Shown here: in pieces, positions 1 to 64,000 of the stretch
Layout: every line of letters begins with the position of its first letter
Position numbering within the stretch: the stretch's first letter is position 1
Source of the DNA: Cyclonatronum proteinivorum
GTDB lineage: Bacteria > Bacteroidota > Rhodothermia > Balneolales > Cyclonatronaceae
DNA: 64,000 bases
Direction: 5' to 3'
Assembly: GCF_003353065.1 (NCBI RefSeq)
Contig: NZ_CP027806.1
Coordinates: 1-64,000 of the forward strand
Made by a program: the position numbers and the translations under genes
The notes under the pieces: generated by a model
Databases searched by the model: none
Seen by the model: the letters and a program-made list of their open reading frames with translations, nothing else
Told to the model about the DNA's origin: nothing

Positions 1-1
1 C

Positions 2-43
2 AATACTAAGCGTCAAGTAAAAAAAAGAGCTAAGCCAAAATAA
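2..43 (+). CDS. 3' tail of an unidentified basic protein (partial)
   Basis: An open frame enters from the left edge and ends with TAA at 41-43. The 13 visible residues are very rich in Lys and Arg (NTKRQVKKRAKPK). Such a tail is common in ribosomal or DNA-binding proteins, but the fragment is too short to assign. It may also be a chance open frame. Confidence 0.25.
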   Translation, partial: NTKRQVKKRAKPK

Positions 44-240
44 TTCGCAAGACCAGCAATTTCAATATATTAACACACTTTCGCAGCCCTGTGGATAACT
101 CGATAGCCCGCCGGGCGGCGCTTTTGACTTACAGGAAATAATTCAGCATTTTAGACCATCGCAAAAACACCACAGCTTACTCCTTTTTGTGGATAACTGT
201 GCTTCGAAATGCTATTTGAAACCATTTTTCCAAGTCAATT
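44..240. promoter_or_regulatory. Putative oriC / dnaA promoter region with two DnaA boxes
   Basis: Two perfect DnaA boxes read TTATCCACA on the minus strand, at 90-98 and 188-196, exactly 98 bp apart. The left part (about 41-80) is AT-rich. DnaA boxes beside dnaA commonly mark the origin and/or autoregulation of dnaA. Only about 200 bp are visible upstream, so the full origin cannot be delimited; more boxes may lie left of the window. Confidence 0.6.
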
Positions 241-1719
241 GTGTCTCAGCAACTATCAAACGTGTCTAATGAGATTGCCCGGGCCAAGTGGTCAGAGTGC
301 CTGAATCTTATCAAAGAAAACATCAACGCGCAGAAGTACTCCGCATGGTTCGAACCTATTGTACCGCTTCGCATTGAAGGGCATACCCTTACCATTCAGG
401 TACCTTCACAGTTTTGGTATGAGTGGCTGGAAGAGCACTACTACACCATTCTGCGAAACACCATCCAAAAGGTCATCGGCCGCGACGGCAAGCTTCAGTA
501 TTCCATTAAAGTCGAGAGCAAAGCCGATACCTATGCGCAGCCCCCGGCTTCCGTAAACCTGCCGCAGCGCAGCATGCCGGCTTCACAGCCGCATCACAAC
601 TCGCTCAACGATCTGCCCCGCTATCAGGCCAATCAGATCCAGAATCCTTTCGTGATTCCCGGTATTCAGAAAAACCGGCTGAACTCGAACCTGAATTCCA
701 ACTACGTTTTCGACCGCTTTATCGAAGGGGACTGCAACCGCCTTGCACGCTCTGCCGGCATCGCCATTGCTGAAAATCCGGGCAAAAACTCTTTCAACCC
801 GTTTTTCATCTATGGCGGCACCGGCCTTGGGAAGACCCACCTCACCCAAAGCATCGGAAACAAAATCCGCAACGACTTCGGCAACGAGAAAAACATCCTC
901 TACATCACCTCCGACGACTTCACCAACGAATTTGTCCGTGCCATCAGGAACAACCGTGCAAGTGAATTTTCGATGATGTACCGAAATATCGACGTGCTCA
1001 TTATCGACGATATTCAGTTCTTCAGCGGAAAAGAGAAAACGCAGGAAGAATTTTTCCACATATTCAACGCTCTGCATCAGGAAGGCAAGCAAATCATCCT
1101 CACGAGCGACCGCGCACCGAAAGACATCCCCGATATTGAAGAGCGCCTTATCTCGCGCTTCAACTGGGGCCTCACTGCCGATGTGCAAATGCCCGATTAC
1201 GAAACCCGCTACGCCATCCTTGAGCGCAAAGCGATTGATAACGGTATTGAATTCGAGCCGCAGATTCTGGAGTTCATCGCCACCAACTTCAAATCATCGG
1301 TACGCGATCTCGAAGGTGCCATCATCAAACTCCTTGCCGCTTCTTCCCTGCAGCATATCGATCACATCGACCTGCCGATGGCCAAGCGCATCCTCAAGGA
1401 TATGATCAAAGAAACGACCAAACAGGTCACTGTTGAAAACATACAGGCTCTTGTGTGTGATTTCTTTGGCATTGACACCAACAAGGTTCGCGAGAAAACC
1501 CGGAAACAGGAAATTGTGGAAGCGCGTCAGATTGCCATGTACCTGTCCAAGAAGCTCACCAAATCGAGCCTCAAATCCATCGGGCTGCAATTCGGCGGAC
1601 GCGATCACTCTACCGTGATACACGCCATTTCCACGGTTGAAGACCGCATTCAGACCAGTCAGCGGCATGCGCAGATTGTGAAAGAGCTCACGCAAAAAAT
1701 CGAGCTCGCCAGTCTCTGA
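241..1719 (+). CDS. dnaA: Chromosomal replication initiator DnaA
   Basis: DnaA binds DnaA boxes at the origin, forms an ATP-dependent filament, melts the DNA and helps load the helicase. The 492 residues have normal family length. The N-terminal domain I is followed by a Gln/Pro/Asn-rich linker (about 95-150). The AAA+ core has Walker A GGTGLGKTH (192-200) and Walker B LIIDD (253-257). The C-terminal DNA-binding domain has the signature GGRDHSTV (452-459). The start is GTG at 241; no clear Shine-Dalgarno is seen, which is usual in Bacteroidota-like genomes. folB begins two bases after the stop, so dnaA probably shares a transcript with the folate genes. Confidence 0.98.
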   Translation: MSQQLSNVSNEIARAKWSECLNLIKENINAQKYSAWFEPIVPLRIEGHTLTIQVPSQFWYEWLEEHYYTILRNTIQKVIGRDGKLQYSIKVESKADTYAQPPASVNLPQRSMPASQPHHNSLNDLPRYQANQIQNPFVIPGIQKNRLNSNLNSNYVFDRFIEGDCNRLARSAGIAIAENPGKNSFNPFFIYGGTGLGKTHLTQSIGNKIRNDFGNEKNILYITSDDFTNEFVRAIRNNRASEFSMMYRNIDVLIIDDIQFFSGKEKTQEEFFHIFNALHQEGKQIILTSDRAPKDIPDIEERLISRFNWGLTADVQMPDYETRYAILERKAIDNGIEFEPQILEFIATNFKSSVRDLEGAIIKLLAASSLQHIDHIDLPMAKRILKDMIKETTKQVTVENIQALVCDFFGIDTNKVREKTRKQEIVEARQIAMYLSKKLTKSSLKSIGLQFGGRDHSTVIHAISTVEDRIQTSQRHAQIVKELTQKIELASL

Positions 1720-1721
1720 CC

Positions 1722-2084
1722 ATGGACCGTCTCAGCATTCGAAACCTGCGCTTCCGGGCACCGCACGGCTACTTTGCATTCGAGCGGGAAACCGGAAACA
1801 CCTTTTCGGTTGATGTCCACTTTAAGGTAGCCCTGCAGGAAGCTGGTCAGACCGACGACCTCGACCACACCCTCGACTACAGTACCGCCTGCACCCTTAT
1901 TGCAGAGATCATGCAGGGGGAGCCGGTCAGACTCATTGAACGACTCCTGCAGCGTATCGGAGAATCCCTCCTTGGCGCCTTTCCGGATGTAGCCGAAATA
2001 ACGGTCAACCTGCGCAAACATCAGCCGCCTATTGCGCAGGAATGCGAGTACGTGGAAATCAGCCGCACATGGCACAGGTCGTAA
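1722..2084 (+). CDS. folB: Dihydroneopterin aldolase
   Basis: This enzyme cleaves 7,8-dihydroneopterin to 6-hydroxymethyl-7,8-dihydropterin and glycolaldehyde in folate synthesis. The 120-residue length and the overall pattern (MDRLSIRNLRFRAPHGYF start, the E/D-rich middle, a C-terminal VNLRKHQPP with the expected Lys) fit FolB. It starts 2 bp after dnaA and overlaps the likely folK start by 16 bp, so the two consecutive folate steps appear translationally coupled. Confidence 0.9.
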   Translation: MDRLSIRNLRFRAPHGYFAFERETGNTFSVDVHFKVALQEAGQTDDLDHTLDYSTACTLIAEIMQGEPVRLIERLLQRIGESLLGAFPDVAEITVNLRKHQPPIAQECEYVEISRTWHRS

Positions 2085-2569
2085 TTGCGCTCGGCAGCAA
2101 CGAAGGCGACCGGCTCGGCATGCTGCGTTCGGGGCTGCAAAGCTGCCTGAACCTTTGCGAACCCGCCTCCCGCGACGCCCTTCTTAAATCTTCGGTCTAT
2201 GAAAGCGATCCCATTGGTCCGGCCGATACGCCCTTTCTGAATGCTGTTGTTGCGTTCAGCTGCAGGCTGCAGCCCGAACCTCTCCTCAGCGCGCTCAAAA
2301 AGTCGGAAGCCGAACAGGGGCGCAACTTCCGCGCACAGCGCTGGAGCAACCGACCGCTCGACCTCGATATCATCAGTTACGACAACCTTCTTCTCGGCAC
2401 TCCGCAGCTGTCCTTACCGCACCTGCACTGCCATGAACGGGCCTTTGTGCTACAGCCGCTCTGTGAAATCCTGCCCGCATGGCGGCACCCCCGGCTCAAC
2501 CAAACCGCCGCGGAACTCCTTGAGCGCGCACCGAAAATGCAGGTTTACAAAACAGCTTTAATGTGGTAG
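2069..2569 (+). CDS. folK: 2-amino-4-hydroxy-6-hydroxymethyldihydropteridine pyrophosphokinase
   Basis: FolK transfers pyrophosphate from ATP to 6-hydroxymethyl-dihydropterin, the step after FolB. The protein begins MAQVVIALGSNEGDR, the usual HPPK N-terminus, and carries the family signature RPLDLDIISYD in the middle. I chose the ATG at 2069 over the in-frame ATG at 2042, because the latter adds nine residues upstream of the conserved start. The length is then 166 residues, normal for the family. It overlaps folB. Confidence 0.93.
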   Translation: MAQVVIALGSNEGDRLGMLRSGLQSCLNLCEPASRDALLKSSVYESDPIGPADTPFLNAVVAFSCRLQPEPLLSALKKSEAEQGRNFRAQRWSNRPLDLDIISYDNLLLGTPQLSLPHLHCHERAFVLQPLCEILPAWRHPRLNQTAAELLERAPKMQVYKTALMW

Positions 2570-2578
2570 ATTTTAGGC

Positions 2579-3214
2579 GTGAATAAATTTGACTATATAG
2601 CCATAGAAGGCGTCATTGGTGCGGGCAAAACCTCCCTCGCCAACATGCTTGCCCAAAAGCACAATGCCCGTGTTGTGCTGGAAGAGTTCGAAGACAACCC
2701 TTTCCTGCCCCGCTTTTATGAAGATCGCGAACGCTACGCCTTTCAGACGCAGCTCACTTTTCTCGCCAGCCGGTTTAATCAGCAACAGCGGCTGTTCGAA
2801 AAAGACATGTTTCAGGACACCATCGTCTCCGACTACATCTTTGACAAAGACCGCATTTTTGCGCGCCTCAACCTCAGCGACGACGAGCTCGCACTGTACG
2901 ACAAAATCTACTCCATCATGAGTGGTATCGCGGCCAAACCGGATCTTATGGTGTATATTCAGTGCAGCGTTGACCGCCTCATGGAAAACATCCGCAAACG
3001 CGGACGCGATTACGAACAGCACATCACCGAAACCTATCTGAGCGAACTCAGCGACTCCTATAATCATTTTTTCAAACATTACACGAAGGCCCCCGTACTC
3101 ATCATCCGCGCCAACGACGCCGATTTTGTAAACAATCCCGAACATTTCCGCGCCATTGAACACTGTATCTTCCACGAAGCGCTCACGCAAGACCGCATTT
3201 ACCTGAAGCCCTGA
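2579..3214 (+). CDS. Deoxynucleoside kinase (dGK/dAK family)
   Basis: It probably phosphorylates deoxyadenosine or deoxyguanosine (and relatives) for nucleotide salvage. The 211 residues begin MNKFDYIAIEGVIGAGKT; the P-loop GVIGAGKT spans residues 11-18, with downstream ERDR- and DRIF-type motifs typical of the deoxynucleoside kinase family. The start is GTG at 2579, nine bases after folK. The stop overlaps the ATG of the next gene (TGATG). Exact substrate cannot be told from sequence. Confidence 0.88.
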   Translation: MNKFDYIAIEGVIGAGKTSLANMLAQKHNARVVLEEFEDNPFLPRFYEDRERYAFQTQLTFLASRFNQQQRLFEKDMFQDTIVSDYIFDKDRIFARLNLSDDELALYDKIYSIMSGIAAKPDLMVYIQCSVDRLMENIRKRGRDYEQHITETYLSELSDSYNHFFKHYTKAPVLIIRANDADFVNNPEHFRAIEHCIFHEALTQDRIYLKP

Positions 3215-3453
3215 TGAAATACCTGATTTTATTTATTCTGATTTTCCTCCTCATACGAATTGCCGCCGACGCGTACATGCGGCGGAGAGAGCGCCTCGGC
3301 ACCCAAGCCCGAAATCCCTTCACAGATCGTCAGAACGCCGGTTTCGGCCAACAAGCTCCCCGCAAATCAGAAACCCGCCGGCATGTCGGCAATGTGGAAG
3401 ACGCCCAATTCGAAGTCATTGAAGAACAGGACGAGCAAAAAAAGTCATCCTGA
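3214..3453 (+). CDS. Small single-pass membrane protein (DUF4834-like)
   Basis: This 79-residue protein has one hydrophobic segment at the extreme N-terminus (about 2-20), then a short Arg-rich stretch and a polar, acidic C-terminus ending in Lys/Ser. This suggests one membrane anchor with a cytoplasmic tail. The layout resembles the small DUF4834-type proteins of Bacteroidota, but this is a recollection, not a search result. The ATG overlaps the stop of the kinase gene, so the two are likely cotranslated. Function is unknown. Confidence 0.6.
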   Translation: MKYLILFILIFLLIRIAADAYMRRRERLGTQARNPFTDRQNAGFGQQAPRKSETRRHVGNVEDAQFEVIEEQDEQKKSS

Positions 3454-3482
3454 AATCACCTCAAAATTTTCCGCCCAAGCTA

Positions 3483-3515
3483 CTTGCGAAAGCTTTCGGT
3501 TTATGCCTATATTTG
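3483..3515 (+). promoter_or_regulatory. Predicted promoter of tRNA-Leu(GAG)
   Basis: TATATTTG at 3508-3515 matches the Bacteroidota -7 element TAnnTTTG. CTTG at 3483-3486 is a partial -33 element, 21 bases upstream. Transcription would start near 3522, just ahead of the tRNA at 3536. Confidence 0.45.
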
Positions 3516-3535
3516 AAGTCTTCAACAAAATCCCT

Positions 3536-3619
3536 GCCCTGGTGGTGAAATTGGTAGACACGCCATCTTGAGGGGGTGGTGCTGGCAACGGCGTGCTGGT
3601 TCGAGTCCAGTCCAGGGCA
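3536..3619 (+). tRNA. tRNA-Leu (anticodon GAG)
   Basis: The acceptor arms GCCCTGG (3536-3542) and CCAGGGC (3612-3618) pair fully, followed by discriminator A. The anticodon stem CCATC/GGTGG frames the loop TTGAGGG, giving anticodon GAG at 3570-3572. A long variable arm typical of class II tRNA-Leu and a GGTTCGAGTCC T-arm are present. CCA is not encoded. Confidence 0.95.
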
Positions 3620-3621
3620 CA

Positions 3622-3660
3622 CAAAGGCCTGTAAGTCTTGTACTTACAGGCCTTTTTTTT
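3622..3660 (+). terminator. Intrinsic terminator after tRNA-Leu(GAG)
   Basis: A perfect 11-bp stem (AGGCCTGTAAG at 3625-3635 with CTTACAGGCCT at 3643-3653) is followed by a run of T to 3660. Confidence 0.9.
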
Positions 3661-3763
3661 GTCTGTTACCAACTTTGTTACCAGCCAGCCAGCCAGCCCG
3701 TACCGCCGTGGCAGCACAGCTGCAATGGGTCAGCCTGATCCCAATTTGCTGGCCATTCCGACG

Positions 3764-3855
3764 CTTTTTTTATTTGGGGAAAACTCAGAGAACATCAGGA
3801 GATCTGTGGCAAATATAGAGACCCCAAATCGAAGCGTAAGGCGTTGCTTTTTTTT
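3764..3855 (+). repeat. Dispersed ~90-bp repeat, copy A
   Basis: This is the most divergent full-length copy of the repeat family. It has T-rich ends, TTTGGGGAAAACTC at the left, ACCCCAAATCG in the right half and TTGCTTTTTTTT at the right. The usual GAGCATCAC core is changed here to GAACATCAG. It lies between the tRNA-Leu terminator and the M24 peptidase. Bases 3661-3763 and 3856-4046 show no gene. Confidence 0.6.
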
Positions 3856-4046
3856 CCGTAACCCAGCCGGGGGGAGTCACAAGGGCACTTTGCCTGGCAG
3901 AGCGTAGATGAACAGATTTTGAAACAGCATGCGGGTTTATCCGCAGCGCACGTAAGGGGGTGCATTTTGTTGGAAATGGCAATATAATCCAAAGCCTGAT
4001 TACCGCCGATTCTGATCCCATCCTGTTCCACCTCAAGCCACCGAAG

Positions 4047-5399
4047 ATGACATCCAACCTCAAGCTGAACCTAAGCTTCAGCACCGCCCTTCTTCTCTTC
4101 ATCCTGATTCCTGTTTTTATCAGTTCAGGCTGCACTCCCCCTGAAAATCAACAGGAATCCGCCCGATTGTTTGACGGACCAAACCCCTGGCCTGAAATCC
4201 GTCAGGAGCGGATTACGACCCTTCTCGCACCGGCCATGGAGCGGGCCGGCGTGGAAGCCTGGGCCGTAGTTTGCCGCTCCAACAACAATGATCCGCTGGC
4301 GGCGCATGTGGGCTGCGAAAACGCAGTTGCCCCGGCCGTCTTTGCTTTTCAGCTGCACGGAGATCAGGTATTCTCTCTTGCGTTCACGCCCCCGGGCGAA
4401 GCCGCGGCCCTGCAGGAGCTCGCGCTGCAGGATTCCGTCGTTGTTGTGGATTACAACGTCGGAGCCATACGGGCCGCTGCAGCATGGCTCAGCCGCAGCA
4501 CGAGCGGACCCATTGCGCTCAATTTCAGTGAAAACAACGCCTTTGCAGACGGCTTAAGCCACACGCAGTTCAACCGGTTAAGAGAACTATTGAGCCCTTC
4601 AGCCCGTGCACGCATGGTCTCTTCGGAAGAACTCGTGTATGAATGGCTTTCGGTCAAGCTTCCGGCAGAAGTAGCCATCATGGCCGAAGCCGCAGCCGTA
4701 ACGGCTCAGTGGCAGCACGAAGCCTATGCGCAGGTCGTGCCGGGGGTAAGCACCGACCGCGATATAGCCGATTTCCTCAAAGCCAAAATGCGGGAAGCCG
4801 GCGTTACCGACGCCTGGGCACCTGACCAGAACCCGCTGGTCAATTCCGGTCCGGACCGCGGACACGCGCACGCAACCGACCGCGTAATTCAGCACGGAGA
4901 CGTGATTCAGATCGATTTCGGGATTCGGGTGTATGACCGCTGGGTGACCGATATTCAGCGTTTTGCCTACGTGCTGCAGCCCGGCGAAACGGAGCCGCCG
5001 GCACACATTCAGCGGTATTGGGAAGTCGCCCGGGAAGGCAACCGCCGCGCCCTTGCAACCATGCGTCCCGGCGCAACCGGCCTCGAAGTAGATGTGGCAC
5101 AGCGTGAATGGTTGCGTGAAAACGGTTCCCTTGAAGTCTTCTGGAGTACCGGCCATCCGGTTGGCTATCAGGCACACGATGTAGGTCCGAACCTTGGCGG
5201 CGGACAGCTGGACCGCGAGCCTTCCCCCTTTGCATTCCGTGAGCTGCGCGAAGGCATGGTTTTCGCGTTCGACGGCTTCTACAAGTGGGATATTGAAGGC
5301 GGCACCAAAACCATCTCCGTTGAAGAAATGGCTGTTGTAACAGCCGACGGAGCCGAATACCTGACACCGCCGCAGGAAGAGCTGATTCTCATCCCCTAA
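4047..5399 (+). CDS. M24-family peptidase-like lipoprotein (Xaa-Pro aminopeptidase-like)
   Basis: A creatinase/aminopeptidase-fold protein, probably a periplasmic or surface dipeptidase or aminopeptidase. I chose the ATG at 4047: it gives a short charged N-terminus, a hydrophobic stretch and a lipobox-like SSGC, so this is a predicted lipoprotein (450 aa). The M24 metal ligands are visible as D290 and D302 (QIDFG...VTDIQ), H377 (QAHDVG) and E426 (SVEEM). The position that is normally Glu in the EPG motif is Asp409 (FAFDGF). That may be a subfamily variant or may alter activity. The stop codon lies inside the 4-bp target duplication of MITE copy 1. Confidence 0.8.
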   Translation: MTSNLKLNLSFSTALLLFILIPVFISSGCTPPENQQESARLFDGPNPWPEIRQERITTLLAPAMERAGVEAWAVVCRSNNNDPLAAHVGCENAVAPAVFAFQLHGDQVFSLAFTPPGEAAALQELALQDSVVVVDYNVGAIRAAAAWLSRSTSGPIALNFSENNAFADGLSHTQFNRLRELLSPSARARMVSSEELVYEWLSVKLPAEVAIMAEAAAVTAQWQHEAYAQVVPGVSTDRDIADFLKAKMREAGVTDAWAPDQNPLVNSGPDRGHAHATDRVIQHGDVIQIDFGIRVYDRWVTDIQRFAYVLQPGETEPPAHIQRYWEVAREGNRRALATMRPGATGLEVDVAQREWLRENGSLEVFWSTGHPVGYQAHDVGPNLGGGQLDREPSPFAFRELREGMVFAFDGFYKWDIEGGTKTISVEEMAVVTADGAEYLTPPQEELILIP

Positions 5400-5652
5400 C
5401 CCGCATTATTCACCAAGAAATTTTCTTGCTGGCAAGGCGAAGCTGAAAACTCAGCGGAAGGGTACCTAAGTACCCTGAGCATGAGTTTTCAGCTTCAACG
5501 CAGCCAGCGGGGAAATTTCGCTGCGCGGGAATCGCTCGCTCGGTGCGCAGCCTTTACACCACACTCAAATTTGGGCTACCTTTTTTACTAAGCCAGATTT
5601 AAACAAACATTTAGCAAATAACCCCTGTTTAATTGTGAATAATGCGGGCTAA
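5396..5652. repeat. Palindromic MITE, copy 1 (with CTAA target duplication)
   Basis: The element (5400-5648, 249 bp) has terminal inverted repeats CCCGCATTATTCAC and GTGAATAATGCGGG. It is flanked by CTAA at 5396-5399 and 5649-5652. Inside, GAAGCTGAAAACTCA (5439-5453) pairs perfectly with TGAGTTTTCAGCTTC (5482-5496), with a nested GGGTAC/GTACCC (5460-5465/5470-5475). No transposase frame is present, so it would move only with a transposase supplied elsewhere. Bases 5653-5722 show nothing else. Confidence 0.85.
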
Positions 5653-5722
5653 GGCCATGCCTGTTATGACGCTGCCGCCCCTCAGGGAAGAATTTCCATG
5701 CGGACAGCGCAAAGCCTTAGAT

Positions 5723-5754
5723 ATTGATTATCATCCGGAATAAATGTATCTTTG
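5723..5754 (+). promoter_or_regulatory. Predicted promoter of tRNA-Leu(TAG)
   Basis: TATCTTTG at 5747-5754 matches the -7 element TAnnTTTG. ATTG at 5723-5726 is a partial -33 element with a 20-base spacer. The start site would be near 5761. Confidence 0.42.
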
Positions 5755-5764
5755 AAATCTTATC

Positions 5765-5794
5765 AAAATCGCATAAATCCTATGCGGTTTTTTT
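5765..5794 (+). terminator. Terminator-like hairpin directly before tRNA-Leu(TAG)
   Basis: AAAATCGCATA (5765-5775) pairs with TATGCGGTTTT (5781-5791) through a 5-base loop, and T residues run to 5794, one base before the tRNA. It could end read-through from the left, or attenuate a transcript started at the predicted promoter at 5747. Confidence 0.65.
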
Positions 5795-5876
5795 GCGAGA
5801 GTGGTGGAATTGGTAGACACGCTAGATTTAGGATCTAGTGCTTCGCGGCGTGGGGGTTCGAGTCCCCCCTCTCGTA
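5795..5876 (+). tRNA. tRNA-Leu (anticodon TAG)
   Basis: The acceptor arms GCGAGAG (5795-5801) and CTCTCGT (5869-5875) pair with one terminal G-U, then discriminator A. The anticodon stem CTAGA/TCTAG frames TTTAGGA, giving TAG at 5829-5831. A class II variable arm and a GGTTCGAGTCC T-arm are present; CCA is not encoded. Confidence 0.95.
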
Positions 5877-5881
5877 CGTTA

Positions 5882-5905
5882 AAAAGCCGCCTGCTAGCGG
5901 CTTTT
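5882..5905 (+). terminator. Terminator after tRNA-Leu(TAG)
   Basis: AAAAGCCGC (5882-5890) and GCGGCTTTT (5897-5905) form a 9-bp stem with a 6-base loop and a short T tail. Bases 5906-6089 show no further gene. Confidence 0.8.
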
Positions 5906-6089
5906 GCTGTTTTAAGGAACTGCGGTTCTCTGAAGCATTCAGATTGCTCCCTTGAACAGACTTTACAGGCTTAATAAAACAAATCCGAAGCTCACTTCCC
6001 GTGCGGGTAAATATTTCTTCTTAGGTTCTTCAGCACGCGATTCAGAGCAGGATTCCATACATCGCTTCACCTTTTAAAATTATAATTCA

Positions 6090-7370
6090 GTGAATATTAC
6101 GGCAGAAGATATCAGCGCGGTTGACAAAAAAATTATAGTGGAAGCCGATCAGACCGATCTTGCTCCGCGCATTGAACAATCCCTCCGCGACTACCGCAAG
6201 AAAATGGATATCCCGGGTTTCCGTCCCGGTAAGGCACCTATGGGACTCATCAAAAAGCGCATTGGTAAAGCCGTTGAACAGGAGCAGGTTGATGAATACA
6301 TTCAGGAAATTTTCACAACCAAAATTTTTCCGGAATACAACCCTGTCGGCGAACCCAAGGTACTCTCCAACACCTACGAAGACGGCAAGCTCCGTCTCGA
6401 GTTTGAAATCGGTATCAAGCCCACCTATGAGCTGACCGACCTCAGCACCATTAGTGTTGATAAACTCGTACACGACGTTACGGATGAAGAAGTCGAAAAA
6501 GAGTTTCAGGCAAATTTACGCCGCAGCGGCGAATGGACCGAAACCGAAGACGCCATCACCGCTGACAACCGGATTACCATTGATGTCGTGAAACTCGATT
6601 CAGAAGGAAACGAGACCGACGATTCCGATAAAGACCTGACGCTTGATCTTCAGAATAAAGAAAACGAAGAATACCTCACCCAGCTTTCCGGAAAGAAAGC
6701 CGGTGACGAAGTAACGCTCCACCTCATGGCGAGCGAAGCTGAGACCGTTCAGTACAAGGCGACGGTCAAAAAAGTTGAAAGCTTCCGTATGCCCGAGCTC
6801 AACGAAGAGTTTTTCCGCAACGGAAGCCGGGGAGAAGCCTCAACCGAAGAAGAGTTTCGCAGCTTCCTGAAGAGTCAGATTCAGAACTACTTCGACAGCA
6901 CCGCTGACGACCTTCTGCGCGATAAAATCGCTACCGCACTGATTAAAGCTCATGACTTTCAAGTGCCCTCCTCCATCTACACTGAAGTCCTGAACTCACG
7001 GATTGAGAAGCAGCGCGATCAGGAAACCAAAGAACTGCCCGAAGATTTCGACCGGGAAGCATTTGAGCAGGAAAACAAGGATAGCATTATTGATGAAGCA
7101 CGCTGGTCCTTCATTGTTGGTGATCTACTTGATAAATATCCTGATACCGAAATTAAACCCGAAGATGTTGACGGCTTTTTCGAAACAGAAGCCGCAAAAA
7201 TGGGGCTGCCTGCAGAAATGCTTAAGAACTTTTATGCCTCCCAAAGCGGTTACCTTGAGCAGCTGCGCATGCGAATCCGCACGGATAAACTCTTCGGTAT
7301 GCTTGTTGACGAAGTAACTGTGAATGAGCTCACCAAAGAAGCGTACGAAGAAAAATACGCGAACAAATAG
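6090..7370 (+). CDS. tig: Trigger factor
   Basis: A ribosome-associated chaperone and prolyl isomerase that meets nascent chains at the exit tunnel. The 426-residue length is normal. The N-terminal domain carries the ribosome-docking signature around GFRPGKAP (residues about 44-51), followed by an acidic PPIase-like middle and a helical C-terminal chaperone domain. The start is GTG at 6090. clpP and clpX follow, the classic tig-clpP-clpX order. Confidence 0.95.
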   Translation: MNITAEDISAVDKKIIVEADQTDLAPRIEQSLRDYRKKMDIPGFRPGKAPMGLIKKRIGKAVEQEQVDEYIQEIFTTKIFPEYNPVGEPKVLSNTYEDGKLRLEFEIGIKPTYELTDLSTISVDKLVHDVTDEEVEKEFQANLRRSGEWTETEDAITADNRITIDVVKLDSEGNETDDSDKDLTLDLQNKENEEYLTQLSGKKAGDEVTLHLMASEAETVQYKATVKKVESFRMPELNEEFFRNGSRGEASTEEEFRSFLKSQIQNYFDSTADDLLRDKIATALIKAHDFQVPSSIYTEVLNSRIEKQRDQETKELPEDFDREAFEQENKDSIIDEARWSFIVGDLLDKYPDTEIKPEDVDGFFETEAAKMGLPAEMLKNFYASQSGYLEQLRMRIRTDKLFGMLVDEVTVNELTKEAYEEKYANK

Positions 7371-7432
7371 TACGCTCAGCCAGCTTTCCGGCTCAGCGCT
7401 GCAACCGCAATTTTAGATTTTGACCCTACCTT

Positions 7433-8086
7433 ATGTCTATGCCCAACCAACCCATTTTCGACCGCAATTCTTTTGAAATGTCCGGACAAAGCGAAGTTTA
7501 CAACAACCTCGTGCCCATGGTTATCGAAACCACCTCAAGGGGTGAACGCGCCTATGATATCTACTCCCGGCTTCTCAAGGATCGGATTATCATCCTGGGT
7601 ACCCCCATCAATGACGCTATTGCCGCAAATATCGTAGCGCAGATTCTTTTTCTTGAATCCGAAGACCCTGAAAAAGACATCAATATTTACATCAACAGTC
7701 CCGGCGGCGTAGTCTCTGCAGGTTTGGCCATTTACGACACCATGCAGTACGTGAAATGTGATGTCGCAACAACCTGTATTGGTATGGCAGCGTCCATGGG
7801 CGCTGTTTTGCTTACCGCAGGAGCTGCCGGCAAACGTGCCGTACTTCCAAACGCCCGCGTGATGATTCATCAGCCGCTCGGCGGGGTACAGGGGCAGGCA
7901 AGCGATATCGAAATTGAAGCCCGCGAAATCATTCGTATCAAGCAGTCTCTCAGTCAGATTATTGCTGATCACTCCGGCCATACTGTCGAAGAAATCATCC
8001 AGGCCTCAGACCGGAACAACTGGATGACCGCTGATGAAGCCCATCAATACGGCCTGGTTGATAAGGTAATGCGCCGCGACAAGTAA
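7433..8086 (+). CDS. clpP: ATP-dependent Clp protease proteolytic subunit ClpP
   Basis: The serine protease core of ClpXP. The 217-residue protein has the catalytic triad in family context: S121 in GMAASMGA, H146 in MIHQP and D193 in ASDRNNWM. The motif YINSPGG precedes the catalytic Ser. It lies 62 bp after tig. A hairpin terminator separates it from clpX, so clpX may also have its own promoter. Confidence 0.97.
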
Positions 8087-8138
8087 TCGGATCCCTTCAT
8101 TTCTGACGCAGACCGCCTCGCATTAAACCCTATTTATG

Positions 8139-8180
8139 CAGCCAGATTTCACCGCTTTCCGGTCGAAATCTGGCTGTTTT
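8139..8180 (+). terminator. Terminator between clpP and clpX
   Basis: A perfect 12-bp stem, CAGCCAGATTTC (8139-8150) with GAAATCTGGCTG (8165-8176), is followed by TTTT. Confidence 0.85.
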
Positions 8181-8268
8181 GTTTCAGAAAACCTGTAAAT
8201 TGCCTGCAGACCTAAATGCGGGCACCTCCTGAATTTTTTAACCTTTTATTTTTAATAGCAGCAAACTA

Positions 8269-9525
8269 ATGAGCGGAAAAAACAAAAAAGAACGGATTCA
8301 ATGCTCGTTTTGCGGTCGTCCCTCGGCTCAGGTTAACAGTATGATTGCCGGGCCGGATGTTTTTATATGCGACTACTGCGTGAATGACGCGGCCGGAATC
8401 GTAGCACAGGAAGACACCAAACGAAAAAAATCACGCACAGCCAACTACCGTCAGACCTTTAAGCCGGTAGAGATCAAGGCCAAACTTGATGAATATGTCA
8501 TTGGTCAGGAGTATGCAAAGAAATCGCTTTCTGTTGCCGTTTATAACCACTATAAGCGGATCAACAACGCGCTTTTCAATGCTTCAGCGGATGAAATACA
8601 GATCGACAAAAGCAACATTTTGCTTCTCGGCCCGACCGGCTCAGGTAAAACACTCCTCGCCCGCACCCTTGCGCGCCTCATTGATGTACCCATTACGATA
8701 GCCGACGCCACCGCCCTTACGGAAGCCGGATATGTGGGGGAAGATGTGGAAAGCATTCTGTCCAACCTCCTGCAGGCTGCCGATTATGACGTAGAACGGG
8801 CGCAGAAAGGCATTGTTTATCTCGATGAAGTTGACAAGGTTGCGCGTAAAAGCGACAACCCGAGCATAACCCGTGATGTATCCGGAGAAGGAGTGCAGCA
8901 GGCCCTTCTCAAAATTCTGGAAGGCACCGTCGCCAATGTCCCCCCCAAAGGCGGGCGCAAGCATCCCGAGCAAAGCTTCGTGAAGATAGACACAACCAAT
9001 ATTCTGTTTATCTGCGGTGGCGCATTCGATGGCCTCGCAGATGTTATTTCACGCCGGATGTCCACCTCTTCCATGGGCTTTCAGAGTGCCGAACAGGTGA
9101 AGTTCGATAAAAACAATCCCGACATCTTCACCTACACCGAACCCGAAGATCTGCAAAAATTCGGACTCATTCCCGAGCTTATCGGACGACTCCCCGTTAT
9201 CTCGGGCCTGCATCAGCTGGATCGGGAATCGCTCATTCAGATTATGACCAAGCCCAAAAATGCCATCGTGAAACAGTATCAGCGTCTGTTTGAAATCGAA
9301 GGCGTTGAGCTTGTTTTTGAAGATGAAGCCCTCGAAGCGGTAGTAGAGCGCGCATTGGCACGTAAAACCGGGGCACGCGGACTGAAATCCATCATGGAAA
9401 AATCCATGCTCGATATCATGTTCACCCTGCCGACCATGCGAAACGTGAAGCGGTGCACCATTACCAAGGCAACCATTCTGGAAGACGCGCCGCCTGTTTA
9501 TGAAAAACAGAAAGCCTCAGCCTGA
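8269..9525 (+). CDS. clpX: ATP-dependent Clp protease ATPase subunit ClpX
   Basis: This AAA+ unfoldase selects substrates and feeds ClpP. The 418 residues show the N-terminal zinc-binding domain with C12, C15, C34 and C37 (CSFC...CDYC). Walker A is GPTGSGKT (about 126-133) and Walker B is IVYLDEVDK, followed by the sensor and IGR-type motif [10 protein letters not shown] (substrate/ClpP contact region). Length and motif order are standard. Confidence 0.97.
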
Positions 9526-9581
9526 AAATGATGAAGCCCGCAGGCTTTCTCTGCCGGGTTTACCGCAAACAGTTTAATCCC

Positions 9582-9630
9582 AAAGCGCGCTTTCTGAATC
9601 TTACTCTGAGATCAAAGGCGCGCTTTTTTT
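9582..9630 (+). terminator. Terminator after clpX
   Basis: AAAGCGCGC (9582-9590) pairs with GCGCGCTTT (9618-9626), with a long loop and a T run to 9630. Confidence 0.8.
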
Positions 9631-9658
9631 ATAGAACCTTTCCCGCAACTTTCCTGCC

Positions 9659-9955
9659 ATGTCTTATTACAGCAATAAACCTGTTGCCTTAAAGGACGCG
9701 CTCAAGACTTTTTTAGACCAGCATCCGCAGCGTAAAAAACTCAAGCGCGGTATGATTTTATCCCTTTTGCCGGAAGTTGCCGGCGAACGAATCATGCAGC
9801 AGGTAAAGGATTTCTGGCTGAAAGGAGAAACCCTGTTCATCAAGGTTGAAAATCAGGCCTGGCGTCAGGAGCTGCACTATCAGCGCTTTTCTCTCAAAGA
9901 GCGGCTCAACCGCCGTGTCCGGGATGAAGTCATTCGTGAAATCGTTGTTTTATAA
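9659..9955 (+). CDS. DciA-like DUF721 protein
   Basis: This 98-residue basic protein has the DUF721 pattern: a helical start, then EVAGERIMQQVKDFWLKGETLFIKVENQAWRQEL-type residues. Proteins of this family (DciA) load or assist the replicative helicase in bacteria lacking DnaC/DnaI. Helicase loading is therefore an inference from family. Its place near dnaA-linked genes is compatible but not proof. Confidence 0.75.
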   Translation: MSYYSNKPVALKDALKTFLDQHPQRKKLKRGMILSLLPEVAGERIMQQVKDFWLKGETLFIKVENQAWRQELHYQRFSLKERLNRRVRDEVIREIVVL

Positions 9956-10027
9956 GAGTACAGCCAACTTTTGTTTATATTCAGAGTCATCCGAACTTGC
10001 GTCAAATTCTTCTTAACCTGAAAAGTT

Positions 10028-11032
10028 ATGCCCGGTTTTTTTTCATTTGTTGTTTCGCTTTGGGAGCGGGTGAAAGCCGCTTCAGCCAGCCGGGGGGTGA
10101 GCAGCTCTGCCAACATGCAGCGCACCGAAAAAGTACTCGTCTTTTTCGTTGCTTACAGCATAGCACTTGGGCTGTGGCTCCTTATTAACCTGAGCCGGGA
10201 CTTTTCCTTTACACAGCATATTCCGCTCTACTACGGTGCCTTTCCGGAAGACAAGGCGCCGGTTCAGAGCCTTCCGGAATCTGTACGGGCTACGTTTACG
10301 GGTGAAGGCTGGAAGCTACTGGGATTATCCCGAAACACGCAGCGGCTGGCCGTAGATGTTAATGAGACGACAACCGATCTCACCGGACTCATCGAACAGC
10401 AAATTACCGCGACCAGCGACATCGGCCTGAGCCGGGTCGAACCAGCCCGTATTACCCTGCAGCTTGAAGAAGCCCTGACCCGCAAAATTCCGGTTGTGCC
10501 CAATATTGAGCTTCAGACCCGGCGTCAGTTTGGCTTGTCCCGCCCGCCTGTTATCAGCCCGGATAGTGTTACCATCAGCGGAGCCCGGTCGCTCATCCAA
10601 AACATTGACAGCTGGCCCACAGAGAGCAAAGTATTCCGTGATTTACAGGCTCCCGTTCAGGCTTCCATTCCGCTTCAGGACAGCGGGGAGCTGATACGCC
10701 TGAGCGACACGGAAGTCCGTTTAAGTGCGAGCGTTGTTGAGTTTACAGAAGGTGAAACCCGCGTACCTGTTGAAATCACAGAAGGCTCAAACCGTCCGGG
10801 TATCATTCTGTCCCCCTCTGTACTTACGGTGCGCTACAATGTACCTGTCTCTGAGTATGCCGAAGTAAACCGGCGGCAGCTGTTCCGTGCGGTCATCCCC
10901 TATCAGGAAATACTGGCAGACACTACCGGTTTCCTGCACCCGCAGCTCATAGCCGATGATTCCGAATTTGCCGTAAGCATCAGATCTGCAGTACCCCGCC
11001 GGGTTTCCTATTTTATTTTGATTGATGAGTGA
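10028..11032 (+). CDS. YbbR-domain membrane-anchored protein (CdaR-like)
   Basis: A single membrane segment (about 36-56: VLVFFVAYSIALGLWLLINL) is followed by a long extracytoplasmic part. That part has repeated beta-rich units of YbbR type (PVVPNIELQTRR..., VPVEITEGSNR...). In Firmicutes such proteins (CdaR) sit with the diadenylate cyclase CdaA. No CdaA is seen here, so a c-di-AMP role would be speculative. A shorter start at 10115 (MQRTEKV) is possible. The frame is convergent with ispH. Confidence 0.7.
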   Translation: MPGFFSFVVSLWERVKAASASRGVSSSANMQRTEKVLVFFVAYSIALGLWLLINLSRDFSFTQHIPLYYGAFPEDKAPVQSLPESVRATFTGEGWKLLGLSRNTQRLAVDVNETTTDLTGLIEQQITATSDIGLSRVEPARITLQLEEALTRKIPVVPNIELQTRRQFGLSRPPVISPDSVTISGARSLIQNIDSWPTESKVFRDLQAPVQASIPLQDSGELIRLSDTEVRLSASVVEFTEGETRVPVEITEGSNRPGIILSPSVLTVRYNVPVSEYAEVNRRQLFRAVIPYQEILADTTGFLHPQLIADDSEFAVSIRSAVPRRVSYFILIDE

Positions 11033-11154
11033 AATGGGATGGGCGCCTTGCCCGAACCCGAAGCTCATCCATCATTAAAAATATATCTTACAATGCCGTC
11101 GGCGGAAGATAATCTTCCGACCCCGCACTTATTTTTCCGGGAATTACGTACGGC

Positions 11155-12399
11155 CTAAACCGCCTCCGACCTGAACGGCAACAGGGCTTCTTCCAACGAA
11201 TGTGTTCCTTCAAAATAATCAAGCACCTTCAGAATCACTTCGTCAACCAGAGAATCGGGGCAGGAAGCACCCGATGTAATGGCAATTTTGAGCGGTCGTT
11301 CTGACTGAAGCGGCAGCCAGTTTTGAGATACGAGCACCTGTTTTTTCCATTGATCATAGTGATGAATTTCTTCGGGAGACTTCATCTCGGATACGTCTCT
11401 TATATGATAGGTCGGAAATTTGTGCTCGAGTAGCTCAACAAGGTGAGTTGTGTTGGATGAGTTGTAGCCGCCAACGACCAGCGCGAGATCGGCATCCACT
11501 TCCATAAGGGCACGGGTCGCGCTTTGGTTTTCGTTGGTGGCGTAGCATAGGGTGTCGGAAGTGTCAGCGAAGTGCTTTTTCACATTATCCTCACCGTATT
11601 TCTCGACAACAGCCGCCCTCAGAATATCCATGACTTCCTGCGTTTCGGTAGCAAGCATGGTCGTTTGGTTAATGACACCGAATTTTTCCAGATCCTGCAG
11701 CGGATTAAAGCCCGGCGTTGACTTATGCCCGAAATACGTGTCGAAATCGCTAAGCGGACGCTTCTCCAGCATGATTTCAGCGAGCATGCGGGCCTCATCC
11801 GGGTTCAGCACCACAACAACTGCAGATGAAGCGGCGGCACTGTGGGAAAAAGTAGCGCGGGTTTCCTCATGCGTATGCTTGCCGTGAATCACCAGCGCAT
11901 TTTCTTTTTTCCCAAGCTGACGACCTCTTTTCCAGACTTTCTCCACAAAAGGGCAGGTCGTATCGTACTGATAAGGATTGATACCGATGGCTTCCAGCTC
12001 CCGCTGAATTTCAAGGGTTGTTCCGAAAGCGGGCACAATTACGATATCATCAGCGCTAAGGTCGGAAAAGGGGATGAGCACTTCACCGTTGGTTTCAAAA
12101 AGAAACTTAACCCCGCGCCGCTTCAGGTCTTCATTCACATTGGGATTGTGAATCATCTCACTGAGAAGGTAGATATTCTTATCGGGGTTTTGCTCAACGG
12201 TCCGGTACGCGATATCAATGGCATTTTCCACACCGTAACAGAAACCAAAATGCCGCGGAACCAAGAATTGCACCGGCCCGAAATCGATGGTCACCGGCTC
12301 GAGATTTTTCTTGCGCGGATCGAGCACCTGCCGCGCCTCTTTTACGGTTTTGATAATTTCCGCGGTGTAGAATTCAGGGATATCGAATTTCTTGGCCAT
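11155..12399 (-). CDS. ispH: 4-hydroxy-3-methylbut-2-enyl diphosphate reductase
   Basis: An iron-sulfur enzyme that makes IPP and DMAPP in the last step of the MEP isoprenoid pathway. The 414-residue form is the long type with an N-terminal extension. The three cluster cysteines are in GFCYGVENA (C54), TTCPFVEKVW (C149) and ASCPDSLVDE near the C-terminus. It lies downstream of smc on the same strand. Confidence 0.93.
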   Translation of the reverse strand: MAKKFDIPEFYTAEIIKTVKEARQVLDPRKKNLEPVTIDFGPVQFLVPRHFGFCYGVENAIDIAYRTVEQNPDKNIYLLSEMIHNPNVNEDLKRRGVKFLFETNGEVLIPFSDLSADDIVIVPAFGTTLEIQRELEAIGINPYQYDTTCPFVEKVWKRGRQLGKKENALVIHGKHTHEETRATFSHSAAASSAVVVVLNPDEARMLAEIMLEKRPLSDFDTYFGHKSTPGFNPLQDLEKFGVINQTTMLATETQEVMDILRAAVVEKYGEDNVKKHFADTSDTLCYATNENQSATRALMEVDADLALVVGGYNSSNTTHLVELLEHKFPTYHIRDVSEMKSPEEIHHYDQWKKQVLVSQNWLPLQSERPLKIAITSGASCPDSLVDEVILKVLDYFEGTHSLEEALLPFRSEAV

Positions 12400-12492
12400 C
12401 TGCTGTATGGATGAGTTGATTTATGATACTTTCTGCATGAAGTCCTACAAACAATAGCCGGCCCGCAAGCGTTTCTGTTGCTGCGACTTACC

Positions 12493-15400
12493 TCAGCCGG
12501 CCTGCTGCTGAACCCCGTCAAGCCGCACCCCAACGAGACGACTTACACCCGTTTCCTGCATGGTTACCCCGTACATGACTTCTGCCTTTTCCATGGTTTT
12601 TTTGTTGTGGGTAATCACAATAAACTGCGTCTCCCCGCTGAACTGCCGGATGAGACTGGTAAACCGATCAACATTGGCATCATCGAGCGGAGCATCAACT
12701 TCATCAAGAATACAGAAGGGGGAAGGTTTCACGAGATAGATTGAAAACAACAGTGCAATCGCAGTGAGCGTTTTTTCACCCCCCGAAAGCTGTTCAATAT
12801 TGGAAGGCCGCTTGCCCCTGGGCTTGGCTATAATTTCGATACGGTGATCAAGGGGGTCGTCTGAACGCTCTTCGAGAATGAGATCGCAGAAATCATCCTC
12901 CATAAACAGCATGCTGAAAACGCGTTTGAAATTCTCCCGAATCTGCTCAAACGTATCCTGAAAACGCGCATTGGCCGTGTCGTTGATTTCCTTAATGGTT
13001 TGCCTGAGCTTCTGCTCGGCCTCATGCAGGTCGCTGATTTGAGTTTCGTAAAAATCCAGGCGTTCTTTTTCCTCTTCGTATTCCTCAATAGCCAGCGGAT
13101 TCACCTCCCCGATCGAACGCAGCCGCTCGCGCAGTTTCTGAATTTCCTGCTTTACTTCCGCTGCATCGGTTTCTTCCGGAAGGCTGCTCTCAATCTGCTC
13201 CATCATCTTCCCGTAGGTCTGCCAGATGTGATCGCTTACGGATGTTGCAGCCATTTCGAATTTCGACTGCCGGATCTGCAGCTCGTGCAACAGGTTGGTA
13301 TTTACCTCTTTTTTGCGCTGCAGCTGCCGCACCTGTTCTTCCAGATCACGAATGCGACCGCGCTGCCGGGCGGTTGCTTCTTCCGTCTCGCGCCAGGCAT
13401 TGTCGGCTTTACGGCGCTGCACTTCAAGTTCTTCAAGGCGTTCTTCGAGTTCCTCCGTCTGATTCCGCAGGGCTTCAATTTTTTCCCGGCTTGTGCGTGC
13501 CTGTCCGGCACGCTGTTCGAGCCGCTCTTTGATCGTAGTGATGGATTGTCCGGCCTGCTCAATCTCACGCTGATAGCTCTCGGCTTCTGAACGCAAACGC
13601 TGTTCCTTCACCCGTGCGTCGTTCATAGACTGCTGCGCCCGCTGCCGGGCCTCCTCTTTCTGCCGGAGCTCATTGCGCAGCATCAGTTGCTCTTCAATCA
13701 CCTGATCCATGCGGAACTTGATGTCATCCAGCTGCGGCTGAAGCTCGGTGAGCTGTGAACGGGTCTGACTGATCTGCGTACCGAGCCCTTCTTCCCGCTT
13801 CTCAATATCAGCAAGATTGCGCGCATAAAGCTGTCTTTCAGACTGTACAGCTGCCAGTCGCTGCTCGGTTTTACGGACGCCGCTTTCAGCCTCCCGAAGC
13901 TGTTTACGCGCCGTTTCTTCATCCAGCCCGGCAAGTTCTTCGTTTGTTTTTTCCAGGGTGATGTGTGCCTGCGCAATGCCGGCTTCCTGCTCCTGAATTT
14001 TTGATTCCAGGCGTGACAAGCGGTCTTTGAGTCCTACCCGAAGCCCGATATTTTTTTCTTCCCCTCCGCCCCGGATGATACCCTCCCGACGGATGAGTGC
14101 TCCTTCGGGCGTCACAAACATCAGGGTCTCTTCATGCCCCTGCTCCTCAAACGCAGCACTTGCCTGCGTCACGGAATCCGCCATAAAAACGGAGCCCAGT
14201 AACAGGTTGCGCAGCGGGAGAAGGCTGTCCTCACAGTTCACACGCGCCGCGAGAGAATCGGGATGTACATCGCCCTGAGCCAACTGCGGATGACGCCTGA
14301 TCCGCGCTTCAAGCACCTCCTTTACAAAAATTTGGGCACGACCTTTGTTTTGCTGTGCGAGTAAGGTAAATGCATGGTCCGCCTGATCCTGCGTATCCGC
14401 AACCAGCAAGAAACGGGCTTCTCCGAGCGCTGCTTCCAGGGCAACGGCAAATTCCTGCTGCGTCGAAAACAAATCCGTAATTACGGTAAGCGGCTGATTT
14501 TCTTCCAAAAGGAAGCGCACGCTGCCGGGAAAAGACTCGTGAGAGCGGGCAATCTGTTCTACCAGTTCCCGCTCAGATTCCAGGGCTGATAGCCGGCTTT
14601 GCAGGATCCGAAGCTCATCTTTCAGGTCGCTAATGCGCTGCCGCGCCTGCTCCCGCTTCTGCCCGATCTCCGTCAGAGCCGCTTCCGCCAGCTGCTGTTT
14701 CTCCCGCTGCTGCGCTAACTGTTCCGACAAAAGTGCTTCGTCTTTACTGTTAATGCCAAGTTCCTCAGAGAGTTCTTCTTTTTGCCGTGCCATGCGCGCC
14801 AAATCTTCATCAACCCCTTCAATGCGTGACTCCAGCCGTATTTTCTGCGACTGAATCTGATTGATCTGATTGGTGAGCGCTTCCTGCTCGCGGGCAAGGT
14901 TGTTGACTTTACGGCGGAGTTCACCCGCTTCAAGATCGGCGTTCTTAAAAATATCCCGGAATTTATCCAGCTCTTCGGTGCCGCCCGTTAGCGCAATTTC
15001 ACGCTCTTTCAGGATATTTTCAGCGGTCAGCTTACTCCGTTTAAGTCCTGAAATATCATTTTCTGCCTGCTCAATATCGCGCTCAAACTGCAGGATGACC
15101 TGTTTTTCACTGCTGATTTTTTCCCGGTTAATCCGAATCGTCGTCTCGGTCTCGCGATAGCGCGATTGCACGGCACCGAGTTCACGCCGGGCCTCCGCGG
15201 CTGCACGCTCACGCTCCGTCAGCTTTCCGCCGGCAATAACCAGTTCTTCTTCCAGGGCTGTGTATTGCTGTTCCAGCTGCGACTTCTCCTGCTCCGCGGC
15301 CACAATTTGTTCCACGAGCGGCTTAAGCTGCTGCTGAACACGATCGTACTCCTGCTTCGACCAAGCCAGGTCGAGTGTTTCCAGTCGTTCGTTATAATCT

Positions 15401-16047
15401 TTGGCCTTGCGGGCTTTATCTGCCTGCAACTGCAGGGAGCGCGTTTTTTTGCGGATTTCAACCAGAATATCTTCAACCCGCTGCAAGTCTGCGATGGTCT
15501 CATCGAGTTTGCGAAGGGTTTGCTTGCGCTTTTCCTTATAGCGGGTTACGCCCGCGGCCTCCTCAAACAAACGACGGCGGTCGTTGTTTTTATCATTGAG
15601 GATTTCTTCCACCATTTTCAGCTCAATCACGGAATAAGCGCCGGGACCAATGCCTGTATCCATAAACAGTTCGACAATGTCCTTGAGGCGACAGACGGAG
15701 CCATTCAGAAGGTACTCGCTGTCTCCGGAGCGAAACAGACGGCGGCTGATGGTCACTTCCGTATATTCGAGCGGCAGCACCCCGCGGTTGTTTTGAATAG
15801 TGATGGAGACCTCCGCCATCCCCAGCGCTTTTTTGGTTGCCGTACCATTGAAAATCACACTCTGCATCGCTGCCGAACGAAGCAAACTTGCACGCTGCTC
15901 TCCCAAAACCCAGCGCAGGGCATCTACGATATTCGACTTCCCGCAGCCATTCGGGCCTACAATTCCGGTAATCCCGCTGTCAAAACGGACCGTCGTTTTG
16001 TTGGCGAAGCTTTTGAATCCGTGAAGCGATAACTCAGATAAATACAT
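12493..16047 (-). CDS. smc: Chromosome partition protein SMC
   Basis: An ABC-type ATPase that compacts and separates chromosomes. The 1184-residue length is normal. Walker A GPNGCGKS is at 31-38. Two long heptad-rich coiled coils flank a hinge region (about 510-670). The C-terminal head has the signature LSGGEKTL and Walker B FCILDEVDAPLDDAN. No scpA or scpB is visible in this window. Confidence 0.97.
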   Translation of the reverse strand: MYLSELSLHGFKSFANKTTVRFDSGITGIVGPNGCGKSNIVDALRWVLGEQRASLLRSAAMQSVIFNGTATKKALGMAEVSITIQNNRGVLPLEYTEVTISRRLFRSGDSEYLLNGSVCRLKDIVELFMDTGIGPGAYSVIELKMVEEILNDKNNDRRRLFEEAAGVTRYKEKRKQTLRKLDETIADLQRVEDILVEIRKKTRSLQLQADKARKAKDYNERLETLDLAWSKQEYDRVQQQLKPLVEQIVAAEQEKSQLEQQYTALEEELVIAGGKLTERERAAAEARRELGAVQSRYRETETTIRINREKISSEKQVILQFERDIEQAENDISGLKRSKLTAENILKEREIALTGGTEELDKFRDIFKNADLEAGELRRKVNNLAREQEALTNQINQIQSQKIRLESRIEGVDEDLARMARQKEELSEELGINSKDEALLSEQLAQQREKQQLAEAALTEIGQKREQARQRISDLKDELRILQSRLSALESERELVEQIARSHESFPGSVRFLLEENQPLTVITDLFSTQQEFAVALEAALGEARFLLVADTQDQADHAFTLLAQQNKGRAQIFVKEVLEARIRRHPQLAQGDVHPDSLAARVNCEDSLLPLRNLLLGSVFMADSVTQASAAFEEQGHEETLMFVTPEGALIRREGIIRGGGEEKNIGLRVGLKDRLSRLESKIQEQEAGIAQAHITLEKTNEELAGLDEETARKQLREAESGVRKTEQRLAAVQSERQLYARNLADIEKREEGLGTQISQTRSQLTELQPQLDDIKFRMDQVIEEQLMLRNELRQKEEARQRAQQSMNDARVKEQRLRSEAESYQREIEQAGQSITTIKERLEQRAGQARTSREKIEALRNQTEELEERLEELEVQRRKADNAWRETEEATARQRGRIRDLEEQVRQLQRKKEVNTNLLHELQIRQSKFEMAATSVSDHIWQTYGKMMEQIESSLPEETDAAEVKQEIQKLRERLRSIGEVNPLAIEEYEEEKERLDFYETQISDLHEAEQKLRQTIKEINDTANARFQDTFEQIRENFKRVFSMLFMEDDFCDLILEERSDDPLDHRIEIIAKPRGKRPSNIEQLSGGEKTLTAIALLFSIYLVKPSPFCILDEVDAPLDDANVDRFTSLIRQFSGETQFIVITHNKKTMEKAEVMYGVTMQETGVSRLVGVRLDGVQQQAG

Positions 16048-16145
16048 GGATAGGGATGGACGCGGTTACAGCTCCGATGGGAGCATGAGGCACAGCACAA
16101 CGAGGGCAGATTAGCGACATAAAGAAAGTCAGGGAAGGCGGAATT

Positions 16146-16177
16146 AAAAAGGCCGGCTGCACGCTGCAAACCGGCCT
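16146..16177 (-). terminator. Terminator after frr
   Basis: On the minus strand, AGGCCGG and CCGGCCT (16171-16177/16150-16156) form a 7-bp stem followed by TTTTT (16146-16150). It separates frr from smc. Confidence 0.8.
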
Positions 16178-16213
16178 GTAAAAATCTGCATCAATCTGCT
16201 TCAGGGCCGGAAA

Positions 16214-16783
16214 TTAAATACTCGTAATTTCCTGCTCTTTCTGCTTGAGCAACTCTTCCACCTGCTTGGTGTATTCATCGGTATAGTTCTGAATTTCTTC
16301 TTCAGAAGCAAAACGGGAGTCTTCCGGGAGCGAGTCGGATTTTACTTTTTTCTTGATTGCATCATTTGCATCGCGACGGGCATTACGGATACTAACCCGT
16401 GCTTTTTCGGTGGTATCACGCGCAATTTTCACCAGCTGCAAGCGGCGCTCTTCGGTAAGCACCGGAAGCGGAATACGGATAAGTTGCCCGTCATTCTGAG
16501 GATTGAGTCCCAGATTAGACGCCTGAATGGCACGCTCAATAGGCTGAATCATGCCTTTTTCCCAGGGCTGAATAACCAGCAAACGGGGCTCGGGAGCTGA
16601 GACATTAGCCACCTGATTAATCGGCGTCTGACTCCCGTAATAATCAACGCGGATGCCGTCAAGCAAAGAAGGGTTGGCCTTGCCCGCGCGTATATGGTTA
16701 AACTCCCGCTTCAGGAAATCAACGGAGAGCTCCATTTCCATTTTAGCTTCTTCGATGATTGGTTCTAATTCAGGTAAAATCAT
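16214..16783 (-). CDS. frr: Ribosome recycling factor
   Basis: With EF-G it splits the post-termination ribosome. The protein shows the RRF pattern (helical N-terminus, REFNHIRAGKANPSLLD, central VNVSAPEPRLLVIQPWEK-like segment, C-terminal long helix). I prefer the Met at 16783 (MILPELEPII), which gives 189 residues, over the Met three codons upstream. pyrH lies upstream on the same strand, but MITE copy 2 fills the gap. Confidence 0.95.
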   Translation of the reverse strand: MILPELEPIIEEAKMEMELSVDFLKREFNHIRAGKANPSLLDGIRVDYYGSQTPINQVANVSAPEPRLLVIQPWEKGMIQPIERAIQASNLGLNPQNDGQLIRIPLPVLTEERRLQLVKIARDTTEKARVSIRNARRDANDAIKKKVKSDSLPEDSRFASEEEIQNYTDEYTKQVEELLKQKEQEITSI

Positions 16784-16916
16784 AAAATGCAATAATTTGG
16801 AAGTACTATGAATCTGCTTAAACGCAAGGTGTTCTATAAAAACAGTCAGAATCTGAAAATACGACTTTAACCAGCGGTTTTAAAATTACAGTTAAGCCGG
16901 TTATTGCAGGACCAAC

Positions 16917-17162
16917 GTAACCGCATTATTCACCGGGAAATTTTCATACTGACAAGGTGAAGCTGAAAACCCGGCGGATGGGTACCCGGGTATCCTGAGC
17001 ATGAGTTTTCAGCTTCAACATCACCAACGGAGAAATTCTGCTTCACCCGGTGCGCGGTACTTGAACCACACCCAAATTTGGAGCACGCTTTTTTTCGCTA
17101 CGCAACATATAACCTTCCATGAAGGTCATACATCCCGTTTCATTGTGAATAGTGCGGGTTAA
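16917..17162. repeat. Palindromic MITE, copy 2 (between pyrH and frr)
   Basis: The element (16921-17158, 238 bp) has ends CCGCATTATTCAC and GTGAATAGTGCGGG. It has the same internal GAAGCTGAAAAC...GTTTTCAGCTTC arms as copies 1 and 3. The flanks are GTAA (left) and TTAA (right), a slightly decayed duplication. The right flank includes the pyrH stop codon (TAA on the minus strand, 17159-17161). Bases 16784-16916 show no gene. Confidence 0.85.
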
Positions 17163-17869
17163 TAATCCCATTCCACGAGCGTGCCAACCGGTTCTTTTTG
17201 GATTACTTTGAGAAGATTACCCGGCTTGCCCATGTTAAACACGATGATATTCGTGCGATTGTCGCGGCAGAGTGTGAATGCCGTCAGGTCCATGACGGAC
17301 AGCCTGCGGCTGAGCACTTCATCACCGGTTATTTTGTCGAATTTGATGGCATCCGGATTTTTCTCAGGGTCTTTGTCATAAACGCCGTCAACGCGGGTCC
17401 CTTTCAGGATGACATCTGCCTCAATTTCAATGGCGCGGAGTGAGCCTGCGGTATCCGTTGTGAAGTAGGGGTTACCGGTACCGGCTCCGAAAATAACTAC
17501 ACGTCCTTTTTCAAGATGTCGCACAGCACGGCGGCGAATAAAGGGTTCGGCGATCTGCTCCATACGGATTGCTGACTGCAGCCGGGTCGGCACACCTTTC
17601 TGCTCGAGGGCATCCTGCAAGGCCATGCTGTTAATCATCGTAGCAAGCATTCCCATGTAGTCCCCCTGCACCCGGTCCATCCCGAAGGTTGCGGCTTTCA
17701 TGCCTCTGAAAATATTTCCGCCGCCAATTACGATGGCTACCTGAACGCCCTGCTCGTGCACGAGCCTGATTTCATCGGCAAATGCTTCCAGTACCTTGCC
17801 GTCTATTCCATGTCCTTGTTCTCCCAGCAAGGCTTCGCCGCTGAGTTTTAATAAAATTCGCTTATACAT
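17159..17869 (-). CDS. pyrH: Uridylate kinase
   Basis: It phosphorylates UMP to UDP as a homohexamer of the amino-acid-kinase fold. It begins [16 protein letters not shown], the conserved start, so I use the ATG at 17869, not the one 14 codons upstream. Motifs [10 protein letters not shown] and [15 protein letters not shown] (nucleotide binding) are present; the length is 236 residues. The gene order tsf-pyrH-frr is the usual bacterial one. Confidence 0.96.
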
Positions 17870-17980
17870 AATACAGCATGATTTATCTGTGAAAGTTGGT
17901 ACGAACAGCAACCGGATTACGCCAGGCCGGTCTTCTCATTATACTACAAATTCAGGGGTTCCGCAGTCTTTTTCAGCCAA

Positions 17981-18014
17981 AAAAAAGGCTACTCCCGAAA
18001 CCGGAAGCAGCCTT
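17981..18014 (-). terminator. Terminator after tsf
   Basis: On the minus strand AAGGCT and AGCCTT (18009-18014/17985-17990), extended by partly paired inner bases, are followed by T8. It separates tsf from pyrH. Confidence 0.75.
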
Positions 18015-18030
18015 GTGTTACAATGCTCAA

Positions 18031-18861
18031 TTAGTTCTCGCCGAGCTGAATGCGGCTGAACCGCTTCACGCTTGGCTCGCCTTCCTTCTTAAGGTACTGT
18101 GCGACGCTCAGGCTGTTGTCCTTTACGAACTTCTGCTCAAGCAGTACGCGCTCCTCGTAGAAACGACGAATTTTGCCTTCGGCCGCTTTTTTGGCGATTT
18201 CAGCGGGCTTGCCTTCGTTGATGAGCTGTTCGATAGCAATTTCGCGCTCTTTTTCGAGCAGAGAAGCATCGACTTCTTCGCGGGTCGCAGCAATCGGTGA
18301 CATGGCGGCAACCTGCATGGCTACGTCTTTTCCAACTTCCGGATTTTTGACCTCACCGTCGAAATCAACCAGCACAGCAAGCTGACTTCCTGGGTGAATG
18401 TAGCTCACGATCTGACCTTCGGTTGTAAACAGCTCTACACGGCTGACGTCAATTTTCTCGCCAATCTTTCCTACCAGGGTTTCAAGCTGTGTTGCAACGG
18501 TAGCTTTGCCAAACGGAAGGGCTTTGAAATCGTCGGCTGAAGCCGTGTTGTTGTCAAAAGCCAGCTTGGCGAAGTCTGTTGCATTCTGAATGAATTCTTC
18601 ATTGCGGGCCACGAAGTCTGTTTCACAGTTAAGCTCAACTGCGGCAGCTTTTTTGCCGTCTTCGCTCAGGTGTACCGCAATAAGTCCCTGCTTGGCGTCG
18701 CGGTCAGCGCGTTTCTCTGCTACTTTCTGACCTTTTTTACGCAGGTATTCGATAGCGGCGTCCATATCACCATTGGCTTCGGCAAGGGCTTTCTTACAGT
18801 CCATCATACCGGCGCCTGTGACATCACGTAGTTTTTTTACATCTGCTGCTGAGATACTCAT
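18031..18861 (-). CDS. tsf: Elongation factor Ts
   Basis: The nucleotide exchange factor for EF-Tu. The 276-residue protein has the N-terminal UBA-like signature (VKKLRDVTGAGMMDCKKAL) and the TDFVARNE motif (about 81-88), standard for EF-Ts. It is downstream of rpsB, with a hairpin in the 238-bp gap. Confidence 0.97.
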   Translation of the reverse strand: MSISAADVKKLRDVTGAGMMDCKKALAEANGDMDAAIEYLRKKGQKVAEKRADRDAKQGLIAVHLSEDGKKAAAVELNCETDFVARNEEFIQNATDFAKLAFDNNTASADDFKALPFGKATVATQLETLVGKIGEKIDVSRVELFTTEGQIVSYIHPGSQLAVLVDFDGEVKNPEVGKDVAMQVAAMSPIAATREEVDASLLEKEREIAIEQLINEGKPAEIAKKAAEGKIRRFYEERVLLEQKFVKDNSLSVAQYLKKEGEPSVKRFSRIQLGEN

Positions 18862-19026
18862 AATAATTTGGTTGCGCGTTAATCGCAGTTTTGAAAATGA
18901 ATGGTTTGAGATACCGGGTCATGCTGATCGAACCGGTTTGTGCCTCAAATAGGCTTGGGGAACCGGTACGAACATTCAGCTGTGCGCCTCAAATGGCTTT
19001 TGCTGAACAGCCCTGTACCATGCTCA

Positions 19027-19073
19027 AAAAACATCTTCCCCTGCAGCCGATCAGTCTGATCGGGCTGCAGGGG
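19027..19073 (-). terminator. Terminator or hairpin between rpsB and tsf
   Basis: A long GC-rich near-perfect inverted repeat (19038-19053 with 19057-19073) is followed on the minus strand by AAGATGTTTTTTG. It may partly end the rpsB transcript. Confidence 0.65.
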
Positions 19074-19099
19074 AGATTTGAATGGAATCAAACGGGCGC

Positions 19100-19927
19100 T
19101 TAGTTATCGCCACCACGGCGGCGACGGCGACGGCGGGGTGCTTCTGTGCTTTCCCCTTCACCGGCTGCTTCGAGCTCCGCAGCGGCTTCTTCAGAAGCGG
19201 CAGAAGCTTCAAGTACAAGCTGCTCTTCTTCAAGGGCATCACGCTCAGCATTGCCTTCAATGATAGCATCTGCAATATTGGAGGCAACCAGCTGAATCGC
19301 TTTGGCAGCATCGTCATTACATGGGATGATGTAATCGGGCACATCAGGGTCGCAATTGGTATCCACCAGTGCAAAAATCGGGATATTGAGCTTGCGTGCT
19401 TCGTTTATCGCAATCTCTTCCTTAACAATATCGACCACAAAAATGGCGCCGGGCATACGGTTCATGTTCGCAATACCTGCGAGTACCTGCTCAAGCTTGA
19501 TTTTCTCCCGGTCGAGCATAAGACGCTCTTTTTTGACCAGGTTTTCATAGGTACCGTCTTTCTGCATAGCCGCAATTTCTTCCATACGGCTGATGCTCTT
19601 GCGAACGGTAGAAAAGTTGGTGAGCATACCACCGAGCCAGCGGTGGGTTACATAAGGCTGACCTGCGCGAAGGGCTTCTTCCTTCACGATTTCCTGAGCC
19701 TGTTTCTTGGTGCCCACAAATAAGATTTTCTTGCCGGAACGGGCAACTTTACCAATCTCATCGAGCGCTTCCTGAAGCAGGGCGCGGGATTTGTTGAGAT
19801 CAAGGATATGGATGCCGTTACGCTGCATGAAGATGAACTCTTTCATCTTCGGATTCCAGCGACGGGTCAGGTGACCAAAGTGAGCTCCGGATTTCAGAAG
19901 CTCTTCTAAAGATGCTGCTTGTGCCAT
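19100..19927 (-). CDS. rpsB: 30S ribosomal protein S2
   Basis: Binds the small subunit near S1. The protein starts MAQAASLEELLKSGAHFGH and contains the FVGTKKQA and VDTNCDPD motifs. The C-terminus (about 225-275) is extended by a Glu/Ala-rich linker and a run of seven Arg, giving 275 residues. Such low-complexity tails are common among S2 proteins of this phylum. Confidence 0.97.
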   Translation of the reverse strand: MAQAASLEELLKSGAHFGHLTRRWNPKMKEFIFMQRNGIHILDLNKSRALLQEALDEIGKVARSGKKILFVGTKKQAQEIVKEEALRAGQPYVTHRWLGGMLTNFSTVRKSISRMEEIAAMQKDGTYENLVKKERLMLDREKIKLEQVLAGIANMNRMPGAIFVVDIVKEEIAINEARKLNIPIFALVDTNCDPDVPDYIIPCNDDAAKAIQLVASNIADAIIEGNAERDALEEEQLVLEASAASEEAAAELEAAGEGESTEAPRRRRRRRGGDN

Positions 19928-20119
19928 AAATTTTGTTTAGTTAACGAGTTAGGCCTCTACACAGGTCATTCGCGGTTCCGATTTCAGGGGGGCTTTTAAA
20001 CCGCCATCCCGAAACACTCCGGGCCGCGTCGCTGTGTATGTGTGATGAAGTCTATACTGTATGAAAATGAATTTTTGAAAAGAATATCCGCAAGGCGAAT
20101 ATCCGTGAAGGGCCATGGA

Positions 20120-20506
20120 TTAGCGCTTGGAAAACTGGAATGCTTTCCGGGCTTTTGGCTGACCGTACTTCTTACGCTCAACCATACGGCTGTCGCGTGT
20201 AAGCAGGTTGTGCTCACGCAGGGTCGGACGATGCTCTTCATTGATTTCGAGGATTGCGCGGGCAATACCTAATTGTACAGCACCGGCCTGACCGGTTGTA
20301 CCGCCGCCACGAACCGTGATTTTAACATCGTACTCGCCTTCAATACCGGTAACATCAAGGGGAAGTGTTACCTGATTCTGGTTGGCTTTCTGCGGAAAGT
20401 AATCGGCCATTTCCTTACCGTTTACGATAATCTGACCGCTGCCTTTGCGCAGGTAAACCCGCGCCGTAGAGGTTTTTCTTCTTCCTATTGCCTGAAATTG
20501 TGTCAT
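20120..20506 (-). CDS. rpsI: 30S ribosomal protein S9
   Basis: 128 residues with the S9 pattern (FQAIGRRKTSTARVYLRKGSG start, GGGTTGQAGA centre, and a basic end RKAFQFSKR whose last Arg reaches the P site). It begins 11 bp after rplM, the conserved L13-S9 pair. Bases 19928-20119 show no gene. Confidence 0.97.
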   Translation of the reverse strand: MTQFQAIGRRKTSTARVYLRKGSGQIIVNGKEMADYFPQKANQNQVTLPLDVTGIEGEYDVKITVRGGGTTGQAGAVQLGIARAILEINEEHRPTLREHNLLTRDSRMVERKKYGQPKARKAFQFSKR

Positions 20507-20516
20507 ATTTGTGGGG

Positions 20517-20960
20517 TCAGAGTGTTACTTTTTCCGGTTTTTGAGCAGTATGCTGATGCACAGGACCGGCGTACACACGCAGGTTTCTGAGGATTTCACG
20601 ACCGAGTGCGTTTTTGGGCAACATGCCTTTAACCGCTTTACGAACAACTTCTGCAGGCTTTTTCTCAAGCAGCTCAGCAGGTGTAGTAAAGCGCTCGCCA
20701 CCCGGGTATCCGGAATAGCTGAAGTATTGCTTATCGGTCATTTTGTTGCCGGTGAGGCGGATTTTCTCGGCATTGATTACGATCACGTAATCTCCGGTAT
20801 CCATATGAGGGGTAAATTCGGGCTTGTGCTTACCGCGAAGAATAGCCGCTACCTTACTGGCAAGACGACCTAATACTTCACCTTCCGCATCAACCAAAAT
20901 CCACTTTTTCTCAATATCAGCCGGCTTGGCAGAGTATGTTTTGAAATATGGGCTTTTCAT
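20517..20960 (-). CDS. rplM: 50S ribosomal protein L13
   Basis: An early-assembly large-subunit protein. I use the ATG at 20960 ([20 protein letters not shown]), which gives the usual 147 residues; the longer open frame is only non-coding leader. Motifs include [19 protein letters not shown] and GMLPKN. Confidence 0.96.
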
Positions 20961-21058
20961 TGTTTTTTTTGATGTGGTTTGAAAGCGCCTCATGCCAGCC
21001 CTAAACAGCTGATTTTCGGCGCTCTGTTTCGATATTGCTTCGATTTTTGCAAAGTTTG

Positions 21059-21090
21059 GAAATATATCACTTAATTCATTTCTTTGCAAT
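21059..21090 (-). promoter_or_regulatory. Predicted promoter of rplM-rpsI
   Basis: On the minus strand TATATTTC (21066-21059) nearly matches TAnnTTTG, and ATTG (21090-21087) is 20 bases upstream. Transcription would start near 21052, leaving an about 90-base leader. Confidence 0.35.
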
Positions 21091-21204
21091 TTGGTATCCG
21101 GCACCGATTTACGCCCGCTACAGGGTAATTTCCCGCCACCCATTCCGTCAGGATGCCGCACACTTCCTACTGTTCATCAACCAGCCAACCTAACCCTGCG
21201 CGCT

Positions 21205-24200
21205 ATGACGCTTCGGTACTGTTTCCCCGCGATGGCCCTGTTCATCACCCTATGCATGTTTCTGATTACGCCTGTTCAGGCACAAAACGCAGCCTGGCAG
21301 CAAACGACCCACTATCAAATGGATATCCGCATGAATGTGGAAACCAACCGCTTCACGGGCACGCAGCGGGTCGAATATCACAACGCCTCTCCCGATACGC
21401 TCAACCGCTTTTTTTACCATCTCTACTACAATGCCTTTCAGCCCGGCAGCATGATGGATACCCGCTCGCGTACCATCATCGATCCGGACGGACGGGTTCG
21501 GGACCGCATTTATCATCTTAATGAAGATGAAATTGGTTTTCAGGATGTGCGCAGCCTCACCCAAAACGGACAGCCGGTCACTTTTGAAGTAAGTGAGACC
21601 GTCCTCAGCGTAAACCTCGCTGAACCCATTTTGCCGGGCGAAACAGCCGTTTTCGAGATGCAGTTTGAAGCACAGGTGCCGCTACAGATTCGTCGTACCG
21701 GCCGCGATAACCGCGAAGGCATCCGCTACTCCATGTCGCAGTGGTACCCGCGGGTGGCGGCCTACGATCAGGATGGCTGGCATACCGCGCCCTATGTTGC
21801 GCGGGAGTTCCACGGCAACTTTGGCGATTTCGATGTGCGCATCACCATCGACCGCAATTACACCCTGGGCGCGACCGGTTACCTGCAGAACCCGCAGCAG
21901 GTCGGGCACGGCTACGAAGACCCGGAGCTGCCGCTCGAACTTCCGGAAGGCGACGAGCTGACCTGGCACTTCTTTGCCCCGCAGGTGATTGATTTCTTCT
22001 GGGGTGCACACGATGAGTTTGTGCACGTCATCCACGAAGAAGAAGGCTCGCCCCGCATCCACATGCTGTATGTAGAGCGTCCCGAAACCCGCTTCTGGGA
22101 TATGCTCGGGGAATTTACCGCCGAAGCCTTCCGCTTCATGAATGAATACATCGGCCCATACCCCTACGAGCAGTTCACCATCATTCAGGGCGGCGACGGC
22201 GGCATGGAGTACCCGATGGGAACCCTGATCACTGGTCACCGTCCCCTGTGGAGCCTGGTCGGGGTTACGGTGCATGAGCTCATCCACATGTGGTACCAAA
22301 GCACGCTGGCCACCAACGAGAGCCTCTACCACTGGATGGACGAAGGATTCACCGTTTATATGAGTGATATTGTGATGTCGCATCTGTTCCAGCTTCAGGG
22401 CAATCCGCACGCGTCTACCTACAACGCCTACCTGCGTATAGTGCATGACGGTCTTGAAGAATACATGGGGCAGCATGCCGACCGCTACGACTCCAACGCC
22501 GCCTACGTGACGGCCTCCTACCGCAAAGGGTCGCTCATTCTGCATCAGCTCGAATACATCATCGGGCGCGACGCCATGAAGCGCACCATGCAGCGCTTCT
22601 ACCGCGAATTTATCATGCGGCACCCTACGCCCGTCGATTTCCAGCGCATTGCCGAGCAGGAAAGCGGCATGCAGCTGCGCTGGTATTTTGATGAAATGCT
22701 TTATTCCACGAGAACCATCGATCTCGCCATCGACCGGGTGCGCAATTCCGGCGGGGATACGACCATCCGGCTTTCGCGGAACGGCATATTTCTGATGCCC
22801 GTCGACCTCTTGCTCACCTACGCCGACGGCTCGCAGGAGCTGATTTACATCCCCACACAGCAGCAGCTCGGTATCAAAGCACACGAAGATCCGGAACTGC
22901 CCCGCACCGTGCTTGATCCCTGGCCGTGGACCCATCCTACCTACGAATTTACGCTGGAAGGACGCCCTGCGCTGGTCACCGCCGCGGAAATTGACCCGAG
23001 CAACCGGCTCGCGGATGTCAACCGACTCAACATCCGCTGGCCGTTTCCGCTCGAACTAAACACGTTTCAGGTGCCCGAAGCCGACTGGAACACCTATCAG
23101 GCGGGCGTACGGCCTGCGCTCTGGTACGGCGAAAAGGCCGGGATACGTCTTGGCGCGCGGCTCAGCGGTCGCTACCTCTTCAACACCAAAGCCCTCGATG
23201 CCGAATTCTGGCTGACCTCCGGCACCCTCGATGATTTTTCCGCCTCAAACCTCGACGCGGACTACCGCCTCGCCTGGCGCGACCGGCTGCCGCTGCTCGG
23301 TCCCGACAGCTGGTGGCAGGCCGAAACCGGTCGCTTTTACGGGGTGCACCATCAGCGCATTGCCGTTGAGCGACGTCTCGGCCGTTTTGGAAGGCTGGAA
23401 CCCGTACGGCGTGTAATCGGCTTCGACGTCTTCCACCTCAACAAAGACGCCAACCGGCAGATTGATCCGCTGTCTGCGCAGTGGGAGCGCGGCAGCCTGA
23501 TTGGCGCCGGCCTCACCTTCACACAGGGTGATATTGCCGAGACCGGCATTCAGCTGCGGGCCGAAACATCGACCTTTTACGGCGAGCGCGCCGCACAGCA
23601 GGTACAGCTGCATGCCGGCTACACCTGGTTCAGCAGCGACTTCCGGTACCGCGTCCGTTTCGGGATGCAGGTCGCCGGCGGCTCCACGCAGATGGCGCAG
23701 CAGCAGCGCTACAACCTCGGCAGCGGTACCGCCATCGAGCGCTGGCAAAACCGCACCTTCACCGCCGTAGCCAACATCGACACCGGCTTTTTCGAAGATG
23801 CGCGCCTCAGCTTCGACAGCGGCAACGCGCTCTCCGGCTACAGCCTGCACGCGCCCTTCCGCAGCGGTCTCACGGGTAACAACATGCTCGCCTTCTCCAT
23901 CTGGCAGAGCTTCCGCCCCTTCCTGCGCGGCAATCAGCGGGCCTTCGAGCTGGAGTTCTTCAGCGGCACCGGCTTCGCCTGGGACGGCAGCTTTGCAACC
24001 GATTTCAGTATGCCCTCGGCCTCAGATCCGTGGCTGGCGTCCGCCGGCGCCGGGCTCGTGTACGACTTCAGCGAGCGCCCCCGCTCCGCCCGCTGGACCG
24101 GCCAAAGCGCGCTTCTTAGCGGCCTGCGCGTCTCCCTGCGCAGCCCCTTCTACCTCCATCAGCCCACCGAAGGCGACGAATTCGAGTTCACCTCCCGCTG

Positions 24201-24228
24201 GATGATCGGCATCGGCAAGGCATTCTGA
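21205..24228 (+). CDS. Secreted M1-family metallopeptidase with barrel-like C-terminus
   Basis: A zinc aminopeptidase-like protein with a signal peptide (MTLRYCFPAM..., ending near VQAQ). I chose the ATG at 21205; the open frame upstream has no homologous look. The gluzincin site is HELIH at 357-361 plus E380 (MDEGFTVYM), and GGMEYP (332-337) stands in for the exopeptidase GxMEN motif. Residues from about 620 to the end (1007) have alternating aromatic and polar strands and end in Phe. They resemble an outer-membrane beta-barrel, so the enzyme may be anchored in the outer membrane. That part is inference. Confidence 0.85.
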   Translation: MTLRYCFPAMALFITLCMFLITPVQAQNAAWQQTTHYQMDIRMNVETNRFTGTQRVEYHNASPDTLNRFFYHLYYNAFQPGSMMDTRSRTIIDPDGRVRDRIYHLNEDEIGFQDVRSLTQNGQPVTFEVSETVLSVNLAEPILPGETAVFEMQFEAQVPLQIRRTGRDNREGIRYSMSQWYPRVAAYDQDGWHTAPYVAREFHGNFGDFDVRITIDRNYTLGATGYLQNPQQVGHGYEDPELPLELPEGDELTWHFFAPQVIDFFWGAHDEFVHVIHEEEGSPRIHMLYVERPETRFWDMLGEFTAEAFRFMNEYIGPYPYEQFTIIQGGDGGMEYPMGTLITGHRPLWSLVGVTVHELIHMWYQSTLATNESLYHWMDEGFTVYMSDIVMSHLFQLQGNPHASTYNAYLRIVHDGLEEYMGQHADRYDSNAAYVTASYRKGSLILHQLEYIIGRDAMKRTMQRFYREFIMRHPTPVDFQRIAEQESGMQLRWYFDEMLYSTRTIDLAIDRVRNSGGDTTIRLSRNGIFLMPVDLLLTYADGSQELIYIPTQQQLGIKAHEDPELPRTVLDPWPWTHPTYEFTLEGRPALVTAAEIDPSNRLADVNRLNIRWPFPLELNTFQVPEADWNTYQAGVRPALWYGEKAGIRLGARLSGRYLFNTKALDAEFWLTSGTLDDFSASNLDADYRLAWRDRLPLLGPDSWWQAETGRFYGVHHQRIAVERRLGRFGRLEPVRRVIGFDVFHLNKDANRQIDPLSAQWERGSLIGAGLTFTQGDIAETGIQLRAETSTFYGERAAQQVQLHAGYTWFSSDFRYRVRFGMQVAGGSTQMAQQQRYNLGSGTAIERWQNRTFTAVANIDTGFFEDARLSFDSGNALSGYSLHAPFRSGLTGNNMLAFSIWQSFRPFLRGNQRAFELEFFSGTGFAWDGSFATDFSMPSASDPWLASAGAGLVYDFSERPRSARWTGQSALLSGLRVSLRSPFYLHQPTEGDEFEFTSRWMIGIGKAF

Positions 24229-24256
24229 TTTTTCCGGATGATCACTGCAAAATCCA

Positions 24257-24301
24257 AAACGGGCCTTCAGCTTTGATTTCCCCAAAGCCGAAGGCCCGTT
24301 T
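24257..24301 (+). terminator. Terminator after the M1 peptidase gene
   Basis: AAACGGGCCTTC (24257-24268) pairs with GAAGGCCCGTTT (24290-24301), and the inner GCTTTG/AAAGC extends the stem. It is followed by a weak T tract. Confidence 0.8.
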
Positions 24302-24359
24302 GTTTACCACAGGGAAAATGATCGCCTGAGCCCGGCTTCACGAGCAGTACCCGCCTCTG

Positions 24360-24449
24360 TTTTTTTTGGGGGAAACTCCGTGAGCATCACGGGCAGCGTT
24401 GCCGGCTCATGGCATCCCAAATCGGTCTCATGGCTCCTTGCTTTTTTTG
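24360..24449 (+). repeat. Dispersed ~90-bp repeat, copy B
   Basis: A well preserved copy: TTTTTTTTGGGGGAAACTCC at the left, GAGCATCACGG core, GGCATCCCAAATCGG, then CCTTGCTTTTTTT. It faces copy C in inverted orientation across 268 bp (24450-24717) that hold no gene. Confidence 0.8.
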
Positions 24450-24717
24450 ATGCGCGGCTAATCGTCGTTTTAGTCTCTAAATCGGGTCACACGACCAACT
24501 CATTGGGGCGAACCGTTGTGGTCGTCTTTTGAAGCCCCGAACCGGGCGCGGTCCAATGACCATCATGCCATCATCCGGAGAACTGACCTGGCGTTGACAT
24601 CCCGGGCTGTGGTATGTCGCCGTTTCAAAGTTGTGTATCGGCAAATGGCTTAAATCTTGCCAGAAGAAGGAACTTGATGTATGGCAACATTGGGCACTTT
24701 ATTTGGAAGAGTGTTCC

Positions 24718-24806
24718 AAAAAAAAGCAAGGGGCTTTGAGACCGACCTGGGATGCCGGCAACCAGCAACGCTGACCGTGATGCTCTCGGGATTTTCCCCA
24801 AAAAAA
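24718..24806 (-). repeat. Dispersed ~90-bp repeat, copy C (inverted relative to B)
   Basis: Read on the minus strand it has the same order as copy B: a TTGGGGAAAATCCC-type left end, GAGCATCACGG, GGCATCCCAGGTCGG and CCTTGCTTTTTTTT. It ends 27 bp from the cupin stop codon. Confidence 0.8.
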
Positions 24807-24832
24807 CAAAACCTTAACCTGCCCGGATGTGG

Positions 24833-25297
24833 TTAGTTCGGCTCGTTGGTTGTGATGACGAACAGGATGAGCGGTTCGGTTTCGGAAGTGTTTTCGACGC
24901 CGTGCCAGCCGTCGTGTTTTACGGCGGTGATTTCGCCTTTGGTGATGTGTTTTTCCCGCACGGGACCGTCCTCGCCGGCGCGGTCGCGGTACACGCCCTC
25001 GCCGTGCATCACTACGTAGAGTTCCTCCTCTTTGCGGCTGCCGTGCTGATGCAGGCCGCTTTCGTCGCCTTTTTGGGGCAGCACCATGTAGCAGCCGATG
25101 CGGTTGTTGACGAGCTCGCGGCGGTCGAACATCTGAAGCAGGTACACGACGCCCCTGCCGCCGTACATCCCTGGGCGCTTGTCGATGCGCACGACCGAGC
25201 GGAAATCCTGCCCGTAGCTCATCACGCTCAGGTTCAGGTGCTTGCTGACGAGATTCAGAATGTAGTCGCGTTCATCTGCGGTTGGTTTTTCAGCCAT
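24833..25297 (-). CDS. Cupin-domain protein
   Basis: A 154-residue single-domain cupin. The first cupin motif is HQHGSRKEEELYVVMHGEG and the second is around HDGWHGVENTSETEP, with His residues that could bind a metal. The Met at 25297 (MAEKPTADERDY) is the likely start; the longer open frame runs over pyrB in another phase. It follows pyrB by 28 bp, so it probably belongs to the pyr transcript. The substrate is unknown. Confidence 0.8.
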   Translation of the reverse strand: MAEKPTADERDYILNLVSKHLNLSVMSYGQDFRSVVRIDKRPGMYGGRGVVYLLQMFDRRELVNNRIGCYMVLPQKGDESGLHQHGSRKEEELYVVMHGEGVYRDRAGEDGPVREKHITKGEITAVKHDGWHGVENTSETEPLILFVITTNEPN

Positions 25298-25325
25298 TTG
25301 ATTGATTTTTTTGGGATGGATGCGC

Positions 25326-26294
25326 TTAAAGCTCGCGGCGACCGCTGAGCAGGTAGAGTACCGCCATGCGGATGGCGAGGCCGTTGGTGACCTGATTGAG
25401 AATGATGGCGCGCTCGCTGTCAGCGACGTCGCTTTCGAGCTCGACGCCGCGGTTGATCGGGCCGGGGTGCATAACGGTAAACTGCGGGTAGCGTTCGAGG
25501 TGCTCCATGCGGATGCCGAAGCGCTCGTGATACTCGCGCAGGCTCGGGAACAGTCCGCCTTCCTGCCGTTCAAGCTGAATGCGCAGTGCCATGGCGACAT
25601 CGCACCAGGCGAGGCACTCTTCCAGATTGTGCGAGACAGTGACGCCCATTTCGCGCACGAAAAGCGGCATCATGGTGCGCGGGCCGCATACGGTAACTTC
25701 GGCGCCCAGCTTGGTCAGCCCGATAATATTCGAGCGAACGACCCGGCTGTGCAGAATATCTCCGATAATGACCACCTTAAGTCCTTTAACGGGCATCCCG
25801 GCCTGTTGCATGGAGAACATATCGAGCAGGGCCTGTGTCGGGTGCTCATGTGCGCCGTCACCGGCATTCAGGATGGCGGCATCCACGCAGCGCCTGAGGA
25901 AATGCGGCACGCCGGGACTCTCGTGCCGCACCACGACCATATCAATTTTCATGGACTCGATGTTGCGTATGGTATCTTTGAGCGACTCCCCCTTTTTAAC
26001 ACTCGAAGAGCTGCTGCTGAAATTGACCACATCTGCGCCCATGCGTTTCTGCGCGAGCTCGAAGGAGAGGCGGGTGCGGGTGCTGTTTTCGTAGAAAAGG
26101 TTGACGATGGTTTTATCGCGAAGGGTTGGCAGTTTGGGTACGGGCCGGTCGAGGACTTCGCGGAAGTAGGCAGCCTGTTGCAGCACAAAGCGGATGTCAT
26201 CGGCGGAGTAGTCGGCGAGCCCGATGAGGTGTTCCTGCCCGAACTGATAGGCGGGATTGGTGACGCGGTCGGGATGCAGGCTTTCGGTGCTCAT
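25326..26294 (-). CDS. pyrB: Aspartate carbamoyltransferase catalytic subunit
   Basis: Condenses carbamoyl phosphate and aspartate in pyrimidine synthesis. The protein (322 aa from MSTESLHPDR) has the carbamoyl-phosphate site FYENSTRTR, the motif GDGAHEHPTQALLD and HPGPINRG near the end. The ATG overlaps the pyrR stop by 4 bp, showing translational coupling. No pyrI regulatory subunit is present here, as in bacteria with PyrR control. Confidence 0.96.
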   Translation of the reverse strand: MSTESLHPDRVTNPAYQFGQEHLIGLADYSADDIRFVLQQAAYFREVLDRPVPKLPTLRDKTIVNLFYENSTRTRLSFELAQKRMGADVVNFSSSSSSVKKGESLKDTIRNIESMKIDMVVVRHESPGVPHFLRRCVDAAILNAGDGAHEHPTQALLDMFSMQQAGMPVKGLKVVIIGDILHSRVVRSNIIGLTKLGAEVTVCGPRTMMPLFVREMGVTVSHNLEECLAWCDVAMALRIQLERQEGGLFPSLREYHERFGIRMEHLERYPQFTVMHPGPINRGVELESDVADSERAIILNQVTNGLAIRMAVLYLLSGRREL

Positions 26295-26851
26295 TTGGCG
26301 GCCTCCTTTGCGTCCGGACGTTTCACAATGTACACCGCATCTTCGTTGTCGATTTCGCTGAGCATCACCTGCACTTCTTCGTTGGTGTGCGTGGGCACGT
26401 ACATGCCGGTATAATCGGGCGCGAGGGGCAGCTCGCGGTGTCCGCGGTCGATGAGGCAGCAAAAGCGGATACTCGCCGGGCGTCCGAAGCTCATGAGGGC
26501 TTCGAGGGCGGCACGCACCGTCCGGCCGGTGTACAGTACGTCGTCAACGAGCACGATATGACGGCCATAGAGATCAAACGGAATATCGGTGATCTGCACG
26601 GCAGGCATTTTCATAGCGGTGCGGAAATCATCGCGGTAGAAGGTGACATCAAGCACCCCAAACGGAATATCGGTGCCGAGCTTTTCGCGGATGATGCGGC
26701 GCACCCGCTGCGCTATGAAAACACCCCTGCGCTGCATCCCGATAATGGCGATTTGTTTGGGGTCGTCATAGGGTTCGGTAAACTGAAAGGCAAAGCGCTC
26801 GAAGATGCGCTTCAGCTCGGTTTCGTCCAGTAGTTTGCAGGGCTTTTCCAT
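26291..26851 (-). CDS. pyrR: PyrR: pyr operon regulator / uracil phosphoribosyltransferase
   Basis: A type I PRTase-fold protein that senses UMP and PRPP. The PRPP loop VLVDDVLYTGRTVRAAL is intact, and the 186-residue length fits PyrR. In Firmicutes it binds leader RNA to cause attenuation. Here the gene leads pyrB directly. The likely promoter (CAAAAATA, 26875-26882 on the plus strand) leaves only about a 17-base leader, so any RNA target is not obvious. Confidence 0.92.
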   Translation of the reverse strand: MEKPCKLLDETELKRIFERFAFQFTEPYDDPKQIAIIGMQRRGVFIAQRVRRIIREKLGTDIPFGVLDVTFYRDDFRTAMKMPAVQITDIPFDLYGRHIVLVDDVLYTGRTVRAALEALMSFGRPASIRFCCLIDRGHRELPLAPDYTGMYVPTHTNEEVQVMLSEIDNEDAVYIVKRPDAKEAAK

Positions 26852-26874
26852 AAATAAGGATCAAAATAAATCGG

Positions 26875-26882
26875 CAAAAATA
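26875..26882 (-). promoter_or_regulatory. Candidate -7 element of pyrR-pyrB-cupin
   Basis: The minus strand reads TATTTTTG, an exact TAnnTTTG. No good TTTG lies at the right distance upstream, so support is limited. The rest of the 373-bp gap (26883-27224) has an 8-bp hairpin (ACAGCGGA/TCCGCTGT, 26988-26995/27004-27011) of unknown use and the promoter listed next. Confidence 0.35.
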
Positions 26883-27089
26883 AGCCGTATGGCTCATCAG
26901 ATGTGACGTTGCAGGTTTTGAGGTAGCACTTCTGAGGAGCTGCTTATCCGGCTAATTCTGTGACGGAGTAACAGGCGCATTCAGATGACAGCGGATTTTT
27001 CTTTCCGCTGTGATGAAGCCTGAACATCATCTCGTTCACGATTCGCAAGTTAACAAATCCCGCCCGCTTTTGTGGACTTAGTTGTTTGA

Positions 27090-27122
27090 TTTGCACCGCA
27101 TAGCGGCTTCCGCGTATTTTTG
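27090..27122 (+). promoter_or_regulatory. Predicted promoter of the CpeT-like lipoprotein gene
   Basis: TTTG at 27090-27093 and TATTTTTG at 27115-27122 form a full -33/-7 pair with a 21-base spacer. The leader to the ATG at 27225 would be about 95 bases. Confidence 0.5.
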
Positions 27123-27224
27123 TGCACTTGCCTTATGCTCCGAAATATCTGCGGCAACCTGCCTTCTTTTGCCTTCTCATGTTTTGCCTGCCGCCCGTAT
27201 GACTCATTTAATTAAAAAGCCGCT

Positions 27225-27863
27225 ATGAGAAAATTTCTGCCTCTTTGTCTGACGGTCACCGCTTTTGTGGCGCTAAGCTTTTCCTCTTCCTGCGTGAGCG
27301 AGACCGATCCGCCCGAAGACACGGCACTTGAAACCCTGTTTACCCTTATGCAGGGCACTTTCAGCTCCGAAGCACAGTCGGATGCTGATCCGGCCTTCTT
27401 TCCCATCATCCTGCACATGGAACCGGTCTGGACGGAGCGCGGTCGCTGGCTTTATGTGGAGCAGGCTGTCGCAGGGCGCGAAACCGACCCCTACCGGCAG
27501 CGCGTGTACCATGTATTCCGTGACGAAACCGGACAGCTTGTGAGCGATGTATTCACTCTCATCAACGAACAGGATTTTGTAGGCGCGCAGTTTAATCCGG
27601 CAGTTTTTGATGATTTTGATGCGGATATCCTCGAGTATCGCAGCGGCTGCGCCGTTTTTCTGGAACAGACGGGTCCGGCGGAATTTACCGGCGGCACGTA
27701 TGAAGATCAGTGCCCGAGCAGCCTTCAGGGTGCGACGTTTGCAACAAGTGAAGTGCTGATCAGCGAAGAAGGCATGGTCACCTGGGATCGCGGCTTTGAT
27801 GCCGAAGGGCAGCAGGTTTGGGGCTCAGAAAGCGGAGGCTACATTTTCCTGCGGGCAGACTGA
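27225..27863 (+). CDS. CpcT/CpeT-like lipoprotein
   Basis: The 212-residue protein starts with a lipoprotein signal (FSSSC). Its body follows the CpcT/CpeT chromophore-lyase pattern: FFPIILHMEPVW, PYRQRVYHVF, a central SGCAVF and the C-terminal DRGFDAEGQQVWGSESGG. In cyanobacteria such lyases attach phycobilins to phycobiliproteins. No phycobiliprotein is visible and the protein is predicted to be exported, so the biochemical role here is unknown, perhaps binding another ligand. It stands alone between the pyr and CPBP genes. Confidence 0.75.
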   Translation: MRKFLPLCLTVTAFVALSFSSSCVSETDPPEDTALETLFTLMQGTFSSEAQSDADPAFFPIILHMEPVWTERGRWLYVEQAVAGRETDPYRQRVYHVFRDETGQLVSDVFTLINEQDFVGAQFNPAVFDDFDADILEYRSGCAVFLEQTGPAEFTGGTYEDQCPSSLQGATFATSEVLISEEGMVTWDRGFDAEGQQVWGSESGGYIFLRAD

Positions 27864-27895
27864 TCAAAGCGGCCGGGTGTTTTCCCGGGAGTTTT

Positions 27896-28660
27896 TTATC
27901 CCTGCCAGAAAAACATCACAAGAATCACATCATACATGGAATGTGTCCAGGCTGTGATGCCGAAACCCCGGAAAAGGAGCAGCCCGTTGAGGGCGAGTCC
28001 GAAGAGCATCCGGAACATGAAAGAGCTGAGCGTAAAGGGATCGCCAAAGGTACCCGTGTAATGAACCGCGCTGAACAGGGCCGCAGCCAGCAGTACCGCG
28101 CTTAGGGCTGCCGTTTTTTCTTTCATAAAAAGGGTAAATACCCAAAGCAGCCCGTAAACGAGAACTACACGAAAAATGAGCTCTTCATACAGACCTGCAC
28201 CGATGGATAGCGCAAGCATTTGCAAACGGGTGATACCCCCCTGCGCCAGACCACTTTCAGCAGCCAGCAGCAGCCCGCCGGGCTGGTCAGCCTCCCCCGA
28301 AACGGACATCCCAAACACTACCCCCACTACGCCTGAAACCAGCACCCATAGCAGCAACGCCCAGCCCACAGATTCAGCGACCATCCCTGCAAAATAACTT
28401 TGTTTTAGCGTGTAGCGCTTTTTGCGCTCCTTGTAAAAAATAACGGCACCCAAAACCACCGTCAGGACAATTGTGAGCAGCAGGGTGTTTTCGTTGAACA
28501 GCAGCAGCAGGCTTCGAATCCAGATATCGGCAGAGAGCCGCACCATAGCTTCGGAACCGGGCTGCGAGATCCAGATGAGCAGCTCGTACAGTGCCAGCAG
28601 CGGCAGGCAGGCGAGGTAGCTGTAGGTGAGGGAGGAGGTGTATTTGTGATAGGTTTTCAC
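27896..28660 (-). CDS. CPBP-family intramembrane metalloprotease
   Basis: An integral membrane protein of 254 residues with about seven hydrophobic segments. The CPBP (Abi/CAAX-protease-like) motifs are in order: EELIFR (motif 1), FSAVHY (motif 2 His) and WTHSMYD (motif 3 His). Relatives cleave prenylated or signal-like substrates or act in bacteriocin immunity. The ATG overlaps the stop of the LysM/RlpA gene by 4 bp, so the two are translationally coupled. Confidence 0.85.
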   Translation of the reverse strand: MKTYHKYTSSLTYSYLACLPLLALYELLIWISQPGSEAMVRLSADIWIRSLLLLFNENTLLLTIVLTVVLGAVIFYKERKKRYTLKQSYFAGMVAESVGWALLLWVLVSGVVGVVFGMSVSGEADQPGGLLLAAESGLAQGGITRLQMLALSIGAGLYEELIFRVVLVYGLLWVFTLFMKEKTAALSAVLLAAALFSAVHYTGTFGDPFTLSSFMFRMLFGLALNGLLLFRGFGITAWTHSMYDVILVMFFWQG

Positions 28661-29988
28661 GAATCTGAATCCGTGCGGGTATCAATCAGCACGCGGGGGG
28701 ATTCACTTTCGGAGAGTCGTAACGCACGGAAGGCCGCATCGCTGAGACGAATGCGGCTGTCGGTTGTGCGGTCATTGATGAGCACGAAAATACCGAGGTT
28801 TTTATCCGGATTATGGAGGTGAACCACGCTTCCCAGCGGCAGACTCGGATGGGCGGCTGTCAGCTGTGACGGATTGTACAGCTCACCGCTTGTGGTGACC
28901 ATGCCCCTCATATTGCTGCTGTACACGGTAGCGGGCATGGTGTCACGGTTGCCGTTATTTGCAGCACCAGCATTGCGGACCCGGTAGGGATTTGCATGAC
29001 TTACCGTCGGGGGCGCAAGCAGCACGAGTTCGAGGCCGGTCCGCATATCCCGCCCAGTAAGGCCGGGGTTCAGGGCCTGAAAATCTTTTTCATCCATCTG
29101 ATGCGTCTCAAGCAGCGAGGCCAGACTTTCATTGCGCTGTACGGTATGGGTAAAAAAGCGGCCCTGAGCGGTTGATTCTACCCCGAGCCCGGTCACCCGT
29201 GGCGCACTCACCTCCCGCCCGACAACGAGCTGCTGACCAATCGAGATCAGATCGCTGCGGATGCTATTGAGGTTGCGAAGTTCGGTGAGCGAGATGTTGT
29301 GCTGCCGTGCGATGCCGCTCAGGGTTTCACCGGCACGAACCGTATGGTAGGTGTAACGAGGGGCCTCGCGCTCTAACGACAGCCGTTCACCTGCCGGTGG
29401 AGACTGAACCTCACTATCGGGCTGTGCGGAAGCCGGGCTTTCGGATGGTGGCTCCAGAAAAAGCCGCTGACCGATTCGCAGATCAGGTGATGATAAGTTG
29501 TTCCATTCCAAAAGCTCACGCACCGTAACACCATATTCGCGGGAGATACTGAACATGGTTTGGCCCTGCCCGACAGTATGAATCTGACGGCCATCCGGTG
29601 TGCCGGGACTCACGGCAGGCTCAGGCATTTCAGGCTCACGAACTTCTGTGCGTATATCCTCAGAAGATTCAACGGGGGGTTCCACAAACAAACGCTGTCC
29701 TTCGCGGAGGGCGTCGGTTTCCAGCTCGTTCCAGTCACGCAGGTTTTGAACCGTAACGCTGTAGCGCCGTGCGATGCCAAACAGCGTTTCCCGCTGCGCG
29801 ACCGTGTGCGTCCGGCGGTCGTCTGATTGCAGCTCCGGATATTCGGTCATGATCGTAAAGAGGGAGAGGGATGCGGCTGACGCCTCTGTTTTGGCGTCGG
29901 GCGTAAACATCCCGTAAAAAAAGAAAGCACCGATAAGTACCACAGTCCGGTAAACAGGATGAGCATTCGGAAACATAAACATCTGCAA
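28657..29988 (-). CDS. Four-LysM protein with RlpA-like double-psi barrel
   Basis: An exported cell-wall protein of 443 residues. A hydrophobic N-terminal segment (about 12-28) is followed by four LysM repeats (about 59-104, 134-178, 211-256, 277-322; e.g. THTVAQRETLFGIARRY), which bind peptidoglycan glycans. The last about 100 residues are RlpA-like (YNPSQLTAAHPSLPLGS... INDRT), a double-psi barrel that in RlpA cleaves denuded glycan strands. The acidic catalytic residue expected there was not verified. It lies between TPR and CPBP genes. Confidence 0.85.
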   Translation of the reverse strand: MQMFMFPNAHPVYRTVVLIGAFFFYGMFTPDAKTEASAASLSLFTIMTEYPELQSDDRRTHTVAQRETLFGIARRYSVTVQNLRDWNELETDALREGQRLFVEPPVESSEDIRTEVREPEMPEPAVSPGTPDGRQIHTVGQGQTMFSISREYGVTVRELLEWNNLSSPDLRIGQRLFLEPPSESPASAQPDSEVQSPPAGERLSLEREAPRYTYHTVRAGETLSGIARQHNISLTELRNLNSIRSDLISIGQQLVVGREVSAPRVTGLGVESTAQGRFFTHTVQRNESLASLLETHQMDEKDFQALNPGLTGRDMRTGLELVLLAPPTVSHANPYRVRNAGAANNGNRDTMPATVYSSNMRGMVTTSGELYNPSQLTAAHPSLPLGSVVHLHNPDKNLGIFVLINDRTTDSRIRLSDAAFRALRLSESESPRVLIDTRTDSDS

Positions 29989-30066
29989 ATTAACAGGTGA
30001 GACCGCTTCGTGCGGTTTAAATAGGAAGTAGCAAAGGTGTATTAAAGCCGGTGTTCATAACACCGA

Positions 30067-30417
30067 TCAGGCAAAGTCGTCGTCATCATCGTCGTCTCGT
30101 TCGAATAACAGCGCTGTTTTGGCTTCGCGCAGCTCTTTCAGGGCGTGATGCTCCTGAAGCTGTTCACAAACACGGATGCCTTCGTCAAACGCAGCGAGGG
30201 CTTTTTCTGTATGACCGGTCTGAAGATACAGCTTGCCCAGATGGTAGTACAGTCCTGCGTAAGCGGGGTCTTTTTCGCGGATCTCCAGAAAAAGGGAAAG
30301 GGCACGGTCGGTATCGGCAATTTTCAGGTATTCGAGGGCGAGAGCGAAGCGGGAGAACATATCCCGCTCGTCGGCTTCAACAAAAGTGGTAAGCTGCTCA
30401 ATGCGCTTATTTGACAT
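30067..30417 (-). CDS. TPR-repeat protein
   Basis: 116 residues forming about two to three tetratricopeptide helices (RFALALEYLKIADTDRALSLF, GLYYHLGKLYLQTGHTEKAL), with a strongly acidic Asp-run at the C-terminus. TPRs mediate protein contacts; the partner is unknown. It sits 23 bp downstream of aroC and so is probably cotranscribed. Confidence 0.8.
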   Translation of the reverse strand: MSNKRIEQLTTFVEADERDMFSRFALALEYLKIADTDRALSLFLEIREKDPAYAGLYYHLGKLYLQTGHTEKALAAFDEGIRVCEQLQEHHALKELREAKTALLFERDDDDDDDFA

Positions 30418-30440
30418 GCGATGGTAAAGGAGTTAGCGGT

Positions 30441-31637
30441 TTAAAAAAGGTTTTGGAAGCGCGGCAGGATTTCGGACATGGAATCGCCGCCGGTCTTTTC
30501 GAGTATGGCGTTAGCCAGTACAGGCGCAATAACGCTTTCTGCAACAACTACAGCGCGGGGGAGGGCACAGACATCGGAGCGTTCGTAGCGGGTTGGCGCG
30601 GGCTCTTTGGTTGCGATATCGACCGTACCCAATGGGTCGAGCATGGTCGGGATGGGCTTCATTACACCCTGAATGAGCACCGGCTGTCCGGTCGTCATGC
30701 CGCCTTCAATGCCGCCGGCGCGGTTGGTCTTGCGGCCAAATCCGCCGGGGATGTTCTGGTCTTTGGTGATGGCGTCGTGCACGCGCCGCCCGTCGCGCTT
30801 GCCGGCCTCGAAGCCCATACCGATCTGCACGCCTTTCATGGCCTGCGTGCTCATGATGGCCTGCGCGAGCTGCCCGTCGAGTTTACGGTCCCACTGCACA
30901 TAGCTGCCCAAACCCGGCGGCAGCCCGGTAACGACAATCTCGTAGATGCCGCCCAGCGATGAGCCGGCCTTGCGGTAGTGCTTGATTTCATCGACCATGC
31001 GTGCTGTCAGTTCGGGATGCAGGCAGCGTACTTCCGATTCGTCAGCTTTTTGGAAAAGTGCTTCGCCCCCCGACTGTGCGGCTTCATCGGCTATTTCGCG
31101 GATCTCTTCCCAGCTTTCATAGCCGTGCGCACCGATCTGCAGCACGTGACCGCCGATTTCCACGCCCAGTGCTTTGAGAAACAGGCGTGCAGTGCCGCAA
31201 CAAGCTACGCGCATGGAAGTTTCGCGCGCGCTCGAACGCTCGATAACGGGCCGGATGTCATCAAAAGCGTACTTTTGTACCCCAACCAGATCCGCATGGC
31301 CGGGGCGCGGGAGGGTGATTTTTTCGACGGAGGCTTCGTCTTCAATCGCGCTCAGGCTCATGGTAACCGGCCAGTTGGCGGCGTCTTTTTCCCAGGCGCG
31401 GTTGGCCAGGCTCATGGTGACCGGACTGCCCATGGTTTTACCGAAGCGAAGGCCTGAGCTGAATCGCACGAGGTCTTTTTCCCAGGCCATGCGTCCGCCG
31501 CGCCCGTAGCCCTGCTGCCTGCGGGCAAGGTGAAGGGAAACCGCCTCCGCTGAAATATCAAGGCCTGCAGGTAGCCCTTCGACTATGCCTGTAAGCTCCG
31601 GTCCGTGTGATTCTCCCGCTGTTAAATATCTGATCAT
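30441..31637 (-). CDS. aroC: Chorismate synthase
   Basis: An FMN-dependent lyase making chorismate, the last common precursor of aromatic amino acids. I use the Met at 31637 (MIRYLTAGESHGPELTGI, the conserved start), giving 398 residues. Motifs GRGGRMAWEKD and a C-terminal FGRKTNRAGGIEGG are typical. It heads the minus-strand run with TPR and LysM/RlpA genes, which are not functionally related. Confidence 0.95.
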   Translation of the reverse strand: MIRYLTAGESHGPELTGIVEGLPAGLDISAEAVSLHLARRQQGYGRGGRMAWEKDLVRFSSGLRFGKTMGSPVTMSLANRAWEKDAANWPVTMSLSAIEDEASVEKITLPRPGHADLVGVQKYAFDDIRPVIERSSARETSMRVACCGTARLFLKALGVEIGGHVLQIGAHGYESWEEIREIADEAAQSGGEALFQKADESEVRCLHPELTARMVDEIKHYRKAGSSLGGIYEIVVTGLPPGLGSYVQWDRKLDGQLAQAIMSTQAMKGVQIGMGFEAGKRDGRRVHDAITKDQNIPGGFGRKTNRAGGIEGGMTTGQPVLIQGVMKPIPTMLDPLGTVDIATKEPAPTRYERSDVCALPRAVVVAESVIAPVLANAILEKTGGDSMSEILPRFQNLF

Positions 31638-31685
31638 GCTTTGCGTGTAGTAACTGAATTTTTCTGTTGCGGCTCTAAAATAAAC

Positions 31686-31708
31686 CAAAAAAGCGGACGC
31701 AGCCGCTT
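31686..31708 (-). terminator. Terminator after porQ
   Basis: On the minus strand AAGCGG/CCGCTT form a 6-bp stem (31703-31708/31691-31696) followed by T6. It is about 120 bp past the porQ stop. Confidence 0.65.
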
Positions 31709-31830
31709 GAATTATGCCAAAAAACGAATTAAACCGGGCGGTAATTCACATGTTCACACAGCTTATTAAATTGAAGCGGATTCCGGTTCCCTGTAGCTCC
31801 GCATTCCCCAAACATACATCACTGCAGGAA

Positions 31831-32859
31831 TTACAGCCAGGTTTGAATGCCAATGCGGGTAACGCCGCCGAGATCAGAAAAACTGCTGCGGCTGAAATCA
31901 AACACAAATCCCCTAAACTGTATTCCGGCCCCGAAGCTGAATCCGGCGGTATCCAGCCGGGTGTTGACTTTCAGGTCTTCGTTTGTGAAATGATCGTAGC
32001 CAAGCCGCACATGGAAGTTTTCAGAGAACAGAAGCTCTGCTCCGAAAATCATGTGGCGCAGCAAGTTGGTTGAGAAGCCGGGGGATTCCCCTTCATCCAG
32101 CGTAAGGGGCATGTCCCAGCGATCGAGGGAGTGCAGGGTCAGGTTCAGCCGGATAGGCACGTACTCAAGCCTGCGGCTGATGCCCAGGCGAATATCGAGC
32201 GGCAGGTTTTCAGTCGCGCCGTCGAATGTGGAAAGCTGTGTACCCAGATTGGCCACAACAGCACCGATATTAAGCCGGACACTTTCCCAATAGTACCAGA
32301 TACCGGCATTTACTGCTACCGCTGAAGAAGAGAAGCTGTCGTAGCCGGAGTGTATGAAGGAGGCGCCTGCCCCCACATGCAGGTTTGGGGCAACAACGCG
32401 CCCAAAGCCCGCGGTAAACGCAAGATCACTGGCGGACAGGGAGCCGAGATCTTCGCCGGTTTCGGAGGCACGGCGGATTTCACCATAGTTGATGAAGCGA
32501 ATGCCCAGCGCGAAAGTCCCCGCCGGCTCGTAATGCCAGGCGGCACTTGCCACCCCCATGTTCACATCGCTCACATGGTTCAGCCAGGTGAGCGAGAGGT
32601 TTCCGCTGTTGGTCTCGTTCAGGTAGGCCGGATTGGCCAGAAACAGCGAAGCGTCCGCGTCCTTAAGTGCTACGTGATTGCCGCCAAGCGCTGCCGTACG
32701 CGCAGAACCGGGCAGCATGAGGAACCGGTACGCCGCGTCACCACCTGATGTTTGCGCAAGGCTTTGGGGCGCAGCCGAAAAAAGGAGGAAGCACATAAGC
32801 GGCAGCATAAGTGCATGGTGCAGACGAAACGGCAATTTGGACGGGGGTAAAACGAACAT
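31831..32859 (-). CDS. porQ: PorQ-like outer-membrane protein (T9SS-associated)
   Basis: The protein follows the PorQ family pattern: signal peptide, then YRFLMLPGSARTAALGGN, repeated strands and a typical barrel end FDFSRSSFSDLGGVTRIG. PorQ is needed for type IX secretion in Bacteroidota, though its exact task is not known. The start is placed at the Met at 32859. The sorting-tail proteins at 42.6 and 44.3 kb would be natural cargo of this pathway. It is divergent from mlaE. Confidence 0.8.
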   Translation of the reverse strand: MFVLPPSKLPFRLHHALMLPLMCFLLFSAAPQSLAQTSGGDAAYRFLMLPGSARTAALGGNHVALKDADASLFLANPAYLNETNSGNLSLTWLNHVSDVNMGVASAAWHYEPAGTFALGIRFINYGEIRRASETGEDLGSLSASDLAFTAGFGRVVAPNLHVGAGASFIHSGYDSFSSSAVAVNAGIWYYWESVRLNIGAVVANLGTQLSTFDGATENLPLDIRLGISRRLEYVPIRLNLTLHSLDRWDMPLTLDEGESPGFSTNLLRHMIFGAELLFSENFHVRLGYDHFTNEDLKVNTRLDTAGFSFGAGIQFRGFVFDFSRSSFSDLGGVTRIGIQTWL

Positions 32860-32983
32860 TAAGAAAAAGCGCTCTTTTGCGGAAATTGAACTGAATAGCA
32901 CGCCATCGGCGGAAAACAATAGCCTTCAAATTACAAGTATTCCGTGTATATTACCACTCACTGAAAGAACCCAACCCCACAAG

Positions 32984-33721
32984 ATGCAGGTATTTTACGA
33001 TTTCGGGCGCTACTGTCAGCTGCTCTATCAGGCTATTCGGTCATCATCAGAGTTTAAGTCATACTACAAGAATTTTGTTTCAGAGATGATCAAAACGGGC
33101 TACGATTCCCTGCCTATCGTAATCCTTGCAGGTGCTTTTACGGGCGCCGTACTCTCTATTCAGACGTCCTATCAGCTGGTTTCAGCGCTCATCCCCAAGT
33201 CAACGATCGGGGCAATTGTTACGCAGTCGCTGATTATTGAGCTGGCCGCGGTGATCAGCGGGCTGGTGCTCGCAGGCCGGGTTGGGGCGCGCATAGCTAC
33301 AGAGCTGGGCACCATGCGCGTGAGCGAACAGATTGATGCCCTTGAATCAATGGGGTTCAACAGCGTGTCTTTTTTGGTAGTGCCCCGTGTGCTGGCTGGT
33401 TTTGTGATGTTTCCGGTGATTTATATTGCAGCCGCGAGTACCGGTGTGGCAGGCGGATTGCTGGCCGGGATTATCACGGGGCAGGTACCTATGGCAGACT
33501 TCCTGCTCGGCGCCCGCACGTTTTTTCTGCCGTGGGATGTCATTTTCGGGATGACAAAATCCATTGTTTTCGGCTTCATTATTACTTCTATCTCCTGTTT
33601 CAAAGGGTACTACGCCTCGGGCGGCGCAGAAGGCGTGGGGAAGTCAACCACCAATGCTACCGTACTCAGCTGTATTTTCATTCTGCTTGCCGACCTTCTG
33701 CTGGCCATCATCCTGCTCTGA
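32984..33721 (+). CDS. mlaE: MlaE-type lipid ABC transporter permease
   Basis: An inner-membrane permease of the lipid (phospholipid) transport complex. The ATG at 32984 (MQVFYDFGRYCQLL) gives 245 residues with five to six hydrophobic segments. The MlaE signature RVSEQIDALESMG is intact. The longer in-frame start would run through the porQ promoter gap and is rejected. The ATPase gene starts 2 bp after the stop. Confidence 0.9.
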   Translation: MQVFYDFGRYCQLLYQAIRSSSEFKSYYKNFVSEMIKTGYDSLPIVILAGAFTGAVLSIQTSYQLVSALIPKSTIGAIVTQSLIIELAAVISGLVLAGRVGARIATELGTMRVSEQIDALESMGFNSVSFLVVPRVLAGFVMFPVIYIAAASTGVAGGLLAGIITGQVPMADFLLGARTFFLPWDVIFGMTKSIVFGFIITSISCFKGYYASGGAEGVGKSTTNATVLSCIFILLADLLLAIILL

Positions 33722-33722
33722 T

Positions 33723-34457
33723 ATGATCGAAATCAAGAATCTTAAAAAAAGCTTTGGCAGCAACCTTGTTTGGGAAAACGTAACCCTCTCCATCCCCAAC
33801 GGTCACACCCTGGCCGTTATCGGCAAATCCGGTTGCGGGAAGTCCGTACTGCTTAAACACATCAACGCGCTCATGACCCCCGACAAAGGGGAAGTACTGA
33901 TTGACGATGTCAACATATTCGATCTGAATTATGTGGATCTGCGGATCATGCGGCAGCGCTTCGGCGTTCTTTTCCAAAGTGCAGCCCTGTTCGATTCCAT
34001 TTCGGCTTACGAAAACGTGGCTTTCCCGCTGCGCTACTTCACTAAAATGACAGAGAACAAAATTCATGACCGGGTAATGACCTGCCTCGACATGGTGAAC
34101 CTTAGCGATATTGGAAATAAAAGCACGGCTGAGCTTTCCGGCGGCATGCGCAAAAGGGTTGGCCTTGCGCGGGCCATTGTGCTCGAACCCGACTACCTGC
34201 TGTACGATGAACCGACTTCGGGCTTAGATCCGGAAACATCCAATGAAATAAACGAGCTCATCAACCACTTTGCTGACAACCTTAATATCACCTCCATCGT
34301 GATTACACACGATATGCACAGCGTTCTCGAAATCGCAGACTATGCGGCCTTCCTTGACGAACAAAAGCTGAGCTGGTATGGCAAGATTGAGGAGATCAGG
34401 CATACACAGCACGACCGCCTCAACAGTTTTATTCGTGCCAGTGAATATCAAATTTAA
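33723..34457 (+). CDS. mlaF: MlaF-type ABC transporter ATPase
   Basis: The motor subunit of the same lipid transporter. The 244 residues have Walker A GKSGCGKS (34-41), signature LSGGM and Walker B YLLYDEPTSGLD. The start is the ATG at 33723 (MIEIKNLKKSF), not the much longer upstream open frame. Confidence 0.93.
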   Translation: MIEIKNLKKSFGSNLVWENVTLSIPNGHTLAVIGKSGCGKSVLLKHINALMTPDKGEVLIDDVNIFDLNYVDLRIMRQRFGVLFQSAALFDSISAYENVAFPLRYFTKMTENKIHDRVMTCLDMVNLSDIGNKSTAELSGGMRKRVGLARAIVLEPDYLLYDEPTSGLDPETSNEINELINHFADNLNITSIVITHDMHSVLEIADYAAFLDEQKLSWYGKIEEIRHTQHDRLNSFIRASEYQI

Positions 34458-34490
34458 CCTCCAAAAGACCGAACTCCGCTTCTAATCATC

Positions 34491-35414
34491 ATGAAAAACG
34501 AAGTCAAGGTAGCGCTTACCATTTTCTTATCGCTCATTGTGGCCGTGTTGGGCTACCGTTTTATGACCGAATCCCCGCTCTTCAGTCAGGCCTATGAGCT
34601 GCATGCACATTTCGACCGGGTTGACGGCATCGTGAGCGGCTCCTCGGTTTTAATGCAGGGCATCAAAATCGGAACCGTGCGGCGGGTTGCCTTTCTTGAT
34701 GACTCCGACAGCCTGCGGGTATCAATGAGTTTCAACATGGACCGGCAGCTCCCGAAGGGCTCTGTAGCCTTCATCCGTTCATTTCAGATCGTTGACAAAG
34801 CCATCGAAATTGAGCGCTCAGATTCCTCCGAAATGCTGGAAACAGGCGGCGTGCTGCAGGGTATTTACGATGAAGGCCTTATGGGCACTGTCCGCGAAAT
34901 CGGGGAAACCTCCGGGCGCAACATTGAAACGACCACAGAGCGGCTGGGCAGCGTACTCACGCAGGTTGATGAAATGCTGCTTGGAGGAAGCCGCACCGAC
35001 ATTGAACAAAGCCTGCGCAGCCTGAATGCAAGTCTGAATTCCGTAGAACAGCTGCTGGCTGAAAGCAGCGATGACATTGGCGCAACGGTCGCACACCTGC
35101 GCAGTACGGCCGCAGCTATCGACAGCCTCAGCACCGGAGAACAGGACAGGCTCCGTCAGATCATCATCAATCTGGAAGAAGCGTCTGACCGGTTTGCTTC
35201 CCTTAGCGGTGAAATGGAAGGCGTAAGCCGCGACCTGACCGATATCATGCAGAAAATTAACGAAGGCGAAGGCAGTCTGGGCCTGCTCATCAATGATCCC
35301 TCCCTTTACCAGAACTTAGATAGCCTCAGCTATAACCTGAATGCGCTCATCCAAAACCTGAATGAAAATCCGCGTCATTTCCTGAAGCATCTGAGGCTGA
35401 TCGATATTTTTTAG
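34491..35414 (+). CDS. mlaD: MlaD-type MCE substrate-binding protein
   Basis: One N-terminal membrane anchor (about 8-25) followed by an MCE domain (AHFDRVDGIVSGSSVLMQGIKIG). A long helical C-terminal part then extends to residue 307, longer than E. coli MlaD. MCE rings shuttle lipids across the periplasm. No mlaB or mlaC is next to it, so the transport direction is unclear. Confidence 0.88.
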   Translation: MKNEVKVALTIFLSLIVAVLGYRFMTESPLFSQAYELHAHFDRVDGIVSGSSVLMQGIKIGTVRRVAFLDDSDSLRVSMSFNMDRQLPKGSVAFIRSFQIVDKAIEIERSDSSEMLETGGVLQGIYDEGLMGTVREIGETSGRNIETTTERLGSVLTQVDEMLLGGSRTDIEQSLRSLNASLNSVEQLLAESSDDIGATVAHLRSTAAAIDSLSTGEQDRLRQIIINLEEASDRFASLSGEMEGVSRDLTDIMQKINEGEGSLGLLINDPSLYQNLDSLSYNLNALIQNLNENPRHFLKHLRLIDIF

Positions 35415-35510
35415 CAATCATCTCTACCCCTTCTACAGCTTTGGCATAATGACCTGATGACAGGTGAGCGCCTGGCTATTCATACTGTTTGGCAGCCCGC
35501 AAAAGCGCTC

Positions 35511-35541
35511 TTTGAATTAGATTCAAAAGGCTTTATTTTTG
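35511..35541 (+). promoter_or_regulatory. Predicted promoter of the PpiD-like gene
   Basis: TTTG (35511-35514), a 19-base spacer and TATTTTTG (35534-35541) form a perfect -33/-7 pair. Transcription would start near 35549 and leave about 195 bases of leader before the ATG. Confidence 0.55.
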
Positions 35542-35548
35542 AAAGCTA

Positions 35549-35743
35549 TACTAAGGATTGCCCTTTTTATTTCCCTCCTTGCGGAAGGGTATATGCCGGT
35601 CTGTAAGCCGGGTATTTAAATGATACCCGCAGCCAACCAGTATTGCACCCGCGCTACTTGCATGAAAATCATGTTATGGCATCCGCCGGATTAACTTGTT
35701 CCACACGACTCCGAATTAACTTTTAACTCATTTCTTACTCGCA
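35549..35743 (+). other. Structured leader or small-RNA candidate upstream of the PpiD-like gene
   Basis: No gene fits in 35415-35743. Downstream of the predicted start, CGGGTAT (35609-35615) and ATACCCG (35623-35629) form a hairpin, and the region has further short GC-rich pairs. No match to a known riboswitch was recognised. Confidence 0.35.
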
Positions 35744-37510
35744 ATGGGATTCATGGAAAAAATGAGAGGTGCCACCGGGCCCGTACTTTGGGTACTGGTT
35801 TTTGCATTTGGCATCTTGTTTATGCTTCAGGACACCGACGTATTCTCTGTACTGCAGGCCGGCCCCCGCAGCATGGGTGAAGTTGACGGTCGCCCGATTA
35901 CGCAAAACGAATACAACGAGCGCCTGAATCAATTCACAGAGAACTACACCCGTCAGACAGGCAATCCTCCATCCATCGAGCAGCGCGCAACCTTTGAAGA
36001 AATGGTTTGGGATCAGCTCGTAGTTGAGCGCGCCCTTGAAGGCGAAATGGAGCGGCTGGGTATCAACGTAACCGACCGCGAAGTGGTAGACGCCATCCTC
36101 GGTGACAATCCCGACCCCATCATCCGGCAGCTGTTCGGACGCCCGGACGGCTCAATCGACCGCGCAACCCTGCGCGCCCTGATTGATCAGCCCGAAACAC
36201 AGGCCGACTGGATTCTGATTGAAGATCAGATTCGCGAAAACCGACGTCAGCAAAAGCTGAATCAGTTCATGCAGTCCTCCGTGATGGTAACCAACCGTGA
36301 AATCGAGCGCGACTTCATACAGACCAATACCCGCGCCTCCGTCTCTTTTGTACGCTTCCCTTACTCTGATATCTCCGACAGCGAAATTGAAGTTTCAGAC
36401 AGCGAGCTTCGGGCATGGCACCGGGATAACAGCAAGCAGTTCGAGCGCGAGCGCACCTGGAATTTCCGCTATGTGTCCTTCAGCAAGGCTGCCACAGCAC
36501 AGGATACGGCCCGTGCCCTCGAAGAAATTGCGGTCTTCCGCAACGATTTTGCGACCACTACCAACGACTCCATGTTCGTGGAAATGAACTTCACAACCAC
36601 ACCTTTCACAAGTGAAATGGTTGACCGTGAAGACGTACCTTCCGCTTTCAGCGTACTTCTCGACATGGAAACCGGTGACGTAAGCGAGCCGCTGATTCGC
36701 GGCAGTGAAGTAGCGCTTGTTAAGAAAACCGGCGCAGAAGGCGATCAGATCAGCTTTGCCGTGCTTTCCCGCGTAATTGCGGCTGACCGTACCATTACGC
36801 GGCAGCAGGCCAATGCCGAAGATTTCCGCGAGTTTGCGCGCCTCGACGGTTTTGAAACCGAAGCTGAGCAGCAGGGCTATACCATCTCTGAAGCAACAGC
36901 AACCAAAGGCGCTCCTTTCATTCCGGGTATTGGGGAATCACGCGTAACCCTGCGCGCCCTTGAGCGCCTGAGCCGCAATCAGATTTCTCCGGTCATTGAA
37001 CTTGATGACAAATTCATCGTGCTGATCGTTGACCGCGTAACCGACGCCGGTGTGCGTCCGCTTGCGGATGTGCGTCAGCAGGTTGAAAATGCCGTGCGGA
37101 CAGAAAAGCGCCGCGATATTATGATGCAGCGTATTCGCGAGCAGTACGGCAGTGCGGATTCGCTGGAGGAGATCGCAGAACAGTCACAAAGAAGCGTACA
37201 AACCGCTTCGGGTGTCCGAATGAACAGCACAACCATTTCAGGCGCAGGCCGCGAGCCCGGCGTTGTTGGGGCTATATTCGGTTCTGAGCTTGACGCGCTT
37301 GCAGGTCCCATTCGCGGAGAAAACGCGGCTTTCTTCCTCGTCGTAACCGAGCGCGAAGACGCTGATCTTGCTGAACTCACCAGCGCTGAGCGGGAACGTA
37401 TCCGTACCCGCCTCACCCAGCAAAAGACCCGCACCTTCACCGAGCAGCTCGTTGAGCGCCTGCAGGAGCAGGTTCGCATCCGCGACTTCCGTCAGCAGCT
37501 CATGATGTAA
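35744..37510 (+). CDS. PpiD-like periplasmic folding factor (SurA-N / parvulin domains)
   Basis: 588 residues with an N-terminal anchor (about 12-30: GPVLWVLVFAFGILFMLQD), a SurA/PpiD-type chaperone N-domain (MGEVDGRPITQNEYNERL...), a long helical middle and parvulin-like folds. It probably helps fold outer-membrane proteins in the periplasm. It is followed by a strong terminator. Confidence 0.85.
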   Translation: MGFMEKMRGATGPVLWVLVFAFGILFMLQDTDVFSVLQAGPRSMGEVDGRPITQNEYNERLNQFTENYTRQTGNPPSIEQRATFEEMVWDQLVVERALEGEMERLGINVTDREVVDAILGDNPDPIIRQLFGRPDGSIDRATLRALIDQPETQADWILIEDQIRENRRQQKLNQFMQSSVMVTNREIERDFIQTNTRASVSFVRFPYSDISDSEIEVSDSELRAWHRDNSKQFERERTWNFRYVSFSKAATAQDTARALEEIAVFRNDFATTTNDSMFVEMNFTTTPFTSEMVDREDVPSAFSVLLDMETGDVSEPLIRGSEVALVKKTGAEGDQISFAVLSRVIAADRTITRQQANAEDFREFARLDGFETEAEQQGYTISEATATKGAPFIPGIGESRVTLRALERLSRNQISPVIELDDKFIVLIVDRVTDAGVRPLADVRQQVENAVRTEKRRDIMMQRIREQYGSADSLEEIAEQSQRSVQTASGVRMNSTTISGAGREPGVVGAIFGSELDALAGPIRGENAAFFLVVTEREDADLAELTSAERERIRTRLTQQKTRTFTEQLVERLQEQVRIRDFRQQLMM

Positions 37511-37529
37511 TTCGCTTTGAACAATGTAC

Positions 37530-37566
37530 AGGCAGGTTTTCTTTGTTGAAAACCTGCCTTTTTTTT
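37530..37566 (+). terminator. Terminator after the PpiD-like gene
   Basis: AGGCAGGTTTTC (37530-37541) pairs perfectly with GAAAACCTGCCT (37548-37559), followed by T8. Confidence 0.92.
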
Positions 37567-37637
37567 ATCGCTAAACTGCTATTTTCGGATCAGGTCTTTA
37601 ACCGTTTCCATATCAACGCTAATCCTTTTCCCTTCCC

Positions 37638-38759
37638 ATGGCTTTCACGCCCGAAGATTACAAGCACATGAAGAAAGCCCTTCGGCTTGCAGCCAAAGGC
37701 ACGGGATTTGTCAGCCCGAATCCCCTGGTTGGATGTGTGATCGTTTCGGATGATGGTACGGAAATTGGCAGCGGATACCATGAGCGATTCGGGAAGGCCC
37801 ATGCGGAAATCAACGCACTCAATGCAGTACGTGAGCCCGACGCCCTGCGCGGTGCAACCCTTTACGTTACGCTTGAGCCCTGTTCCCATACCGGGAAAAC
37901 GCCGCCGTGTGCGGCTACCCTAAAAGAGCTTCCGCTTGCCCGGGTCGTAATCGCCCTTCGCGATCCCAACCCTAAAGTGGACGGCAGCGGCATCCGCATG
38001 CTGCAGGAAGCCGGCATTCAGGTTGATACCGGACTGCTCGAAGACGAAGCCCGGAAACAAAACGAGTTTTTTCTTCACTACATCACCACCGGAAAGCCCT
38101 TCATCACGCTAAAGGTTGCACAGACCATTGACGGCTACATCGCAGCGCCCGACGGCAGCTCGCAGTGGATTACAGGCAAACAGGCACGCACAAGAGTCCA
38201 TGAATGGCGCGCCAAATATGACGCCGTCCTCATCGGCCGTAACACCGCCCTGACAGACAACCCACGACTCACGGTACGACATGTTGACGGCCGGCAACCC
38301 AAACGGGTCGTAATCGACGGTCCCCTCAGCCTGCCCGAGAACCTGAACTTATTTACCGATCAGTACGAAGACCGCACTTTCGTCATCACGCACAACGAAA
38401 AAGCTTTCCGCGAAAAAGGCGATCCCATGCTCCGGATGCTGAGTCCCCAAAACTTTTCCGGCCAAACGCTGCTCCTTCGTGCATCAAACGGTCATACAGA
38501 TCTCGATCAGGCCATCACGCTGCTTGGGCGGCACAACATTGCTTCTGTGCTCGTTGAACCCGGAAGCGACCTGCTTCGCGCTTTTATCACCCAAAAGCTT
38601 GCGGATAAAATCGAGCTTTTCATAGCCCCCAAACTGCTCGGCGGCGGCACGCGGTCATTTATCGGTCTGGATATTCAGCGTATCGAAGAAGCCCTCAAAC
38701 TGCGGAAAGTCAGTCTGGAAACCGTTGGGGAAGATATACTCGTGAGTGCTTATTTTTGA
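37638..38759 (+). CDS. ribD: Bifunctional riboflavin deaminase/reductase
   Basis: Early riboflavin synthesis: deamination then reduction of the pyrimidine intermediate. The N-terminal deaminase has H55-A-E57 and C82/C91 (EPCSHTGKTPPC) as zinc ligands; the C-terminal reductase has the usual TLKVAQTIDGYIA region. Length is 373 residues. ribE follows after 188 bp with no visible FMN riboswitch. Confidence 0.95.
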   Translation: MAFTPEDYKHMKKALRLAAKGTGFVSPNPLVGCVIVSDDGTEIGSGYHERFGKAHAEINALNAVREPDALRGATLYVTLEPCSHTGKTPPCAATLKELPLARVVIALRDPNPKVDGSGIRMLQEAGIQVDTGLLEDEARKQNEFFLHYITTGKPFITLKVAQTIDGYIAAPDGSSQWITGKQARTRVHEWRAKYDAVLIGRNTALTDNPRLTVRHVDGRQPKRVVIDGPLSLPENLNLFTDQYEDRTFVITHNEKAFREKGDPMLRMLSPQNFSGQTLLLRASNGHTDLDQAITLLGRHNIASVLVEPGSDLLRAFITQKLADKIELFIAPKLLGGGTRSFIGLDIQRIEEALKLRKVSLETVGEDILVSAYF

Positions 38760-38947
38760 GCGGTTCAGCGTAAGCCGGTTCAAGGCTGCATCTGCTTTCA
38801 CGTGCAAAGCAAGCGGGTTTGGGTGAACGACTTTCATCCGGCAACCGGTTTGCTTATTACTATTTGATCCATCCCGAATACGCGGGATATCCGCAATAAC
38901 CGGCATTTTAACTTAATCTCAGAACAGAACATCTTCCAGGAAAACTT

Positions 38948-39574
38948 ATGTTTACAGGCATCATTGAAGAAACCGGAAAAGTCATTTCCCTTGAGCCGCT
39001 CAAAGGCGGCCTTGAAATCACCATAGAATCTCCGCTCACCGCTGCCCTGCAAATCGACGACAGCGTATCCATCAATGGCGCATGCCATACCGTTGTCTAT
39101 ACTTCGGCCAACCGGTTTACGGTACAGTCGGTTGAAGAAACCCTGCGAAAAACCTCCATCGGCGACCTCAAAGAAGGAGAGATCGTAAACCTGGAAGATT
39201 CTCTCACCATGCAGAAAAAACTCGACGGCCATATTGTACAGGGCCATGTAGATACAACGGGCGTCATTCAGTCTGTGACGGAAGAAGGCGCCAACTGGCT
39301 CATCACCGTTGGGTTTGACGCCGCTTTCGGTCACCTGCTCGTACCGCGCGGAAGCATCGCGGTAGATGGCATAAGCCTCACCGTTGCCCGGCTTGAGCGC
39401 GATAACTTCACCCTTGCCATCATCCCTTACACATGGGACCACACCAGCCTGAGGCAGCGAAAAACCGGCGACCGGGTCAATCTCGAATTTGACATCCTCG
39501 GCAAATACGTGCTCCGTGCCCTCGAAACCGGTCATATCAAAGCAGACGCCTACATCCCAAAATCTGACAGCTAA
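38948..39574 (+). CDS. ribE: Riboflavin synthase alpha chain
   Basis: Dismutates two lumazine molecules to riboflavin. The 208-residue protein starts MFTGIIEETGKV and shows two lumazine-binding repeats (e.g. DSVSINGACHTVV and GSIAVDGISLTVA), the expected duplication. Its partner ribH is not in this window. Confidence 0.95.
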   Translation: MFTGIIEETGKVISLEPLKGGLEITIESPLTAALQIDDSVSINGACHTVVYTSANRFTVQSVEETLRKTSIGDLKEGEIVNLEDSLTMQKKLDGHIVQGHVDTTGVIQSVTEEGANWLITVGFDAAFGHLLVPRGSIAVDGISLTVARLERDNFTLAIIPYTWDHTSLRQRKTGDRVNLEFDILGKYVLRALETGHIKADAYIPKSDS

Positions 39575-39636
39575 GCTATCCGGTATTCCCCAAGCCCTGG
39601 TCAATTCTGTTTTCCTAATCAACGTATCCCTCCCAA

Positions 39637-40083
39637 ATGTACCTGAACAGCCCCGAAGAACTCCGCGAAACCCTGACCTATCACGACGAAGAGCACGACC
39701 GCTTCTGGTTCGGTGAAGGGCAGGTCTTTGAGCTCTTTTTCGTTGCTGCAGACGAAGGCCCCTCAGCCCTTCAGCTCAACTACTATCTGTACTTCCAGAA
39801 CAATTCCATTGCCTTCATGGATAAGGTAAGGGAAGCCGTCATCGACGCCTGGGAGCGCGAAAAAGGGCGCGCGCCCGATCGCTTCTATGACGAAATCCCC
39901 ATGGTCGATGTCATCACCATCAACCCCGAAAACAGCGATTCTGATATGGATATCGTACTAAGTTTTCGTACTTTCAGGCTACTTTTTTACAGCAGATGGA
40001 AAACATACATCGCACGATTTAAAGGCTCTCAACTCCTTTCACTGCAAACGGCTGCAGCGTACGAAGCTGAACATAAGGACTGA
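39637..40083 (+). CDS. Hypothetical acidic protein
   Basis: 148 residues, no family recognised. It has an acidic, aromatic-rich N-terminus (EELRETLTYHDEEHDRFWFG) and alternating strands and helices, no signal peptide. It lies between ribE and the histidine kinase. Its coding look (GC-rich third positions, no in-frame overlap) is convincing; the function is unknown. Confidence 0.55.
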   Translation: MYLNSPEELRETLTYHDEEHDRFWFGEGQVFELFFVAADEGPSALQLNYYLYFQNNSIAFMDKVREAVIDAWEREKGRAPDRFYDEIPMVDVITINPENSDSDMDIVLSFRTFRLLFYSRWKTYIARFKGSQLLSLQTAAAYEAEHKD

Positions 40084-40186
40084 ACCGGAATATTAATTAT
40101 TTTTTCCGCACGCATAACCACGTCCAAAAAGCACTATGGGATTGCTTAGAGCCAGCTGCTGTGCTTACAACTAACCAAGCTGTGAT

Positions 40187-42040
40187 ATGTCGATGAAATC
40201 CGTTCTAAGCTGCGGCGGATATTTTGAAAAAGGGCACCCGGAGTATCGCAGAGCACTCTTGCTCAACATGATACTCCTCACGCTCGTCCCCGTATCTGTT
40301 CTGTTTATCGGGATAAATACGCTCATTTTCTTTTACATCGAAGTTGTCATTCTGCACAGCGTACTCCTGACGGTGAGTGCCACTACCTTTTGGTATGTTC
40401 AGCGCACCAAAAACATCAGCGCGGGTTCCTGGGTTGTGGTTCTGGTGGTGCTTGGTGCTTTGCTTTACTTTGTACCCTACAACAGCTATGAACATTACGG
40501 ACTGTATTGGATCAGCGTTTTTCCGCCCATAGCCTACTTCCTGCTTGGCAGAAAAAAAGGCCGGATTATGACAATTATCCTCGCTGTGTACGTGATGACC
40601 TACATCCTGCGCAACTATCAGGACTGGGAATTTCATGTGTTCGGGTTTGAAGGCGTCGTGAATGTGTTCATCGCCTCGGTGTTGCTGGTTGTGCTGATTT
40701 CCTACTTTGAGCTCTCGCGCTATGAAGCTACCCAAAACATGCTGCGCGACCTTGAGCTGCGCAAACAGGCGGAAGAAGAAGCACAAAAAGCCCGCGAAGC
40801 GGCCGAATCAGCCAACCAGGCCAAAACCATTTTTCTGGCAAACATGAGCCACGAGCTCCGAACCCCGATAAGTTCAATTATGGGCTTTACGGAGCTAATG
40901 CGGTCTGCCGAGTCCCCAAAACAGCGGGCCGAATTTATCGGGCTCATCGAAAACGCAAGCCGCTCCTTACTGGAAATCATCAATGATATCCTCGACCTGT
41001 CCAAAATTGACGTCAGTAAAATGGTAATCGATCCGGTGCCTACAGAGCTGGAAGACTTCCTTCGTCAGGTTACCAACATTTTGCTCCTGCAGGCCCGCAA
41101 CAAAAACATCCTTTTCAGGCTCACCGTCTCAAAAGGTTTTCCGGCCGTCATTATTGCAGACCCTGTCAGGCTCAAGCAGGTGCTCGTAAACCTGATCGGC
41201 AACGCCATCAAATTTACAGACAGCGGCACTGTGCACTTCACGCTGAAGCAGCTCACACAAACCGGCGCCGATCCCGCTCATCCGGAGCAGTTCACCGCCC
41301 GCTTCGAAGTAACCGACACCGGTGTCGGCATAGACGCCGAACATCAGAACCTCATTTTTGACGCCTTCCGCCGCGGCAAAGCCGAAGTCAACCGCAAATA
41401 CGCAGGCACCGGACTCGGGCTTTCCATATCAGCAAGGCTGGTCAAGCTCATGGGCGGCTTCATAAACCTCACAAGTACCCCGGGCAAAGGTTCAACCTTC
41501 TCCTTTGATATCCCGCTCAAAGCAAGCGGCAGCGCCGTCCATCAGGGCTACAACGCACGCGATCTCAACCTTGCACCCCTACTCGCGGAGTCCCGCCTGG
41601 GCGAAAAAATCCGTCCCATCAGCAGTACCGGGGGCGCGCTAAAACAGCACCCGAAAATATTACTTGTGGACGACGTACCCGTCAACACCTATTTGCTTTC
41701 CATGTTTATCAGCAAACTGATACCGGGTGCCAAAACCTACGAAGCCCGCAATGGTGAAGAAGGGGTGCAGCTCTACCGGACCCACAAGCCCGACCTCATT
41801 TTCATGGACAATCAAATGCCCGTGATGAACGGTCCCGACGCCATCAGGGCCATCCGCGCAGAAGAACAAAAGCCGGAACAGGCAGGCGCGGAAGTGCCCA
41901 TTATCACCCTAACCGCTGGCGGCGAAGACGATATGCAACAAAGCCGCGCAGCAGGCTGCAGTGACGTCATGCAAAAGCCCTTCACCCTCTCCGAAATATC
42001 CCGCATGCTCAAAACCTACCTCACAACCAAAACCGGTTAA
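40187..42040 (+). CDS. Hybrid sensor histidine kinase / response regulator
   Basis: 617 residues. The N-terminus has about six membrane segments (about 25-180), with no recognisable periplasmic sensor. Then a coiled coil, HisKA with H222 in NMSHELRTP, and HATPase with NAIKFTD, DTGVGI and GTGLGLSI follow. The receiver domain (about 487-600) has the phosphorylatable D541 (FMDNQMPVMNG). No separate output domain is present, so phosphate probably passes on to an unlinked Hpt protein. Confidence 0.92.
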   Translation: MSMKSVLSCGGYFEKGHPEYRRALLLNMILLTLVPVSVLFIGINTLIFFYIEVVILHSVLLTVSATTFWYVQRTKNISAGSWVVVLVVLGALLYFVPYNSYEHYGLYWISVFPPIAYFLLGRKKGRIMTIILAVYVMTYILRNYQDWEFHVFGFEGVVNVFIASVLLVVLISYFELSRYEATQNMLRDLELRKQAEEEAQKAREAAESANQAKTIFLANMSHELRTPISSIMGFTELMRSAESPKQRAEFIGLIENASRSLLEIINDILDLSKIDVSKMVIDPVPTELEDFLRQVTNILLLQARNKNILFRLTVSKGFPAVIIADPVRLKQVLVNLIGNAIKFTDSGTVHFTLKQLTQTGADPAHPEQFTARFEVTDTGVGIDAEHQNLIFDAFRRGKAEVNRKYAGTGLGLSISARLVKLMGGFINLTSTPGKGSTFSFDIPLKASGSAVHQGYNARDLNLAPLLAESRLGEKIRPISSTGGALKQHPKILLVDDVPVNTYLLSMFISKLIPGAKTYEARNGEEGVQLYRTHKPDLIFMDNQMPVMNGPDAIRAIRAEEQKPEQAGAEVPIITLTAGGEDDMQQSRAAGCSDVMQKPFTLSEISRMLKTYLTTKTG

Positions 42041-42069
42041 CAGCGCATGTGCAGAGTACCAAATGCCAA

Positions 42070-42332
42070 AAAGGCCGGCCGTTTTTAACCCGCATTATTC
42101 ACCAAGAAATTTTCTTGCTGGCAAGGCGAAGCTGAAAACTCAGCGGAAGGGTACCTTATTACCATGAGCATGAGTTTTCAGCTTCAACGCCGCCAGCGAG
42201 GAAATTTCGCAGCGTCTGTATCGCACCCAAATTTGAGCAACTTAAGCTTTTCGCTAAGCTAAATTTTAACTAACACTTAGCTAATAAAGCCCTTTTCAAT
42301 GTGAATAATGCGGGTTAAAACAGCCGGCCTTT
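42070..42332 (+). terminator. Terminator of the kinase gene, split by MITE copy 3
   Basis: AAAGGCCGGC (42070-42079) and GCCGGCCTTT (42323-42332) are a perfect 10-bp stem. Removing the MITE and one TTAA restores a 14-base loop. The two arms are now over 240 bp apart. Confidence 0.8.
42085..42318. repeat. Palindromic MITE, copy 3
   Basis: The element (42089-42314, 226 bp) has the ends CCCGCATTATTCAC and GTGAATAATGCGGG and perfect TTAA duplications (42085-42088, 42315-42318). The internal arms GAAGCTGAAAACTCA and TGAGTTTTCAGCTTC are the same as in copy 1. It is inserted in the loop of a terminator. Confidence 0.88.
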
Positions 42333-42404
42333 CTTGGTACAGGCAAACAAAATCACGTCATCAGCACCTCAGTCGCCCACGTGCCACCGGGCAATACTGT
42401 TTCC

Positions 42405-42493
42405 GTTTTTTTTGGGGGAAACTCCGAGAGCATCACGGTCTTTCGTGGTGTCTCAGCGCTCCCAAATCATAATTTGAATCCCTTGCTTTTTTT
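42405..42493 (+). repeat. Dispersed ~90-bp repeat, copy D
   Basis: Complete copy with TTTTTTTTGGGGGAAACTCC, GAGCATCACGG, a hairpin ATCACG/CGTGGT across the core, CCCAAATC and CCTTGCTTTTTTT. It sits between the kinase gene and the T9SS cargo gene. Confidence 0.8.
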
Positions 42494-42521
42494 CCGGGCG
42501 ACATCCATCAGCTGTTGACGC

Positions 42522-42575
42522 CAAAGACAATGAGCCCCTGCCGTACCTGATTACCATCAGACACAGCAGGGCTCA
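42522..42575 (-). terminator. Terminator of the T9SS cargo gene
   Basis: On the minus strand TGAGCCCTGC and GCAGGGGCTCA (42566-42575 with 42531-42541) pair over a long loop, followed by TTGTCTTT. Confidence 0.6.
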
Positions 42576-42587
42576 GTTTGATTCCGC

Positions 42588-44126
42588 TTACTTGATCAGC
42601 GTCATTTTCCGGGTGAGTACCGCATTACCGGCCTGCAACCTGTAAATATAAACCCCGCTTGAAAGCTGTGTGCCGTCAAAGCGGACGCTGTGCATACCAG
42701 CCGTTTGGGTGCTGTTAACCAAAGACGCGACCCGCTGACCCTGAATATTGTACACATCAAGACGCACATCGGCGGCTTCAGAAAGCTCGTAGCGAATCAG
42801 GGTTGTGGGGTTAAACGGATTCGGGTAGTTCTGGAACAGGCTGATTTCCGCAGGAAGGTCGAAGCCGGGTTCCGTGCTTGTAGTTACCTCATCGCCGCTG
42901 AAGGTGACGTTGAGCAGGCGCCAGTTACCGTCGCCGGAGTAGGCGTTTCCGCCGGTACCGGGCGTACGCGCACGGTGATAGGCCGTATTAGGCGGAAACA
43001 CCTCATCGGGCTCTTCCGGGTTGAAGGCAACCGGGGAGAAAATGGAAACGATACGCACACCGAAATCCGGGTTGTTGTTCACGCCGGGCACCGATGACAG
43101 GTTGAACTCAAAATCATAGACCGTATCGTGCGGACTCAGGGCACCGGCATTGTTGGTGAGCACATCCCAGTTCTCACCGCCATCGGTTGTGTACTGAATC
43201 TCGGCCCAGCGGCTCATGGTACCGGAAGAACGGTGACCGTAACTCAGCTGAATGTTCTCGAAGCCTTCAGTACTGACCATAAATTCCGCACCGGCAGTAC
43301 CGGAGCCTTCAAACTGCGCCGGAAAGTCCGTAATACGCCAGCCGTTATCAAGAGTCGTGGAATGCGTGCTTGTACCGCCCAGCAAAGAAGCCTGACCGAT
43401 ACCCTGCACGGGTTCAAGAGAACCATCAAAGGTCCAGAGCGCCACGACGCCGGGCAGTACCGGCTCGGGCTCTTCCGGTGCTCCCGCGGAAAAGGTGACG
43501 TTTAGCAGACGCCAGTTGCCTTCGCCGCTGTATTCGTTGCCGCCGGTCCCTTCGGTGCGGGCGCGGTGATAGGCGGTGTTGGCAGCAAACTCCTCATCAG
43601 GCTCTTCCGGGTTAAAGGCTACCGGCGAAAAAACAGAAACGATGCGCACGCCAAAAGCCGGATTGTCATTGACTTCTTCAATGTCGCTGAAATCAAACTC
43701 AAAATCATAGATGGTGTCGTGCGGGCTGAGACCACCGCCGTTGTTGGCGAGTACATTCCAGCTGCCGCCGCCATCGGTTGTGTACTGCACTTCCGCCCAG
43801 CGGCTCATGGTGCCCGAAGAGCGGTGGCCGAACGTCAGAAAAACGTTCTCGAGACCTTCAGTGCTGACCATGAACTGCGCACCGGCCGTCCCGGTGCCTT
43901 CAAACTGATCCGGAAAATCGGTAATGCGCCAGCCGTTGTTCAGCGTGGTTGAGTGGGTAGTCGTACCTCCGACCAGCATGGCGGTACCCTCTCCGAGAGA
44001 AGGCTCAAGGGTTTCATCAAACGTCCACTGTGCAAAGACTTCGCCGTTTTCCTGTGCATAAACGGCGGAAAAGGTAAAGCTGAAAAATGCCAGCAGTAGT
44101 GCTGCGTATCGAATAGTATATCGCAT
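42588..44126 (-). CDS. Secreted T9SS cargo with a duplicated module
   Basis: 512 residues from the Met at 44126. A signal peptide ends near VYAQ. Two copies of an about 185-residue beta-rich module follow (about 27-212 and 229-410). Both contain the segment THSTTL[ND]NGWRITDFP and the ending NWRLLNVTFS. The C-terminus is a type A sorting domain (NYPNPFNP at about 430 to the end), so the protein should be exported by type IX secretion and anchored or released at the surface. The module itself is not recognised. Confidence 0.85.
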   Translation of the reverse strand: MRYTIRYAALLLAFFSFTFSAVYAQENGEVFAQWTFDETLEPSLGEGTAMLVGGTTTHSTTLNNGWRITDFPDQFEGTGTAGAQFMVSTEGLENVFLTFGHRSSGTMSRWAEVQYTTDGGGSWNVLANNGGGLSPHDTIYDFEFDFSDIEEVNDNPAFGVRIVSVFSPVAFNPEEPDEEFAANTAYHRARTEGTGGNEYSGEGNWRLLNVTFSAGAPEEPEPVLPGVVALWTFDGSLEPVQGIGQASLLGGTSTHSTTLDNGWRITDFPAQFEGSGTAGAEFMVSTEGFENIQLSYGHRSSGTMSRWAEIQYTTDGGENWDVLTNNAGALSPHDTVYDFEFNLSSVPGVNNNPDFGVRIVSIFSPVAFNPEEPDEVFPPNTAYHRARTPGTGGNAYSGDGNWRLLNVTFSGDEVTTSTEPGFDLPAEISLFQNYPNPFNPTTLIRYELSEAADVRLDVYNIQGQRVASLVNSTQTAGMHSVRFDGTQLSSGVYIYRLQAGNAVLTRKMTLIK

Positions 44127-44200
44127 AACAAGTTTAGGTTGTTTTTCGGTTTTGATTGGTTTCAATTCAATTCAATAAAAATGATTGGCTGTAGAATAGC

Positions 44201-44242
44201 AAAAAGATGATGTACCCGGATTTTTATACCGGATACATCATC
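44201..44242 (-). terminator. Terminator of the giant cargo gene
   Basis: On the minus strand GATGATGTATCCGG and CCGGGTACATCATC form a near-perfect 14-bp stem (44242-44229/44219-44206), followed by TTTTT. Confidence 0.85.
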
Positions 44243-44255
44243 CTGAAAAGCTGCC

Positions 44256-47200
44256 TTATTTGACGAGCATCATTTTGCGCACCTGACTGAAACTGCCTGT
44301 TTCCAGTCGGTAGAGATAAATGCCGCTCGAGAGATGGGAAGCGTCGAAGTTCACGCTGTGCCGTCCGGCAGCCTGCATGCCGTTCACCAGGGTTGCGACC
44401 CGCTGACCCGAAATATTGTACACCTCAAGCCGCACCTGCGCCGCTTCCGGAAGTGCAAAGCGGATGATGGTTGTGGGGTTGAACGGGTTCGGATAGTTTT
44501 GGGCAAGCTCGACTTCCAGCGGGAGCTCTTCGCCGGGCACGGACACAAATTCGCGGGTGGTGAAGGTTCGTGTTTCAGACCAAGCTCCTGCAATGGGCTC
44601 ATCCCCGGTCTCAATCATCCCCCGAACGCGCCACGCATATTCGGTGCCTTCTTCAAAAGGAGAAAAATCATTAAGATCAAGCTCGGTTTCCCCGGTGGTA
44701 TAGGCAAAAATTCCGTCGCGCTCGTCGGTGTAAGTAAATTCAATTTCATAATAATCAGCGCCTTCAACGGCAGACCAGGTGAAAAAGAAATCATCCACAT
44801 CCAGTGCACCGTCTTCCGGGCTCAGCAGCTCGGGCGCTTGCGGGGGCTCGGGCGCGTCGGTGAGCTGCAGGAAGAGCGGGGTGAGTCCGCCGTTCGGGTT
44901 CACCGTGGAGGTGCTGCCCCAGATGCCGTCTTCCCGTACGAGTAGTTCAATCTGCGCTGCGGTCAGCAGCTCATGCGCGGTCAGAGCCTGAACCCCGCCC
45001 GGCAGGTCGTTGGGAATCAGACTTCCAAACACGCCCGCGTTTCCGGCAACGAGCTCATCAAAGAAGGCGGCGTACCGGTCGTCGGTTTCGGCTCCGGTTG
45101 CTTCCACGAAGGAGGCTGTGAGCGGACGTCCAGCTGCGTCTGCGTTGCCGAAGAACAGCATCACGCTTTTGGCCTCAAAATCAGATGCTGCATAGACGCC
45201 CGTTGCTTGCGCACTCTCAGCGCCAAATTCAATGACCTGAACCGCGGAGGGTGCGGTGAGGAAAAAGAAGAGCTCTTCGCCTTCGGCACCATCGTTCAAA
45301 ATCACGCGCATCTGCAGCTCGCCGCCGGGCGTGAAGCGGGCATTGCCGCTGGGTTCGGTCACGAACCATCCCGTGAAGGCACCAGCCTCATCGGTCGTAA
45401 ATTCGGAGTGCCGCACGTCAAGGTCAGTCGGACGGAAGCGGGGCGCGTTTGTGGTGCGGATGAAGTCGGTACCGTCGGTTTTGACGAAAACGGCATTTCC
45501 GGCGCCATTGCTGGTCGGGCCGTCTTCAGCATTAACCACCCGGTTGCCGTAGCGGTAGGTGGCGCCGGGTGTGAGGCCCTCAAGCGTGAGGCGGTACACA
45601 AAGGGGATGCGGTTCAGGTTGTCGCCGTTTTCATCCTGCTCACCCTGAATGAACTGCGGCATCACAAGCTCGGTGACCTGAACAACCTGTACCGGCGAAC
45701 TGACATCAGACGCCAGACCTTGCGCTTCTGCGCGCAGGCGGATGGACCCGAATCCGGTGAAAGAATAAGCGTCGAATACGGCAATACCTTCCACTGCATT
45801 GAGGGTAATAATTCCTTCAAGTGCTCCATCGCCGTCAGCAGCACTTAGCGTTATTTCGCCCTCAAATCCGGTATCGGTGAAGCCGCTTTCGGTTACAGCC
45901 CGTACTTCAACGGCTCCTGCGATAAGTCCGGTCTGCGCTGTGAAAGGTGGCTCGCCAAAACTGAGGGCAACAGCCTGCTCCGGCAGCTCGGCCACATTGC
46001 CTTCAAGCGCGATGTTGTTGAAGGTCACGCGGTCGCCGTCATCAGCACTCATGTCATCCCCTTCAAACCGCATACGGATTTTGAAATCAGGATTGTTGGT
46101 GATGGCTTCGATACCCGCAAAATCTACCAGAACCAGCTGATAGGTATCGCTGATTTCAAAAACAGACTGCGGCATAAACTGCGTGGTCCACTCCGGCTCA
46201 CCTTCGCTCAAGGAATAATCGAACACCAGCGCACTGGCAGCACCCTCATCGAGCACGGCCATAGAAAGCAGCACATCCTCAAAACCCAGCGCGGGCAGCT
46301 CAAAAATCACGGTATTTTCGCGTCCGTTGTCGGCAAAAGGCTGTTTCACCTGAATGCCGCGCATGGTGACCTCTTCAATCGGAAGCCCGCCGTTGCCTTC
46401 CGGACGGTAGTTGAGAGGGGTTGGCGCGTTGCGACGCTCAAGGGAGGCGCGGCGCCAGTCGGGATGGCTGGAATCAAACGGATAGCCTTCGAGCGCTGAC
46501 TCGTAGGCAATACGTCCGCCGCCCGGTGCGGAGAGAGTTGGGTCAATCTCAGTCAGCGGGGTATTGTTCGGCAGTTCGTTTCCGAAAAAGAAGAAGTAAG
46601 CGAGTGATTCCCGTGTTTCGGTTTCGAACACCGCGGTAAGGGTTACGTCCGCGTCCGGCATTTCATAATCGAAGGCAGCTTCCGTGCTGACCGTTGTGCT
46701 GCCGTCAGTCCACTCCACAAAAGTGAAGCCCATATTGGCCACGGCATTCACGCTCACGATTTCACCGGCCTGATAGCTGCCACCACCGCTAAGACTTGCT
46801 GCACCTGAAGGCTGCGCTTCAAGGCTCAGCTCATAGAGCACGGGATCAAGCACGGTAACATCCACCGTGTAAACGGCGGTGCTGTTGTCTTCAGCGGTCA
46901 CGGTATAGCTGACCGGGCTTGTGAAATCCTGTGGCTCACCCGAAGGCGGATCAACACTAACGCCCGTAATTTCAATTTCCGGGCTGAGGTTGCTCACATC
47001 CGTACCAAAGGGGACGCTTGCCGTAATGAGCAGGTTGGCTTCATCAATGTCGGCGATAAGCGGCGGATTAAAGTCCGTGAAAAGGAAAGAAACGATGCTG
47101 TTTGCGCTGTCAAGGAACAAACGGGCTAAGGCAAATTCGCCGAACTCGCTGATGTTGAAGGTGCTCGTTATACTGCCTTCCGCGGCACTTCCGCCGTAGT

Positions 47201-49466
47201 TCTGCCAGGCTTCGCCGACGGCTCCGGCAATCTGCAGCTCATTAACCGGAAAGCCGAATTCCGCTTCATCATAGGTCAGGGTCAGTGCGGCCGACAAGAG
47301 CTCGCTTTCCCCCTCGCGGAAGAGGACGTAGTGATGACCTTCAACCAGCTCCGACAGCTCGGCAGGAAGTTCAAAGGCCGGACCGGTTTGCGCAACAGCA
47401 CGTACGCCGTACAGGTTTTCGGCCTCATCGCCGTGCGCAACACTGAGCTGCACCGGGCGATAAACACCTCCCGCCCCAACGGGGAAGGCAAGGCTCATGG
47501 CTTCTGTATTCTCAGTTGGCCGCACCATCAGGCCACTCACGAAGCGGTCGGCGCCGGCACCGGTGATTTCAGCCTCCCCGTCCACAAACAGGGCCGCGTT
47601 TTCATCCACAGAGATACCTCCCTGACTGAAAATCAGCTCATCCCGCACAAAAGGATTCCCGCCCGTAATCGTCAGTCCTGCGAGGTTATCGAGGTTGAAG
47701 ACTTCGGTCCGGAAACCATAGCCATCCTCAAAAACCTGCGGGGCCGTTCCGTTAAAGTGAAGGGCGTCAACGCGGTCGATGGTGCCGCTAAAGCCTTCCT
47801 CAATGATAAAATCGCCGCCTACAAACAGCTCATTGTCATAAAAACGCAGCCTGCCATCGGCACCGCTTTCAATGATAAAATCACCTTTGATACGGAATTC
47901 AGCGGTTGAGCGGTCGCGCATGCGGAACTCGCCGTCGGTGTTGGGCGCCCGGATGATCAGGTTGTTGAGCGGCGCGACAATGTTATCGTTGGAGCCTTCC
48001 CGCACATTAAAATTATTGCCGGCGCCCGGGCCGTTCACGATACCGGGTTCAGTGCCTGCCAGAATAAGTGTGCCGGTGAAGTCGTACGAAGCCTCATCTC
48101 CGGTGATGTTCACGGAATTGCCGGCGTACATCAGCCCGCCGTTGTCGGCGAAGGTGGCAGCACCGCTCACATCAAAGTACATCTGATTGTCGGATGAAAT
48201 GATACTGCCCTCTGCAAGTGCTATGGAGCCTTCTGATTTTTCGAAATACAGCTCCCAGGCACGGAGCACGTTCCCGTTGGTTGTGATGAGCTGATCCGCG
48301 CTTCCGCTGAAGACAACATCATATTCATCAGCATCACGCGCATCAGGCATGCTGACGCTTCCCAGGAGGGTGAGGTCTCCCGTAATGCCAAGGGTGCCGT
48401 CGCCCTCAAAAACAGGGTCAAGGTCCTGCAGAATCAGGTTGGGATAGGTGAAATACGGGATGAGGGTGGCTTCCTCCGAAAACACAACGGTTGCGGAGGC
48501 GTCGAATGTGCCGAAGACCGGATAGCTTGTGTTGGTGAACTGAACCGTAGCCGCAGCTGCCAAATCAAGGGTAGCGTCGAGTGCGCCTGTGATTTGCAGG
48601 GTGACGGGCGCATCACCGCTGCCAAGTACGACCCGTGAACCCAGGCCCGAAACCGAAAGCGTACCCTCAAGTACGACACTTTCACGGTTTTGAATGGTGA
48701 AGGTCGCGTTGTCCAGATCAAAGGAGGAAGGGGCTGTTCCGCTGCCATCCGGCTCGCTGCCCCAGCTTTCAAGTGCGGTAAGATCGCCTTCAGGTTTGCT
48801 GAAGTAATCAAGGGGAACTGCGAGAGAAGTCCCTTCAAGGGTGATGTTATCAATGCGGTTGTTCCCGCCTGTGCCGCCTTCCCCCTGTTCGAATGCAATG
48901 CGCAGGCCAAAATCAGGGTTGTCCGCTGCCCCTTCAATGGATGAAAAATCAAAGGTGAAAAGATCCGGCGCACCGTTGGGGATGCTGATGGTATCAAAAA
49001 GCTCGTAGGTTTCGCCGTCAAGCGTGTAGCTGATCAGCTGCAGCCCGGCACCCTGACCGCTTCGACGGGCCTCATACAGGAGCAAGGGTTCTTCAAAGCC
49101 CGTAGTCGGGAGCGGGATGAAGAGCGTTGCCCCCAGCGGACTGTTTACCCGCAGGTGTCGCCCGGCAGGATCTCCGAAACGGGCATTTTCTCCGTCAAAA
49201 TCGTTGCCCCCGCCGTCCTCGACGTTAGCGTCACCGGTTAACTCAGCGGTGATGAGCTGATCCCCTAACAGGGAAAAGCTGCTGTTCAGCAAGGCATCCG
49301 TGTCATTAAAATTCCAGTAGTGGATGAGTGTTAGTTCTTCGCCATTCTGGGGGGCGTCTGAAGCTGAAGCGGCAGCAGGATTGATACCGGCCCCCAGCGA
49401 AATACATAAGCCTGCCCAAAGGATAGTCAGCAGGCTTGGCCATTGTAACAGTCTTCTGTTGGTCAT
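44256..49466 (-). CDS. Giant multidomain T9SS cargo protein
   Basis: 1736 residues from the Met at 49466, with GAGGAGC just upstream as a ribosome-binding site. A signal peptide is followed by a lamin/legume-lectin-like front, then a long beta-rich region, a DUF5018-like domain (about 792-870), a divergent InlB-like repeat (about 877-950), an about 200-residue module shared with the next gene (about 955-1158), an FN3-like domain (about 1540-1635) and a type A sorting domain ([10 protein letters not shown] to the end). It is probably a cell-surface adhesin or carbohydrate-binding scaffold. No catalytic site was recognised. Confidence 0.88.
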
Positions 49467-49769
49467 TACAAGCTCCTCAATTGTATGGTGTGGTCTGTTT
49501 TGTCTTGCTGACGGATGCAAATCGAATACAGGCATTAGAATTTAATAAAATTATTTTGATTCGCACAGAACATAAAAAGCCAATATTAAGCCTGTATTAC
49601 GCAATGAGATCGGGCTACTAACTCCTGGCTGCAAGCCCGGACAAAACCGTTTTTTAATGCATTGGTAATATGCAGTTAATATGCGCTGCCCATTTTAGCA
49701 TGCCTGAGACCCCGGTCCTTTCGTGACTGGTTTTCAGTCCGACTTTTCATCTGAACTGACATCTTCTCT

Positions 49770-50528
49770 ATGAAATCACTTGCATCACTGACCTTCTTCC
49801 TGCTTGCTTCGCTTCTGTTCACGGCCTGCGCCGACAAGCTGGTTGATTCATCCTCCCCTTATGGCAATAACCAACAGTCCGATCCTGACCCGGTGCCGGC
49901 GGACGCAAGCCTCTACCTGTTCTGGGTTTTTGACGGACGCGTTGCCAACAATGTCGAACTTGAGCGACTTGATGCGACCTTTGATCCTCTTGAAACCGGC
50001 GCATTTATCTCCTTCCAATCGGCCCTTCCCGGCTATCCGAACACCGGACGGCTCGGTTCAATGGAGCGCAGAAACGCCCCGACCGATGTAAACTATCTGC
50101 CGGAAGGCAACGATGATATTCCGTTCGAAGAAGCCGATGTCCGCGGTGTACAAATCCGTCAGCCGTTTCAGGGTTCAAATGGCGAACACGAGCTGTATTT
50201 CCACATCCCCATGACCAATGCTTCGGCGCCAATCCTGCGCTTTGCGATGATGGATGAGGGCGCAGCCGACGCCATCGTATTCGACTATTCGGTAACAAGC
50301 GGCTTTCAGCAATGGACGCAGGCAGGCATGGTGGATGCGCAGACGACCCAAAGCCTGACAACCGACACCTATCAGATTTACACGGTAGATTTATCCGGCG
50401 TTGAAGCCGCCGCGAACAATGCCGATCTCCTCATCCGCGCCCGCTTCCTCACCGACGACGGCTTCGCCAGCAACGGCGACCGTGTGACCTTTAATAATGT
50501 TTCGGTGTTTGCGGTGGTGGGGGAGTAA
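49770..50528 (+). CDS. Lipoprotein sharing a module with the giant cargo protein
   Basis: 252 residues with a lipoprotein signal (LLFTACAD). After about residue 45 the sequence matches the giant protein's internal module: ERRNAPT.VNY.PEGN, VRG[IV]Q[IV][KR]QPF, MDEGAADAIVFDYS and DRVTFNN. The two genes are divergent across 303 bp (49467-49769) that show no other gene. The shared module may bind a common ligand, but its role is unknown. Confidence 0.8.
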   Translation: MKSLASLTFFLLASLLFTACADKLVDSSSPYGNNQQSDPDPVPADASLYLFWVFDGRVANNVELERLDATFDPLETGAFISFQSALPGYPNTGRLGSMERRNAPTDVNYLPEGNDDIPFEEADVRGVQIRQPFQGSNGEHELYFHIPMTNASAPILRFAMMDEGAADAIVFDYSVTSGFQQWTQAGMVDAQTTQSLTTDTYQIYTVDLSGVEAAANNADLLIRARFLTDDGFASNGDRVTFNNVSVFAVVGE

Positions 50529-50560
50529 CGAAGGGTCTTAGTTGAGATGATTTCTTTTGC

Positions 50561-51634
50561 TTAAGTGGTTGAACTTTGGCGCGTGTACTTCTTAACCGCT
50601 GGCAGAATCACCGCCCCGATAGTATCAATATTCCGTATCATCCGCTCGAAGGGCACCCCACCGAAATCCATCTGCCCGATGTAGCGTTGATGCCCGAATA
50701 CTTCCGCCTGATACAGGATTTTATCAATCACCTCCTGCGGACTCCCAACGCACATTACATTGTGCGGATGTCCGCCCTGCATGAAGGCGGAGGCGTGAAA
50801 GCCTCGGCCGTTGGTCAGCTTCATGCCTTCGTCGATGTGCGGGTGCATTTCACGGAGCGCCTGTTGTGTGGTCGGGGCGGTGTGGAAGAAGCCGGTTGTG
50901 CCCACGGGCAGTTGATCGGGATCGTTGCCGCTGCGGCGTGCTGCTTCGCGGTAGAGCTCAATGGTGCGCTTAAAGCTGCTCACGGGACCGCCGAGCATGG
51001 CGAGCATCATGGGCACGCCTGCCATGCCTGCTTTCGCGGCACTTGCGGGCGTTCCGCCTACGGCGCGCCAAATCGGAAGGCTGCCGTTCAGCGGACGCGG
51101 TAAAATCACGGCTTCCTCCAGCGGAGCCCGGTATGTGCCGCTCCAGCTGAGGGGCTTTTCTCCGGATGCGTTGATCTGAAGCAACAGCTCAAACTTTTCC
51201 TCGAACAGGGCTTCGTAGTCAATCAGATCGAAGCCCAGCAATCCGAAATTACCCACGCGGGAAGCCCGGCCCGCAATGATTTCTGCGCGTCCGCCGGAGA
51301 TCAGATCAATGGTCGCGAAATCCTCGAAAACGCGGACCGGATCGAGCGTGCTCAGAATAGTGGAGGAGCTTGAAACCTTGATCCGCTCCGTTGCCTGCGC
51401 GATAGCCGAAAGCACAACCGAATGCGCCTGCGTCGTGAAATATTCCTGATGGCTTTCCCCCACGCTGAAGAATTCGATCCCGGCCTGCTCCGCCAACCGC
51501 GCAAGCTCAATAATTTCCTTCAGCCGCTGCGCCGCCGGAATGCGCTTCCCAGTTGCCGGATCAGGAAGATGATCGCCCAAGGTATAGAGTCCGAATTCGA
51601 GTCCGTTGGCCGGGTTGATGCGGTATTTTTCCAT
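50561..51634 (-). CDS. LLM-class flavin-dependent oxidoreductase
   Basis: A luciferase-like TIM-barrel monooxygenase of 357 residues (GLEFGLYTLGDH start, EFFSVGESHQEYF, ISGGRAEIIAGR, GGTPASAAKAG). It probably uses reduced FMN. The substrate cannot be told. It is convergent with the lipoprotein gene and is preceded by a strong palindrome (51677-51698), so it may be under repressor control. Confidence 0.9.
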   Translation of the reverse strand: MEKYRINPANGLEFGLYTLGDHLPDPATGKRIPAAQRLKEIIELARLAEQAGIEFFSVGESHQEYFTTQAHSVVLSAIAQATERIKVSSSSTILSTLDPVRVFEDFATIDLISGGRAEIIAGRASRVGNFGLLGFDLIDYEALFEEKFELLLQINASGEKPLSWSGTYRAPLEEAVILPRPLNGSLPIWRAVGGTPASAAKAGMAGVPMMLAMLGGPVSSFKRTIELYREAARRSGNDPDQLPVGTTGFFHTAPTTQQALREMHPHIDEGMKLTNGRGFHASAFMQGGHPHNVMCVGSPQEVIDKILYQAEVFGHQRYIGQMDFGGVPFERMIRNIDTIGAVILPAVKKYTRQSSTT

Positions 51635-51676
51635 AGAATAGCTTGTGTATGATGAATAGTCTGTCTTTGGACCAAA

Positions 51677-51698
51677 TTTAGTTGTTTAAACAACTAAA
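51677..51698. promoter_or_regulatory. Perfect 22-bp palindrome upstream of the LLM oxidoreductase
   Basis: The site TTTAGTTGTTT and its exact complement AAACAACTAAA fill 51677-51698, ending 43 bp before the LLM ATG. Its length and AT-rich centre look like a MarR/TetR-type operator. No regulator gene is adjacent. Confidence 0.7.
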
Positions 51699-51806
51699 CG
51701 ATAGAAGAATGTTACGTCACAACGAAAGTCCGCTCAGACCGGAAGAAACCATTTGAAAGGATTCCTGCACCTGAAGCCGGTTACCCAAACATTTTCCGGC
51801 TTTTTT

Positions 51807-51893
51807 ATTTTTTTAGGAAAACTCCGTGCACATCAATGGTTTCGTGATGGTGCTGAAATCCCAAACCGGCGGGGAATGCCTTGCTTTTGGGGT
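51807..51893 (+). repeat. Dispersed ~90-bp repeat, copy E
   Basis: T-run, GGAAAACTCCG, then CACATCAATGG in place of the GAGCATCAC core, ATCCCAAACCGGC and GGGGAATGCCTTGCTTTT. It resembles copy F more than the other copies. It lies just before the toxin-antitoxin pair. Confidence 0.7.
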
Positions 51894-51971
51894 TTATGCG
51901 CTATGAATGATTTGAATAAGTGCTTTGCTTCGTGTATTATCTTATTCGATACATCATTTAATACTACCATT

Positions 51972-52199
51972 ATGCCAACCGTAACACTTCGAGTAAGTCA
52001 GGATTCCCTTCACAAACTTTACGAACTGCTTGATCAGTTGCCGGAAGTCGAAATTCTGAAAGGGGAAACAGATTTTAATGCTGACAAAGCCTATTTAAAA
52101 GAAGCTTTGGACACTATGCTTGATGATAGCAATCGCGTAGTATCGCTTGAAGAACTGCAGAGAAATATGGAAGAAGTCATTTCAAGGCATGAAAATTAA
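51972..52199 (+). CDS. Small antitoxin-like protein
   Basis: 75 residues from the ATG at 51972 (MPTVTLRVSQDSLHKL), with a ribbon-helix-like start and an acidic helical end, typical of antitoxins. The toxin gene overlaps by 11 bp. GAATAAG/CTTATTC arms (51914-51920, 51941-51947) upstream could be an operator. Confidence 0.65.
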   Translation: MPTVTLRVSQDSLHKLYELLDQLPEVEILKGETDFNADKAYLKEALDTMLDDSNRVVSLEELQRNMEEVISRHEN

Positions 52200-52476
52200 G
52201 TTGCGGGAATCATTTCAAAGTCGCTTGTTACGACAGTTGGAATATATTTCAAGGGATAACCCGACCGCAGCCAGAAAATTCAAAAATGACGTATTAAATG
52301 CTATAAATAGTCTGCCTCAAAGAGCCTGGGCTTGCCGGAAATCAATATATTTTGACGACGAGCAAATTCGCGATTTGATCTTCAAAGGGTACACCATTGT
52401 TTTCAGGATCTCTGAAAACACCATAGATGTTTTTGGTTTTGTGAAGTATCAGCAAAACCCTACGGATGAAAGCTGA
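52189..52476 (+). CDS. RelE/ParE-superfamily toxin
   Basis: 95 residues from the Met at 52189, with the RelE/ParE fold pattern: an N-terminal helix pair (LRESFQSRLLRQLEYIS), then strands YTIVFRISENTIDVFGFVKY. Members either cleave mRNA on the ribosome or poison gyrase; which applies here is not clear. The overlap with the antitoxin gene is classic for TA operons. Confidence 0.7.
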   Translation: MKIKLRESFQSRLLRQLEYISRDNPTAARKFKNDVLNAINSLPQRAWACRKSIYFDDEQIRDLIFKGYTIVFRISENTIDVFGFVKYQQNPTDES

Positions 52477-52564
52477 ACCCGTTTTGGCGATTCGACTCTA
52501 TAATATGCACCTTCATCCTTTATGGAAGGTTTTTTTCGGCCTGAATCGAATTATTGAGATACAA

Positions 52565-52652
52565 GTTTTTTGGAGGAACCCCGTGGACACTATTGGATTT
52601 CGTGCTGGTTCTGAAACCCCAAAACGGCGGGGAATGCCTTGCTTTTGGGGGT
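52565..52652 (+). repeat. Dispersed ~90-bp repeat, copy F
   Basis: Closest to copy E: GGAGGAACCCCGTGGACACTATTGG, GAAACCCCAAAACGGC and GGGGAATGCCTTGCTTTTGGGG. Together copies E and F flank the toxin-antitoxin pair in direct orientation. Confidence 0.7.
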
Positions 52653-53250
52653 TGAAAATTCCCAAAGCCGAATCGGCCTGAACACGTGTAAAAGCTTGGA
52701 TAACCCAAGCGGCTACACAAGGAGACAACTGCGCATCAATCAGTAGTTTAATGACCTAACAATCGGATGATCAATTTTTTCCAAGCGTTTACCTGATGGC
52801 TGCAACAACACCTTCAGCTTCTGATTCAGAAAACGCTTCAGGAATTTCCTGCGGCGTTAGGCTACTCGACAGCTAATCCAGGCTATCAATCACGCTGATG
52901 CGCATACCCCGAATAAAAAGCCTGCCCTGGCACTGCACCGGATTCGCAATAATTCTTTTGCTGAGATTTTTCAAGGGGCTGATTCCATTGGTTGATGCGT
53001 ACTGTCTGGAGTATTAAATATTTGCTCAAATAGTGGGCGGTCGCTCTGTTTATCACGCTTGAAGTTGATGGATTATCTCTACGCGTTAAACACCCGGGAA
53101 TATGTTTTATGCTTCAATTTTGGGCGTATTTGATTGGACGTCAATTTGCATACTAACGGTCCATGGCTTGTGCTGCCGGGCGACTAACTAAGAATATAAG
53201 CAACAAATGCTTACCCGTCCGCACGAAATGCTTGTTATAAACCATTCTGC
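52653..53250. other. About 600 bp with no recognisable gene
   Basis: No convincing frame exists in either direction. A few short inverted and direct repeats (e.g. AAATGCTT at about 53206 and 53227) are present, but no clear element. It may be decayed foreign DNA next to the restriction-modification-like operon. Confidence 0.4.
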
Positions 53251-55776
53251 TCAGGTTTCTGGTTCATTAATAAAGCTCTCTTCATAATCCTTCCGGCTAA
53301 GTACGGTGTCATATAGACCCACTTCTTCACCCTCATGCTTATTAATTCCGATATATTCCAAACTTGCATCTTCGTAGCGTTTGAACTTGTAAACGGCGTC
53401 ATTCATCAAAGCGGAGTTGAATACGCCAAGGCTCACTAATAATTCAAAGTCTTTGACTGTTAAGCCAGTTACTTTTTTGAAGAGACCAGGCTCGAGTTGA
53501 GTAATCACATCTTTAAGGCTTCTTTCCCTAAAGTCTGTCAAATACATGAATACAGGCACTCGAGTAGCAAATTTGATTAGCTTTTCTTGAATTTGCTTTC
53601 TCAAGCTCTTGTATTCCTTTTCTTCGTCTGAAAGTTCCTTTTTTTCTTTCTTGGACAGTTCTCGATCGTTGGCTTCTTTTTTTGCTTTTTTAACGGATTC
53701 GGATTTATTGATAATGGTTTCAATGTCCTGATTCAAATTTCTGAAGCCTTCAATGCTCATTAAAGCTTTCATTGCTTCTTCATTTGCCATTAGGCGCGCG
53801 AGTGTGTTATTGTCTACATTTACGAGCAATGCACTTTCCCAACGCCTTGCCAATAGTGTTGCGGTTGTGCCACTCATTGCAATGTCTAAAATGCCCGCAG
53901 CATCTACCTGTTTCATCGAACTACCGTCATAAGCCAATACTGGCAGAAAGTTGATAAACTCTTCTACGTTCTTTTCTGGATTGGATTCATTTACATTCAA
54001 TCGACAAGCATAATCGGCAATTTGTCTTAATGCACGGTTGGGGGCAAAGTCAAACACATAACATTCTTCTTTCAAAATCTCTTCTTGGTTCGGTGATTTA
54101 CTGTCGGGGTTTTTAATTACCCAAGGCGTTTGCACTCGGAAAGCCGCTTGAAAATAGGTTTCTGGACTGGAAGAATTACGCAACATAAAAATACCAGTCC
54201 AGGGTTTAACAGAAACGCCTGTGGTGAGCTTACCGCATGAAAGTGTTATCGTTTTTGATTCTAAAGGATTGTCGGTCATTGCATCTAAAACTGGGGGTAA
54301 TGCATGAACTCCAATTCCTGCTTTTGTACCTGCGGCCACAACTACGGTATAGTCGTGGTAGAACTTGTTCTGTCGCTGTTTGAGCAAATTTTCCATTGCG
54401 TGACAAGCTGCCACTGTAGGCAAAAACCAAAAGGTATGATTCAATACATTTAATAAAGGAGCGTGTGAAAAAGGTAGCGGAGGTCTTTTTGCTCCCATTT
54501 TCAGATTGTCAACCGTAGTTTCTCTGAATGAACCCCGAATCAAGTCTAACCATTTTTGTACTTCATCTTCATATTTGAATCTGGCTTTTCGTCCTTCCCC
54601 TTCGGCTGAAAAAAAGACATTCAAATCGAAACCATCAAACTCACCCATCATTGCGATTTGTCTGATAGAATCTGGTAATTGATAAGTGAGCATTACCATT
54701 CGGGGTAGTGAAGCATACGGATTATTTGGTTCCTGCCAGTTTTCTTTGGCTTTTTGCTCGTCTGAGTAGGTCCAATTGAAAATCTGCTCTTCAATAAATT
54801 CCCCGGTTGCTATTGCCCTGAATGGAGTACCGGACAAGTACAAATAATGACCTGTAGTTATTGGAAGTATATCCTCGTCGAAATAATCCAGTCCCTCGCC
54901 CTCTGCAAATTTTTGTTCCTTTTTATCCTCAGCTTCGAAAAGATCTTTGGCATTTTCCCTCCACGCCCCAAAATGGTATTCATCAAACATAACGCAATCC
55001 CAGTTGATGGCATGTACCCATTCATTTTTTGTTTTTATACCACCTGTTTTGGTATTTCTACCGAGATAATCCTGAAACGAGCCAAAACAAACAAAGGGAC
55101 GATCGGTGTCAACATCTTCAAAATCAAGACCGTTACGCGAAATAAACTGCCAGCCTTCGAAATCAACATGTGTTTTTAAATCTTCTTCCCACGCACTTTG
55201 GACGGCTGGTTTGAAGGTAAGCACCAACACTTTTTTCCAACCCATCTTTTTAGCCAATTGATAACTGGCAAAGGTTTTCCCAAAACGCATTTTAGCGTTC
55301 CAAAGGAAGTGGGGCGTTCTGTCTTTGTTTTCCTTTTTGAAACTTTTGAAATAAGCAATGGTCTTGTGAACGGCTGCTTCCTGTTCGGGTCGCATGCCGA
55401 AAGTAAGCACTCGGTTTTCTTCAGTTTTTTCACCTGTTTTGATTTGGTGAATAGCTCTACGCAAATCATTTAAAGTGCATTTATACCATTCGCCACTTGC
55501 GTTTACAACTTTCCATTCTCTCAACAATCGGTGTACTTCGTGGTCAGTGAAAGAACTTCCGTCACGTTTCATTGCCGATTCTTCAAATACAATTTTGTAT
55601 TGAATCGCTGCCGTACCCAACTGCTCTTTAATACGCAGTTGGGCATTACGGTCGGTGAAACCGATTTTTAGTAAACCCTTGTGCGTAGCCACTCCCACCA
55701 ACTCATAAGCATAAATGGTTGGATTGGTGGACGGTCGGGGTGGGAAAAATTCTTTTTTATTCATCTGTGCCGTCAT
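53251..55776 (-). CDS. GIY-YIG nuclease / SF2 helicase fusion (restriction-like)
   Basis: 841 residues (an alternative Met at 55764 is close). The N-terminal about 115 residues are a GIY-YIG-type nuclease: IYAYEL (21-26), KIGFT (37-41), R48, E80 and EWY (96-98). The SF2 helicase follows, with Walker A-like AKMRFGKT (161-168), DEYH (265-268), SGTPF (315-319) and a QAAFRVQ motif VI. The charged C-terminus has no recognised fold. It is probably the motor and cutting subunit of a restriction-type defence module with the two methylase-like proteins upstream. Confidence 0.85.
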   Translation of the reverse strand: MTAQMNKKEFFPPRPSTNPTIYAYELVGVATHKGLLKIGFTDRNAQLRIKEQLGTAAIQYKIVFEESAMKRDGSSFTDHEVHRLLREWKVVNASGEWYKCTLNDLRRAIHQIKTGEKTEENRVLTFGMRPEQEAAVHKTIAYFKSFKKENKDRTPHFLWNAKMRFGKTFASYQLAKKMGWKKVLVLTFKPAVQSAWEEDLKTHVDFEGWQFISRNGLDFEDVDTDRPFVCFGSFQDYLGRNTKTGGIKTKNEWVHAINWDCVMFDEYHFGAWRENAKDLFEAEDKKEQKFAEGEGLDYFDEDILPITTGHYLYLSGTPFRAIATGEFIEEQIFNWTYSDEQKAKENWQEPNNPYASLPRMVMLTYQLPDSIRQIAMMGEFDGFDLNVFFSAEGEGRKARFKYEDEVQKWLDLIRGSFRETTVDNLKMGAKRPPLPFSHAPLLNVLNHTFWFLPTVAACHAMENLLKQRQNKFYHDYTVVVAAGTKAGIGVHALPPVLDAMTDNPLESKTITLSCGKLTTGVSVKPWTGIFMLRNSSSPETYFQAAFRVQTPWVIKNPDSKSPNQEEILKEECYVFDFAPNRALRQIADYACRLNVNESNPEKNVEEFINFLPVLAYDGSSMKQVDAAGILDIAMSGTTATLLARRWESALLVNVDNNTLARLMANEEAMKALMSIEGFRNLNQDIETIINKSESVKKAKKEANDRELSKKEKKELSDEEKEYKSLRKQIQEKLIKFATRVPVFMYLTDFRERSLKDVITQLEPGLFKKVTGLTVKDFELLVSLGVFNSALMNDAVYKFKRYEDASLEYIGINKHEGEEVGLYDTVLSRKDYEESFINEPET

Positions 55777-57286
55777 TTTGTGATAAATCCATTGGACGAA
55801 TCATACTTTCTATAAAAGCAATTTCATCTTTTGTTAAGCCATATTTTTTGTATAGTTTTTCGTCAGTCCAAGACTCATCAAAGTTTTGTAAGGGTACAAA
55901 TTCATATGCTGTTTTAGTAGCGTGTTGCGTGTTCTTTTTTAATGTCAAACAAAAATGAAAAAACTTAGTATTAATATAACCCATCAAATTTTCACATCTT
56001 TTCTTTGAAGAAAATGGACCAAAAACTATGTAAGTTTCAGAGCAACAACTTCCGGGCTCAGAATAAATAGGTTTAACTAAATCTGTTTTACTATCTCCAC
56101 TTCCAACTGCATAAGGAGCTATTACTTTATGTTGGTCTATCCATTGAGAATTTTGAAGGACTTCATTCCGTTTAATATATCCAATATGTTGATTTGCATA
56201 GATTTTAATTGAATCTTTGAAAGGCGAATCTTTACCCTTAAAATATGTCCTAAGACCGAATGGTTTAGCTGAACTGATTATTTTGTTCAATGGGTCAAAA
56301 TTCTTTGCCTTTATTTTTCTAATTATTGGGATTGCCTCATTGTATCTTATGAAAACTTCTGTTCCTTTTTCTAACAAAGGCCTTTTAGAAGTTGATATAA
56401 GACTATTATTTTCATAAGTGTTCACTTCACATTCCCCACTATATTCTCTATCCCATAAAAAGTAACAAACGCCACCTTTTATTTCAACTCCAGGGAAACA
56501 ATCTGAAGCATTTAAAAAATCGTGAATTTTTTTTATTCGTTTATCATTTAACATCTCATTTCTAAATTCATCTAAACCTCTGCCGCCTGCAAACCACCGA
56601 GAGGGCACAATCATAGTCAAATATCTAGGATTCAGCTTTTTGGCTTGTGTAATAAATTTTTGATATATAGGTACAGCACCAGCACCTTTACCACTACCAT
56701 CACTCAATTGATATGGTGGATTTCCAACTATAACGTCAAACTTCATATTGAATATTTTTTTAAGTTTGTCTGTGTGAATAAAATTGTAAGCGTAGGTTTC
56801 CAAGGCATCTTCTCGGTCATACACTTCTTGGCTTGCACCGCAATAGGTGCATTTTCCGTTTTGCCAAGTGTGTTTCATTCTTTTGTAGAGAATGTTTCCT
56901 TGCTCATCATTAAAGGTTTCGCAAATGGAGTATTTACCATTGGCAGTTTTGGAGCAATACACGCTTCTGCGAGAAAGCAGGGCAGTTAAATCAGTTATGG
57001 CAATGCCATACAATTGTTGGCTAAAAATGTGGTTAATGCGTTCCTGCTTGTCGGGTATTTGTGTTTCCAAACCTTTCATCAGTCGCTTTGCCATTTCACG
57101 CAAAAACACGCCACTTTTTGAAACAGGGTCTAAAAACTTGGCGTTGGGGTTACTCCACAATTCGGCAGGGAGCAAGTCCAAAATATCGTTTACCAAATTG
57201 GGTGGCGTAAATACTTCATCATTGCTCAAATTGGCAAGGCAGGAGAGTACATCAGGGTTATAGTTCGTTTGTATCATCTTCGCCAA
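55757..57286 (-). CDS. Eco57I-type adenine methylase-like protein with altered motif I
   Basis: 509 residues. The catalytic motif IV is intact (GNPPYQ, NPPY at 189-192), typical of N6-adenine methylases. In contrast the SAM motif I is FLDPVSKSGVFL (51-62), where the usual ACGSG is replaced. A CTYC pair (146-149) may bind zinc. The gene overlaps the upstream methylase gene by 29 bp. The protein could bind SAM with a non-canonical loop, or depend on the neighbouring protein. Its AT-rich, atypical base use suggests horizontal gain. Confidence 0.8.
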   Translation of the reverse strand: MAKMIQTNYNPDVLSCLANLSNDEVFTPPNLVNDILDLLPAELWSNPNAKFLDPVSKSGVFLREMAKRLMKGLETQIPDKQERINHIFSQQLYGIAITDLTALLSRRSVYCSKTANGKYSICETFNDEQGNILYKRMKHTWQNGKCTYCGASQEVYDREDALETYAYNFIHTDKLKKIFNMKFDVIVGNPPYQLSDGSGKGAGAVPIYQKFITQAKKLNPRYLTMIVPSRWFAGGRGLDEFRNEMLNDKRIKKIHDFLNASDCFPGVEIKGGVCYFLWDREYSGECEVNTYENNSLISTSKRPLLEKGTEVFIRYNEAIPIIRKIKAKNFDPLNKIISSAKPFGLRTYFKGKDSPFKDSIKIYANQHIGYIKRNEVLQNSQWIDQHKVIAPYAVGSGDSKTDLVKPIYSEPGSCCSETYIVFGPFSSKKRCENLMGYINTKFFHFCLTLKKNTQHATKTAYEFVPLQNFDESWTDEKLYKKYGLTKDEIAFIESMIRPMDLSQNDGTDE

Positions 57287-57923
57287 GTTTTAAGAAATGA
57301 ATAAGCGGAAAATCCTTTACAGGTTCGTCAATCGCTGCTGCATTGCCTTCGTCATTGAACATTGCAAACTGGTGCGTTTTCTCCACTAAAAATTTGAACA
57401 TATAATCTCTTCGTTTCAGCATAGAACCGTTTATGGCACTCCATTCAGAAAACACAATTGGTTGTTTGGTTTCGGGATTAGTAAAGTCTAAAGCGTCACC
57501 CCATAGTATGTTTCTGCTCAATAAAAATCTAACAGAACGAATACACTCATTTTTCACTTGCTTGAATACTTTAGAATACCAATCGGTATAAATACCAAGC
57601 AAACGGTCTCGGCATTCTTGGGCGTTGTCTTCCAAAATATCCACACCGTAAATACTAGATACAGCAATAACAGAATAGCGTTCCCATTCCATTTGACTTT
57701 TACTGTATCGGCTGTCAACTACTGCTAATTTTCGTCTCAACACTTCCGCTAAAAAGTTTCCGTTTCCGCAAGCAGGTTCTAAGAATCGGGAGTCAATCCG
57801 TTCCGTTTCGTGTTTCACCAAGTCAAGCATAGCGTTTACTTCACGTTGGTTTGTAAACACTTCCCCGTGGTCAGTAACCCGCTTGCGAGACTTCAAGTGA
57901 GAATTATTAGAATTAATTGGCAC
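57258..57923 (-). CDS. Methylase-like protein with canonical motif I but no NPPY
   Basis: 221 residues. It starts with RVTDHGEVFTNQREVNAMLDLV, the N-terminus typical of HsdM/Eco57I methylases. Motif I FLEPACGNGNFL (47-58) is canonical. I see no NPPY-type motif IV: the region after GDALDF reads IVFSEWSAING instead. Together with the next protein it supplies both halves of a methylase active site. It may also be a truncated SAM-binding partner. Confidence 0.75.
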   Translation of the reverse strand: MPINSNNSHLKSRKRVTDHGEVFTNQREVNAMLDLVKHETERIDSRFLEPACGNGNFLAEVLRRKLAVVDSRYSKSQMEWERYSVIAVSSIYGVDILEDNAQECRDRLLGIYTDWYSKVFKQVKNECIRSVRFLLSRNILWGDALDFTNPETKQPIVFSEWSAINGSMLKRRDYMFKFLVEKTHQFAMFNDEGNAAAIDEPVKDFPLIHFLKLGEDDTNEL

Positions 57924-58063
57924 TAATTAAACTGGTTTGATTAAACAAATTATTTCACAATGCAATCTACAAAAATAATATCAAGTTCGATCTCTTGCTT
58001 CTGATTAGTCTCCTTGAATGGTTTATAACTACTTATTGAGCGACTAACAATATACTTCCCCAA

Positions 58064-58189
58064 GTCACATAAGTAAAGAATTATTTACTTATGCGACGCA
58101 CGGGTACGTATTAAGTACCTAAAAAGGCACTTAATGACTTGCACGAATTGAGCTCTCCCGGAGTCGTATAAGGAAATACTTATACGACT
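58064..58189. repeat. Array of three hairpins upstream of the methylase operon
   Basis: Three hairpins in 126 bp: CATAAGTAAA/TTTACTTATG within a 14-bp arm pair with one mismatch (58064-58077, 58084-58097); TTAAGTACCT/AGGCACTTAA (58111-58120, 58125-58134; one mismatch); and the perfect AGTCGTATAAG/CTTATACGACT (58162-58172, 58179-58189). The arms share a loose ATAAG core. They could be regulator sites or a small structured RNA. Confidence 0.55.
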
Positions 58190-58308
58190 TCAGTCATCTT
58201 AATAAAGCCCCACACAAAAAAAGCAAGGAGCCATGCGATCGATTTGGGATGCCTCAAGCTACCCCGAAACCCAGGTACTGTGTCAAAAGTCAAGTAATTT
58301 TTTTCCTT

Positions 58309-59415
58309 TTAATCTTCAAAAAATGCCATTTCTAGCTCCGGTATGGTAGTATCAACACCGGTATCGCCCTTGGGCGATACCGCGCTGGCGCTCAGGCCGG
58401 CCGGCCTGAGCGCCAGCGCGGCATCAAAGGCCTCGTTTTTCTTCCACAAATGGTACATCAGGCACAACAACTTCTTCTGCAAGGCCACATTGGCCTTCAT
58501 TTTTATCCCGTGCCGGCTGACTAACCGGTCATAATAGTTGTAATAGGGCTGCCGCTTGTGCGACAAAATATTGCCCACCGGCATATACATCGCTGCCCTG
58601 ATGCGCGCATTGCCCTGTTTCGACATTTTTCTTTTGCCCTTGTGTTTACCTGACTCCTTAACCACTATATCGTAACCCGCATAGCTGATCAGCTGGCTTC
58701 TTGACGTAAAGTATTCAAAGCCCAGCGTCTCTGCCAGCACCGTGGAGATTGTAATCAAACCTATCGACGGAATCGACTTCAGCTTATCCACCTTTTCTTC
58801 GATCTCCGGATCCGAATCCAGATGCCTGGTGATCAGCTTTTCAAGCTTGGTGATCTGTTTATCCAAGGCAGCGATGGTTTGCTGGACAATCTTGCGCGTA
58901 TCTTTGATAGCGTAAGCGCTGTAATTGAGAGCGTGAAGCTGGTTTTTGAGCTGGGTCCGCTGTTCTACCAACGCGCCACGGGTACGCGTGAGCTGACGCA
59001 GCTCGCTCCAATAGGGTTTAATGCCCCGCCATAGCTGCAGCTTCTTGCGCGCACCCATCAGGGCTAGCCCGCGGGCATCAATACGGTCGGTTTTGTTCTT
59101 GAATCCCTCAGACTCATTGAATCTACGCGCCTGACTGGGTAAAACCACGCTTAATGCCCATTCGGGGTGGTTATCAAACAGGTGCAGGGCAACCCGCTCG
59201 TAATACACACCGGTGGCTTCCATGGTGATGCGCACCGGTGCAGGCTGTTTGGACTCCCATTTGGTGACCCAGCTGACAAACTTGGGCAGCTCTGCCTGGG
59301 TGTTGTTAAACTTTCTGGAGGAGCGTACACGCTCGGTCTGTTCAACAGGGTTATACTCGAGGATGCAGGCCTTGAAGTCGTCTTTTGAGATATCTATGCC
59401 AATGGAATAAAACAT
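58309..59415 (-). CDS. IS110-family transposase (DEDD-type, bridge-RNA recombinase family)
   Basis: 368 residues. The RuvC-like N-terminal domain has D in GIDISKDDF, E in TMEATGVYYE and the DxxD of KTDRIDARGLA. The C-terminal Tnp domain has KSIPSIGLITISTVLAE, with a Ser-rich motif (VKESGKHKGKRKMSKQGNARIR) as the serine recombination site. The last 40 residues carry a low-complexity insert encoded by two palindromes. The protein looks intact. Confidence 0.93.
   Translation of the reverse strand: MFYSIGIDISKDDFKACILEYNPVEQTERVRSSRKFNNTQAELPKFVSWVTKWESKQPAPVRITMEATGVYYERVALHLFDNHPEWALSVVLPSQARRFNESEGFKNKTDRIDARGLALMGARKKLQLWRGIKPYWSELRQLTRTRGALVEQRTQLKNQLHALNYSAYAIKDTRKIVQQTIAALDKQITKLEKLITRHLDSDPEIEEKVDKLKSIPSIGLITISTVLAETLGFEYFTSRSQLISYAGYDIVVKESGKHKGKRKMSKQGNARIRAAMYMPVGNILSHKRQPYYNYYDRLVSRHGIKMKANVALQKKLLCLMYHLWKKNEAFDAALALRPAGLSASAVSPKGDTGVDTTIPELEMAFFED
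58360..58421. repeat. Two abutting palindromes inside the transposase C-terminus
   Basis: GGTATCGCCC/GGGCGATACC arms (58360-58369, 58372-58381) overlap by two bases with a perfect 42-bp GC-rich palindrome (58380-58421, half-site starting CCGCGCTGGCGCTCAGG). Both are translated in-frame, giving the low-complexity stretch ALALRPAGLSASAVSPKG. They look like an inserted hairpin unit or a transcription end. Confidence 0.8.
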
Positions 59416-59696
59416 GACTAATCAATAGTTTAGTGGTGTGTTATTTGCATCCGAAGCAGGATCCTGTCGCATGAATTTCACTCATGAATGGTAGCTTTAG
59501 AAACGGGTCTAAGCTCTAGGTACTGTTGTCTTTCAACGCCAGGATACAAGTCTGGTTATGCCTGGCGTGGTTCATCCGGTTAAACCGGTGATTGTGATGC
59601 TCCGAGGGTGCCAGACTTGCTCCTATTTCGGTTGTTTGGTTTCTAATCTAACACTTGCCCGATTAGACGCCAATTTGAATCAAAATTAACATATGA
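59416..59696 (-). ncRNA. Candidate bridge RNA region in the IS110 upstream end
   Basis: The 281-bp non-coding end is where IS110-group elements encode their bridge RNA, in the direction of the transposase. A perfect 9-bp stem (CAAGTCTGG, 59547-59555, with CCAGACTTG, 59611-59619) encloses a 55-nt loop with a small tip hairpin (CCGGT/ACCGG). In the loop the RNA reads GAGCATCAC (59602-59594), identical to the target half next to the IS (59705-59697). An alternative stem (59537-59543 with 59561-59567) is mutually exclusive with part of this fold. Exact RNA ends and donor guides are not determined. Confidence 0.55.
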
Positions 59697-59846
59697 GTGA
59701 TGCTCTCGGAGTTTCACCCAAATAAAAAGAAGGCGGAACATGCACGGGCGCCGGAGATTTAAAGCACATGGCAGCCTGATTTTCCGTAATCTTGCCTGTG
59801 TTTGGTATTTTTGCCTTTATTTCTCACTCCTAACTTTTGTTTCTTG

Positions 59847-62753
59847 ATGGTTCTTCGAGCGGTTTTGTGGTTATTGTTTGGGTTGTTTGGTTGTGCGGTA
59901 CTGCCGGCGGTTTTTAGGGCCGGGGGGGCGTCTGCGCAGGTGTATGAGAACGTGCACCGGCCGAAGCCGGATTTGCGGCAGTTGGATACGCCGCGGTTTC
60001 GCGTCATTTTCCCGGCCGGGGAGGAGTCGGCGGCCTTCCGGACCGCGCGGATTCTGGAGGATCAGTACCCCATCATCAAATCACTTGTTGGGGGGGAGCT
60101 GCGGCGGTTTCCGGTGGTGCTGAATGCGCACAACGACCTCTCGAACGGCTACGTGACGCCCCTGCATTTCCGCACCGAAATCGAGATTCCGGCCATCAAG
60201 GGGCCCGCGCTGAATCCGCGCACCGGCGGCTGGATCGAGAATGTGGCGCCGCACGAGCTGGTGCATGCCCTGCATTTTTCGAACATCCCGGATAACAGCA
60301 TCCCCCGTTTAGTTTACACGTTCTGGCCCGATATGGGGCGGGCGATGCACGGGGCCGCGCCTTTTGGCATGATTGAGGGCATCGCGGTTTTCCATGAGAG
60401 CAATGTGGTGTACGGCAGCGGCGGGCGCGGCAACTACAGCCTGTTCCGCGATCAAACCCGCGCCATGCTCGCCGGCGATGCGCCCTGGTCGCTGGCGCAG
60501 CACCTGAATCCGGCGTTCTATAGCTTCCCCGGCAACCGGCACTACACGGCGGGCTTCGAGTTCATCAACTGGCTGCAGTACACCTACGGCATGGAGACGA
60601 CGCGGCAGAGCATCGAGTATTTTGTGCGCTATCCTTTCTTTGGCTACGGGGCCGCGCTGCGCCATGCAACCGGCAGCCGAACGGGCGCGCTCTACCGCGC
60701 GTATCTGTCGGAAATCCGCGCAGCGCTCGACCCCGTCCCGGAGTCCGTTACGGCAACCGCGGCCATCACCCTGCCCAAAACCGCAGAAGACGCGCACATC
60801 GGGCGCGCGGTCTGGCTCGATAACGCGCGCATTCTGTTCGCGCAGGGCACGCAGTACAACAGCCGCCCCGGTTTTTATGTCGCGGAGGCCTCCGGCGGCA
60901 CGCCCCGGCTGCTGCTCGAAACCCGGCAGGTCGGCGACTTCCGGTTCAGCCTCACGCCCGACCGCCGGCACCTGCTCTACAGCCGCTACCACAGCCATCC
61001 GTGGTTCGAAAACACGCATATTATGGATGTGTACCATTTCGAAACGGACACGCGCCGGCTGCAGCGGCTCACGGAGGGTGCCCGACTCCACGCACCCGCG
61101 TTTGCGCCGGGTTCTTCCGGCGGGTTTTCGGGGGATGTTTTTCCGGGTTTTACCGCGCTTCAGACCGATTCGGAAACGTCGCGGCTGGTCCGTGTTTCCG
61201 AGGGGGGAGCCGTAACGGAACTGGTGAGGCTGAAGCCCGACACCTGGGTGCAGGCCGAACCTTCGCCCGCTGAGGCCGGACGCTGGGCCGTGATTGCCAA
61301 CCGGAACGGGATTCAGGCGCTCTGGCTCGTGGAGGGCGACGACTTCGGCAGCGTGACCGGGCGCAACCCGGATGTCGGCTTCCGCAACGGGGTCGTGCTC
61401 GATGCGGCCTGGGCGGCAGACGGAGAGTCGGTGCTGCTCAGCGGCTGGATGCGCGGCACGGAGTCGGCGCAGGTGTACCGCTTCTTCCCCGCCGAAAACG
61501 AGCTGGTGCAGCTCACCAACGAACCCTTCGGTGCGACCTCTCCGGATTTACGGCCCGACGGCGGGGCGTTGCTCTACATCGCGCAGGAAGGGCAGAGCCG
61601 GGTCATCCGCGTACTTGCGGCCGAACATTTCGGCACCCGCAGCTTTCAGCCCTTCGATTTTCAGCCCGAGCTGCAGGATCGCTTCGCTGCTACGCGCCTC
61701 TCCGACTACCGCGAAGCCGACCTCGAAAACTGGACGCTTGGTGCGTACCGCACAGGCTTCGACTGGCTGCGTCCGCGGGGCGTCGTGCCGGTACTCGAAC
61801 TATCGGAGCGCAGCCGCGAATCCCGTTTCGGCGTGATGATGTCGGGCGGGGATGTGCTGCGTCAGCATTCCTGGCAGGCCGAGCTTACCATCAGCGACCG
61901 CCGTCTCTGGGCCGAGATGTTCTACCGCAACACAACGTTTTACCCCGGCTGGCAGATGGAAGCCTACTACCGCCCGCGCTTCACAAATGCGGGCCTGTTT
62001 ACCGAGCGCGGGGGCGAAGTTTCCCTGCCCTTTTTTGGCCGCATCGAAGACCGCTCCCGAAACAGTTTCTGGCAGTTCAGGCCCGGTATTGCCGCGCGGG
62101 AATTTCGCTACACCGACGACCTCTTTATCAGACCCGGACAGCCTGGCTTCGACGGCTGGTTCACGGATGTCTCCCTCAAAGGCTTTGCCGCCCTGTACTG
62201 GCGCTGGCAGCAGAACATCCGCGACATTATGCCCAACACCGGCACCGTGCTGTTTGTGCAGGGGGAGCAGTTCGTGTATTCCGACCGCGATGAAGGCGTG
62301 CAGGGGATGCGTTTCGGCGTGAATCAGTACCTGAGTCCGTGGCTCAGCCGCAATCACGGGCTGATGCTCGGTGCCGAAGGCCTCACCCAAACCCGCACGC
62401 TGCTCTACGGCACCTCCGGCCTGGTCTATGACGGCTTCGAAACCAACATCCTCGCCGGTGCCCGCAACGCTGCCGTACTCCGCGCCCGCTACGCCCTGCC
62501 CCTGCGCTACGTAGATGACGGCTTCATCAGCGTGCCCTTCTTCCTCGACCGCGTGTACCTCGCCCTGCAGGCCAACTACGTGCTCGACCTGAACGCCATC
62601 GACGGCGCCCCGCTCACGACCGCAGGCCGCGCCGTGTACGGCATCGAGCTCCGGACGAGCTTCCGCCTCTACAACCTCCCCCTCGATATCGGTCTCGGCC
62701 TTGGCTGGGAACCTACCCGCGGCAAGGTGCAGGTATTCGGAAATACGCGCTAA
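59847..62753 (+). CDS. Secreted gluzincin-like peptidase, beta-propeller and barrel fusion
   Basis: 968 residues from the ATG at 59847, with a signal peptide ending near ASAQ. The zinc site is HELVH (136-140) with a candidate third ligand E177 (MIEGIAVF). Then comes a TolB-like propeller region (about 315-600, repeated D..RHLLYSR/DGESVLLSG blades). From about 640 to the end the residues alternate like an outer-membrane barrel. It resembles the M1 enzyme at 21.2 kb in plan but not in detail. The GC-rich sequence contrasts with the neighbouring AT-rich Fic gene. Confidence 0.78.
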   Translation: MVLRAVLWLLFGLFGCAVLPAVFRAGGASAQVYENVHRPKPDLRQLDTPRFRVIFPAGEESAAFRTARILEDQYPIIKSLVGGELRRFPVVLNAHNDLSNGYVTPLHFRTEIEIPAIKGPALNPRTGGWIENVAPHELVHALHFSNIPDNSIPRLVYTFWPDMGRAMHGAAPFGMIEGIAVFHESNVVYGSGGRGNYSLFRDQTRAMLAGDAPWSLAQHLNPAFYSFPGNRHYTAGFEFINWLQYTYGMETTRQSIEYFVRYPFFGYGAALRHATGSRTGALYRAYLSEIRAALDPVPESVTATAAITLPKTAEDAHIGRAVWLDNARILFAQGTQYNSRPGFYVAEASGGTPRLLLETRQVGDFRFSLTPDRRHLLYSRYHSHPWFENTHIMDVYHFETDTRRLQRLTEGARLHAPAFAPGSSGGFSGDVFPGFTALQTDSETSRLVRVSEGGAVTELVRLKPDTWVQAEPSPAEAGRWAVIANRNGIQALWLVEGDDFGSVTGRNPDVGFRNGVVLDAAWAADGESVLLSGWMRGTESAQVYRFFPAENELVQLTNEPFGATSPDLRPDGGALLYIAQEGQSRVIRVLAAEHFGTRSFQPFDFQPELQDRFAATRLSDYREADLENWTLGAYRTGFDWLRPRGVVPVLELSERSRESRFGVMMSGGDVLRQHSWQAELTISDRRLWAEMFYRNTTFYPGWQMEAYYRPRFTNAGLFTERGGEVSLPFFGRIEDRSRNSFWQFRPGIAAREFRYTDDLFIRPGQPGFDGWFTDVSLKGFAALYWRWQQNIRDIMPNTGTVLFVQGEQFVYSDRDEGVQGMRFGVNQYLSPWLSRNHGLMLGAEGLTQTRTLLYGTSGLVYDGFETNILAGARNAAVLRARYALPLRYVDDGFISVPFFLDRVYLALQANYVLDLNAIDGAPLTTAGRAVYGIELRTSFRLYNLPLDIGLGLGWEPTRGKVQVFGNTR

Positions 62754-62814
62754 TGGGGGGATGATGCTTCTTGTTAAGCGGACTTTTGTGTTGCATAGAA
62801 AACAAGCAAAGAAG

Positions 62815-62850
62815 TTTGTGTTCCAAATTTGGCTATATTTGGAACACAAA
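62815..62850. promoter_or_regulatory. 14-bp inverted repeat operator ahead of the Fic gene
   Basis: TTTGTGTTCCAAAT (62815-62828) and ATTTGGAACACAAA (62837-62850) are perfectly complementary around 8 bases, 30 bp before the start codon. This is a strong operator candidate, probably for the Fic protein's own C-terminal winged helix. Confidence 0.75.
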
Positions 62851-62879
62851 CAATTTTGTTGATCACAGATGGGAGACAA

Positions 62880-63977
62880 ATGAAACCTTACAAACCACAG
62901 CGCCTGCCCATTGAAGACCTGGATTGGAGCGCATTTATCGAACTCGTTGGAAAAGCCAACCGATTTGTTGCCCGATATGATGGTTTGCTTCAGTCTGTTG
63001 TAAACCCGGAAGTTCTTTTAGCGCCCTTACGGACACAGGAAGCGGTGTTGTCTTCAAAAATAGAAGGTACACAAGCTACACTTGAAGACGTAATGGAATT
63101 TGAGGCTGACGCCGACACGCTGCAGTCTGAAAGCAAGTATGGCGACATCCTCGAAGTTATAAATTACAGACGGGCTTTGCTGAAAGGGAAAGAGCAAATG
63201 AATGTGCGCCCTATCAATCTAAATGACCTCCTCAAAATCCACGAGATACTGCTGCGTGGTGTACGGGGTGAAAGAAAAGCACCGGGAAATTTCCGGAAGA
63301 TACAAAACTGGATTGGTTCCCCAGGCAGTACAATGGAACAGGCACGGTTTGTGCCACCCGCTTTTCCTGATATGATGGAGGGGCTTTATAACTGGGAAAA
63401 ATATCTGCACCATGAGGATAAGGACGTTCTGGTACAGCTTGCTATCGTTCATGCACAGTTTGAAATACTTCACCCGTTTATTGACGGAAACGGGCGCATC
63501 GGTCGCATTTTGATCCCTTTGTTCCTGTTTCATAAAGGGATTATTCATCAACCCGTGTTTTACATGAGCCAATATCTCGATAGCAACCGTCAGCTTTATT
63601 ATGATGCTTTAAAAGAGATCACCGATACCGGACGATGGGAAGGCTGGATACAATTCTTCCTAAGCGGTATAATTCAGCAAGCGGAAAAAAACGTAAAGCA
63701 AACCAGAGAAATCATTTCATTGTACGATACCATGAAAACGGTGATGGTTGATAAAACACACTCTCAGTATTCAATACAGTGCCTCGATTATATTTTCAGC
63801 CGCCCGGTATTTAACACAAGTGATTTCAACAAATCTTCGGGAGTTCCAAAAACGAGCGCTTCAAGATTGTTGAAGGGCATGGAAGAAAACGGCATAATCA
63901 GCTGTGTGCGCAGAGGTGCAGGAAGAAAACCGGGTGTTTTTGCCTTTAGGAAACTATTGGATATTGCAAATCAATAA
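62880..63977 (+). CDS. Fic-domain AMP-transferase with C-terminal winged helix
   Basis: 365 residues from the ATG at 62880 (the upstream Met lies inside the operator-like repeat). The Fic motif HPFIDGNGRIGR (198-209) is complete, so NMP transfer to a target hydroxyl is expected. The inhibitory motif SSKIEG (58-63) lies N-terminal, making it a class II, self-inhibited Fic. The last about 75 residues form a winged helix (FNTSDFNKSSGVPKTSASRLLKGM), suggesting DNA binding and autoregulation. The target is unknown. Confidence 0.9.
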   Translation: MKPYKPQRLPIEDLDWSAFIELVGKANRFVARYDGLLQSVVNPEVLLAPLRTQEAVLSSKIEGTQATLEDVMEFEADADTLQSESKYGDILEVINYRRALLKGKEQMNVRPINLNDLLKIHEILLRGVRGERKAPGNFRKIQNWIGSPGSTMEQARFVPPAFPDMMEGLYNWEKYLHHEDKDVLVQLAIVHAQFEILHPFIDGNGRIGRILIPLFLFHKGIIHQPVFYMSQYLDSNRQLYYDALKEITDTGRWEGWIQFFLSGIIQQAEKNVKQTREIISLYDTMKTVMVDKTHSQYSIQCLDYIFSRPVFNTSDFNKSSGVPKTSASRLLKGMEENGIISCVRRGAGRKPGVFAFRKLLDIANQ

Positions 63978-64000
63978 ATCCGGGAACATTCTACGAATGG

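Follow-up and report, generated by a model that had tools for sequence, protein, structure and literature searches.

A putative bridge-RNA-guided IS110 element at one point of a REP-like repeat subtype in Cyclonatronum proteinivorum

Bridge RNAs have been published for IS621 (PMC11208160, PMC11208158), and seekRNAs with natural reprogramming are described for IS1111/IS110 elements such as ISEc11/ISXne4 (PMC11187229). For ISPpu9, ISPpu10, ISPa11 and ISRm19, all copies were found in an intergenic repeat (7/7, 7/7, 6/6 and 4/4, respectively; PMC1525189). The element analysed here resembles IS621 in its IS110-group DEDD/serine recombinase, in the guide RNA region of its left end, in its REP-type target, in its CT core and in the two predicted loops with two guides each. 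In contrast to IS621, its protein is distant (phmmer 110 bits), target and guides are different, the host belongs to another phylum and the RNA is predicted from sequence; moreover, the present target is an 87-nt repeat that is not described in the literature searched. As with ISEc11/ISXne4, related elements differ in their RNA target matches and correspondingly in their targets, but the present change of target leads from one host-specific dispersed repeat to another, across different genera within a single order. The location of all genome copies in an intergenic repeat is shared with ISPpu9, ISPpu10, ISPa11 and ISRm19, whereas host, repeat and element are others, and here the predicted guides explain which repeat subtype is used. 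The type of mechanism is already known, since bridge RNAs, REP-targeting IS110 elements and natural retargeting have been published. The new part is the present element together with its repeat and the change from one host-specific repeat to another, none of which was found in the openly accessible literature searched. The locus is best read as a bridge-RNA-guided IS110 element, recently active, which would land at one point of a REP-like repeat subtype (probability about 0.93). The observations behind this reading are the junctions, the copies, the complementarity and covariation of guides and targets, and the empty sites.

The window, that is, the whole stretch of DNA analysed, comprises the first 64 kb of a single-contig genome of 4,294,247 bp. 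Matches occur in order-mates that include Rhodohalobacter halophilus and Gracilimonas mengyeensis (L218 and G065 have identical flanks), which suggests a place for the host in the Balneolales. A previous sequence-only reading had placed an IS110 element within a split repeat, and both the transposase ORF and the split repeat were found at that place. The element covers 58275..59695 on the minus strand, between its two CT cores (left end, 59696..59697; right end, 58273..58274), with the left end at the high coordinate. This extent is given by identical junctions in seven genomic copies and by the joined flanks, which form a gap-free alignment with natural repeat copies. The gene for the 368 aa transposase/recombinase was located at 58309..59415 (minus strand). 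The ORF matched NF033542 with 208 bits, above the cut-off, and both the DEDD RuvC-like domain (PF01548) and the Tnp domain (PF02371) exceeded their curated cut-offs. The protein is related to the solved proteins IS621 and ISCro4; the DEDD residues D8, E66, D110 and D113 and the pair S255-G256, including the catalytic serine S255, align with D11, E60, D102, D105 and S241-G242 of IS621. The non-coding left end, which carries the guides, measures 280 nt (59695 down to 59416), and the right end, from core to stop codon, 34 nt. A long guide-bearing left end and a short right end place the element in the IS110 group and not in IS1111. No Rfam family matched the element at the curated threshold, and a single-sequence scan of named genomes gave no close relative. 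Weak Rfam miRNA matches were rejected, as they correspond to a GC-rich, near-perfect palindrome of 25 bp that lies towards the 3' end of the transposase gene (58376-58425). In copy L002 a 17-nt expansion at this palindrome breaks the frame.

The core of the predicted bridge RNA, a target-binding followed by a donor-binding domain, was assigned to 59463..59624 (minus strand) by folding and by a consensus fold. In the minus-strand fold of the left end, a long stem (AGGAGCAAGTCTGG/CCAGACTTGTATCCT) surrounds the target loop and a second domain follows. The fold was moderately better than those of shuffled sequences (z = -1.96). A consensus fold computed from six related ends retains both domains, and 13 of its 35 pairs have one compensated change or more. 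A 9-bp stem (CAAGTCTGG/CCAGACTTG, 59611-59619 / 59547-59555) noted in the sequence-only reading is present and forms the inner part of the longer predicted stem. The identity between loop and flank noted there is likewise real: GAGCATCAC lies on the minus strand in the non-coding end (59594-59602) and again in the flank (59697-59705). Seven occurrences of GAGCATCAC were counted in the window against 0.4 expected, an excess explained by its belonging to the repeat.

The non-coding left end contains readable counterparts of all four IS621-type guides, in the expected order and on the minus strand. The putative left target guide, GAGCATCAC (59594..59602), lies on the 5' side of the target loop and is identical to the left target plus the first core base in 7/7 copies. 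On the 3' side, the putative right target guide GCCAG (59562..59566) would pair with the core and right target CTGGC. The second domain bears the putative left donor guide ACAGTACCT (59518..59526), which equals the right end of the element and is kept in relatives, and the putative right donor guide ATGAG (59481..59485), which would pair with CTCAT at the left end and belongs to a motif, ATTYATGAG, invariant in six related ends. The guides of the predicted donor loop are complementary to both element ends, as in a bridge RNA; they were read by eye, and the element ends hardly vary. Of the guide-like match proposed earlier, the left target guide was borne out, and the right target guide and both donor guides, equally readable, had been missed. 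At the core, the left guide of the window element has CA in place of CU: position 59593, like the same position in L060, L064 and L094, has an A and not a U opposite the second core base. This A is found in half of the related elements, despite their CT target core.

The target repeat is about 87 nt long and consists of end A (TTTTTTTGGGGGAAACTCCGWGARCATCAC), a variable centre and end B (CCCAAATC...CCTTGCTTTTTT). Repeat alignments assigned end A with the left target GAGCATCA to 59698..59731, and the right target GGG with the variable centre and end B to 58215..58272 (both minus strand). The repeat was found in at least 110 places of the genome; repeat copy numbers are lower bounds, with 40 candidates scored per search. 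In the common subtypes, which include most copies, the conserved end is followed by CACGGTC; a minority of copies has CACTGG instead and is similar to the occupied sites. A pattern with fixed centre for the targeted subtype was discarded, its sole match being an unrelated site. The repeat is REP-like in being short, dispersed and present in many copies, and in having a palindrome, the CCGTGAACATCACGG hairpin, which is confined to the common subtype. Three of five Y1_Tnp (RAYT-like) genes have a repeat copy within about 1.2 kb (L175, L182 and L185; chance about 0.02). The repeat family is also carried by a sister species (G005), in which no Y1_Tnp match was found. Upstream of the G005 orthologue of the window gene 59802-62753 the repeat is empty, and this empty repeat and the window copy have the unusual GGGTGAAAC in common. 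The earlier rejoining of the halves at 58272|59697 loses one base. When one CT core is kept (58274|59698), the natural length is restored: GAGCATCAC and CATCCCAAATC are then 22 nt apart in the window, as they are in the empty copy L134. A site joined in this way aligns with natural repeat copies without gaps across 87 nt. Two inverted copies of the targeted family, 270 nt apart, were observed at 24361-24806, and G005 seemingly also has inverted end A pairs, about 100-250 nt apart. Adjoining the element is another dispersed repeat, about 170 nt long (approximately 58016-58203); at least eight copies were found in the genome, and relatives occur in G005.

The genome holds six full copies of the element and one split by another insertion. 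Every copy has the left-end junction GAGCATCA-CT-CATATGTTAA and the right-end junction ACAGTAC-CT, after which the right target reads GGC in 5/7 copies, GGG in the window copy and AGC in L006. The proposal that the element uses the repeat family as its target agrees with the whole set: 7/7 copies lie at one point of this one dispersed repeat, after GAGCATCA-CT and hence after GAGCATCAC, and none at unrelated sequence. As the repeat accounts for well below 1% of the genome, such a distribution would arise by chance with a probability of about 1e-16 or less.

The three repeat copies of the window that the sequence-only reading had considered usable (its copies B, C and D) read GAGCATCACGG. They have no CT core and are therefore not predicted to be good sites; GAGCATCAC alone is insufficient. 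The copies at 24382, 24785 and 42428 have GG after GAGCATCAC in place of TGG. GG at the last two positions was found in 6 of 44 empty GAGCATCAC[G/T]G places, compared with 6 of 7 occupied sites (Fisher P 3e-4), which argues that the right guide restricts insertion to a minority of repeat copies; the core probably does so too. The right targets of two of the seven copies have a one-base mismatch to the guide. The perfect 13-mer GAGCATCACTGGC was found at one empty place (1640300) and, after rejoining, at five occupied ones, so that five of the six sites are filled.

With nearly all good sites filled, the element might use the proposed mechanism and yet be inactive by now. The occupation of the perfect 13-mer sites would fit this, as would the copy with a stop following the 17-nt expansion (L002) and the copy split by another insertion. 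It is nevertheless rather unlikely, as the copies are about 98-99% identical to each other, in four of them the reading frame is still full-length, and the copies compared do not differ in their target loop. In any case, inactivity would leave the mechanism unchanged.

The guided-insertion reading was further examined with eight related elements of the same order, which have a common left end, CT|CATATGTT, and right end, ACAGTACCT, and different targets. Own and foreign targets were compared by the longest guide match with its end at the core, over all 40,320 permutations. For the right target, the commonest one, CTGGC, was taken in the genome studied, and that of G070 was taken from other copies in that genome. 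Because a position-free test was noisy (left guide P 0.005), only the target loop was searched. Own targets gave a sum of 49 with the left guide (permutation mean 25.1, P 5e-5); with the right guide their sum was 52 (permutation mean 29.8, P 1.5e-4). These P values are indicative, as the elements are related, two have a partly common target and the positions were picked after inspection. The right guide match of G124 was poor. In homologous ends the loop varies together with the flanks; its failure to do so, like other copies at unrelated sequences, was an outcome that the sequence-only reading had named as refuting. The guides of the putative target loop are complementary to both sides of the target, as expected for a bridge RNA. 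In G091, all three copies of a 50%-identical element lie at one point of a host-specific 141-bp repeat, CAACT-CT-GACAG, which the element's predicted guides CAACTCT and CTGTCAG match. More than 20 copies of that repeat are empty, several of them 98-99% identical to the joined site. The target in G105 is likewise within a locally repeated sequence.

REP-like repeats were formerly thought to be recognised by the transposase protein (PMC1525189), and the CCGTGAACATCACGG palindrome of the common subtype would offer such a signal, with the guide-like matches being coincidental. This is very improbable, since in eight elements changes of target are accompanied by changes of guide on both sides, insertions avoid the common palindromic CACGGTC subtype, and a relative whose protein is 50% identical has an unrelated repeat as its target. 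Spread of the copies through homologous recombination, or through repeat segments being duplicated, is scarcely credible, for although a mosaic block of differences indicates that element copies have recombined with each other, the DNA beyond the repeat differs in every copy, which points to separate insertions, and the homology on each side of the repeat is only about 30-55 bp. The seven copies (L001-L007) fall into two haplotypes across one block of the transposase gene, which suggests recombination between element copies.

Under the preferred, guided-insertion reading, the left non-coding end would encode a bridge RNA with a target loop (GAGCATCAC, GCCAG) and a donor loop (ACAGTACCT, ATGAG). 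The DEDD/serine recombinase would excise the element as a circle with the junction ACAGTAC-CT-CATATG, and the circle would insert at the CT core of GAGCATCA-CT-GGC. As this sequence is found in a minority subtype of the REP-like repeat, each insertion would land at the same repeat point. RNA production, binding by the recombinase, RNA-DNA pairing and circle formation are proposed by analogy with IS621.

The locus appears to add an IS110 bridge system with good support that is distant from those studied by experiment. Its guides, targets and empty sites can be read from the sequence, and it offers natural one-base target variants within one genome. The near-saturated perfect sites, together with the different repeat of a relative, make a natural test case for target change by a guide RNA, and the enzyme is a possible further recombinase for programmable DNA insertion. 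The guide is a poor match for CACGGTC, the sequence found in most repeat copies. It is conceivable, if doubtful, that the predicted bridge RNAs of Balneolales retarget repeatedly onto the dispersed repeat of each host and that the repeat escapes through substitutions in core and right target, which would amount to co-evolution. Three more distant IS110 relatives (L062, L063 and L064) have right targets CTTTTTT, matched by the loop sequence AAAAAAG; in L062 and L063 the apparent insertion is at the T-tract of a terminator-like hairpin.
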